Positions 1 to 36,360 of a DNA stretch of 36,360 nucleotides are shown here, piece by piece. The position numbers and the translations under genes were made by a program. Location of the stretch: positions 1-36,360 of IMG/VR virus record IMGVR_UViG_3300025152_000090. One strand, 5' to 3'. The number at the start of each line of letters is the position of its first letter. Position 1 is the first letter of the stretch. The notes beneath the pieces are model-generated. The model ran no database searches, was not told where the DNA came from, and saw only the letters and a list, made by a program, of their open reading frames with translations. This stretch comes from a virus.

Positions 1-177
1 ATGCTAAATAAAAAAATCGGAGAATTGATTTATTTGATAAAACTAAATGAGCATGGAGGTGATAGCAATTTTTATGATAGAAAAACCCGAGAGTTACAAG
101 AGCGTGGATGGCTGAAAACTTGGCTTTTGAAAAGGGTATTGAAATTTAACCCGTATTATAAAGTAGCCAGTAAATGA
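1..177 (+). CDS. Small hypothetical protein (58 aa)
   Basis: The frame is open from an ATG at the first base of the window to a TGA. The product is basic and hydrophilic, begins MLNKKIGELIYLIKLNEHGG and has no domain I recognise. Because the window begins exactly at this ATG, its ribosome binding site cannot be seen and the true start could lie further upstream. It is followed by about 80 bases without a gene and then by the coupled replication genes, so it may belong to the preceding transcription unit. Confidence 0.55.
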   Translation: MLNKKIGELIYLIKLNEHGGDSNFYDRKTRELQERGWLKTWLLKRVLKFNPYYKVASK

Positions 178-182
178 AAAGA

Positions 183-206
183 GCCTTTTAGTTTTAGCTA
201 AAAAGC
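183..206 (+). other. Weak hairpin in the 178-260 gap
   Basis: GCCTTTTAG and CTAAAAAGC can pair (8 of 9 positions) around the loop TTTTAG. No T tract follows on the + strand, so it is not a convincing intrinsic terminator. The rest of the 178-260 gap holds only the GGGGGT ribosome binding site of the next gene. Confidence 0.25.
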
Positions 207-260
207 CCTGCAACAATTTCATTATACTGCTACTTCCGAAAAAAACAAGGGGGTAGTGAA

Positions 261-392
261 ATGAAAAATATATTAACAGAATTGATGAATAGGATAGACC
301 GAGAAAAAGATATGACGCTTAGGGAAATTTTGACTTACGACAAAGACAGACTAGAAATAGTGGTTGAAGCATATGATGGGGTGAGGTTATGA
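261..392 (+). CDS. Small hypothetical protein (43 aa)
   Basis: This short ORF starts MKNILTELMNRIDREKDM after an AAGGGGGT ribosome binding site. Its TGA overlaps the ATG of the next gene (ATGA at 389), which argues that it is translated. The product is charged, probably mostly helical, and matches no family I know. It appears to open the early operon leading to the recombination and replication genes. Confidence 0.55.
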   Translation: MKNILTELMNRIDREKDMTLREILTYDKDRLEIVVEAYDGVRL

Positions 393-583
393 GTTGGACA
401 TTACAGATAGGCTATTGCAAAAATGGAGAAGTGACTGTCTCGGTCGATGGTAAAGAGGTTTACACGGCAGATAGCAGAGAAGCGGCAATAGCCAATCTAC
501 CGTCAATGCTCGGTTTTAATCTTAGCGAGGCTCGACTAATCTCGGAATTATATATATATGGAGGAAAAGAAAATGGAAACTAA
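389..583 (+). CDS. Small hypothetical protein (64 aa)
   Basis: The start is ATGA-coupled to the upstream gene, with a GAGG site just before it. The protein (MSWTLQIGYCKNGEVTVSVD...) looks like a small alternating-strand fold followed by an alpha-helical end. Its C-terminal codons overlap the start of the annealase-like gene by 11 bases, so the two are translationally coupled. Function is unknown; position suggests a helper of the recombination or replication block. Confidence 0.6.
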   Translation: MSWTLQIGYCKNGEVTVSVDGKEVYTADSREAAIANLPSMLGFNLSEARLISELYIYGGKENGN

Positions 584-1355
584 CACATCATCAATCGTGC
601 CAGCGCAACCAATTGTTCTGCCTGCTGTAACTTCAAATGAAGCGTTAAAAGCCTGGGATCTTTACGAGGATTTGAAGAAAAAAATCGTGACAGAAAGCGA
701 TGTCCAAAAAATTGGCGGTAAAAATTTCCTCAAAAAATCTTACTGGAGAAAAGCTGCTAGGTTTTTTAATTTAAATATAGAGCTTGTTGAAGAAAGAAAA
801 GAGGATTTAGGAGAAGGTAAATTTGCCTATCATTTTAAAGCTCGAGCAACAGCACCAAATGGGGCTTTCGCAGAAGGAACAGGGTCTTGTGATAATAGTG
901 AAAAAGGAATATCCAAGTCGATTCACAACACTCGAACAACAGCAGAAACAAGGGCTTGGAATAGGGCTGTGTCTAATCTGATTGGAGCAGGGGAAGTTTC
1001 TGCCGAAGAAATTTATCCTGAAGAAATAGAAAAGGATACTTTTCCACCAACCAGAGAAGAACAAGATAAGGCTTTAAATGGAGAAAAAAATAAAGTAACA
1101 AAACAAGAAGTAGAACAAACATTTGAAGACAAAAGCGAACCACAAGCTGATGCTTATTCCATTAAAAATCCTAATGAAAAAGCAACAACTCAACAGATTA
1201 AAAAAATATACGCAATATTTTATTCAAAAAAACTTGATAAGGAACAATTTCAAGAACACATCAAAAAATTATTCAATAAAACCTTAAACGAATTAACAAA
1301 ATTTGAGGCAAGCACATTGATTGAGCAAACAATAAAAGACGGTTGGGTTTTGTAG
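573..1355 (+). CDS. Rad52/annealase-like single-strand DNA protein
   Basis: This 260-aa protein is probably a phage single-strand annealing or ssDNA-binding protein. The core (about residues 25-150) has a basic region, K-x-SYWRKAARFFNL, then GTGSCDNSEKG and the HNTRTTAETRAWNRAVSNLI signature, then GAGEVSAEE. That arrangement is shared by a widespread phage and archaeal group that I associate with Rad52-type folds. A linker of charged residues follows. The last ~55 residues (TTQQIKKIYAIFYSKKL...) match a small helical module often appended to phage recombinases. I chose the ATG at 573, not 558, because GGAGG lies 8 bases before 573 and nothing comparable precedes 558. The gene ends in TAG. The fold assignment is inference; a plain ssDNA-binding role is possible. 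Confidence 0.6.
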   Translation: METNTSSIVPAQPIVLPAVTSNEALKAWDLYEDLKKKIVTESDVQKIGGKNFLKKSYWRKAARFFNLNIELVEERKEDLGEGKFAYHFKARATAPNGAFAEGTGSCDNSEKGISKSIHNTRTTAETRAWNRAVSNLIGAGEVSAEEIYPEEIEKDTFPPTREEQDKALNGEKNKVTKQEVEQTFEDKSEPQADAYSIKNPNEKATTQQIKKIYAIFYSKKLDKEQFQEHIKKLFNKTLNELTKFEASTLIEQTIKDGWVL

Positions 1356-1362
1356 TTTTTGC

Positions 1363-1425
1363 GACTGGCTCAATGGTGAATTTGTGTAGATCAAGGCTAT
1401 GCAAAGTTTTTACCTTGAGCCGGTC
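1363..1425 (+). promoter_or_regulatory. Long-armed hairpin between annealase and replication gene
   Basis: GACTGGCTCAA(T)GGT at 1363-1377 pairs with ACCTTGAGCCGGTC at 1412-1425. This gives 14 pairs with one G-U and one bulged T, around a 34-base loop. It fills most of the 96-base gap. A-rich sequence follows on the + strand, so it is not a standard terminator in that direction. It could be an RNA structure controlling the downstream gene, or a DNA site. Confidence 0.5.
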
Positions 1426-1451
1426 AAAAAATAAAATAGGAGTAAAATTCC

Positions 1452-2315
1452 ATGGCGAACAGACGAATGCTAAGCAAAATAATTTCTATCTCTGAAAAAA
1501 TAAACTCAATTTCTGATTTTGCAAAACTGTTATTTACTTGGATGATTCCACATTCCGATGATTTTGGTCGCATGGATGGCACTCCGAAAAAAGTGAAAGC
1601 TCTAGTTATGCCTCTGTCAAAACATCCAATTAAAAAGTTTGAAATAGCATTAGGCGAAATGGCTTCATCCGGAGTGATATACTGGTATACCACCTATAAT
1701 AATGAAGTATACTTGCAAATTTTCAATTTTGAAGACCACCAAACAGGCCTTGACAGGCGTACAAAGTCCAAATTTCCAGATTTGCCGTCAGAAGAGGAAA
1801 AATTCTTTCCTTCAGAGAATTTCTTAGAAGTTCTTAGAAATTCATCCTTAACTAAACCTAACTTAACTAAACTAAACCTAACTAAACCTAACAGATTCTC
1901 CGCATGTTCAAATAATTTCTCTGAAATTGTGGATAAGTGGAATAAGGCAATGCAAGGGACAGGAATCCCGATCATTTATGATTTGTCCGAAACGAGAGAA
2001 AAAAAACTCAGAGCAAGATTGTCGGAGCCAAAATTTGAAGAGTCCTTCGACGAATTGATTAAGAAAATAAAAAGTTCCGAATTTTTGCTTGGCAAAACTG
2101 GGGGATGGAAAGCTTCGTTTGATTGGGTGATCGAGAATGATACGAATTATTTAAAAGTTTTGGAGGGGAAATATAGCTCAAACGCTTTAACTTTTTCTCC
2201 ACCACCGACTTACAAACCACCAGAACCAGAAGGTAATATTCCAACACCAGAAGAGGCTAAAAAATTTATCGAAGAAATCAAATTAAAGCAAAAGGAGTTG
2301 AATTCTTGTGCTTAA
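1452..2315 (+). CDS. Replisome organizer-like replication initiation protein
   Basis: This 287-aa protein resembles phage replisome organizers, which bind the phage origin and load the host helicase. The first ~110 residues have the family layout: MANRRMLSK start, helices around FAKLLFTWMIPHSDDFGRMD, then a winged-helix-like segment ending in IFNFEDHQTG. A linker follows with three LTKxN repeats encoded by an iteron-like DNA array. The C-terminal part has a helical region (WNKAMQGTGIPIIYDLSETR...) ending in a GGWKASFDWVI motif typical of the family. AGGAG precedes the ATG. No helicase or helicase-loader gene is seen nearby, so host proteins are presumably recruited. Confidence 0.7.
   Translation: MANRRMLSKIISISEKINSISDFAKLLFTWMIPHSDDFGRMDGTPKKVKALVMPLSKHPIKKFEIALGEMASSGVIYWYTTYNNEVYLQIFNFEDHQTGLDRRTKSKFPDLPSEEEKFFPSENFLEVLRNSSLTKPNLTKLNLTKPNRFSACSNNFSEIVDKWNKAMQGTGIPIIYDLSETREKKLRARLSEPKFEESFDELIKKIKSSEFLLGKTGGWKASFDWVIENDTNYLKVLEGKYSSNALTFSPPPTYKPPEPEGNIPTPEEAKKFIEEIKLKQKELNSCA
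1817..1843 (+). repeat. Inverted and direct repeat next to the iterons
   Basis: GAATTTCT at 1817-1824 and AGAAATTC at 1836-1843 form a perfect 8-bp inverted repeat. Within it TTCTTAGAA occurs twice, 10 bp apart, at 1821 and 1831. It lies inside the replication gene, immediately before the iteron-like array, and could be part of an origin. Confidence 0.45.
1848..1892 (+). repeat. Iteron-like 15-bp repeats, putative replication origin
   Basis: Three head-to-tail 15-bp units lie here: TTAACTAAACCTAAC (1848), TTAACTAAACTAAAC (1863) and CTAACTAAACCTAAC (1878). They are in frame and encode LTKPN, LTKLN and LTKPN in the linker of the replisome organizer-like protein. Phage initiators commonly bind iterons placed inside their own gene, as in lambda O. 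Origin function is inferred from the repeats and location. Confidence 0.5.
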
Positions 2316-2625
2316 TAAAGTTAATGTTTTTGCGCCAAAGTTTTTAAAAACAAGGGTTCGCATGGAATTAGAAAAACAGAAATTTATTTGGCATGCACGC
2401 AAAGTTTTTTTTGCTATAAATTGGATAAATGGCAATAATGGCTTTTCAGATTTTGCTTTGTTTATTTTTAAAATGCCAATAATTTTTTTGCTTATTAAAG
2501 CATGGACAGAGGACGAAAGATTCATGATTAACAACTATGAAGGGCTTTATAGCTTATTTTTACAAGATGAAAAGCTAGATGATTATGCAACGTCAATTTT
2601 TAAAAAAGTGAGACACTCAAAATGA
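2308..2625 (+). CDS. Hypothetical protein, possible membrane segment (105 aa)
   Basis: Translation probably starts at the GTG at 2308, which overlaps the upstream stop and follows AAAGGAG by about 10 bases. An in-frame ATG at 2362 with AAGGG before it is an alternative start and would give an 87-aa product. The middle of the protein (FALFIFKMPIIFLLIKAW) is strongly hydrophobic and could be a membrane helix or a buried core helix. The C-terminus is charged. I recognise no family. Coupling to the replication gene suggests joint expression. Confidence 0.5.
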   Translation: MLNKVNVFAPKFLKTRVRMELEKQKFIWHARKVFFAINWINGNNGFSDFALFIFKMPIIFLLIKAWTEDERFMINNYEGLYSLFLQDEKLDDYATSIFKKVRHSK

Positions 2626-2681
2626 GGGGCAGGTTTATTAAGCTTTTTTCTGCCATAGATGAGCAAAAAGGAGTGAGACAA

Positions 2682-2836
2682 ATGACTAAATGTGTTGTGT
2701 GCGGAGAGCCGGTAGTTTAGGGCTGTGCCAAGTGTCAGCTGGTGTTTGTTGCGGAAGAAAATGCCAAACTAAATTTATTGAGAAGGATGTTGACATTGAA
2801 AAGGCAAAGAAGATAGTCGAAGGCTTAAAAGCTTGA
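2682..2836 (+). pseudogene. Broken zinc-ribbon gene
   Basis: A good site (AAAAAGGAG, 2665-2673) precedes an ATG at 2682. The frame reads MTKCVVCGEPVV and stops at a TAG (2718-2720). Reading on gives GCAKCQLVF, and after one base of frameshift near 2745-2750 it continues CCGRKCQTKFIEKDVD to a TGA at 2834-2836. Replacing TAG with TGG and adding one T to the GTGTTTGTT run would restore a single ~52-aa protein with CxxC, CxxC and CxxxC pairs. Two lesions suggest decay; a sequencing error in a homopolymer could explain only one of them. The short frame from the ATG at 2622 runs into the same TAG. Confidence 0.5.
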
Positions 2837-2852
2837 AAGGGAGATGATAAAA

Positions 2853-3176
2853 ATGATGGACAGAATTAGTTCGCGGACGAAAGATCAGATTTGGGGGTTA
2901 GCAGGAATTAAGCATATTTTTACGGAAACAAGACATCAGAAAATTATCGATGGAGCTCTAACTATTTTGGTGTCATCACAAAGAGGTCGGGTGCTTTGTA
3001 CTAATCTTACGATTAGGCAGATTTTAGAAAAATTAAGATCACCTGTCATTTTAAATTCTTTAACTGCTGTTATGCCGGAACTTGAAACCTTGCATGAAGA
3101 TTTGCTTTTAGGGCAAATGCAGTTTAAGAAATGGGCTGTTGAGAATGTGTTAGAAAAAGAATTAGGAGAAAGATAA
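2853..3176 (+). CDS. Hypothetical protein (107 aa)
   Basis: I chose the ATG at 2853 because AAAGGGAG ends 9 bases before it; an ATG at 2844 lies directly on that site. The product (MMDRISSRTKDQIWGLAG...) appears mainly helical, with a central hydrophobic helix (GALTILVSSQRGRVLCTNL) and an acidic, leucine-rich C-terminal half. No family is recognised. Its TAA is directly followed by the ATG of the next gene. Confidence 0.6.
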   Translation: MMDRISSRTKDQIWGLAGIKHIFTETRHQKIIDGALTILVSSQRGRVLCTNLTIRQILEKLRSPVILNSLTAVMPELETLHEDLLLGQMQFKKWAVENVLEKELGER

Positions 3177-3494
3177 ATGTTTTTAAATAAAAAAAGAACT
3201 TTACAAATAAAGGAATTAGAAGAAAAAATAAATTGGTTAGCAACTCAAGTCCTCGCAAAATGTGATTATTGTGGAAAATTAAAAGATAAAACTACAATAA
3301 AACAAGCTTCAAGTTATGCAAAAGAAAGAGATATTCATTCTTTCTCTTTAGGAAAAATACATTCTTCTTCTCTTGTTTCAAATGCAAAATATATTTGTAA
3401 GGACTGTTTAAATGTGGTTAAAGATCAATTAAAAAAATACCAAGAAATTTTAAAGTTTATTAAAAAAGAAAAAGCGTTGGGAGGTAAAAAATGA
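3177..3494 (+). CDS. Small CxxC...CxxC zinc-binding protein (105 aa)
   Basis: The ATG directly follows the previous stop, and GGAGAAAG supplies the ribosome binding site. An N-terminal helix rich in K/E (about residues 5-25) precedes CDYCGK (about 29-34). A second pair, CKDC, lies near residue 74, and the C-terminal 30 residues form a charged helix. The spaced cysteine pairs suggest one zinc site, so a nucleic-acid or protein-binding adaptor is likely. The specific role is unknown. It overlaps the next gene by ATGA. Confidence 0.6.
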   Translation: MFLNKKRTLQIKELEEKINWLATQVLAKCDYCGKLKDKTTIKQASSYAKERDIHSFSLGKIHSSSLVSNAKYICKDCLNVVKDQLKKYQEILKFIKKEKALGGKK

Positions 3495-4621
3495 GCTACG
3501 CAATTTTAGATGATGAAATAAAAGCTGGAGATATGGTGGTTGGTATTGATGGAGCAGAGGAATATACAGTTACAAATAAAGGATCAGTTTTTAAAGTTGG
3601 AGGAGTTAAAGATAAATTATTAGTTACGGAAAATTTTAAATATGAAGTTGAAAGTAAATATTTTAAAAAAATAAAGCTAGAAATAGTTCAAAGAAATTTT
3701 TTGGATGGGTATATAACTAAAAACGGTGGATGGGTTTCTTTGGCTGCGATAGTTTGCGGTTCTGCGGAAGTTAGCGGTGATGCGGAAGTTTGCGGTTATG
3801 CAATAGTTAGCGGTTCTGCGAAAGTTAGCGGTTCTGCGAAAGTTAGCGGTTCTGCGATAGTTAGCGATTATGCGAAAGTTTGCGGTTCTGCAATAGTTAG
3901 CGGTTCTGCGAAAGTTTGCGGTGATGCGATAGTTAGCGGTTCTGCAATAGTTAGCGGTTCTGCGAAAGTTAGCGATTATGCAATAGTTAGCGGTTCTGCG
4001 AAAGTTTGCGGTTCTGCAATAGTTAGCGGTTCTGCGAAAGTTAGCGATTATGCGGAAGTTTGCGATTCTGCGGAAGTTAGCGGTGATGCGGAAGTTTGCG
4101 GTTCTGCAATAGTTAGCGGTTCTGCGGAAGTTTGCGATTCTGCGAAAGTTTGCGGTGATGCGATAGTTAGCGGTTCTGCAATAGTTAGCGGTTCTGCGAA
4201 AGTTAGCGATTATGCGGAAGTTTGCGATTCTGCGAAAGTTTGCGGTGATGCGGAAGTTTGCGATTCTGCAATAGTTAGCGGTTCTGCGAAAGTTTGCGGT
4301 TCTGCAATAGTTAGCGGTTCTGCGAAAGTTAGCGATTATGCGGAAGTTTGCGATTCTGCGGAAGTTTGCGGTTCTGCGGAAGTTTGCGGTTATGCGATAG
4401 TTTCAGCATCACCTAAAAACATCATATTACCAGATTTTTATCCTGTAACGCTATTTTGCGAAAATACAAAAGACAATTTAATGGCAATTGGTTGTGAACT
4501 GCACAAACTTTCAGAATGGGAAAAAGATGTTGAGCAGATTGTCAAAAAACATGGAGCAAATTTGGAAAAGGCAAAAAATGCAGTCGAAATTGCGAAAATA
4601 TTAACGAAATGGACAAATTAA
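3491..4621 (+). CDS. Hexapeptide-repeat left-handed beta-helix protein (376 aa)
   Basis: Residues 1-85 form a small N-terminal domain (MSYAILDDEIKAGDMVVGID...). Residues 86-307 are 37 tandem hexapeptides of the pattern A-[IKE]-V-[SC]-[GD]-[SDY], the periodicity of left-handed beta-helices of the LbH/YdcK type. The last ~70 residues contain MAIGCELHKLSEW, which resembles the IGC-x2-H-x3-EW end seen on other phage hexapeptide proteins. The stack would be about 12 turns. No acyltransferase catalytic histidine is visible in the array, so a structural, decoy or binding role is more likely than catalysis. GGGAGG precedes the ATG. It sits among small accessory genes, not with the tail genes. Confidence 0.75.
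   Translation: MSYAILDDEIKAGDMVVGIDGAEEYTVTNKGSVFKVGGVKDKLLVTENFKYEVESKYFKKIKLEIVQRNFLDGYITKNGGWVSLAAIVCGSAEVSGDAEVCGYAIVSGSAKVSGSAKVSGSAIVSDYAKVCGSAIVSGSAKVCGDAIVSGSAIVSGSAKVSDYAIVSGSAKVCGSAIVSGSAKVSDYAEVCDSAEVSGDAEVCGSAIVSGSAEVCDSAKVCGDAIVSGSAIVSGSAKVSDYAEVCDSAKVCGDAEVCDSAIVSGSAKVCGSAIVSGSAKVSDYAEVCDSAEVCGSAEVCGYAIVSASPKNIILPDFYPVTLFCENTKDNLMAIGCELHKLSEWEKDVEQIVKKHGANLEKAKNAVEIAKILTKWTN
3746..4411 (+). repeat. 37-unit 18-bp tandem repeat
   Basis: The unit is GC[G/A]-[GAA/AAA/ATA]-GTT-[T/A]GC-G[G/A]T-[TCT/GAT/TAT]. All 37 copies are exactly 18 bp and in frame, and only the last is degenerate (ending TCAGCATCA). Variation is confined to a few codon choices that are shuffled between units. 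Silent positions such as GTT are fixed, which points to recent expansion and homogenisation. Confidence 0.9.
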
Positions 4622-4622
4622 A

Positions 4623-4787
4623 ATGAATAAACCTAAAGCACCCCTTTGCGTACAGTGCCAAAAGAAACTCAAAGTTTTTAAACTTATGCCATTTAAAGAG
4701 GTGGCTTATCTTTGCCTGTGGGCTCCATGCCCAAATTATGGGGTTTTACAGGCACCTGTTTTATTTAAAAAAGGAGGTGAAAAATAA
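4623..4787 (+). CDS. Small zinc-ribbon protein (54 aa)
   Basis: The ATG lies one base after the upstream TAA, and the stop overlaps the next start (TAATG). The sequence has CVQCQKKL near residues 9-16 and CLWAPC near residues 31-36, a typical small zinc ribbon. The ending is basic (FKKGGEK) and overlaps the next gene's ribosome binding site. No separate site is obvious for this gene, so it probably depends on re-initiation after the hexapeptide gene. Function is unknown. Confidence 0.5.
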   Translation: MNKPKAPLCVQCQKKLKVFKLMPFKEVAYLCLWAPCPNYGVLQAPVLFKKGGEK

Positions 4788-5146
4788 TGTTGGATGAAGG
4801 GCAAAAGGAATTTTATGAAAAAGGGATTGAACAATTTGATAAGGCAGTATTTGACGACAAAAACAATGAAATAGACTTTTTAACTGTTGCAAGCGAAGAG
4901 CCTTATGCGAACAAAACAAAAGAGGAATATATAATTTATTCGCATGATAAAAAATATAATATTATGCTTGAACTTAATTACGAAAAAGACAAGCCTCGTT
5001 TGTTCATAACTAACCCAGAAGGAGCACAGCTTAGTTTTATAAACTCTAAACCAGAAACAGTTAAAGCTATTGGGAAGTTACTGTTTTATTGCGCTGAACT
5101 GGTTGAAGCTAAAAATAAGGAGGCTTGCAATGGTAAGAGTAATTAG
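4787..5146 (+). CDS. Hypothetical protein (119 aa)
   Basis: A strong AAAGGAGGTGA site precedes the ATG. The protein begins with an acidic helix (MLDEGQKEFYEKGIEQFDKA) and continues with alternating beta-like stretches such as YNIMLELNYEKDKPRLFITN. It ends with a helix containing LLFYCAELVEAKNKEA. No family is recognised. The gene ends in tandem stops (TAG TGA) and overlaps the start of the next gene by 17 bases. Confidence 0.6.
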   Translation: MLDEGQKEFYEKGIEQFDKAVFDDKNNEIDFLTVASEEPYANKTKEEYIIYSHDKKYNIMLELNYEKDKPRLFITNPEGAQLSFINSKPETVKAIGKLLFYCAELVEAKNKEACNGKSN

Positions 5147-5309
5147 TGATAAGGTGTTGAAAGAAAAAGAAGCGGAAAGGAAGGAAATGATTAAATCTGG
5201 TGAAAGCAACTATGACATTCAATATGACAAAGGATATTTACACGCGCTAGACGATATAGAATCCGCATCTGCAATCATGCGCCTACTTGAAGGAGGGAAA
5301 GAGTTATGA
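5130..5309 (+). CDS. Small hypothetical protein (59 aa)
   Basis: AAGGAGG lies just before the ATG at 5130, which sets this start over upstream in-frame ATGs. The product (MVRVISDKVLKEKEAERKEM...) is a charged helix followed by YDKGYLHALDDIESAS and a short acidic end. It overlaps both neighbours (ATGA at 5306), so it is part of a tightly coupled string of small genes. Function is unknown. Confidence 0.6.
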   Translation: MVRVISDKVLKEKEAERKEMIKSGESNYDIQYDKGYLHALDDIESASAIMRLLEGGKEL

Positions 5310-5728
5310 ATGATAAACTTGAAAATTACAAAGGAATAAAGAATTTTATTGAAATAGGAAATCAAATAAAGAATAAGATTAAAGATTATCTTGAAAAGAT
5401 AGAAAGAAAATCTGAATTTAATATTGATAAATATGAAATGGGATTTAATAAAGATAATCGATTTTCTTCTGCAAAAATAGAGGTTTCTGTTGATGCGTAT
5501 ACAGGTACATTTGGAAACAGCGGCGTTTCGATCGTTACTATTGTTAAGGATTCAAAAGTCTTTAAGGATTTTTTTATTAAAGTTTTAAATAAACACTTTA
5601 ACGAGCTTATGATTGAAACCGCAGATGAAATTATAGATTCTGCTAAAACTAAAAATTTAGAAGCAATAAAAGAACTTGAAGATATGCTTAAAACATTAAA
5701 ATTAGAAACAAAGGAGCCTAAATCATGA
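5306..5728 (+). CDS. Hypothetical protein with coiled-coil ends (140 aa)
   Basis: The start is ATGA-coupled after GGAGGGAAAG. Residues 15-45 and 110-135 are lysine/glutamate-rich helices, probably coiled coil. The middle (SSAKIEVSVDAYTGTFGNSG) looks like beta strands. No known domain is apparent. Gene order and coupling place it with the other early accessory genes. Confidence 0.6.
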   Translation: MNDKLENYKGIKNFIEIGNQIKNKIKDYLEKIERKSEFNIDKYEMGFNKDNRFSSAKIEVSVDAYTGTFGNSGVSIVTIVKDSKVFKDFFIKVLNKHFNELMIETADEIIDSAKTKNLEAIKELEDMLKTLKLETKEPKS

Positions 5729-5910
5729 ACGAATTAAACGATGCGGAGAGAAGGATAGAGAAGGGGAATAAGAGTTTATTAGTACATAACAATAACGACG
5801 ATCTTATTTTTATAGGGTATTTTTTTAGTGCTAGCGCCATCTCACTCAACGAAATGAATAAACGGCAAGAAGAAGAGCTTAAAAAAAAGGCAAGGAGTGA
5901 GGGGAAATGA
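5725..5910 (+). CDS. Small hypothetical protein (61 aa)
   Basis: AAAGGAGCC precedes the ATG, and both ends overlap neighbours by ATGA. The protein begins with a charged helix (MNELNDAERRIEKGNKS) and has a hydrophobic stretch DDLIFIGYFFSASAISL of about 17 residues, then a charged helix. The hydrophobic part could be a short membrane helix, but the flanking acidic residues make that uncertain. Function is unknown. Confidence 0.55.
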   Translation: MNELNDAERRIEKGNKSLLVHNNNDDLIFIGYFFSASAISLNEMNKRQEEELKKKARSEGK

Positions 5911-6275
5911 GAGATATTAAATTCAGGGCAAAATGTAAAGCCGATAAAACATGGGTTTATGGCTTTTATTATGAATTACCTACAGGTGAAGCGTTTATCG
6001 TTGATAATAAAGGGACTGGTTGGGGAGTTGATAAAAATACTGTAGGGCAATTTACAGGCTTAGAAGATAAAAATGGAAAAGAAATTTATGGGGGCGATAT
6101 TATATTATATTTTTCTTCAGGTTTTATAGGGAAAGTTTGTTATCATGTTTTACCAAAAACCGAATTTTATCTTTTTGGAGAAAAATTAAACCACGATCTT
6201 TTTCTTACCTCCGACATAGAAATTATAGGAAATCAATTTGAACACCCTCACTTATTTAAGGAGCAACATCAATGA
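5907..6275 (+). CDS. YopX family protein (122 aa)
   Basis: The sequence has the full YopX (PF09643) layout: an opening MRDIKFRAKCK, then VYGFYY, a central VGQFTGLEDKNGKEIYGGDI block (about residues 46-65) and the ending IEIIGNQFEHPHLF. The family is common in phages and prophages of low-GC Gram-positive hosts, and its biochemical role is not established. AAGGAGTGAGGGG precedes the ATG. Length matches the family. It is coupled by ATGA to both neighbours. Confidence 0.85.
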   Translation: MRDIKFRAKCKADKTWVYGFYYELPTGEAFIVDNKGTGWGVDKNTVGQFTGLEDKNGKEIYGGDIILYFSSGFIGKVCYHVLPKTEFYLFGEKLNHDLFLTSDIEIIGNQFEHPHLFKEQHQ

Positions 6276-6577
6276 CCACGTTAAAAAAAGTGCTGGAGAG
6301 GTTTGGGAAGAAGTTTCCTTATGAAGAAATAATGGAAGTTGTCGGCGAAGGAGAAGATGGAGGGATTGTTCCTATTGGTACTAAATTTTTAGAGGAAGTA
6401 GAGCCTCACTTTATTGTGCAATTCATCGCCGAAGAGTTTACGAAGGCGATGGATGAGGTTGTGGAAAGTTGTAATCAACATATTTGTTTTGGCATAAACC
6501 TTGAGAAAGACCTTATTTGTTTTGATTGCCTAACTGAAACTGTTGCACGCAAAAACAAATTTATAGGGAGGGGGTGA
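6272..6577 (+). CDS. Hypothetical protein with C-terminal cysteines (101 aa)
   Basis: AAGGAGC precedes the ATGA-coupled start. The N-terminal ~65 residues are acidic and probably helical (MTTLKKVLERFGKKFPYEEI). The C-terminal part carries C-N-Q-H-I-C followed by ICFDCLTE, four cysteines that could hold one zinc ion. It has no family I can name. It ends in a run of G next to the next gene's site. Confidence 0.55.
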   Translation: MTTLKKVLERFGKKFPYEEIMEVVGEGEDGGIVPIGTKFLEEVEPHFIVQFIAEEFTKAMDEVVESCNQHICFGINLEKDLICFDCLTETVARKNKFIGRG

Positions 6578-6580
6578 AGG

Positions 6581-6721
6581 ATGGAAATAAAAGAAGCATT
6601 TATAAAAGAATTTTGCAATGACCATAATGGGGAAATTAGATGGTTACGAGGAGTTGCAGTTAATTTGCCTCATTTGTTAGAACAAATTTTGGAATTCTTT
6701 GACAAGCAAAAAGGAGGTTGA
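6581..6721 (+). CDS. Small hypothetical protein (46 aa)
   Basis: GGGAGGGGGTGAAGG directly precedes the ATG. The product (MEIKEAFIKEFCNDHNGEIR) is short, with an amphipathic C-terminal helix (LPHLLEQILEFFDKQKGG). It lies in series with its neighbours and ends inside the AAAAGGAGG site that precedes the repeat ORF. Function is unknown; the good site and position support expression. Confidence 0.5.
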   Translation: MEIKEAFIKEFCNDHNGEIRWLRGVAVNLPHLLEQILEFFDKQKGG

Positions 6722-6727
6722 ATCTAT

Positions 6728-6865
6728 GTGAACATTGCAATATTGAAAATCTTGAGCAGGAGCGGGAGCTGGAGCAAGAGCGGTAGCGGTAGCGGGGGCT
6801 GGAGCAGGAGCAGGAGCGGTAGCGGTAGCGGTAGCGGGGGCTGGAGCTGGAGCGGGAGCAAATAG
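6728..6865 (+). CDS. Possible Ser/Gly/Arg/Trp-repeat microprotein (45 aa), GTG start
   Basis: AAAAGGAGG lies 10 bases before a GTG that opens the only stop-free frame across the hexanucleotide repeat. It begins VNIAILKILS and continues as alternating Ser with Gly, Arg or Trp, ending in TAG. The ATG two bases earlier (6726) is followed at once by TGA. The third frame reads CEHCNIENLEQERELEQER and then hits repeated TAG codons, so an older zinc-pair/coiled-coil gene may have been displaced. Which frame is or was functional is unresolved. Confidence 0.3.
   Translation: MNIAILKILSRSGSWSKSGSGSGGWSRSRSGSGSGSGGWSWSGSK
6755..6859 (+). repeat. Hexanucleotide repeat (AGCNNN), about 17 units
   Basis: The stretch is built from AGC followed by GGG, GGT, AGG, TGG or AAG, with two AGC-to-GGC variants. 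It is far more GC-rich than its surroundings. All three + frames give simple repeats: Ser-Gly/Arg/Trp, Gly-Ala/Val, and Glu-Leu/Arg/Gln with TAG stops. Slippage expansion is the likely origin. Confidence 0.85.
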
Positions 6866-6892
6866 GATTAAATAAAAAAAGGAGACAAAAAA

Positions 6893-7231
6893 ATGAGAAC
6901 AATTGAAATTAGTGAAACCACTTTTGAAAGAATAAAGGGAGATTTAAAAGAAGAAGAAAAAATGGATATATCAGAATATGAAGATTTAATTGGTCAAAAG
7001 TTATTTATACGGACTGTAACCTATCACTTGGTTGGAAAGGTAGATAAAATTGTAGGTAAATTTTTAAGACTTAAGCAGGCTTCTTGGATTGCCGACAGTG
7101 GAAGATTTATGAATACTATCAAAGACGGAACACTGAACGAAGTTGAACCCGTTGGAGAAGCATTTGTAAATATTGAGAGCATTACAGATTTTTTTCTGTG
7201 GAATCATTCTTTGGATTTGCAACAGAAATGA
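6893..7231 (+). CDS. Conserved phage hypothetical protein (112 aa)
   Basis: AAAGGAGACAAAAAA precedes the ATG. The central part, from LIGQKLFIRTVTYHLVGKVD through LRLKQASWIADSGRFMNTIK to EVEPVGEAFVNIESI, matches a short beta-rich protein I know from many phages and prophages (signature IRTVTYH...ASWIADTGRF). Its function is not established. The last codons overlap the next gene by ATGA, and the fold looks like a small barrel. Confidence 0.7.
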   Translation: MRTIEISETTFERIKGDLKEEEKMDISEYEDLIGQKLFIRTVTYHLVGKVDKIVGKFLRLKQASWIADSGRFMNTIKDGTLNEVEPVGEAFVNIESITDFFLWNHSLDLQQK

Positions 7232-7698
7232 ACCTAACCGACATCTGTTGTAATTTAGAACACGCCAAACGCTTCAAGGAGCTTGGACTGTTTGATGATA
7301 GCGTGTTTGTGTGGTTTAGGGATATTAACGGTTATCGTGTTGAAAGTAGGGGAATAGTCTTAAAAATATTACAAGGTTTAATTGAAAATGGACGACAAGT
7401 TAAAACTGATGACATCTATCCAGCACCCACTAGCGACGAGATTTTGATGGTGTTGCCTACATATGTGAATAGGGATGGAAAAAATTATTATTTTTGTATG
7501 ATGAAAGAAGGCGGCGTGGGGACAGGAATACTTGAATATGATTATTTAGAATTACTTTTAAACTTTTTCGATCAAAAGCGATTATTGAGAGAAATAACTC
7601 AATTTTTATTAAATCAAAAGAATCCAAATACACTTTCAAAAATACTTTTATATCTCATAGATAACAAACTCGTTAAAGTGGAGGAGGTGAAGGGATGA
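7228..7698 (+). CDS. Conserved phage hypothetical protein (156 aa)
   Basis: I chose the ATG at 7228, coupled by ATGA to the previous stop, over an upstream GTG at 7198 that lies inside the previous gene. The protein contains LEHAKRFKELGLFDDSVFVW, a central YPAPTSDEILMVLP motif and a C-terminal helical part. This order is typical of a widespread phage family of unknown role (elements LxxLGxxQxSxFxW and APTxxExxxxLP). Confidence 0.65.
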   Translation: MNLTDICCNLEHAKRFKELGLFDDSVFVWFRDINGYRVESRGIVLKILQGLIENGRQVKTDDIYPAPTSDEILMVLPTYVNRDGKNYYFCMMKEGGVGTGILEYDYLELLLNFFDQKRLLREITQFLLNQKNPNTLSKILLYLIDNKLVKVEEVKG

Positions 7699-7847
7699 TA
7701 TTGTCATTAGTTTTATTTTTATGGAGTACAGCGGAAACTGACAGAGAACCATCTATCGTAATGCTTATTACCTTTTTGGTTTCAATGTTTTTATCGGGTT
7801 CTCAAGATTTTGCTTTAATAACATTTTTAAAAAGAGGATTAAAATGA
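7695..7847 (+). CDS. Small membrane protein (50 aa)
   Basis: GGAGGTGAAGGG precedes the ATG, and both ends overlap neighbours by ATGA, which supports this short gene. It has two hydrophobic stretches, MILSLVLFLWS at the start and VMLITFLVSMFLSG in the middle, joined by the polar TAETDREPS. The ending is basic (FLKRGLK). A small one- or two-pass membrane protein is likely. Its role is unknown. Confidence 0.55.
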   Translation: MILSLVLFLWSTAETDREPSIVMLITFLVSMFLSGSQDFALITFLKRGLK

Positions 7848-8110
7848 GTGGAGGGTCTTTAGATTATGCCTACCAAAGGGTAGACACGATTATATATAAG
7901 TTAAGAGATATGATTTTCGATATGACTATTCCTGAAAATAATTTTAACAATAAAGCTCGAAAAGTACCAAAAGAGTATCGTAAATTTATCGCACATTTAG
8001 AAAAAGTGTCTCAAGTTTTACACGATCTGGAATGGGCTGAAAGTGGGGATACATCAGAAGATGCAGGGATAAAAAGTATAAATAGGTTTTTTAAGAAACA
8101 AAAACAATGA
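7844..8110 (+). CDS. Conserved phage hypothetical, MSGGSLDY family (88 aa)
   Basis: The N-terminus MSGGSLDYAYQRVD and the later VLHDLEWAESGDTSEDAG match a small phage protein found in many genomes (MSGGSxDY...LHDIEWxxSGD). It seems helical and acidic, and no function is established. AAGAGGA precedes the start, which is coupled to the membrane protein gene by ATGA. Confidence 0.7.
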   Translation: MSGGSLDYAYQRVDTIIYKLRDMIFDMTIPENNFNNKARKVPKEYRKFIAHLEKVSQVLHDLEWAESGDTSEDAGIKSINRFFKKQKQ

Positions 8111-8122
8111 GGAAGTGGCAAA

Positions 8123-8245
8123 ATGGAGAAATGTAAAAAATGTGGAGCAGATATAGTTTGGATTGAATCTGCAGCAAATGCCGAAGGAGGAGAGGGAAAA
8201 GAAATGAAAATATATCAACCTACTTGGTGTAAAAAAATAGATTAA
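8123..8245 (+). CDS. Small zinc-ribbon protein (40 aa)
   Basis: GAGGAAG precedes the ATG. The product starts MEKCKKCGADIVWIE, a standard N-terminal half of a zinc ribbon, but only one further cysteine (WCKK) remains before the TAA, so the second half of the zinc site is incomplete. It may be truncated: the same frame stays open for over 50 codons after the TAA. Confidence 0.45.
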   Translation: MEKCKKCGADIVWIESAANAEGGEGKEMKIYQPTWCKKID

Positions 8246-8407
8246 ACTGAGAGAGAAAGCATTTTTAAAGATGAAGGCAAATCATGGTTTGAAGATATTA
8301 GAGCTTTTGAAAAGAATGTAAGCTCTAGTGCAGTTACTATAAAAGTTTTATCATGTATAACAAAGAATATAAAAATTATGAAGGAGCCTAGCCATGCCAA
8401 AGATTGA
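8246..8407 (+). pseudogene. Open frame after a TAA, possible gene remnant
   Basis: Directly after the TAA of the 8123 gene the same frame remains open for 53 codons. It includes FKDEGKSWFEDIRAFEKNVS and AVTIKVLSCITKNIKI, and it overlaps the next gene's start. There is no start codon with a ribosome binding site for it. It could be the lost body of a longer gene, or chance. Nothing else is visible in the 8246-8393 gap apart from the AAGGAGCC site of the next gene. Confidence 0.25.
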
Positions 8408-8591
8408 GTGGGAACTTGAAGATGAGAAATTTTGCAATGGATCCAATCTATCGTTAGATTGTCCTTGTCGAACTATTGATGATTGTAGTGATTATTGTGT
8501 CTATTTTAAAAAAACATTAGAAGATTCTGACACGACAGACTTTTTTCGTTACAGTCGTCTTCCAGAGTGCATAAAGGAGCTGGGGGAGTGA
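8394..8591 (+). CDS. Small cysteine-rich protein (65 aa)
   Basis: AAGGAGCCTAGCC precedes the ATG. The protein has six cysteines, including C-x-C (CPCRTIDDC) followed by DYCVYF and a last one near the C-terminus. It is acidic and starts MPKIEWELEDEKFCNGSN. Metal binding is likely but the spacing matches no family I recognise. Its stop overlaps the GTG of the next gene. Confidence 0.55.
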   Translation: MPKIEWELEDEKFCNGSNLSLDCPCRTIDDCSDYCVYFKKTLEDSDTTDFFRYSRLPECIKELGE

Positions 8592-8797
8592 AGTATCAGA
8601 AAAAATACATGGGAATGTGTCGTCCTGATTTTAAGGATGTAGAATCCTTTGGGCTTGATGAGAATAACCATTTGCAAGTTGTTTGTTGTTGTGGAGTTGT
8701 TATATACAATCTTGACGAACTTCATAGCCATTGGCTTAAAGGACATTTTGACGTAATCCTAGAAAGAGATTTGCCTGAGGAGGAGCTGGGGAAATGA
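8588..8797 (+). CDS. Small protein with C2H2-like finger (69 aa), GTG start
   Basis: I place the start at the GTG at 8588. It is GTGA-coupled to the upstream stop and preceded by AAGGAGCTGGGGGA. The product contains VVCCCGVVIYNLDELHSHWL, with paired cysteines followed about 12 residues later by histidines, resembling a C2H2 zinc finger. An acidic tail follows (ERDLPEEELG). A nucleic-acid or protein-binding role is possible but unproven. Confidence 0.55.
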   Translation: MKYQKKYMGMCRPDFKDVESFGLDENNHLQVVCCCGVVIYNLDELHSHWLKGHFDVILERDLPEEELGK

Positions 8798-9141
8798 TTT
8801 GGCATATAAAGAAGAAGAATAAGTTTGGGGCTATTCTTAAGGAATATAATGGGGTTGTATATCATAGTAAAAGGGAGGCTAATTATGCCAAAGATTTAGA
8901 TACTCTCAAAAAAGCTAAAGAAATTAAGGGTTGGCGGCGACAGGTTAAAATATCTATCGATATTAACGGATTTCATATTTGTAATTTAATTGTTGATTTT
9001 GAGGTTACCAATAATGACGAAAGCGTTGAATTACACGAAGTGAAAGGTTTTGAGACTGCGGTATATAGGATTAAGAAAAAGCTCATTAACGCTACATATC
9101 TAAAGAATAATCCGAGCGTTAAATATGTGGTGATTAAGTAA
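8794..9141 (+). CDS. DUF1064-type putative phage nuclease (115 aa)
   Basis: The sequence follows the DUF1064 (PF06356) pattern: KFGAILKEYNGVVYHSKREA near residues 10-29, IKGWRRQVK, then NLIVDFEV with the acidic pair and ELHEVKGFETAVYRIKKKL. This family resembles restriction-endonuclease-fold or Holliday-junction-resolvase-like nucleases. The E (SKREA), D (VDFEV) and E-x-K (HEVKG) residues would form the metal site. Length is normal. The start is ATGA-coupled after GAGGAGCTGGGG. It fits with the annealase in recombination, or in resolving DNA before packaging. Confidence 0.75.
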   Translation: MIWHIKKKNKFGAILKEYNGVVYHSKREANYAKDLDTLKKAKEIKGWRRQVKISIDINGFHICNLIVDFEVTNNDESVELHEVKGFETAVYRIKKKLINATYLKNNPSVKYVVIK

Positions 9142-9158
9142 GAAAAGGAGCAAACTAA

Positions 9159-9482
9159 ATGAATAAAGCAGAAGCGATTAGGGCGATGTTGGCTGGGAAA
9201 AAGCTTTGCTGGAGAGATGCACCAAAAGATTTTTTTTATTATCATTTCTATGAAAATAAGTTTAAGGCTTATACGCATCAAAATGAAGCATTTAACTTTT
9301 TATCAATAAACGATTCTTTTACTAATCCAGAAGGATTGATAGTTTATAAAGAGTTTAATCCAAGGGTAGAGTTACCTGAAAAAATTAAAACAGCTAATAG
9401 TGATAGTTTTGACTCTAGTATAATTAAAATTGCAATAAACAATCTTATAGACTATTTAAAAGAAAAAGAGGGAACGCAATGA
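9159..9482 (+). CDS. Hypothetical protein, phage 'MxKxEAIxAMxxGKK' type (107 aa)
   Basis: AAAAGGAGC precedes the ATG. The opening MNKAEAIRAMLAGKKLCW is the hallmark of a large set of small phage proteins with an aromatic-rich sheet (here FFYYHFYENKFKAY) and unknown function. The start resembles DUF2829 proteins, some of which act against Thoeris defence, but the similarity is confined to the N-terminus and I do not assign that role. The C-terminus is helical. Confidence 0.55.
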   Translation: MNKAEAIRAMLAGKKLCWRDAPKDFFYYHFYENKFKAYTHQNEAFNFLSINDSFTNPEGLIVYKEFNPRVELPEKIKTANSDSFDSSIIKIAINNLIDYLKEKEGTQ

Positions 9483-9559
9483 TAAAGTTTTCTATTTTTA
9501 AACATTGGGATAATATAAAGAAAAAGCTAAGAAAAGAAAGAAATGAAAGGGAGACATAA
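9479..9559 (+). CDS. Very small basic protein (26 aa)
   Basis: The ATG overlaps the previous stop by ATGA, and the TAA abuts the ATG of the GroES-like gene. The product, MIKFSIFKHWDNIKKKLRKE plus six residues, is a short amphipathic basic helix. It may be a translated coupling peptide or a small membrane-binding protein. Only position supports it. Confidence 0.35.
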   Translation: MIKFSIFKHWDNIKKKLRKERNERET

Positions 9560-9841
9560 ATGATTAAGCCATTCTCAGAGCATTTGCTAATCGAAGTGTT
9601 GCTGGTTGAGCAAAAGACGGAATCAGGAATTATTTTGGGGTATCAACAAGGACAAAGCGAATATTTAAGAGATGTATATCCTTTTTCAGGTGTCATCAAG
9701 GCTAAAGGGAAGGATACAGAAGGGTTTGAAGTAGGGGAGGAAGTTATTTTTATGCGGTGGGGACTAGAGTACATAAGCAAAACAGAAGGGATTATAGACA
9801 AGAAAGACATAGTAGGAAAATTGGAGAACAAAAAAATATGA
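9560..9841 (+). CDS. GroES-like co-chaperonin (93 aa)
   Basis: The protein follows the Cpn10 pattern through its length: IKPFSEHLLIEVLLVEQKTE (start, strand and EKT-like turn), SGIILGYQQGQ as the mobile loop that would contact GroEL, then GVIKAKGKD, VGEEVIFMRWG and the closing IIDKKDIVGKLE strand. Length is typical. In T4 a phage co-chaperonin (gp31) works with host GroEL to fold the major capsid protein, and a similar role here is inferred. GGGAGAC precedes the ATG. It is coupled to the next gene by ATGA. Confidence 0.75.
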   Translation: MIKPFSEHLLIEVLLVEQKTESGIILGYQQGQSEYLRDVYPFSGVIKAKGKDTEGFEVGEEVIFMRWGLEYISKTEGIIDKKDIVGKLENKKI

Positions 9842-10065
9842 ATTTTATAACCAAATTTTTTAGGCGAAAAATATCAGAAAGCAATGGAGGCAAAGAGATA
9901 GAAGCTATTTATAACCTTTTATCAGAAAACGAAAAAGAAAAATTAAAGCCTTTATATGATTTGCATAATGATTTTTTAGAAGGATATGAGATAGGGTATT
10001 CTGATGTTCTAGCAGCATATTTTCGATCAAAGTTTAATAAGGGGAAATTAAATGAAAAATATTAA
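9838..10065 (+). CDS. Hypothetical protein (75 aa)
   Basis: I start it at the ATG at 9838, ATGA-coupled to the GroES-like gene; a longer reading from 9757 would lie inside that gene. The N-terminus is basic (MNFITKFFRRKISESNGG). The rest is acidic and helical (IYNLLSENEKEKLKPLYDLH). No domain is recognised, although the spacing of aromatic and acidic residues suggests a small helical bundle. Confidence 0.5.
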   Translation: MNFITKFFRRKISESNGGKEIEAIYNLLSENEKEKLKPLYDLHNDFLEGYEIGYSDVLAAYFRSKFNKGKLNEKY

Positions 10066-10114
10066 GTTTCGACCAAGAATTTCCAACCAGGAACTTATTA
10101 GATTAGAAAGATAA
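10052..10114 (+). CDS. Very small basic protein (20 aa), doubtful
   Basis: AAGGGG lies 7 bases before this ATG, which overlaps the end of the previous gene. It encodes MKNIKFRPRISNQELIRLER and stops at TAA. It could be a genuine micro-ORF or the leftover start of a longer gene. Only the ribosome binding site supports it. Confidence 0.3.
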   Translation: MKNIKFRPRISNQELIRLER

Positions 10115-10133
10115 AACAGGAGAGTGATATTAA

Positions 10134-10433
10134 GTGCAACATAATTATAAACAAGATATATATCTTGAAGCACAAATGAGAGCAATGGAAGGAAAAAAAG
10201 AAGGGCTAGAGGATTTTTATAGTGGAGTAGATACTTTAATAGAAAGAGTTTTATCTTTGCTTCTTAGCAACAAACAAAAAGCTATATATTGCTATAGGAT
10301 GCAATCAGAGCCAGTATCTTACTCCGTTATTGCAAAAGAACTTAAAGATACTCCAAGCAAAATAAAGTTTGAATTCAAAAAAATAAATAAAAAACTAAAG
10401 AATTTTAGAGCTTTTTTGGATTCTATGAAATAA
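10134..10433 (+). CDS. Sigma-region-4/ArpU-like putative late regulator (99 aa), GTG start
   Basis: CAGGAGAG lies 9 bases before the GTG. The N-terminal half is helical and charged. The C-terminal half has YSVIAKELKDTPSKIKFEFK, which fits a sigma-70 region 4-like helix-turn-helix, followed by a basic helix. Proteins of this size and type (ArpU or RinA-like) often sit just before the small terminase gene and switch on late transcription. That position, and the repeat-containing junction immediately downstream, fit this role. Assignment is by pattern and context. Confidence 0.5.
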   Translation: MQHNYKQDIYLEAQMRAMEGKKEGLEDFYSGVDTLIERVLSLLLSNKQKAIYCYRMQSEPVSYSVIAKELKDTPSKIKFEFKKINKKLKNFRAFLDSMK

Positions 10434-10447
10434 GGTTAAGCTTTACT

Positions 10448-10621
10448 TTAATATTCGGTTGGCTTGGGATAGCTTTTAGGTCTTCCCCCTTTTGAACCAT
10501 TTATCCTTTTAAACCTCTAATAAAAATAAGTCGGGTCAAAATCACGTCCAAAATATGCCTATTTTTTGGCTTGGTTACGCTAAATAAAAAAACAGTGGAT
10601 CAAAATCACGTCCAAAGTGCA
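10448..10621 (-). pseudogene. Decayed minus-strand frame ending NGSKGGRPKSYPKPTEY
   Basis: Read on the minus strand between TAA codons at 10622-10624 and 10448-10450, one frame gives natural-looking protein: RNQAKK, AYFGRDFDPTYFY, then RFKRINGSKGGRPKSYPKPTEY in two adjacent blocks. It is broken by three TAG codons (10580, 10559 and 10517). KGGRPK tails like this are common in phage replication or DNA-binding proteins. A second copy of the FGRDFDP block occurs in a different frame at 10575-10622. It is the only sign of a minus-strand gene in the window. Confidence 0.35.
10536..10616 (+). repeat. 17-bp direct repeat TCAAAATCACGTCCAAA
   Basis: The 17-mer is identical at 10536-10552 and 10600-10616, 64 bp apart. 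It lies in the 208-base gap between the putative late regulator and the packaging genes, so it could be an operator or late-promoter element. On the minus strand each copy encodes FGRDFD, so it may instead be the trace of a small duplication in the decayed frame. Confidence 0.6.
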
Positions 10622-10641
10622 TTACATATATAGGGGCATAG

Positions 10642-10818
10642 ATGAAAATCATAGCAACTAAACCAAGCAACGGAGCTTTTGTCAAGTTTGACAGCGAGGG
10701 ACAGTCTGAGATCAGGCTGGTTTGTGACGCTAGTCAGCAAGAGAGGGTAAAAGAGTTGCTAGACATACCATACGGAGAAGTGTTTGAAGTTGATTTTTGT
10801 GTTGGTAACAAGGAATAA
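10642..10818 (+). CDS. Small hypothetical protein (58 aa)
   Basis: This is the first gene of the late block. AGGGG precedes the ATG. The product (MKIIATKPSNGAFVKFDSEG...) looks like a small alpha/beta protein with strands ending in GEVFEVDFCVG. No family is recognised. It stops 5 bases before the small terminase start and is probably co-transcribed with it. Confidence 0.55.
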   Translation: MKIIATKPSNGAFVKFDSEGQSEIRLVCDASQQERVKELLDIPYGEVFEVDFCVGNKE

Positions 10819-10823
10819 CAATC

Positions 10824-11099
10824 ATGGCATTTGAGAAAGGGAAATCAGGCAATCCTTGTGGGAGACCTAAGGGCACAGGGCTAAAAGACCTTGCAGAAGA
10901 GCTAAGGAAGCAAGGGGCGATTGATAGGGCTATTAAGGTAATGACGGATGGGTTGGAGCAGGGCAGGACTAAGTTTGAGGCGGCGAAATGGATTTTAGAG
11001 AAGGTTTATGGTAAGGCGCCGCAAGCCGTAGAAATGAGTGGTCAACTTAATTTAACTTGGGCTGATATTGGCAAAAAAATAATTGAGGCAAACAAATAA
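10824..11099 (+). CDS. terS: Putative terminase small subunit, DUF5681-type (91 aa)
   Basis: The N-terminus FEKGKSGNPCGRPKGTG is the DUF5681 signature (KGxSGNPxGRPKG), seen in small phage proteins next to large terminases. It is followed by a helical segment and FEAAKWILEKVYGKAPQAVE, as in related small terminase-like proteins. The protein would recognise phage DNA and hand it to the large subunit. The start has a weak AAGGAAT site. Its TAA directly abuts the large terminase ATG. Function rests on motif plus position. Confidence 0.65.
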   Translation: MAFEKGKSGNPCGRPKGTGLKDLAEELRKQGAIDRAIKVMTDGLEQGRTKFEAAKWILEKVYGKAPQAVEMSGQLNLTWADIGKKIIEANK

Positions 11100-12572
11100 A
11101 TGCAAACAATCGACGAAATGACACAAAACTTTAAAGCGGCACAACAAAACCCAGTAGGCTGGTGTCGAGAGGTTTTAGGCGTTAAAACTCTAACATGGCA
11201 AGGGCATATCGATATTCTTAATGCTTTCACTACACACAAAAAAGTATCAGTAAAATCAGGACATTCGATGGGAAAAGATTTTATAAGTGGATTATTGTCT
11301 TTATGGTTTTTGTATAGCTTCCCAGAAAGCGTCGTGATTACTACAGCTCCAACTGCAAGGCAAGTCGAAAAAATTGTGTGGGGTGAGATCCATAAATATT
11401 GGCAGGCTAAACTTGGTGGCAAAGTGTTATCAACCTCGATCGAGATATTGCCTAACTGGTATGCACTAGGCTTTACGACTAAGGACGCCAACCAGATGGT
11501 GGGCAAGTTCCAAGGGTTTAAGAGTCGCAATTTACTAGTGATTGTTACAGAGGCGCAAGCAGTTGATGATTCCATCTACGAACAGATAGATGGCATAATG
11601 ACCAGTGATAATTCATATCTTTATTTAGCTGGCAATCCGACAAGAGCAGACGGTGAGTTTATAAGGTCGTTTAGTGATCCATCATTTAAGACCTTTACTT
11701 ATTCTGCCTATGAATCACCAAATTACATTGCAGGCAAAGAGATTATACCAGGTATGGCTAGTAGGGCTTGGGTTGAGCACATGGAGCGCAAATGGGGCAA
11801 AGAGAGTCCAATGTTTAAGGCTCGTGTGCTGGGGGAGATACTTAAGCAGAGCGCAAATAGTCTCATCTCTCTTGAGTCTTGCTATAAGTCATTAAATGCA
11901 ATGCCAACTAAGGGTTGGCGAGTTTTGGCTGTAGATCCTGCAAGGTATGGAGATGATTATACAGCTTTCGTGTCTATGCAAGGTGGCAAAATGATTGAAT
12001 GTGAAACAGAGCATGGCAAGCCAACACCTGAAACCGAAGGCAAGATATTGGCTAAGTTACGCAAGGGACATTACGACATCGTGGCAATCGACGAAGGCGC
12101 AATGGGGGCCGGGATATATGACCACATAGATCAAGTTTTACCAAATTTAAAAGACATAAATGGGAACTCTTTAGATATACGGCTTGTGCCTTTTAATTTC
12201 GGTAGTTCGCCGCAAGATAAAGTCCAATTTGCAAATTTAGGCACAGAATCTTATTTCAAAGTTTGCAATCAAATAGAGCAAGGAATGATACAGCTTGCTG
12301 ATGATGGTGATTTATTTGCCCAATTATCAGCACGAAAATATAAGTTTAACAACAAAGGACAAATGATTCTTGAGAGCAAAGAGGACTTAAAAAAACGAGG
12401 ATTACCAAGCCCAGACAGAGCAGATGCGCTAGTTATGGCGTGTAGTCTATCGTTAGATGATGGATTTGTTGAAAACAAAAAAGAACGAGAAGAAACAGAA
12501 TTTGATGCACATAATATCGAAACAGACGAGTTTGGATGTCCTGTAATTGAAGATATCGAGGTATATGCATAA
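11100..12572 (+). CDS. terL: Terminase large subunit (490 aa)
   Basis: This is the ATP-driven DNA packaging motor with a C-terminal nuclease. A Walker A-type loop SGHSMGKD is at residues 53-60, Walker B LLVIVTEA at 145-152 and the coupling motif AGNPT at 177-181. The nuclease part (RNase H-like fold) has VLAVDPARYGDDYT with Asp279, IVAIDEGAMG with Asp331, and the final SPDRADALVMA with Asp439/Asp442. Length and order are normal. It lies between the small terminase and portal genes as expected, and no key residue appears lost. Confidence 0.93.
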   Translation: MQTIDEMTQNFKAAQQNPVGWCREVLGVKTLTWQGHIDILNAFTTHKKVSVKSGHSMGKDFISGLLSLWFLYSFPESVVITTAPTARQVEKIVWGEIHKYWQAKLGGKVLSTSIEILPNWYALGFTTKDANQMVGKFQGFKSRNLLVIVTEAQAVDDSIYEQIDGIMTSDNSYLYLAGNPTRADGEFIRSFSDPSFKTFTYSAYESPNYIAGKEIIPGMASRAWVEHMERKWGKESPMFKARVLGEILKQSANSLISLESCYKSLNAMPTKGWRVLAVDPARYGDDYTAFVSMQGGKMIECETEHGKPTPETEGKILAKLRKGHYDIVAIDEGAMGAGIYDHIDQVLPNLKDINGNSLDIRLVPFNFGSSPQDKVQFANLGTESYFKVCNQIEQGMIQLADDGDLFAQLSARKYKFNNKGQMILESKEDLKKRGLPSPDRADALVMACSLSLDDGFVENKKEREETEFDAHNIETDEFGCPVIEDIEVYA

Positions 12573-12588
12573 TGAATGAGGTGCTGAA

Positions 12589-14874
12589 ATGACAATACAA
12601 AGGCGTAGTATGAATTTAACGCCAGAAATCATTAGAAATGATGATAAAAGAAAAAACAAAAAGAATAAAAAAGCATCAAAAATATCCTTAGATTTTGAGC
12701 AACCTTTTATGGCAATTGAAAACGCTAATGATAATATGTTAAAAAATAAATCTGTTGAAGTTGAAAAAGAAAAAATACTTGAAAAAGAAAAATTGTTGGA
12801 AAATCCAACTCCAGAAAACATCGCAAAAAATCAAAGTACACAAGTTATCTATAAAAAGATGGAGTTTGGCACAATTAAGCTTGATAGTGAGGAAGCTGAA
12901 GATTTAAGAAAGCGTGCATTAGAGGCTGTCATAAATAGATACAAAGAAGTTGAGAGCTTACATGACCAAAAAGTTAAAGATTGGGACAGATGGGAAACAC
13001 AGTGGAAAAATAAGATAGTAAGTCAAGATGGAACAACAAAGACGAGAGTAAGCAGTCCCGAGGTCTGGAATGCTGTCGAGGACTGGACCGCTACGATTAT
13101 GGCCGCAAATTTAGGAGTTGACCCTCCCGTTAAGTTTAAGGTCAAGAAAATGCTTGATAAATCAAAAGAGCTAAAAATACAAAAAATATTATGGCAAAAT
13201 GCAAAAGATGTTGGATTTGAGGAAGAGTTTGAGAGAGGTGCACGAGAAGGCTGTAAGCTTGGTACCTTTGCATTTAAGTGTCCATGGCAACTTGACGAAA
13301 AACCAACTTTGCAACTTGTAACTGAAGAATTCGAAGAAAATATTAATGGAGCAATCGTTAAGCGAAGGAAGCAAATTATACGGGAAGTTATAGAAATCGA
13401 GGACAGGGTAGGCTTTAAGGCTCTTGATTTAAGACGGCTTTATTATCGCTACGATAAACCTTCATGGATTATCGAAAGAATAAATGATAATTGGGATACC
13501 ATTGAAAAGCTGGCAAAAGAAAATAATGTTTATACCAATCTTGAGAAAGCAAAGAAGACAATTGTAGATACAACCGGACAACCTGACTCAGAAGCAAAGA
13601 GTGATAGTGAGACTACTCCGTTGTCTTCTTTGCTTTCAATTGATGGGGATGTTGAAATCTTTGAAGGGCATCATATTCCTTTTTACTTTAAAAAGAGCGA
13701 CCCTGTTCCTGAAGAGTTGAAAGGAAAGAAAGTGCCTTGCATAATAAGTATTGCAAATGAGCAGGAAGTAATAAGGTTACAGCCTACGCCTTACAGGACA
13801 GTTCCATATTTATTGGTACCCTTTATACCACAAGCTGGTTCTTCGTTAGGCGTAGGCATTCCTGAAATAATTGAAAAGATGTACAAAGAGCTTAATTTGA
13901 GGAAAAATCTGTCGCTAAACGCTAACACCCTAGGCTTGTATTGCATGATAGCCGCTAATATGAAATTTATTAAAAAACCACAGCAACTTCAAATAAAACC
14001 TCATCAAGTGATTGAATTAACTAATGTGCCGCAAGGGGCAAACATAGAAAACATACTATCATTTGTCCGACCTCCGGTTGAGTTTGTGCAAGTTGCTCAA
14101 CAATTGATTGGAAAAATTGAACAGAATATACAAGTTGCAACACGACTCAAAGGTGTCAGTAGCGGTGAAAAAGTTGCCCCTAATCCAACAGCCACAGAAA
14201 TGGCGTCGATAATGAAAGAAGCTTTAAAGTCGTTAAAGTTAGTGTTTAGACGAATTGATAGAGGAATTGTTGAAGAATATTTTGAACGTGCTTATATTAT
14301 GACGATTCTTAATAGACAGAAAAGTTGGTTTTTAGAGTTTAAGCCAGACGAACTGCAAACGATCAGGCATAAAATGTTTGATGGGCAAACAATGATGGGG
14401 CAAGAGCATCTTGGCGCATTTTCAAATTCAACAGAAGAAATGCCAATGTCCCCAATGGCTAACCAAGAAAATCAGTGGATAGAAATAACACCACAAGACA
14501 TTTATAGCAATGGGATTGAAGTTGAGGCTTTAGGTGCAAGCCATATGGAAGACGAGATCGTTAAAACTCATCAGAGTTTGCAAACGCTTGACATAATTTA
14601 CAAATATGGCAATGAGCCTGTAGTTAATGATGAGGGACAGAGCGTAATGCTTAATAAATATAAAGCATGGAATGATATGCTTTATTCGAGTGGCAAAAAA
14701 GATATTAAAGAGTGGTGGATTGCGGTTCCGCCTCCTTTGCCTACACCACCTGTTCCTATGACATTGGCAGAGCAACCAATGTTGCCAGGCATAAAATCTC
14801 CAAACCTGCAAAATATAGCTCCTAATATGGCTAATTTACTCGGAGGAGCTGCTGGAGCAGGGAGGAGACAATGA
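12589..14874 (+). CDS. Portal protein (761 aa)
   Basis: The gene follows the large terminase and has the length and composition of large portal proteins of podovirus-like phages. The first ~80 residues are a lysine-rich tail. The family-like region then begins with LHDQKVKDWDRWETQWKNKI, with conserved patches such as SSPEVWNAVEDWTATIMAAN and, later, FIPQAGSSLGVGIPEIIEKM and a helical segment near TATEMASIMKEALKSL. The C-terminus is proline/methionine-rich. AGGTGCTGAA precedes the ATG; an ATG at 12610 is a possible alternative. The assignment rests on context and these patches. Confidence 0.8.
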   Translation: MTIQRRSMNLTPEIIRNDDKRKNKKNKKASKISLDFEQPFMAIENANDNMLKNKSVEVEKEKILEKEKLLENPTPENIAKNQSTQVIYKKMEFGTIKLDSEEAEDLRKRALEAVINRYKEVESLHDQKVKDWDRWETQWKNKIVSQDGTTKTRVSSPEVWNAVEDWTATIMAANLGVDPPVKFKVKKMLDKSKELKIQKILWQNAKDVGFEEEFERGAREGCKLGTFAFKCPWQLDEKPTLQLVTEEFEENINGAIVKRRKQIIREVIEIEDRVGFKALDLRRLYYRYDKPSWIIERINDNWDTIEKLAKENNVYTNLEKAKKTIVDTTGQPDSEAKSDSETTPLSSLLSIDGDVEIFEGHHIPFYFKKSDPVPEELKGKKVPCIISIANEQEVIRLQPTPYRTVPYLLVPFIPQAGSSLGVGIPEIIEKMYKELNLRKNLSLNANTLGLYCMIAANMKFIKKPQQLQIKPHQVIELTNVPQGANIENILSFVRPPVEFVQVAQQLIGKIEQNIQVATRLKGVSSGEKVAPNPTATEMASIMKEALKSLKLVFRRIDRGIVEEYFERAYIMTILNRQKSWFLEFKPDELQTIRHKMFDGQTMMGQEHLGAFSNSTEEMPMSPMANQENQWIEITPQDIYSNGIEVEALGASHMEDEIVKTHQSLQTLDIIYKYGNEPVVNDEGQSVMLNKYKAWNDMLYSSGKKDIKEWWIAVPPPLPTPPVPMTLAEQPMLPGIKSPNLQNIAPNMANLLGGAAGAGRRQ

Positions 14875-15119
14875 GAAAAGAAGAATTAGACGATTTTTTA
14901 TTATCTGATATTTATAAAGAGATAAAAAATAGATTAAATATTTTTAAAGAAGAAAGCAAAGAAGAACTTATAAATCTTGATTTTGATCGAGATTATGCAC
15001 CAATAAAAGCAGTTAAATTGCAAGGAAATATGGATGCAGTAAATAAATTGTTTGATATTATTCAAGATTTAAAAGATGAGTTTGAAATAGAAAAAAGTGG
15101 AGGTGAAGAAGAAGAATGA
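14871..15119 (+). CDS. Small acidic protein between portal and scaffold (82 aa)
   Basis: GGGAGGAGAC precedes the ATGA-coupled start. The protein is highly charged and helical, begins MRKEELDDFLLSDIYKEIKN, contains KLQGNMDAVNKLFDIIQDL and ends in SGGEEEE. Small acidic helical proteins at this position are common in podovirus-like head modules, but their role is not established. Its stop overlaps a lysine-rich short ORF at 15116. Confidence 0.6.
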   Translation: MRKEELDDFLLSDIYKEIKNRLNIFKEESKEELINLDFDRDYAPIKAVKLQGNMDAVNKLFDIIQDLKDEFEIEKSGGEEEE

Positions 15120-15187
15120 GGCAAGCAAAAAAGACAAAGAAAATGAAAAAAAAGACTTTAATGGAAATGAAAATAAAAAAAGTATAA
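15116..15187 (+). CDS. Very small lysine-rich ORF (23 aa), doubtful
   Basis: The ATG overlaps the stop of the 14871 gene, and GGAGGTGAAG lies about 12 bases upstream. It encodes MRQAKKTKKMKKKTLMEMKI plus three residues. The +1 frame across the same bases reads a polar NEASKKDKENEKKDFNGNEN and ends at a TAG inside the 15210 hairpin, so either frame might be what is translated. Evidence is thin. Confidence 0.25.
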   Translation: MRQAKKTKKMKKKTLMEMKIKKV

Positions 15188-15209
15188 ATAATTTATTTAA
15201 TTTTAAATG

Positions 15210-15302
15210 CTCGGACTAGCTATCCGAGGGTAAAGAACCCAAACAAAAGCCTTATAAGGCGGGCGATTAACCACAGGTTAATTTGTCCGCCTTTTTGTTT
15301 GG
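15210..15302 (+). terminator. Multi-hairpin structure with intrinsic terminator
   Basis: Three structures occur in series. CTCGGA/TCCGAG (15210-15228) is a perfect 6-bp hairpin, and GGGT/ACCC (15228-15240) is a short one. GGCGGGCGATTAACC and GGTTAATTTGTCCGCC (15258-15291) then form a long hairpin followed by TTTTTGTTT. In addition CCAAACAAAAG (15239-15249) can pair with CTTTTTGTTTGG (15291-15302), closing a larger fold. The long hairpin plus T tract is a good intrinsic terminator between the portal and scaffold genes. The outer pairing could compete with termination. Confidence 0.75.
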
Positions 15303-15336
15303 AAAGTTAGAGATTATAAAGGAGGTAGGACTATAA

Positions 15337-16290
15337 ATGGAATCAATAGAGTTAGATTTGACAGGTAGTTCAATAGCTTCTGAAACATCTGATTCAGCGT
15401 CAAAAGAAAATGCTGGACAAGAAGAAACAGAAGTGAAAGACGAAATTGAATCAATAAACTTAGAAGATCAGCAAGAAGTAGATGGAAAAGAAAATTCATC
15501 AAGCGAAGAAGCTGAAGTTGTTAAAGATAAGATTGCAACTGAAACAACTAAACCACAGCAAAGCAATCCGTTAGACCCTCGAAGGTTGCAATCGGAACGA
15601 GACAAGATAGAGGCTGCATATGGGAAGCTCGTAAAAGAAACTTTGCCATATATAAAATATGACCAATTTGGAAATGTTTTAGGTGCTAGGGAAATAGAAC
15701 CACAAATCCCTAAGGAGGATGCGGATAGTCTTTATGAAAAAGCTTTATTATCAGGAGATAAGGAAGCATTTAAGCAAATTATAGAAAACACTAAAAAAGA
15801 AGCAGTTCAAGCTACGCTTACCCAGTTTTCTGACTATACAAACTTACAAAAAGAAGTAGAAGCAATCCAAAAAGAATACTCTAATTTATTTGATAATGCT
15901 GGGAATATTAAGAAAGATGAACCATTAGCACAAAAGACCGAAGAAGTTTTGCGTTTACCAGCATTTAAAGAATTAGTAGAGTCAAACAAAATGACACCTA
16001 AAATGGTTAAAGTGGCAATTCAATTAGCAGAAGCTAATTTAATCAAAGAAGGACTTTCGTCTCGTGACCAGAAAATAAAAAATGAAGCACAACAAAGGAT
16101 AAAAGAATCAGGCGCTTCATCGCTTGCAACAGGAATCTCAAGCATACAAACTGATAATTCAGAGGAAATGTCTTTGAATAATGACCAACTTTCTTATTAT
16201 AAGAAACAAGGTTACAACCAAGAAAACCTTAAACGATTATCAAAAATTGTGGCAAGAGCACACAAAGAAGGAGGGTATAACATATTATGA
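15337..16290 (+). CDS. Putative scaffolding protein (317 aa)
   Basis: The protein is acidic, low in cysteine and helical. Residues 1-75 are Ser/Glu-rich (MESIELDLTGSSIASETSD...), and a coiled-coil-like region follows around residues 85-240. The C-terminus has the charged stretch NLKRLSKIVARAHKEGGYNIL. Composition, length and position between portal and capsid genes fit an internal scaffold that guides capsid assembly and leaves before DNA entry. AAAGGAGG precedes the ATG. No direct sequence signature proves it. Confidence 0.7.
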   Translation: MESIELDLTGSSIASETSDSASKENAGQEETEVKDEIESINLEDQQEVDGKENSSSEEAEVVKDKIATETTKPQQSNPLDPRRLQSERDKIEAAYGKLVKETLPYIKYDQFGNVLGAREIEPQIPKEDADSLYEKALLSGDKEAFKQIIENTKKEAVQATLTQFSDYTNLQKEVEAIQKEYSNLFDNAGNIKKDEPLAQKTEEVLRLPAFKELVESNKMTPKMVKVAIQLAEANLIKEGLSSRDQKIKNEAQQRIKESGASSLATGISSIQTDNSEEMSLNNDQLSYYKKQGYNQENLKRLSKIVARAHKEGGYNIL

Positions 16291-16823
16291 GTCCTACTAA
16301 AAAGAAAGATTTAAATTTAGATATTTTTGATGAAACTAAAAAGAGTAAAGGTGAGATTGATCCAGTCATTGCAAAATCGGATCAAAAAAATAATTTGTTT
16401 ATTGGAGCTGAAGTTGTCGGGCTACAAAGCCTTGATAAAACAACTTTAATTAATGCCAATCCTACTTATTGTTATAGGTGGAAAAATAAAAATCAAATGG
16501 CAGGGAAACGATCTGGTTATTGGCTTGTACTGGATAAAACTCATCCAGAATTTAAGGATTTAAAAGTTGTTGAAGATCATACTCCAAATGAAACTTTTTA
16601 TACTATTGGTGATTTAATTTTATGTTGTATGCATAAAGATACACATCGTCAAATAATTAACCAAAAACAAGAAAATGCAATACAACTAGGAAAAGAATTT
16701 GAAGAAAAATCAAAAGCAACAGAAGAAAGAATTAATAAGTCAAAAGGAAAAGAGAAACTTACTATTTTAAATAAAATGGAAAACGACGGGGAATTAGAAC
16801 CGTTATCCATAGAAGGCGTTTAA
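16287..16823 (+). CDS. Head-module hypothetical protein (178 aa)
   Basis: AAGGAGGG precedes the ATGA-coupled start. A disordered, lysine-rich N-terminal ~30 residues leads to a domain with NPTYCYRWKNKNQMAGKRSG, HPEFKDLKVVEDHTPNETFY and IGDLILCCMHKDTHRQII. I recognise this layout from proteins between scaffold and capsid genes in other phages, where it is an uncharacterised virion or assembly protein. A coiled-coil tail follows from about residue 130. Confidence 0.6.
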   Translation: MSPTKKKDLNLDIFDETKKSKGEIDPVIAKSDQKNNLFIGAEVVGLQSLDKTTLINANPTYCYRWKNKNQMAGKRSGYWLVLDKTHPEFKDLKVVEDHTPNETFYTIGDLILCCMHKDTHRQIINQKQENAIQLGKEFEEKSKATEERINKSKGKEKLTILNKMENDGELEPLSIEGV

Positions 16824-16846
16824 AAACTAAAAAATAAGAGGTTAAA

Positions 16847-17338
16847 ATGGCAAATAGAATTAAATATGGCTTTGTTCCAGTTCATGCAGAAAACTATACA
16901 ACTCCACAATGGTATGTTGTTGCTGCAAGTCAAACAATAGCACTTGGTGATCCTGTTATTATGAATAGCGCTGGTAGGGTTGAAGTTGCAGTTGCGGGAG
17001 AAATCTCCACTGCAATTATTCTTGGGGTTTCTGCTTCGTATGTTGAAAACTCCACCGTAGACGACCCAATTCAAGTTTATGATAATCCAAACCAGATATT
17101 CGAAGCAATGGTGTCTACTGGCGCTTTAGCTGATCCGTATACTACAAGTAATGTTGGAGGGAATAAATATTTTCAATTAGCAGGGACAACTGGAGCTTTT
17201 TATGTTAATGCAGCAGCATTTACAAATGGAATCTTTAAGTGTGTAGGAAACAGTTCTGATCCCGAAGCCTCGGAAGTAGGCGCGAATCAAAGAAAACTGT
17301 TTAAGTTTCTTTCTACGAGGCATATTCTGAGTTCTTAA
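16847..17338 (+). CDS. Putative capsid decoration protein, copy 1 (163 aa)
   Basis: The beta-rich sequence starts MANRIKYGFVPVHAENYTTP, followed by WYVVAASQTIALGDPVIMN and AIILGVSASYV, the pattern of small capsid-stabilising proteins of the DUF2190/decoration type. These coat the outer capsid surface. AAGAGG precedes the ATG. The next gene (17362) is a clear paralogue with the same opening and three near-identical DNA tracts. The C-terminus (KFLSTRHILSS) differs from copy 2. Confidence 0.65.
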   Translation: MANRIKYGFVPVHAENYTTPQWYVVAASQTIALGDPVIMNSAGRVEVAVAGEISTAIILGVSASYVENSTVDDPIQVYDNPNQIFEAMVSTGALADPYTTSNVGGNKYFQLAGTTGAFYVNAAAFTNGIFKCVGNSSDPEASEVGANQRKLFKFLSTRHILSS

Positions 17339-17361
17339 AAATAATATAGGAGGTAATTAAA

Positions 17362-17847
17362 ATGGCAAATACAGTTAAATATGGATTTTTACCAGTCCAT
17401 TCAGAAAAGTACCATGCCCCGCAATGGTATGTGGTTGCAGCGACTCAAACAATTAAAAAGGGGGATCCTGTTAGTTTAGATAATGCAGGGCGAGTAATTA
17501 TTGCCGTTGCAAATAGTACTACTCAATTTTTAGGAGTATCTGAAACAGGCGTAACGGCTTCCACAGTAGGAGACCCAATTCAAGTATGTGATGACCCAAA
17601 CCAGATATTCGAAGCAATGGTGTCTACTGGTGCTTTAGCTGATCCGTATACTACACGATCAGCTTTAGCTTGTTTTGATTTAGCAGGGACAACTGGAGCT
17701 TTTTATGTTAATGCAGCAGCATCTGCTCAAGATGTTTTTCGTTGCGTAGGAAACAGTTCTGATCCCGAAGCCTCAGAAGTAGGCGCGAATCAAAGAAAGC
17801 AGTTTAAGTTTAATCCTGCCGCACATATGTACGGTACGATAGCGTAG
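17362..17847 (+). CDS. Putative capsid decoration protein, copy 2 (161 aa)
   Basis: It is a paralogue of the 16847 gene, starting MANTVKYGFLPVHSEKYHAP and containing WYVVAATQTIKKGDPVSLDN and FLGVSETGV. Three blocks of DNA are nearly identical between the copies while the rest has diverged. A strong ATAGGAGGT site precedes the ATG. The gene ends in TAG, with a TAA two codons later. It lies just before the major capsid gene, as expected for a decoration protein. The pair could occupy distinct capsid sites. Confidence 0.65.
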   Translation: MANTVKYGFLPVHSEKYHAPQWYVVAATQTIKKGDPVSLDNAGRVIIAVANSTTQFLGVSETGVTASTVGDPIQVCDDPNQIFEAMVSTGALADPYTTRSALACFDLAGTTGAFYVNAAASAQDVFRCVGNSSDPEASEVGANQRKQFKFNPAAHMYGTIA

Positions 17848-17880
17848 TTTTAAAATTTATTATATAGGGAGGAAATTAAA

Positions 17881-18768
17881 ATGACAATGAGATCAACAGA
17901 TTTTTCAAATATTATTGCCCCAGGACTAGCGAAAGTAATTCAAGACAAATTTAAGCAATTTGAGTTGCAATATCCAAAATATATGCATATATTTCCATCA
18001 AAAAAAGCTTATGAACAAAGTTTAACAATGGAAGGATTTGGTGCAGCGCCAATAAAACTAGCAGGAGTTTCAGTTAACTATTTTGATTTAACGGAAGGGT
18101 ATAAAACTACTTTTACCCATGCTACATATGCAGTTGGGGCTAAAATAGAGTATGAACTTTATGACGATGATCTTTATGATGCATTGCAACCTAAAATTGC
18201 TCGCTATTTAGCAAGATCATTACAACAGAGAATGGAAATTTTAGGCGCAACCCCAATTAATACAGGATTTACTACGGCTGGGGCAGATGGACAAGTTTTA
18301 TTTTCTACGGCTCATCCGTTTAAGTCCGGAGGGACAGCTAGTAATAGACTTGCGGTTGATGCGGACTTATCAACTTCCTCGTTATCAGCATTATTAACTG
18401 TAATGGACACAACAACAGAAGCAGGAGCAGTAAATATTAAGTTAAATCCTACTAAACTTCTTATTCCACCTCAATCTAGATGGGTCGCAAAGACTATTTT
18501 AGGGTCAGATCAGTTGCCTGGAAGTATGGATAACGACATTAATGCTTTGAAAAATATTTTAAAGCCTGTTATGTGTAACTTTTTTACTGATTCTGATGCT
18601 TTTTTTGTACAAGATGAAGATCATGATATGACTTATTATGATCGTGAAAAACCAAAAATGGAAAATTCTGATGATAAAGATACTTTTGACGCTAAATTTA
18701 CCATAAGGATGAGATCGTCAGCAGGCTATTCAGATTGGCGAGGAATTGCAGGAAGCAGAGGAGCTTAA
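17881..18768 (+). CDS. Major capsid protein, Mu gpT-like (295 aa)
   Basis: The protein has features of the Mu major head subunit (gpT) group: MTMRSTDFSNIIAPGLAKVI start, an N-terminal helix, ATYAVGAKIEYELYDDDLYD, and GADGQVLFSTAHPFKSGG, the LFxTAHP signature. The conserved later part is LKNILKPVMCNFFTDSDAFF, followed by TIRMRSSAGYSDWRGIAGSR. It would form the HK97-fold shell. GGGAGG precedes the ATG. Decoration genes upstream and the virion block downstream agree. Length is normal for the group. Confidence 0.85.
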   Translation: MTMRSTDFSNIIAPGLAKVIQDKFKQFELQYPKYMHIFPSKKAYEQSLTMEGFGAAPIKLAGVSVNYFDLTEGYKTTFTHATYAVGAKIEYELYDDDLYDALQPKIARYLARSLQQRMEILGATPINTGFTTAGADGQVLFSTAHPFKSGGTASNRLAVDADLSTSSLSALLTVMDTTTEAGAVNIKLNPTKLLIPPQSRWVAKTILGSDQLPGSMDNDINALKNILKPVMCNFFTDSDAFFVQDEDHDMTYYDREKPKMENSDDKDTFDAKFTIRMRSSAGYSDWRGIAGSRGA

Positions 18769-18787
18769 TTTTAAAAAAGACATTTTT

Positions 18788-18821
18788 TTAAAGTTTTGGT
18801 CTTAGATAACTAAAACTTTAA
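18788..18821 (+). terminator. AT-rich hairpin after the capsid gene
   Basis: TTAAAGTTTT (18788-18797) and AAAACTTTAA (18812-18821) are perfectly complementary across a 14-base loop. A/T runs flank it (T7 before and AATATAAAAA after), but there is no clean T tract on the + side. It may partly terminate transcription after the capsid gene, or protect the transcript end. Confidence 0.35.
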
Positions 18822-18835
18822 TATAAAAAGGATAA

Positions 18836-18933
18836 TGAGGGTTAAATCCTTCAACTGGACAAGAGGCGGAACGTTAAATCGTTACCTTTAGTAAAGATGG
18901 GCGGAGTGTTAAATCACTACCTCTCTTGACAGT
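18836..18933 (+). promoter_or_regulatory. Leader with three covarying TTAAAT-loop hairpins
   Basis: Three small hairpins share the loop TTAAAT but have different, fully paired stems. Hairpin 1 is TGAGGG/CCTTCA (18836-18853). Hairpin 2 is GGAACG/CGTT-A-CC (18868-18886) and hairpin 3 is GGAGTG/CACT-A-CC (18903-18921); both have a bulged A. Inner pairs change in a compensating way (G-C/C-G/U-A and G-U/A-U/G-C). ACTG-GA-CAAGAG (18854-18865) can pair with CTCTTG-A-CAGT (18923-18933) to enclose hairpins 2 and 3. The array ends 20 bases before the 18954 start and fills most of a 185-base gap. It could be a translational operator or a DNA site; its partner is unknown. Confidence 0.6.
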
Positions 18934-18953
18934 CCTAAAAAGGAGAAAATAAA

Positions 18954-21900
18954 ATGAGTACTGAACATTCAACAAGGATTTTTGATGAGCTAATGGGAGA
19001 CAGGGGAGACAGTGGAATAGTATCTGAAACTTCTGGAAATACATGGTGGGTCTGTAATTCGGCTACAGTCTTAGATGGTAGACTAAATGGTTCTAACGGA
19101 AACGATGGATTGTCTCCAATGTCACCTTTTGAAACTATTGATTATGCAGTCTCACGATGTGTTGCAAACAAAGGCGATGTTATCAAAGTTATGGAAGGGC
19201 ATACAGAAAATGTAAATTCTGCAACGGCTCTTCAATTAGATGTTGCAGGAGTAAGGGTTGAGTTTTTGGGTGAAGGCTCTGGAAAAGCAAAACTTAGCTT
19301 TAGTACAATAACAAGTGCTGCTATGACAATTACAGCAGCTGGGGTTACACTTGTTAATCCAAGATTTGAAGCTGCAATAGATGGTTTGACAGGACCTATT
19401 AGTATTACAGCAGCTGATCTTAAAATCATTGACCCTGAATATTACGATGCAACGGATATGAATACAGTTGATGCGTATGTTGCTAGTGCAGCAGCTGATC
19501 GACTAAAAATTTATAATCCTAAATTTTTTAAGAGTAACGAAGGTGGAACACAGAAACAAAGTCATATCCAAGTTGGAGCTGCTGGCGATGTTGAGATAAT
19601 CAATCCTGACATAAACGGCGATTTTGCCACAGGAAATATTGAGAATACTACAGCATGGGCTAGAGCTAGAATAAAAAATCCAACATTAAACAACACAAAT
19701 GCAACACCAAAGCCAACAATTTCATTAGCAGCAGCATCTGCTGGTATTGTTGAAGGCGGAAACTTAAGAGTTGCGTCTGGGGTACTTTTTGTTTCTGCTG
19801 TAAACCAAATGGAATGGAGAGATGTTTACGGGACAAATACAGTTGGAGAACATGCTAACTTTTTAATTGGTGGAATAAGTTCTTATGCGAAAGACCCAGC
19901 AATTGGAGCAAATACAGCTGATAATTTGTTTGATAGCACAAACACAGGAGCAAACGCTGATGGGTCTTTAATGGAACGAGCTGAATATATACAATCTTCT
20001 ATTGGTGCTGGATTAGGTGCGGCCGTTGCGGCGATTCAAACAGATTTAGGCAACCCCTCTATTCGCACAAATCTTAAAACAATCGAAGCAATGCTTGGGA
20101 ACCCTGATTCTGCCGGAGCAACTATTTATGACGCCATTGGTTCGGGTGCGGGATTAGTAAGTTATCCTGCGGCGGCTCCCGCTGGAGACGGAGTTTCGGT
20201 TGCAGAAGTTGCAAGATATATACAGGAGAGTCAACTTGGGACTTTAGCAAATACCGGAGGAACTGCAACTGTTGGAGGGATTTTAGGAGATGTAAACAAT
20301 AGTTCAGTTGCTACTCGTTTAACAAATGCTCAAACAGAACTAGACAAAATTGGGACAATAGTCAATACAGGTGGAACTGCAACACTAGGCGGAGCCTTGG
20401 GAGATGTGGCCAATGTGAGCGTAGCTACAAATTTAGCTAAGATTGGGACAATTACAAATACTGGAGGAACCGCTACATTAGGTGGGGCAATTGGGGATGT
20501 AGCTAATATCTCTGTTGCTACTCGTCTTGGGAATATTGAAACTGAAACCGATCTTATTGGTACGCCTGTAAATACTGGGGGAACAGCAGAAATCGGCGCA
20601 ATGCTTGGGGATTTTGCAAATATAAGTTTAGTTACCAGATTAGGGGTTCCTGTTACTTCTGTTTCTGCTGATATTGCAGCAGTTAAAACAGAAGCAGATA
20701 AAATTGGCACGATTGTTAACACTGGGGGAACAGCCACGATTGGTGGAATCTTGGGAGATTTTGCAAATGTAACTGCTGTTACAAAACTTACAAATATTCA
20801 AAATGAAGTTAATAAGGTAGATTCTGCTACTTTGGCAGCAAGTCCTACAGCAGGTTCTTTAGCAAGATTTATAGCTTCAGGTGGAACTGCTTTGGGTACA
20901 CCACTAGCTGATAGCAAATCTCTCGTTGATGCGCTTGGAACAAACGGAACAACAGTTGCGGATAGCGCCACATCAGTCTTAGGAGCAATTGGTGCTAATA
21001 ATGCTAATAATGCTTTTGATTCAAGTACAGTAATTTCTAATCCAGACGGTTCTGTATTAGAACGAGCTGAAGATTTAAGAAAAGTAGTAAGAGGGTCAGA
21101 AGGATTAACATTAAAAGTTACTTGTGATGCTGGAATGGTTGCAAGTACAACTTCTCTTGTTAGTGCTGATTTAATTGGATATGGTAACGATTTATTTAAT
21201 AATAAATATTATGTAGAAGTTATCAAAAATACAAGTGCAGTTGGAACAATGCCAGAAGGATTTACTCGTCAAATTACTGATTATGATTCAGCTACTGGGA
21301 CTTTAACTGTTGCGGCATTCCCAGGGAACGTTGAGGCGAGTGATGTTCTTTTAATTAAACACGATTCTTTGGCGATGCTCGATTCAGTGACTTACGATTC
21401 AACTTTGATTACTGCAGCGGCCAATGGTTCGCTAATGGAAGTAGCAAAATATATTGAAGGTGAAGTAAATCGTATATCTGCTGCATCTCTAGCTGTTTCG
21501 CCAGTCGCGGGTTCATTGGGAAGATTTATAGCTTCAGGTGGAACCGCCCTTGGAACAGAGCTTGCTGATAGTAAATCTTTAGTGGATGCTCTAGGGACAA
21601 ATGGTACAACCGTTACTGCGGCAGCTGGTTCTGTACTAGGTGCTTGTGGCACACAGTTTGTAGTAAGGAAAATGCTAACTTCTAGCAATATTACTCAAGC
21701 TGGGGTTGATATTACAGGATTAGTTACAACTGGAGCTTTATTGATTAAAGATATTTATATCAATACAGACGCTACTGGTTTGGCTGCTGGTACAAACTTT
21801 CAAATTACAACAGACAATACCTTTGGTATTACTACTCCAATCTTTGAAGAAGCCGTTGCAAACTTAGGAGCAAACAAAACCGAGTCTTTGGCGACTGGTT

Positions 21901-22049
21901 CTGTAGCCGCTGTAGCCGGTGGTGTGTTGGGAGTTGGTAAGAAATTGATTGCAAAATCAACTGTGGCTGATTGTACAGGCGGTGGACAAATCTCAATTGA
22001 TATTGTCTTTCAGCGTGTGTTAGATGGTGCATTGGTTTTAGCAGCTTAA
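18954..22049 (+). CDS. Large repeat-rich virion protein (1031 aa)
   Basis: The N-terminal ~300 residues have a beta-helix look: GSNGNDGLSPMSPFETIDYA, GDVIKVMEGHTENVNSATAL, then repeating short strands. This opening is common in structural proteins directly after the capsid gene. The middle has five NTGGTA-x-xGG-x-LGD repeats (coded from about 20246 to 20780). A 39-residue block starting SPTAGSLARFIASGGTALGT (20841-20957) recurs at 21498-21614. The C-terminal ~110 residues form a separate beta-rich domain. A capsid fibre, head decoration or tail spike is likely; no enzymatic motif is seen. AAAAGGAG precedes the ATG. Confidence 0.6.
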   Translation: MSTEHSTRIFDELMGDRGDSGIVSETSGNTWWVCNSATVLDGRLNGSNGNDGLSPMSPFETIDYAVSRCVANKGDVIKVMEGHTENVNSATALQLDVAGVRVEFLGEGSGKAKLSFSTITSAAMTITAAGVTLVNPRFEAAIDGLTGPISITAADLKIIDPEYYDATDMNTVDAYVASAAADRLKIYNPKFFKSNEGGTQKQSHIQVGAAGDVEIINPDINGDFATGNIENTTAWARARIKNPTLNNTNATPKPTISLAAASAGIVEGGNLRVASGVLFVSAVNQMEWRDVYGTNTVGEHANFLIGGISSYAKDPAIGANTADNLFDSTNTGANADGSLMERAEYIQSSIGAGLGAAVAAIQTDLGNPSIRTNLKTIEAMLGNPDSAGATIYDAIGSGAGLVSYPAAAPAGDGVSVAEVARYIQESQLGTLANTGGTATVGGILGDVNNSSVATRLTNAQTELDKIGTIVNTGGTATLGGALGDVANVSVATNLAKIGTITNTGGTATLGGAIGDVANISVATRLGNIETETDLIGTPVNTGGTAEIGAMLGDFANISLVTRLGVPVTSVSADIAAVKTEADKIGTIVNTGGTATIGGILGDFANVTAVTKLTNIQNEVNKVDSATLAASPTAGSLARFIASGGTALGTPLADSKSLVDALGTNGTTVADSATSVLGAIGANNANNAFDSSTVISNPDGSVLERAEDLRKVVRGSEGLTLKVTCDAGMVASTTSLVSADLIGYGNDLFNNKYYVEVIKNTSAVGTMPEGFTRQITDYDSATGTLTVAAFPGNVEASDVLLIKHDSLAMLDSVTYDSTLITAAANGSLMEVAKYIEGEVNRISAASLAVSPVAGSLGRFIASGGTALGTELADSKSLVDALGTNGTTVTAAAGSVLGACGTQFVVRKMLTSSNITQAGVDITGLVTTGALLIKDIYINTDATGLAAGTNFQITTDNTFGITTPIFEEAVANLGANKTESLATGSVAAVAGGVLGVGKKLIAKSTVADCTGGGQISIDIVFQRVLDGALVLAA

Positions 22050-22056
22050 GTATTCT

Positions 22057-22095
22057 AATTTTACCCCTCCCTAATAAAATAGGGAGGGGAAAATT
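22057..22095 (+). terminator. Strong GC-rich hairpin after the 1031-aa gene
   Basis: CCCCTCCCTA (22064-22073) pairs perfectly with TAGGGAGGGG (22080-22089) around ATAAAA, and the flanks AATTTT and AAAATT extend it. AAAATTAAGG follows on the + strand, so the T tract for termination is on the minus side. On + RNA it is likely a transcript-end or stability element, possibly a weak terminator. Confidence 0.5.
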
Positions 22096-22109
22096 AAGGA
22101 GATAAATTT

Positions 22110-22244
22110 ATGGAAAAAGTTAAAGGTGCAATTGTTTATAAAGAAGTTTTGCTGACAGGAGAAACAAGATTTTTAATTATATTTTATGAAGATGGTAAAT
22201 TGTATGACGCAACAGGGATTTTGCCTGTAACAGCGATGGCATAA
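22110..22244 (+). CDS. Small hypothetical protein (44 aa)
   Basis: AAGGAGATAAATTT precedes the ATG. The protein (MEKVKGAIVYKEVLLTGETR...) reads as a small antiparallel sheet: KGAIVYKEV, RFLIIFYEDGKLYDATG and VTAMA. It may be a tiny virion or accessory protein. Family unknown. Confidence 0.55.
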   Translation: MEKVKGAIVYKEVLLTGETRFLIIFYEDGKLYDATGILPVTAMA

Positions 22245-22256
22245 ATAGGATCGCTT

Positions 22257-22427
22257 ATGAAAAAAGATAGGGGATATTATCCTACAAAAGACGGAAAATT
22301 TAAAGGGCGCATTATCGAGTGCGCAATTTGTGGTCAAGAATTTCGGCGATATGAAATGATTTATCAAAATGGATATTTAGTTTGTAAAAAGTATTGTTAC
22401 GATGAACCAGGCCATAAGCCAAAATAA
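22257..22427 (+). CDS. Small zinc-binding protein (56 aa)
   Basis: The product has ECAICGQEF (CxxC) and, 20 residues later, CKKYCYDEPGHKP (CxxxC). This spacing fits one zinc ion in a zinc-ribbon or treble-clef-like fold. It is basic and starts MKKDRGYYPTKDGKFKGRII. Only AGGATCGC is available as a ribosome binding site, so its translation may be modest. Placement inside the structural block is unusual for a zinc protein. Confidence 0.55.
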   Translation: MKKDRGYYPTKDGKFKGRIIECAICGQEFRRYEMIYQNGYLVCKKYCYDEPGHKPK

Positions 22428-22439
22428 GGAGATGAAATT

Positions 22440-22943
22440 ATGATAGATGCAATAGCATATAATCCCGCAGATATGTCAGTTGATGCAACGGCTAGAGGTC
22501 CTGTTAGCATTGCAACAGACTTGAAAGGAAGACCAATAGTTTATGATGCCAGCTTGACACCTGGCGCAGACACTACAAATGGGGTTCAAGCAGTTGTTTA
22601 TAAACCTCAATCGAATAATACTTATGCTTTAACATGGGATAATAGTAGTGCCGCAGAAACCTCTAGTGTCTCTAAAAATGCGGCAGGGACTTTATATTAT
22701 GCATTATTTTACAATGGGAATGGAGCAACTAGGTATTTTCAAGTATTTAACTCTGCAACTGTGCCTGCTGATGGAGTAGTTCCAGTAATAACTATTCCAG
22801 TTACAACGGGGCAAACTTTAGTCTTAGATTTTTCTAATTTTGGGATGTATTTTTCTACAGGGATTTCTTGGTGTAATTCAACAACTGGTGGAACAAAAAC
22901 TATTGGAGCGGCAGATTCTTTAGCTCAAGTAGGCGTTGCATAA
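22440..22943 (+). CDS. Putative virion beta-sandwich protein (167 aa)
   Basis: AAGGAGATG precedes the ATG. The protein is beta-rich, low in charge and rich in Ser/Thr/Ala/Gly, like capsid decoration or fibre-tip proteins. Segments such as GRPIVYDASLTPGADTTNGV and TIPVTTGQTLVLDFSNFGMY suggest a jelly-roll or Ig-like fold. It lies in series with other structural genes. No family is recognised, and it could be a head fibre, capsid decoration or tail component. Confidence 0.5.
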   Translation: MIDAIAYNPADMSVDATARGPVSIATDLKGRPIVYDASLTPGADTTNGVQAVVYKPQSNNTYALTWDNSSAAETSSVSKNAAGTLYYALFYNGNGATRYFQVFNSATVPADGVVPVITIPVTTGQTLVLDFSNFGMYFSTGISWCNSTTGGTKTIGAADSLAQVGVA

Positions 22944-22955
22944 GGAGGATATATA

Positions 22956-23216
22956 ATGGCAAATCCAGGATATAAAATAGTGGCCTTACCAACAGTAAGC
23001 GCAAACAATAAAATACTTGTTAATGCAAAAATTTACGATGCATCGGATTCAGAACTTTTAGATACAAATTTCGAATTTGATCCGACGGTAACAGCAAGTG
23101 AAATCACTGATACTTTAGAACAAGCAGTTGTAGATTTAAATACTACTGCAACAGTCCCTGATCCTAGCGATTTAGACTTAACGATTGGAACAATAATTAG
23201 AGTTGCGTTGTCTTAA
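22956..23216 (+). CDS. Small virion-type protein (86 aa)
   Basis: A strong AAGGAGGATATATA site precedes the ATG. The sequence starts MANPGYKIVALPTVSANNKI and has alternating beta stretches with an acidic middle (YDASDSELLDTNFEFDP) and a helix (ASEITDTLEQAVVDLNT). Small virion or head-completion proteins look like this, but no family can be named. It is co-oriented and closely spaced with its neighbours. Confidence 0.5.
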   Translation: MANPGYKIVALPTVSANNKILVNAKIYDASDSELLDTNFEFDPTVTASEITDTLEQAVVDLNTTATVPDPSDLDLTIGTIIRVALS

Positions 23217-23230
23217 AATAGGAGATAAAA

Positions 23231-24682
23231 ATGCCAAAACTTATTGCAAGACAACAAGATTATTCGATAGCTTTAGCAGGTAGTGGAAATTATATAAACA
23301 CAAATTTAGCAAGGAACTTAAGAACAAATGCTACTTCGTTTATAATCTATGCTAAGCCTGATTTATTTTCAGGTGTTGGACTACCAACTTTATTATCCCA
23401 ACAAAATGGGACAGGAACTGGAAGAAGCATCCTTTATTTTGATGAGGTTACAAAATTTTTAACAACTGCATTGGGCGGAACAGCAGTTTCTGGCACAAAA
23501 CGACTTCGATCAAATACTTATTATTGTTTTATTGTAATAATTGATATCAATACTCCTTCAATGAAAATATATATTGGAGATGGAGCGAATTTAACATTAG
23601 ATATTTCTGCTCCGATTTTAGCTGAAAGTGCAACGGGCAACTTTATTATTGGGGCAAACAAGTCATTAGCTTTTAACTTTAAAGGGAATGTTTGCGGATA
23701 TAAAGTTTTCAATAAAGCGTTATCTTCAACAGAAGTAAATAATTTATATTATTATAATGGATTTAACTCTAATGATGTTTTACAAGAATTTAATTTTACA
23801 ACTGGGAGCGGGGCTACTTTGGTTGATACTGGTGCAAGTTCTACAAATGGGACAATTGTTGGCGGAAATGTTTGGAGTTCCATTACTGCCTTTAAGTCAA
23901 AAACTTTGACAACAACCAACTTAAAAAGAATTGCAGGAATTAGCGCAGTTCAATTAGTTGGAACCAAAGCTGACCCAAATGGTTCTGACCAATCTATTGA
24001 TATAACAACAATGACTTTTGATCCTTCTACAACAGATTTTTCTGTTTTGCTATTTATTTACCCTAAGCCAAGTTTTGATAGTACTTGGTATAATACACAA
24101 CTTTATTCTCAAAATAATGGAACTGGAACAGGAAGAACTTGGTTAGGACTCCCATATGCAGAAGCTCCAACTTTATTCGGTAAATACTCTTCTTCGTTTG
24201 GAGGAGGATCACAAAATTCTGATAAAGTAGCAGAATTGGGTAAATGGCAAGCAATTGGAATAACCTATGAATTATCAACGCATACATTAAAATATTATTA
24301 TTTTGATGATATTAAAAGCCCTGGACTAATTAAAACAATTACATCAGTAACAATAGAAAGCGCAACCGGTTATCATTGTATTGGAGCCTCTAAAAACGGC
24401 GGCACGAATCCTTTAACAGGAACAAGATGTTTTGGTGATTATGTCGGTCCTTCATTTGTGTGGAAACGAAAACTTTTAGATAGCGAAATGTTAGCAGGTA
24501 GTAAATTTCAATATGTAGATAGGACAAGGTTAGAATTGGAACTTTTAATGCAACAAAACAGTGGAAATATTATAGATACATCAGGCAATAATCATACGGT
24601 GATTGTTTCTAACGGTGCGACTTGGAGTGATGGTCAATTTATGGCAAGCAAAACAATTTCTAGTAGTAAGGCAATAGCATAA
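23231..24682 (+). CDS. Two-domain LamG/concanavalin A-like virion adhesin (483 aa)
   Basis: Two similar domains are visible. Domain 1 (about residues 30-180) has FIIYAKPDLFSGVGLP, TLLSQQNGTGTGRS and ESATGNFIIGANKSLAFNFK. Domain 2 (about 245-410) has VLLFIYPKPSFDSTW, YSQNNGTGTGRTW and ESATGYHCIGASKNGG. The repeated LYSQ/LLSQ-x-NGTGTGR and ESATG...IGA elements fit LamG/concanavalin A jelly rolls that bind carbohydrate or surface structures. It is likely a fibre, spike or capsid-borne adhesin recognising the host. AGGAG precedes the ATG. Confidence 0.65.
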   Translation: MPKLIARQQDYSIALAGSGNYINTNLARNLRTNATSFIIYAKPDLFSGVGLPTLLSQQNGTGTGRSILYFDEVTKFLTTALGGTAVSGTKRLRSNTYYCFIVIIDINTPSMKIYIGDGANLTLDISAPILAESATGNFIIGANKSLAFNFKGNVCGYKVFNKALSSTEVNNLYYYNGFNSNDVLQEFNFTTGSGATLVDTGASSTNGTIVGGNVWSSITAFKSKTLTTTNLKRIAGISAVQLVGTKADPNGSDQSIDITTMTFDPSTTDFSVLLFIYPKPSFDSTWYNTQLYSQNNGTGTGRTWLGLPYAEAPTLFGKYSSSFGGGSQNSDKVAELGKWQAIGITYELSTHTLKYYYFDDIKSPGLIKTITSVTIESATGYHCIGASKNGGTNPLTGTRCFGDYVGPSFVWKRKLLDSEMLAGSKFQYVDRTRLELELLMQQNSGNIIDTSGNNHTVIVSNGATWSDGQFMASKTISSSKAIA

Positions 24683-24691
24683 GGAGAAATT

Positions 24692-25597
24692 ATGTTAGTA
24701 CAAGATGTATATACCGAAATAGCCGATAAATGTGCTTTAGATGCAACAAGCACAGCAGATAAGACTAAAATCCTAAGATCAACAAGAAATCAATTGAAAA
24801 GGCTATATCGAAAATTAAAATTAAAGGCTGAACGACAAACAAATACTTTGACAACAGTTGCAAATACTTTTCTTTATTATATTGATAGTAGAGTTTTTAA
24901 GACAATAAACTTTAGAGAAACAAGCTCTTCTTTAAAATTGGAACATATGAGTAGAGAAGATTTTGAAGCAACTTATCCAAGTCCTTCTGCAACTGATACC
25001 GGAATTCCTTCTCTTTATATTCCATTAAGATTAGTTCGGGCTTCTGCACAGCCAACAACGTCTTCTACTATTAGGATATTTTCTTCTAGTGCAAGTGATA
25101 TTACAAGTTATTTTGTAGTAATAAAAGGTATTTCTGGAGGAGTTGAAAGGGCTGAAAGATTGACATTGAACGGTATAACTCCAGTAGTTTCAACTAATTC
25201 TTATACTTCAATTTTAAGTGTTTCAAAAGATGTAACAATTGGGACTATTAACGTTTCAGCAGATAGTTGGGTTACTACGATTATTTCTTTAGCCCCTGCC
25301 GAAAACTTTAAAGAATATTGGGAAATAAGATTACACTCGATTCCTGATGCTGTTTATTCTATTCCATATACTTTTGATCCGCATCCGTCGTTAGTCGTAA
25401 ATGATGAGGACTTAGTGCCTATTCCTGACGACTTATCAGATGTTTTAGTTGAAATGATAATTGCCGATGTTTTATTCGGGCAAGGCGATGCTAAATATGC
25501 GGCAAGAGAAAAAAAAGCTAACGCTCTTATAGTAGAAGCACAAGATGATAATTATGTAGCACAAGACGAAGAAATAACTTTTGATTTTGAGGAGTAA
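24692..25597 (+). CDS. Head-to-tail adaptor-like protein (301 aa)
   Basis: AAGGAGAAATT precedes the ATG. The N-terminal helical part (MLVQDVYTEIADKCALDATS...) includes an RNQLKRLYRKLKLKAERQTN-like segment. It is followed by a beta-rich middle and by the closing PDDLSDVLVEMIIADVLFGQ and DAKYAAREKKANALIVEAQD helices. Helix-beta-helix proteins of this size just before a nozzle gene are usual for adaptors that join portal to tail in podoviruses. The beta-rich insertion at about residues 110-190 is larger than in minimal adaptors. Assignment is by context and layout. Confidence 0.55.
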   Translation: MLVQDVYTEIADKCALDATSTADKTKILRSTRNQLKRLYRKLKLKAERQTNTLTTVANTFLYYIDSRVFKTINFRETSSSLKLEHMSREDFEATYPSPSATDTGIPSLYIPLRLVRASAQPTTSSTIRIFSSSASDITSYFVVIKGISGGVERAERLTLNGITPVVSTNSYTSILSVSKDVTIGTINVSADSWVTTIISLAPAENFKEYWEIRLHSIPDAVYSIPYTFDPHPSLVVNDEDLVPIPDDLSDVLVEMIIADVLFGQGDAKYAAREKKANALIVEAQDDNYVAQDEEITFDFEE

Positions 25598-25600
25598 AAG

Positions 25601-27508
25601 ATGCCACAATATTTAAGTGTTAATACATTTGGCGGATTAAATAGAAACGAACAACTTATTATTCCTATACAACAAAATTCATTGAGCGATCAATTGCAAA
25701 ACTGTTTAAATTTTCAAGGCGGAGTTTCAACTGAAACTGTGGCGCCTTCTCCTTTATTAAGTTTCCAGAATCTAACCCCACTTTTAGGAACCATAACTAA
25801 AAGTAAAGCTGTTATAAATTTCCCTTATTTACTTCCAGCTACACCTGATCCAGTAGTGCCAACAAGTGGAAGGGCAAGAGGAATGTTTCAATTTTTTCCA
25901 TCACCAGGGAAGTTAACAAATAGCGAACTTTACTATGCGCAATGTTCATCTGATTATAATACTGGTACGCTCTTCAAATTAAAAATCGATTCAACTATTT
26001 GGGTTACATTAGGTAGTTGGACAAGGTATCATACTTTTTTTTGTAATTATAATGACAAGGTTTTTTTATGTGCAAATAGAATCCAGTTATCAAAAACAAT
26101 GTCTTTGTGGGATGATTGGATTTCTAGGGCATATGATAAAAGTGCAGCGGCTAGCTTTATTGTGGGAGAAGATTTGACTTTTACAAATGGAGATACAGCG
26201 GTAACAGGGACAGGAGGAACCTTTTCTTCAAGTTGGCGAGGATTATGGATCAAAAAAACAGCAGCAGATGATTGGTATGAAGTTGTAAGCGTCCTAAACG
26301 CAAATACGTTGTATTTAAGTACGGTCTATTCAGGGGTTACAGGAAACGGAGGATTAGGGAACTCTCAAAAAGCTAACGCAATAGGAGAAATTATAAATGG
26401 GCTAAGCTATGGATGTATGCCTAAATTTATAATCAGTTTTAAAGAGAAACTGTTTATTGCAAATTTCGAGGTTACTACTTCTGTTATTGCTCCTACTCGT
26501 TTAAGATGGTCAGTAACTGGAGACACTGAAGATTGGGGAGGATTAGGCTCAGGGTATATTGAAGTAGGCGAAGGTGATGGACAAGCAATCTCTGGGCTTG
26601 GTAAAATAGAAGATTTACTTTTTGTATTTAAAGATAGGTCTTCTTACATTTATCGTTGGACAGGAGATGTGGATACTCCAATAACATTAATAAAAACTTT
26701 TAATTTTGGCTGCATCTCAAATAGAACAATTCAAGAAGTTACCATTGGAGGAGTTGCAGGATTAATATATTTATCCAATAAGGATGTTCGTTTTACAAAT
26801 GGATATTCTGATTATTCAATTGCAGGAAATATGCATGAGTTTTTTTTAAAGAGTCTTGAAACTCGAACATCGAGTACTTTTTTTGGAGCAACAGAAACTG
26901 ATAATTATTACCCCTGGGCGATTATTGATAAACAGAACACTACGTATAGTCTTTGTTTTCCTAATAGTACAACTAATTATACGGTTGTTTATATTTATAA
27001 TTATGCGAGCAATAAGTGGATAGGCACAAGTCAATATTATGATGCAGGCGTAGGAACAAGCGTAACAGCTTCATCATATTATAATGAGCGTATTGTTTTT
27101 GCTGGGACCGCTAGCACAAACCAATTAAAACAATTCGACTCAACTGTGAACAACATTTCAATGTCTGGAATTTTAGAGTCTGCTACGTTTTATTCCGGCT
27201 TACCAAATAAAAACATGAAAATTCATTGGATAGAATTTGCATTTAAACCCAATACTTCACTTCCAGACATTATAATTTATCTATATTGTAGAAAGAATTT
27301 TCAAACTCTATCAACAAACCAAACGTATACTTTAAACGCTACTACTTTAGGAACTAATGGCTACCCTGTTAATATTAAAAGATTTTACATCAATGATACG
27401 TTTAAGTATTTTTCTTGGTATTTGTTAGAAGATGCTGCCGATTCTAGTAGTTCTAATTTCGGAATAATTTCATGGACAATTTGTTACGATATTGTTGATA
27501 CGGTTTAA
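25601..27508 (+). CDS. Tail nozzle/stopper-like protein (635 aa)
   Basis: The sequence resembles podovirus tail-tube proteins of the P22 gp10/T7 tubular-B type. It starts MPQYLSVNTFGGLNRNEQLI. A WSVTGDTEDWGGLGSGYIEV motif is followed by ISGLGKIEDLLFVFKDRSSY and SNKDVRFTNGYSDYSIAG, typical of beta-propeller-like nozzle bodies. The final 130 residues form a separate beta domain. TGAGGAGT precedes the ATG. It would close the channel after packaging and shape the short tail. Length is normal. Confidence 0.75.
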   Translation: MPQYLSVNTFGGLNRNEQLIIPIQQNSLSDQLQNCLNFQGGVSTETVAPSPLLSFQNLTPLLGTITKSKAVINFPYLLPATPDPVVPTSGRARGMFQFFPSPGKLTNSELYYAQCSSDYNTGTLFKLKIDSTIWVTLGSWTRYHTFFCNYNDKVFLCANRIQLSKTMSLWDDWISRAYDKSAAASFIVGEDLTFTNGDTAVTGTGGTFSSSWRGLWIKKTAADDWYEVVSVLNANTLYLSTVYSGVTGNGGLGNSQKANAIGEIINGLSYGCMPKFIISFKEKLFIANFEVTTSVIAPTRLRWSVTGDTEDWGGLGSGYIEVGEGDGQAISGLGKIEDLLFVFKDRSSYIYRWTGDVDTPITLIKTFNFGCISNRTIQEVTIGGVAGLIYLSNKDVRFTNGYSDYSIAGNMHEFFLKSLETRTSSTFFGATETDNYYPWAIIDKQNTTYSLCFPNSTTNYTVVYIYNYASNKWIGTSQYYDAGVGTSVTASSYYNERIVFAGTASTNQLKQFDSTVNNISMSGILESATFYSGLPNKNMKIHWIEFAFKPNTSLPDIIIYLYCRKNFQTLSTNQTYTLNATTLGTNGYPVNIKRFYINDTFKYFSWYLLEDAADSSSSNFGIISWTICYDIVDTV

Positions 27509-27531
27509 AAATTTAAAAGGAGAAAAAATAA

Positions 27532-29127
27532 ATGGCAACGAATTATGCACCAGAGTATTCAAGTGATTATTTGAGTAAATTATTAGGACAATATAGGGGG
27601 TCAACGGCGCCTACAACTTACGCCACAGAATATACACCTGAAGCGATATCTTCACAGGTTAGTCAATTAGATAAAATATTGCAACCATACAAACAAAGAG
27701 ATACTGCAACAGCAATGAATAAATTAGCAGGAATGGGGGTTGCAAGTGGAAGTCCGTTAACGACTTCATATGGGAATGTTACTTCGGATTATCTTAATAA
27801 ATTGTCTCAATATGGAATGGATTTACAAAAAACAGGTATGGAAACTGCTACAAATGAAAGAGCAAGACAAGAACAATATGTACAAAGTTTATTAAATTCT
27901 GCTTTAGGGCAAACTTCTCAAGAACGACTATTGGGAGAACAAAGAACTTATGAGCAACCCTTTAAAGAGGCTGATTTACTAGGTACTTATTTAGGGAAGC
28001 CTACAATGGCAAGTCAACAACTAAGCCAACAGAATACACAGTTTAATGCGGAACAACAACGCTTAAAAGATGCAATCGAAACTCAAAAACAATGGGAACT
28101 GGCACAGGCAGGAGGTGGAGTGATAGGAACCTTGTTGCAACAATTATTAAATCAGGGAGGAGGGTCTGGAGGAGGAAGCTATCAACTTCCTAGTTTGCCT
28201 GGAGCCCAAAGTGGAGGCGGTTATTCTTTGCCTAATTTGAATCTTGATTTGTCAAATTTAGGTGATCCAAGCAAATGGACTAATCCTGTTGATATGTTGC
28301 AAAATACTTGGAATACATTAGGACAAGCAGGATCAGGAACTATGGATTGGTTAGGTAAGCTGGGAGAATGGGTGCAGGGACAAAATCCGTCTTTTAATAT
28401 GCCTTCTGCTTCTGCAGCTCCAGGAGCGGCGGGTCAAGTTCCAGGAGCGTCTGCTGCCGCAGGAATTGGTTCAGCCTTAAACACTTTATTGCAAGGTGGA
28501 AATTTGGCAAATGCGGGACAGCAAGGCATTTCAAGTGCGGTCCAAGGTGGCGCCTATGCTGTTAATCCGGCGTTTGGCTTAGCAACGCAATATTGGCCCC
28601 AAATTGGGCAAGGAATGACTGATATCCTTACAGGTGGGTTAGCCGAAAAGAACAAAAAAGAAAAAGTAGCTTTTAATGAATTTGAAAATAAAAATAATTT
28701 TTCAATTGCAAGCCAATTACAAAAAACGTTAGGAGTTTCAGGTAAATCGCCTTCTGAGGTTTTTAATAATTTAGAAGAAAACGTAAAGGCAAATCCTGCT
28801 TTATCGGTACAGTTAAGAAATATGCCCGAAATTCAAAATATTATAAAAGAATTTGAAAAGGCAACCACTACATATCCAACAATGAAAAGCCAGTTTAAGA
28901 ATTTTATTACACGAATGGGGCTTGCAAATGAAACTGGCGCATATTTTGATGGGACAAACTGGAATAATATAAATAAATTAAATACTGGTTATACCAACAA
29001 AGAAGCAGCACAAGGAAAAAATCAAGAATATGCAACAGACTCAAATACTGGAAAACATTATGTAAAATCAGGCGCAGGATATGTTTCTATTAATGACGAG
29101 GAATGGAAAGCATTGGGATATGCTTAA
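27532..29127 (+). CDS. Putative DNA ejection/internal virion protein (531 aa)
   Basis: AAAAGGAG precedes the ATG. The protein has a Gln/Ala-rich helical N-terminal half (coiled-coil around YLNKLSQYGMDLQKTGMETA and NAEQQRLKDAIETQ). Gly/Ser-rich linkers follow at about residues 205-235, and an Ala/Gly-rich, amphipathic region begins near residue 290. A globular C-terminus ends GAGYVSINDEEWKALGYA. Such composition and position, between the nozzle and the giant internal protein, are typical of ejection proteins that enter the cell with the DNA. No conserved motif proves it. Confidence 0.6.
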   Translation: MATNYAPEYSSDYLSKLLGQYRGSTAPTTYATEYTPEAISSQVSQLDKILQPYKQRDTATAMNKLAGMGVASGSPLTTSYGNVTSDYLNKLSQYGMDLQKTGMETATNERARQEQYVQSLLNSALGQTSQERLLGEQRTYEQPFKEADLLGTYLGKPTMASQQLSQQNTQFNAEQQRLKDAIETQKQWELAQAGGGVIGTLLQQLLNQGGGSGGGSYQLPSLPGAQSGGGYSLPNLNLDLSNLGDPSKWTNPVDMLQNTWNTLGQAGSGTMDWLGKLGEWVQGQNPSFNMPSASAAPGAAGQVPGASAAAGIGSALNTLLQGGNLANAGQQGISSAVQGGAYAVNPAFGLATQYWPQIGQGMTDILTGGLAEKNKKEKVAFNEFENKNNFSIASQLQKTLGVSGKSPSEVFNNLEENVKANPALSVQLRNMPEIQNIIKEFEKATTTYPTMKSQFKNFITRMGLANETGAYFDGTNWNNINKLNTGYTNKEAAQGKNQEYATDSNTGKHYVKSGAGYVSINDEEWKALGYA

Positions 29128-29143
29128 TAAGGAGGTTAAATAA

Positions 29144-29884
29144 ATGGCAACATCACCATGGTTAATGGCATTAGTTTCAGGGCTTAAGGGATATCAAGAT
29201 GAACAAAAACGAAAAGAAGATACTAGTAAGGCGTTATTAGGGGAACTATTAAAACAACGAGTAGGATTAGTAGATAAATTTACCCCTGCACAAGGGATTC
29301 AAACATTTTCGCTAGAAAAAGCAAAAGAAATTGAGGAAATAAGAAAATCTCCTTTTTCAGAACAAGGGCAACTGCTTCAAGGATACGATCCTAACAAGGC
29401 TATAACTTTATCAAACTTTGAAAAAAGATATCCTCCCGCTTCTGCTGAAATAGGACTAGGAGATATATTGTCTCCACCTTCTCAAACAGCTTTTAGTGCA
29501 GATGAGTATTTGCCAGGGATGTTTCCAAAAGAGACATATCTTGATAAATCTGTTGATCCTTTTAAGGAGAAGGAATTTGCACTAAAAGAAAAAACGGCTA
29601 AGTCATTAGAAGAATATCGAAAACAGTTAGGGGCTAAAGCCATGAGAACTGGAACAGAAAAAAGTGTTAGTCCAACAACAATAGCAAATACAATTGCAGG
29701 TTTGGAAGTGAAAAAGAGTAATATCCTTAAATACATAAATGCCAATAGCTTTCAAGATGAAGAAGCTCTTCAGCCTTTTCAGGATATGTTGGACTCCATA
29801 GAGGTGCAACTTGATAACCTAAAAGAGCAACAAGGTTTACCAACACAACAAAAAGTTCAAACAAAGAGGAGTTTTACTTGGTAA
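29144..29884 (+). CDS. Virion-associated hypothetical protein (246 aa)
   Basis: AAGGAGGTTAAATAA precedes the ATG. The protein starts MATSPWLMALVSGLKGYQDE, has a short hydrophobic N-terminus and then long helical, charged segments (ALKEKTAKSLEEYRKQLGAK). It lies between two presumed ejection proteins, which suggests it is a third. The last bases overlap the TTG start of the giant gene. No family is recognised. Confidence 0.5.
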   Translation: MATSPWLMALVSGLKGYQDEQKRKEDTSKALLGELLKQRVGLVDKFTPAQGIQTFSLEKAKEIEEIRKSPFSEQGQLLQGYDPNKAITLSNFEKRYPPASAEIGLGDILSPPSQTAFSADEYLPGMFPKETYLDKSVDPFKEKEFALKEKTAKSLEEYRKQLGAKAMRTGTEKSVSPTTIANTIAGLEVKKSNILKYINANSFQDEEALQPFQDMLDSIEVQLDNLKEQQGLPTQQKVQTKRSFTW

Positions 29885-32800
29885 CTTTAACCGACATAGA
29901 TGAAAAAACTTATCGAGTTTTAGCCGATCTTAAGGAAGGAACTAAAACTCCTAAATATTATGTGTCTAGAAAAAAATGGTTAAAACAAAATGGAGTTAAT
30001 GTTGAACTTGTTGATAGCGTTTTGAAAGAAAAAAACTTGTATCCCTCGTCTCGCTCTTTTATTGATGAAGGCATAGCATTTGCTAAAAGAGTTCTCCCTT
30101 CCGCCATGGCAGGAGCTCAAGGTGCATTAGCTGGTCTTCCAGAGGAAACCTCAAAAGTTTTAAAGATTGTTAAGCCAAAAGTTGGTGAATTTTACGGGAA
30201 TGTTTTAGAGTCTAAACCGTATAAAACAGCAAGTGACTTTAAGATTGTCCCCCCAAAAGAAGTCTCGGCAGGGCTTTTAAGTGGGTTTACAGGAGATATT
30301 ATTAGCCCTACAACCACAGATCAAGGGTTGAATATGCAACAGCCTATGCCGCCTATGCCGTCTAATGTACCTATAACAAAACCAATAGGGGAAGGAACTT
30401 TAGGAAAAACAGTAGGGGAGGTTGCCGGTGGGATTGGACAATTAAGTATGCTTCCTGGAGGACTTTTGCCTCGATTATTGGCAAGTCGAGGTATTAAGGA
30501 AATTGGAACAACTGAACCTGATATCAAAAGATTTTTAGAAGGCGCCCCACAAGAGGTAGCAGTAGCTTTAGTCTTTGGTGCGGCACAAAAGGCAGGAGAG
30601 GCTTTTTCTAAAAATCCTGATGCGCAAGTTGCAACAGTGAAAGCATTAAAATATTTAAGTGATAAAACTGGAATAGAACCATCAAAAGAGTTGGCAACCA
30701 ATATATTTAAAGGAATAACAAAAGGTGCTCAAGGTATAACTGCTGGTGGAACTACGCTTGCAATGGGCGGAAGCGGAAAAGATGCAATTATCAATTCTGT
30801 AATAGCGGCAATGCTACCCCCAAAAACAGGAAAACAGCCTAGCAGATCAGATATTTATAAAGAACCACCAACAACAAAAGCATTAATAGGAAAACAGCCA
30901 ATAGCAGAATTGCCACCAGCTCCTCAAGTAGTACGAGGAAATGTACCAACAATTGAAGATGTTACTCCTAAAGGATATGGGTCAGAGCCACAAGTTGAAT
31001 TACCAGCTAAAATAGATTTTTATGTCAAACCTACAAGAAATTCTAAAGAATTTATCCCTACAAAAGGCAAAAAAATAGAAATTCCTGGATTTGAAAATTA
31101 TGATTTTTTTATTCATCGTCCTATTTCGGGAAAAGGTTGGATGATTAGCGAAGGGAAAACAGGCATGTCTATTGGAGCACAAGGAACTTCTCAAAAAACA
31201 GTAATAGAAGACGCCGAAAGCATATTAAAAATAAAGAAAAACACCCTTAATGAAACGATAAACAATCAAACTGCTAAAACAGGGATATCTCCTAAGTATA
31301 TAAAATCCTCTATTCAGCCATTTGCAGGCAATGAAGAAGCAATTCGCCCTATAGCATCATTAAATGCTAAAACAGAAGATATTGTTAATAAACCTCAAAT
31401 AATGCAAACAATTAGCAAGATTTTTGATGTGCCTATACGAGGTAAAGGGACTCGATGGACAAGAGGGAAAAGTGAAGGATATTATGATGTTTCAGCTGAA
31501 TTGATAAGGTCTAAAAAGTGGGGGGATTTAGAAGTAACTGCACATGAAGTAGCTCATCATATTGAGAATAAAACGCCAATCATTCTACAAGGACTATCTT
31601 CAATGCAAGAAGCTGAATTAAAGGCATTAGATTATAAACCTGAAAAAGGAAGGGTTGACGAAGGATTTGCTGAATTCATAAGGCATTACTTAACAACGGG
31701 GAAAGCACAGGAAGTAGCTCCTGAATTTTTTAATAAATTCCAAGAAGATTTATTAAAAAATCCTAGACTTGCATATCAACTTAACAATGTAAAACCTTTG
31801 TATGAAACTTGGTATAAACAAGGAGCTTTAAATAGAATGAAAGCTCAAATTAGTTTTAGAGGGGAACTCGAGAAAATTCCTATCTCTCAACGGTTAAAAG
31901 ACCTTAAAGATAATTTTATAAGTGCTTGGATTGATGAGTTAACCCCACTTCAAGAACCAATTAAACCTGCTGAAGCGGTCTTGGGAAGACAATTACGCCC
32001 TAGTGAAAACCCTTTTAAAATAGCTACCTATTGGAAAGGGACGGCAGGGAATATCGCAAGGAAATTTGTTTTTGAAAAAGCAGTAGATCGAGATGGGAAT
32101 GTTATTGGTAAAAGTTTATCTGAAATAACAAAACCTACCCCAAAAGAGCAATTACAAAATGCTGTAACTTATACAGTAGCGTTAAGAGCTGCAAATCTTA
32201 CAAAGCGAGGGATAGAATCAGGGTTTAATATTGATGATGTTAATTATGTACTTAAAGAGTTAAAGTCTCCACAATTTGATAACTTTGCGAACGAATTATC
32301 TAATTGGGGAGATAATGTTTTGACTGGTTGGCTCATTCCTTCTGGCGGATTGACTGAAAAATCAAGAGAAATAATGCGCGATTTAAACCCAATATATGTG
32401 CTTTATCAACGAGTTTTAACTGATACACAAAACCTAAAAGGCGCAAGTTTGTCAGGGTTTATTCAAAAAGGAAAACCGTTAAAATCAATTAAAGGAAATC
32501 AAAGGCCTATTAGAAATCCGCTTGAATCAATGATGAATCAAATATCAAATTTAATTGCACGATCTCAAAAAACAGAAGTAATGAGCGCTCTTACAGATTT
32601 AGCAAATGTTAAAGGACTAGGGAGATATGTAATAGAAGTTCCAAAGCCAACTACAATAGTGAAACTTTCTACTGAAACAGTTATGAAAGGTTTAGAAAAA
32701 GCAGGCATTGATACTTCTGATTTAACATTAGATGAAGCTGAACCATTGCTGGAGTTTTTTACTCCTACAGGATTTTATATGGGGAAAGAAAATATTGCTC

Positions 32801-34347
32801 CTGTGATAAAGAATGGAGAGTTAAAATTTTATGAGTTCTCGCCTAAATTGTTCAATGCGATACAAGGCATTGACCCTATTAAGTTAGGGCCTGTGCTTAA
32901 ATACTTTTCTCCGTTTGCACGATTTTTAAGATTAGGGGCTGTTGGATTAAAGCCTTCTTTTGGACTTGTTAGAAATCCTTTTAAAGATATTCAAACAAGA
33001 TCAATAAATACAGAAGGACAAAATGCACTACTCTCAATTCCATCAAGTATTCGAGGGATATCAAAAGATATAAAAGCAAAAGAAGGAACTCCAGCTTATA
33101 AATTCAAAATACTCGGTGGTGAAATGTCATCACAGGTACGAACAGATAGGCAATCGGCAACAACTGCATATGATGAAATGCTTACTCGTAATTTAGGCAA
33201 ACAAGGAAAGGTGCTACACGCAATAAAAGACCCAATAAATTTCATGAGAGATGTATTTTCCGTTACAGAATTAGGGCCGCGTATTGCCGAGGCTGAAAGT
33301 GTTTATTATAAAATGAAGAAATTGCATCCTGATTGGTCAGAACATGACTTGTTGATTGAGTCAGGATTAGCAGGGAAAGATGTAACCGTAAACTTTAGCA
33401 AATCAGGTTATTTGGGTAAACAGTGGAATGAAGTAACAGCTTTTTTTAATCCGAATGTTCAAGGTATCGACAAAACAATTAGAATGTTTAAAGAACATCC
33501 TTTAAGAACAATATTAAGAGGACTGGCAACTATAGGCTTATTAGGACTAACAACTTGGTATATGAATAAAGATAAAGATTGGTATAAAAACCTAGATAGA
33601 GAATATAAATTTACTAACTTCTTTATTGATTTAGGCAATGATACTATTCTTAGATTGCCTATGGCTTTTGAGGTTGGCGCTATTTTTTATTCTACTCCTA
33701 TTGCGATGTTGGATGCAGAATACAACAAACAGAGCAAAAACATAGGAGCTATAATGAATATCTTTAAAGGATTTATTCCTTCGCTCATTCCAACTTTCTT
33801 ATCTCCTATGATTGATGTATGGAAAAATAAGAACTGGCTTAAGATTCCTATAGAATCAAGGAGTGAACAAGAACTACCAGTGACAGAAAGGTCAAGAGAA
33901 TATACTAGAGAATTATCTAAAGTTATGTCAAAAGCCTTTGATGTTGCTGGGGTTAATTTATCTCCTATCCAAATTGATTATTTAATGGATGCTTTCAGTG
34001 GAGAATTGACGAAAATTGTACTCCCAGCAACCTTAAAAAAACCAAAGAGTTTAAGAGAAACTCCAGTAATTGGTGATCTTTTAGTTAGGCGCCCTGATTA
34101 TCCAGCTCAACAGTTAAATGATTTCTTTGATAGGTACAAAGAGTTGCAACAACAAAAAAATGCAGACATTTTAAAACAAGAAGATACTGAAGAATACTTA
34201 AAATTAAAGTCAGCTTATAAGCCAATTAGTTCAATGTTACGCGCTTATAAAGAAGCTCAAAATCAGAAAAACGAACAGAGTGCCTCAAGAGTTTTAGCTC
34301 GGTTAAGGATTATGTTGAATCGAATAACCAATGAGGAGCTAAACTAA
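29878..34347 (+). CDS. Giant internal virion polyprotein with zinc-protease and LPD38-like regions (1489 aa)
   Basis: The start is a TTG at 29878, with GAGGAG 6 bases upstream. The gene is the largest here. Residues 556-561 are HEVAHH, and DEGFAEF follows with the third-ligand candidate Glu595 or Glu599, a gluzincin-type zinc metallopeptidase layout. Around 1010-1250 a region with GLKPSFGLVRNPFKDIQTRS and DVTVNFSKSGYLGKQWNEVT resembles the large polyvalent-protein LPD38 domain. A hydrophobic segment follows at about 1207-1229. Such phage polyproteins are packaged and ejected with DNA. The protease could process virion or host proteins; its target is unknown. Confidence 0.75.
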   Translation: MVTLTDIDEKTYRVLADLKEGTKTPKYYVSRKKWLKQNGVNVELVDSVLKEKNLYPSSRSFIDEGIAFAKRVLPSAMAGAQGALAGLPEETSKVLKIVKPKVGEFYGNVLESKPYKTASDFKIVPPKEVSAGLLSGFTGDIISPTTTDQGLNMQQPMPPMPSNVPITKPIGEGTLGKTVGEVAGGIGQLSMLPGGLLPRLLASRGIKEIGTTEPDIKRFLEGAPQEVAVALVFGAAQKAGEAFSKNPDAQVATVKALKYLSDKTGIEPSKELATNIFKGITKGAQGITAGGTTLAMGGSGKDAIINSVIAAMLPPKTGKQPSRSDIYKEPPTTKALIGKQPIAELPPAPQVVRGNVPTIEDVTPKGYGSEPQVELPAKIDFYVKPTRNSKEFIPTKGKKIEIPGFENYDFFIHRPISGKGWMISEGKTGMSIGAQGTSQKTVIEDAESILKIKKNTLNETINNQTAKTGISPKYIKSSIQPFAGNEEAIRPIASLNAKTEDIVNKPQIMQTISKIFDVPIRGKGTRWTRGKSEGYYDVSAELIRSKKWGDLEVTAHEVAHHIENKTPIILQGLSSMQEAELKALDYKPEKGRVDEGFAEFIRHYLTTGKAQEVAPEFFNKFQEDLLKNPRLAYQLNNVKPLYETWYKQGALNRMKAQISFRGELEKIPISQRLKDLKDNFISAWIDELTPLQEPIKPAEAVLGRQLRPSENPFKIATYWKGTAGNIARKFVFEKAVDRDGNVIGKSLSEITKPTPKEQLQNAVTYTVALRAANLTKRGIESGFNIDDVNYVLKELKSPQFDNFANELSNWGDNVLTGWLIPSGGLTEKSREIMRDLNPIYVLYQRVLTDTQNLKGASLSGFIQKGKPLKSIKGNQRPIRNPLESMMNQISNLIARSQKTEVMSALTDLANVKGLGRYVIEVPKPTTIVKLSTETVMKGLEKAGIDTSDLTLDEAEPLLEFFTPTGFYMGKENIAPVIKNGELKFYEFSPKLFNAIQGIDPIKLGPVLKYFSPFARFLRLGAVGLKPSFGLVRNPFKDIQTRSINTEGQNALLSIPSSIRGISKDIKAKEGTPAYKFKILGGEMSSQVRTDRQSATTAYDEMLTRNLGKQGKVLHAIKDPINFMRDVFSVTELGPRIAEAESVYYKMKKLHPDWSEHDLLIESGLAGKDVTVNFSKSGYLGKQWNEVTAFFNPNVQGIDKTIRMFKEHPLRTILRGLATIGLLGLTTWYMNKDKDWYKNLDREYKFTNFFIDLGNDTILRLPMAFEVGAIFYSTPIAMLDAEYNKQSKNIGAIMNIFKGFIPSLIPTFLSPMIDVWKNKNWLKIPIESRSEQELPVTERSREYTRELSKVMSKAFDVAGVNLSPIQIDYLMDAFSGELTKIVLPATLKKPKSLRETPVIGDLLVRRPDYPAQQLNDFFDRYKELQQQKNADILKQEDTEEYLKLKSAYKPISSMLRAYKEAQNQKNEQSASRVLARLRIMLNRITNEELN

Positions 34348-34826
34348 TGTCGAGCTTTTTTTTAATTCGGTTAGAACCCATATACGACAAAGAAAGCAAT
34401 ATCTTTGTTGATAAGTTTAATAATCAGTATGGAAACTTTCTTCAAGACAACCTTCAGAAAATAGAACTTCAATTTGGGGACTTTAAAGAATGGGGCAGTT
34501 TTTCAACAACCACAGGGTGGTCAGCGTTAACGACTAAAAACATCTACTACAAAAAAACAGGCAACTTAGTCTTGGTAAATTTTTACTTAGATGGAACAAG
34601 TGATGCTACCTCTGCTCAATTTACTCTTCCATATACAGCAAGCAATATAGTTGATATCTATGGAACATTAAGTTATGCACTGAACAATGGAGTGGCCGTC
34701 AATGGAGGACGATGTTATATAACTAAAAATACCAATATTTTAGTATGCAAACAGTATCCGGACACAGTATGGACAAATGTGAATCAAAAAATAGTAGCAG
34801 GTCAAGTCTTTTATGAAATTGTTTAA
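34347..34826 (+). CDS. Putative short tail fibre or receptor-binding protein (159 aa)
   Basis: GAGGAGCTAAACTA precedes the start (TAATG overlap). The N-terminus has a short helical part (NNQYGNFLQDNLQKIELQFG), followed by a compact beta domain: SFSTTTGWSALTTKNIYYKK, GNLVLVNFYLDGTSDATSAQ, TLPYTASNIVDIYGTLSYAL. This strand-rich end resembles fibre-tip domains that follow a trimerising stalk. It is the last gene before the lysis block. The 34827-34906 gap holds only a GAAAGGTAG site for the next gene. Confidence 0.55.
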   Translation: MSSFFLIRLEPIYDKESNIFVDKFNNQYGNFLQDNLQKIELQFGDFKEWGSFSTTTGWSALTTKNIYYKKTGNLVLVNFYLDGTSDATSAQFTLPYTASNIVDIYGTLSYALNNGVAVNGGRCYITKNTNILVCKQYPDTVWTNVNQKIVAGQVFYEIV

Positions 34827-34906
34827 AGGAAAATATAGGGCATAAGAAACATTAAAAAAAGAATTTATAACACTCTTAAAAGTTAAAACTGAAAGGTAGA
34901 TAACAA

Positions 34907-35170
34907 ATGAAAGATGAAGAATGTAATACAATTAGTTTAGAAAAATCTAAAATTGTTTTAGACGCGGAAAATGTTAAATGGATGATAGTTTCTGTTGTAG
35001 GGATTATTCTTTTTATTTCTTCACTTGTTTATCAATGGGCTGTGTTCCCTTATCAAATGTCGCAAATGTTCGCAACTAAAATGGAAGTACAGGAAATAAA
35101 ACAAGATTTAAAAGAAATTAAAAACTGGATAATTGAAGGAAAGTTAATTATAAGAACTAAAAATGAGTGA
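34907..35170 (+). CDS. Small membrane protein with coiled coil (87 aa), lysis block
   Basis: AAAGGTAG precedes the ATG. A polar start is followed by one clear membrane helix (MIVSVVGIILFISSLVYQW, about residues 25-43). A charged coiled coil then contains MEVQEIKQDLKEIKNWI. Together with the next gene and the M23 enzyme it looks like part of the lysis cassette: holin, antiholin or spanin-like. It ends one codon-frame before the next start (GTGA overlap). Confidence 0.6.
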   Translation: MKDEECNTISLEKSKIVLDAENVKWMIVSVVGIILFISSLVYQWAVFPYQMSQMFATKMEVQEIKQDLKEIKNWIIEGKLIIRTKNE

Positions 35171-35415
35171 AACCAAAACACAAAGAAATAAAATACGAAT
35201 TTCGTTCGTTAGAAATATTAAACATGTCTTTTGCTACAACTATAAAAGATTGGGTTTTAATTTTTTTAGCTTTTGTAATAATTTTGAGTTTAACGATAAC
35301 AATAAAAAGTTTAGAAATTAAAGAGATAGAAAATAAGTTAGCAACAAAGCAAGACGTTGAAAATGTTAAAACTGAAGTTATAGAAATAAAGCAATTTTTA
35401 AGGGGTAAAAAATGA
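35167..35415 (+). CDS. Second small membrane protein with coiled coil (82 aa)
   Basis: The GTG start at 35167 overlaps the upstream stop (GTGA). The in-frame ATG at 35224 would give a 63-aa form that still includes the membrane helix. The protein has a basic start, one membrane helix (DWVLIFLAFVIILSLTITIK) and a coiled coil (TKQDVENVKTEVIEIKQFLR). It has the same helix-then-coil layout as the previous gene, so the two may be diverged copies or partners. AGGGG at its end is the site of the M23 gene. Confidence 0.55.
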   Translation: MKPKHKEIKYEFRSLEILNMSFATTIKDWVLIFLAFVIILSLTITIKSLEIKEIENKLATKQDVENVKTEVIEIKQFLRGKK

Positions 35416-35849
35416 GGCCAGTTCCAAAGCAATATAAGATGCATTTTGGGTTTGGAGAACTTTATCCTCCAGCATTACAGTATTTAACAATTGATGGGCG
35501 CCATAAAGGTTTTGATTTTTTAACTCCAAAAGGAATTAATGTTATAGCAAGTGTTGATGGTATTCTTAATTTTGCAGGTTGGAAACGAGGATTTGGAAAT
35601 TGTGTTTATATTAAATTCTGGGCTGGAAGATGGCTAAGGCAAACAACTTATCGTTTAATTTTAGCACATTTAGATAAAATCCTTATAGAAAAAAAAATAA
35701 ACGCTAGAATAGGAAAATGGGAAACTATTGGACTATCAGGAGATAGTGGAATGGCTTTAAATCATCCTCATCTTCACTTGCAATGTGATCAGTTAATACA
35801 GGGGCAATGGATACCTGTTAATCCATCTTTTGCTATAGGCGCAACATGA
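35412..35849 (+). CDS. M23-family peptidoglycan endopeptidase, putative endolysin (145 aa)
   Basis: The zinc motif of the LytM/M23 family is present: HKGFD (His31 and Asp35), AHLDK (His86) and HPHLH (His120, His122). The surrounding strands (GINVIASVDGILNFAG, NCVYIKFW, YRLILAHL, WETIGLSGDSGM) match the fold. It would cut peptide cross-bridges in the host wall. No signal peptide is visible, so export would depend on a membrane pore made by the flanking membrane proteins. AGGGG precedes the ATGA-coupled start. Length covers only the catalytic domain, with no binding module. Confidence 0.88.
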   Translation: MRPVPKQYKMHFGFGELYPPALQYLTIDGRHKGFDFLTPKGINVIASVDGILNFAGWKRGFGNCVYIKFWAGRWLRQTTYRLILAHLDKILIEKKINARIGKWETIGLSGDSGMALNHPHLHLQCDQLIQGQWIPVNPSFAIGAT

Positions 35850-36058
35850 CATATCCTCCAAAAGTTAAAGAAATTGAACTTGAGTGGCGTGAACATGACT
35901 GTAAGAAAATAAATAGAACTTGTAATAATTGCGATCAATTATTTTGCGAAAAAAATATTAAGTATAAAAAAATATTAGATGTTGCAAAAAAACCAACTTC
36001 AACGGTTGATGATCTTTGGGATATAATGTTTAAAGATAACAAAGGAGGTGAGAAATGA
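35846..36058 (+). CDS. Small cysteine-rich protein in lysis block (70 aa)
   Basis: The ATGA-coupled start has only a weak AGGCGC before it, so translation may depend on coupling. The product has four cysteines: DCKKINRTCNNCDQLFC (single, then CxxC plus one). They could hold a metal or form disulphides. It ends with a helical tail (DDLWDIMFKDNKGGEK). No family is recognised. Its position between endolysin and holin candidate suggests a lysis or regulation role. Confidence 0.5.
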   Translation: MTYPPKVKEIELEWREHDCKKINRTCNNCDQLFCEKNIKYKKILDVAKKPTSTVDDLWDIMFKDNKGGEK

Positions 36059-36360
36059 ATATAATAACAAACAGTTTTGATGCAATCATAAAATATAAAG
36101 ATATCTTAGGCTTAATTGTTTTTGCTATTACTGCAATTTCATCATCCGCAAGAGGTGCAATGGCGGCTGTAAATGAAATTATGCAGGCGGGAACATTGAC
36201 AGAAGAACAAGCCTTGCAAAAAGCAAGCGATTTAATGGGAAAATGGTATCCTTATATTCCCGAAGTCGTTAGAAAGTATATTATCCAAAACATGTTTAAT
36301 AGCATGAAGACTGTTGCAAAAAAAGCAACTACAAAAACTCCAGGGGGAGATAAATTCTGA
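36055..36360 (+). CDS. Putative holin (LLH-type layout, 101 aa)
   Basis: A strong AAAGGAGGTGAG site precedes the ATGA-coupled start. The N-terminal region has one hydrophobic helix (LGLIVFAITAISSSARGAMAAV, residues about 18-39 in two overlapping blocks). A helical soluble part follows with TEEQALQKASDLMGKWYPYI, then a basic end. That layout resembles LLH-type holins, which have one membrane helix and a soluble tail. It would form the membrane lesion releasing the M23 enzyme. The stop codon is exactly the last base of the window. Confidence 0.5.
   Translation: MNIITNSFDAIIKYKDILGLIVFAITAISSSARGAMAAVNEIMQAGTLTEEQALQKASDLMGKWYPYIPEVVRKYIIQNMFNSMKTVAKKATTKTPGGDKF

Follow-up and report, generated by a model that had tools for sequence, protein, structure and literature searches.

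A probable three-hairpin leader RNA with a common TTAAAT loop downstream of a gpT-like capsid gene in a groundwater virus

The 185-nt gap between the gpT-like capsid gene and the following 1031-aa gene of a groundwater virus holds an array that very probably folds in the mRNA as three hairpins with one common loop. We give an about even chance to the reading that this array is a cis-regulatory 5' leader element for the 1031-aa gene, particular to this lineage. The virus is represented by a single IMG/VR record (IMGVR_UViG_3300025152_000090), and all of its 36,360 bases were analyzed; this whole stretch is referred to as the window. The features of the region are listed below.

11100-12572, large terminase gene (PHROGs)
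12589-14874, head-tail adaptor gene in the portal position (PHROGs)
17881-18768, + strand, major capsid gene (gpT-like head protein) upstream of the leader; PHROGs phrog_371 major head protein, E 2.6e-22
18788-18822, + strand, A+T-rich stem-loop just past the capsid gene (inverted repeat I1, fold)
18835-18891, short ORF 1, peptide MRVKSFNWTRGGTLNRYL
18836-18853, + strand, hairpin H1, TGAGGG-TTAAAT-CCTTCA, 6 bp including one G-U; ensemble probability of the inner five pairs 0.97
18854-18933, + strand, predicted enclosing helix, ACTG 18854-18857 with CAGT 18930-18933 and CAAGAGG 18860-18866 with TCTCTTG 18922-18928; minimum free energy (MFE) and constrained folds
18868-18886, + strand, hairpin H2, GGAACG-TTAAAT-CGTT-A-CC (copy D3); probability of the 4-bp stem 0.35, of the GG/CC extension 0.18
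18897-18929, short ORF 2, peptide MGGVLNHYLS
18903-18921, + strand, hairpin H3, GGAGTG-TTAAAT-CACT-A-CC, with two compensated pairs relative to H2; probability of the 4-bp stem 0.94-0.99, of the GG/CC extension 0.31
18933-18945, + strand, UCCU (18933-18936), which can pair with the Shine-Dalgarno sequence AAGGAG (18940-18945); 18941-18943 are 70-77% paired in the ensemble
18954-22049, + strand, 1031-aa gene (ORF), the presumed target of the leader

The array starts 68 nt past the end of the capsid gene, and 32 nt lie between the end of H3 (18921) and the start codon of the 1031-aa gene (18954). The product of this gene is probably a virion protein because of its position beside the capsid gene; phage ctMEh928 has a gene in the corresponding place, immediately after its capsid gene, whose product matches residues 26-288 at 37% identity. 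Neither a Pfam family nor a solved relative was found for it when these were looked for. The stem-loop at 18788-18822 occupies the position at which relatives carry an intrinsic terminator; it has no U-tract behind it, and terminator prediction gave no call. Just before the capsid gene, tandem duplicate genes were observed at 16847-17338 and 17362-17847 (163 and 161 aa, 68% identical), and the closest capsid relative, locus L023, has two similar-looking consecutive genes in the same place. Elsewhere in the window, dense repeats spaced by multiples of 18 nt occur at 3815-4380, inside a 376-aa gene (3491-4621) that matches PHROGs of unknown function.

A repeat finder located GTTAAATC at 18841, 18873 and 18908, with spacings of 32 and 35 nt, and the TTAAAT loops occupy 18842-18847, 18874-18879 and 18909-18914. 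Read outward from the loop, H1 has the pairs G-C, G-C, G-U, A-U, G-C and U-A, H2 has G-C, C-G, A-U and A-U, and H3 has G-C, U-A, G-C and A-U. A sequence-only reading had described three hairpins with a common TTAAAT hexaloop, an A-U basal pair and a closing G-C pair, the two inner pairs varying between copies and still pairing, and had given the same copy spacing; all of this agreed with the sequence and, for the repeats and spacing, with the repeat finder. The GG...A-CC motif with a bulged A that it had seen in H2 and H3 is also present, as an extra GG/CC across a bulge on the 3' strand (18884 and 18919), and folding recovered the proposed long-range pairing around these two hairpins as the enclosing helix. 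The GC content of the leader is 0.43, compared with 0.36 genome-wide and 0.17 just upstream.

Copies 2 and 3 have a 23-nt unit in common (18865-18887 and 18900-18922), and a 22-nt unit was found in this leader alone within the genome. The two copies differ at four positions (A-to-G, C-to-T, G-to-A and T-to-C), which together amount to full compensation in two pairs, with G-C in place of A-U and U-A in place of C-G. Since all four differences fall into compensated pairs, an RNA structure is a better explanation than either a coding repeat or the duplication of a DNA site, and the G-U pair in H1 favours RNA of the + strand.

Several calculations addressed how often such an arrangement arises by chance. 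Three hairpins sharing a loop of at least 6 nt within 100 nt were found in 0 of 150 order-1 shuffled genomes. A stem of at least 4 bp was present at only 8.7% of 265 unrelated GTTAAATC sites, and within the window at all three sites in the leader and none of the four elsewhere. When 77 stretches with a pair of GTTAAATC sites from public collections were considered, both stems reached at least 4 bp in the same virus only. When four substitutions were placed at random in the 23-nt unit, 0.03% of trials produced two pairs changed on both sides and left all six pairs intact; with the four changes forced to be transitions, as observed, the value is ~0.17% by arithmetic (15/8855). These numbers bear on an explanation by chance and recent duplication, in which a hairpin that arose fortuitously was copied and the four differences look compensatory by coincidence. 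The motif was indeed chosen post hoc, none of the collections searched held a homologue and the folding z-score is unremarkable, but the rarity of the compensatory pattern (0.03-0.17%), the lack of any such array in the shuffled genomes and the low background of 4-bp stems at GTTAAATC make this explanation distinctly unlikely. Taken together, the chance tests and the compensation constitute good but not conclusive evidence for RNA structure, because the tests on the array were run after the motif had been noticed and H2 is not independent of H3.

Folding of the 131-nt leader gave -31.1 kcal/mol (z -2.4), and in a genome-wide scan the segment starting at 18830 ranked 68 of 908 (z -1.9). The stability of the whole leader is only moderate and unremarkable for this genome; with this rank and z-score, stability alone would not have singled it out. 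The most stable folds of the genome relative to shuffles are long intergenic stem-loops at 1321-1470 (z -6.2) and 15201-15310 (z -5.1), the latter ending in a T-run and thus terminator-like. In the predicted ensemble of the leader, H1 (0.97) and H3 (0.99) dominate and H2 (0.35) competes with another pairing. The bulged GG/CC extensions of H2 (0.18) and H3 (0.31) are minority states, H1 has no bulge, and the fold that combines both bulged hairpins with the enclosing helix is 1.2 kcal/mol less stable than the optimum. The GG of the Shine-Dalgarno sequence is predicted to be ~77% paired. An alternative partner for GUCCU is AGGAU at 18829-18833, upstream of the array, and a switch between the UCCU/Shine-Dalgarno and GUCCU/AGGAU pairings may be possible, judging from the folding model.

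The hairpins could also be passive, protecting, processing or spacing the mRNA between two differently expressed genes with no dedicated ligand, in which case the shared loop would stem from duplication of a single stable hairpin. The moderate stability of the leader is consistent with such a role, as are the location of H2 and H3 within the 23-nt direct repeat and the presence of stronger plain stems in other gaps (e.g. 15201-15310 and 22041-22150). A passive stem would, however, have no need of a loop that stays invariant while the stem changes by compensation, and duplication does not explain H1, because it has the same loop and little else of the repeat. We consider a purely passive structure rather unlikely.

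Read as double-stranded DNA, the three GTTAAATC direct repeats, 32 and 35 bp (about three helical turns) apart, might form an operator array or a packaging or recognition site. A DNA-binding protein does not require arms that change by compensation, the G-U pair in H1 likewise speaks against a DNA site, the unit is found nowhere else in the genome and no convincing promoter is attached, so that a DNA site appears most improbable. A TTGACA-N18-TAAAAT sequence at 18926-18955 does match a sigma-70 promoter at 11 of 12 positions, overlapping the Shine-Dalgarno sequence and start codon of the 1031-aa gene; the match is probably due to chance, because promoter-like sites are no more frequent in this region than in shuffles. 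The sequence-only reading had proposed a translational operator, an RNA packaging signal or a DNA operator array. Cis-regulation has kept its plausibility, given what occupies the same slot in relatives (see below), whereas packaging and a DNA operator found no support, with no further copies in the genome and a stem sequence that is unconserved between copies.

The two short ORFs over the hairpins raise the question of whether leader peptides are made from them, through which translation of the 1031-aa gene is coupled or attenuated. In favour of this, the two copies share one open peptide register, each closed by a stop codon, and AAAAAGGA precedes the ORF at 18835-18891. Its GGA, however, lies just 2 nt before the ATG, closer than in the other listed genes, the ORF at 18897-18929 has no Shine-Dalgarno sequence, and neither has a normally placed ribosome-binding site. 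Both codon differences between the copies alter the amino acid, whereas none of the four base changes disrupts pairing, and no homologue of the peptide motif was found in any of the relatives' leaders examined. Translated leader peptides are very unlikely on this evidence. The compensatory changes, nonsynonymous codons and abnormal ribosome-binding sites also bear out the earlier view that a coding duplication does not explain the copies; the likeness of the local peptides GGTLNRYL and GGVLNHYL had been called a weak alternative, and with this placement and a motif absent from relatives' leaders it is weak indeed.

To learn how widespread the array is, exact and relaxed patterns were searched in public collections, giving 31 viral and 43 genome matches, among which a pair of 4-bp stems occurred in the same virus only. 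The exact array was found once more, in MFGS01000190.1 (L189:1-8696), an 8.7-kb scaffold with N gaps from the metagenome bin of Candidatus Firestonebacteria bacterium RIFOXYA2_FULL_40_8. The scaffold is collinear with 10026-19099 of the window at 99.7-99.97% identity, and by this measure it is the same virus and an independent confirmation of the sequence. The binning suggests a host within the Firestonebacteria. No divergent relative of the array was detected in 45 Firestonebacteria genomes; the other capsid match in this group (33%) has a gap with a plain terminator and a Shine-Dalgarno sequence only. Five matches to the array pattern in IMG/VR were rejected: they belong to another phage group, where they lie antisense to terminase starts, and their stems are mismatched. 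Queries with the terminase, the capsid protein and the N-terminal part of the 1031-aa protein returned no close relatives, and the leader DNA gave chance matches only in phage records. When the leaders of 80 relatives were searched for hairpins with a shared loop, three weak two-copy cases were found, none with TTAAAT, and L023 (44% capsid identity) has a 67-nt gap without the array. Base-pair compensation was seen between the copies inside one array of one genome, and no divergent homologous leader was found.

The same slot was compared among capsid relatives, comprising 80 IMG/VR loci (31-44% capsid identity) and INPHARED genomes (26-36%). In many of these, a terminator followed by a structured leader separates the capsid gene from a decoration-type gene (MANTTFSGPVRS...). 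The structured leaders of relatives are mostly located upstream of decoration-type genes, and the 1031-aa gene falls outside their decoration family. Mu-gpT-DE RNA (Rfam RF03012) occupies the slot in 13 of the relative loci. Another 28 relative loci have a double-pseudoknot leader (model R1) there: L012:3994-4060, L060:1544-1610, L070:3384-3450, L096:1492-1558 and 24 further loci. Its elements follow in the order P1a, P2a, CTGn, P1b, [CA]AGAC, P3a, P2b, P3b and Shine-Dalgarno, which gives two linked pseudoknots: P1 is formed with bases in the P2 loop, and P3a, which is part of the same loop, pairs with bases that abut or overlap the Shine-Dalgarno sequence. All three helices covary strongly. 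Changes on both sides were seen at 8 of 8 pairs in P2, with a covariation of 0.94 compared with 0.23 after shuffling. P1 found its own partner at 19 of 19 loci and a partner of different sequence in 0 of 278 cases, and P3 its own at 17 of 19 loci compared with 15% for a different sequence; these permutation controls on P1, P2 and P3 ignore shared ancestry. At gathering thresholds, no Rfam 15 family matched the 14 such loci that were scanned, and three loci gave no relevant weak match at E up to 0.5; the double-pseudoknot leader thus appears to be new relative to Rfam. Other leader types were observed in the same gap, in the capsid 3' flank of loci L034, L036, L041, L063 and L024-L031, including AGTCTAATGG...GGCTGGTT flanking a hairpin, and ACGACTGCGCAAGCAGACT; none of those scanned matched Rfam at gathering scores. 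No leader RNA of a phage decoration gene was found in the collection of literature searched.

The structured leaders in the relatives make a cis-regulatory role of the three-hairpin array plausible. We propose that the 185-nt gap encodes a structured 5' leader RNA, and that the array would control expression of the 1031-aa gene in cis, probably at the level of translation initiation or by way of mRNA processing. Because identical loops sit on stems of different sequence, a single loop-reading ligand is suggested, most likely an RNA-binding protein of the phage or host, which would recognize the loop and the hairpin shape in two or three copies. The array would then be particular to this lineage, in a slot where relatives often carry structured leaders of other kinds. 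A more detailed version is unlikely and is offered as speculation, namely that a single factor of the phage or host is bound by the three UUAAAU hairpins together, which may have T-loop-like folds, and that this binding sets the ratio of capsid to the next virion protein; the array would be one of several unrelated RNA solutions to a control problem that this phage group faces in the slot between capsid and decoration genes. The slot itself is a hotspot of structured leaders. If real, the repeat-hairpin design would join the structured RNAs directly after gpT-like capsid genes and, along with the double-pseudoknot leader of relatives, would make the capsid-to-decoration gap a testable case in which RNA control of virion protein ratios evolved repeatedly and apparently independently in tailed phages.

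Among known RNAs, the earlier reading had likened the array to the coat operators of RNA phages. The operator of ssRNA phages of the MS2 type is a ~20-nt hairpin around the start codon of the replicase (PMC3561173). The likeness is that of a small hairpin with a bulged A beside a structural gene, but the window has three hairpins with hexaloops, ending 32 nt before the start codon, and the bulge is absent from H1 and weakly predicted in H2 and H3, so the analogy did not hold up. The bulge of the MS2 operator is also on the opposite strand from that of H2 and H3. As a lead only, the UUAAA of the loop fits the T-loop consensus, UUNRA, and H1 presumably resembles a tRNA T-arm lacking one loop base. 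Freshwater-2 RNA (RF02980), which is likewise located upstream of a start codon, was rejected as a candidate at 18880-18956, where it scored 19.8 bits against a cutoff of 49.9 and agreed mainly from the Shine-Dalgarno sequence to the ATG.

Mu-gpT-DE RNA, which was reportedly first described in a 2017 paper, resembles the array in being a structured RNA right after a gpT-like capsid gene and before the next structural gene. It differs in having ~53 nt and one main hairpin in the matched loci, compared with the three-hairpin layout of the window, and RF03012 gave no match at E up to 10 in 18700-19100 or 18780-18980. The double-pseudoknot leader of relatives is found in the same gap upstream of a virion gene, its last helix abutting the Shine-Dalgarno sequence, but the window lacks its core of CTGn-NNNNN-[CA]AGAC, its P2 and its linked pseudoknots. 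The best overlap of model R1 with the array scored 3.1 bits with filters off, compared with 22.8-68.9 bits in the 28 matched loci. By these comparisons, the leader of the window belongs to neither type; it has the slot, and perhaps the function, in common with them. A known ligand and known regulation belong to the leaders of ribosomal protein S15, with which we compare the slot in how it would work: there, distinct RNAs fill the same regulatory position across lineages and control homologous genes (PMC5100602).
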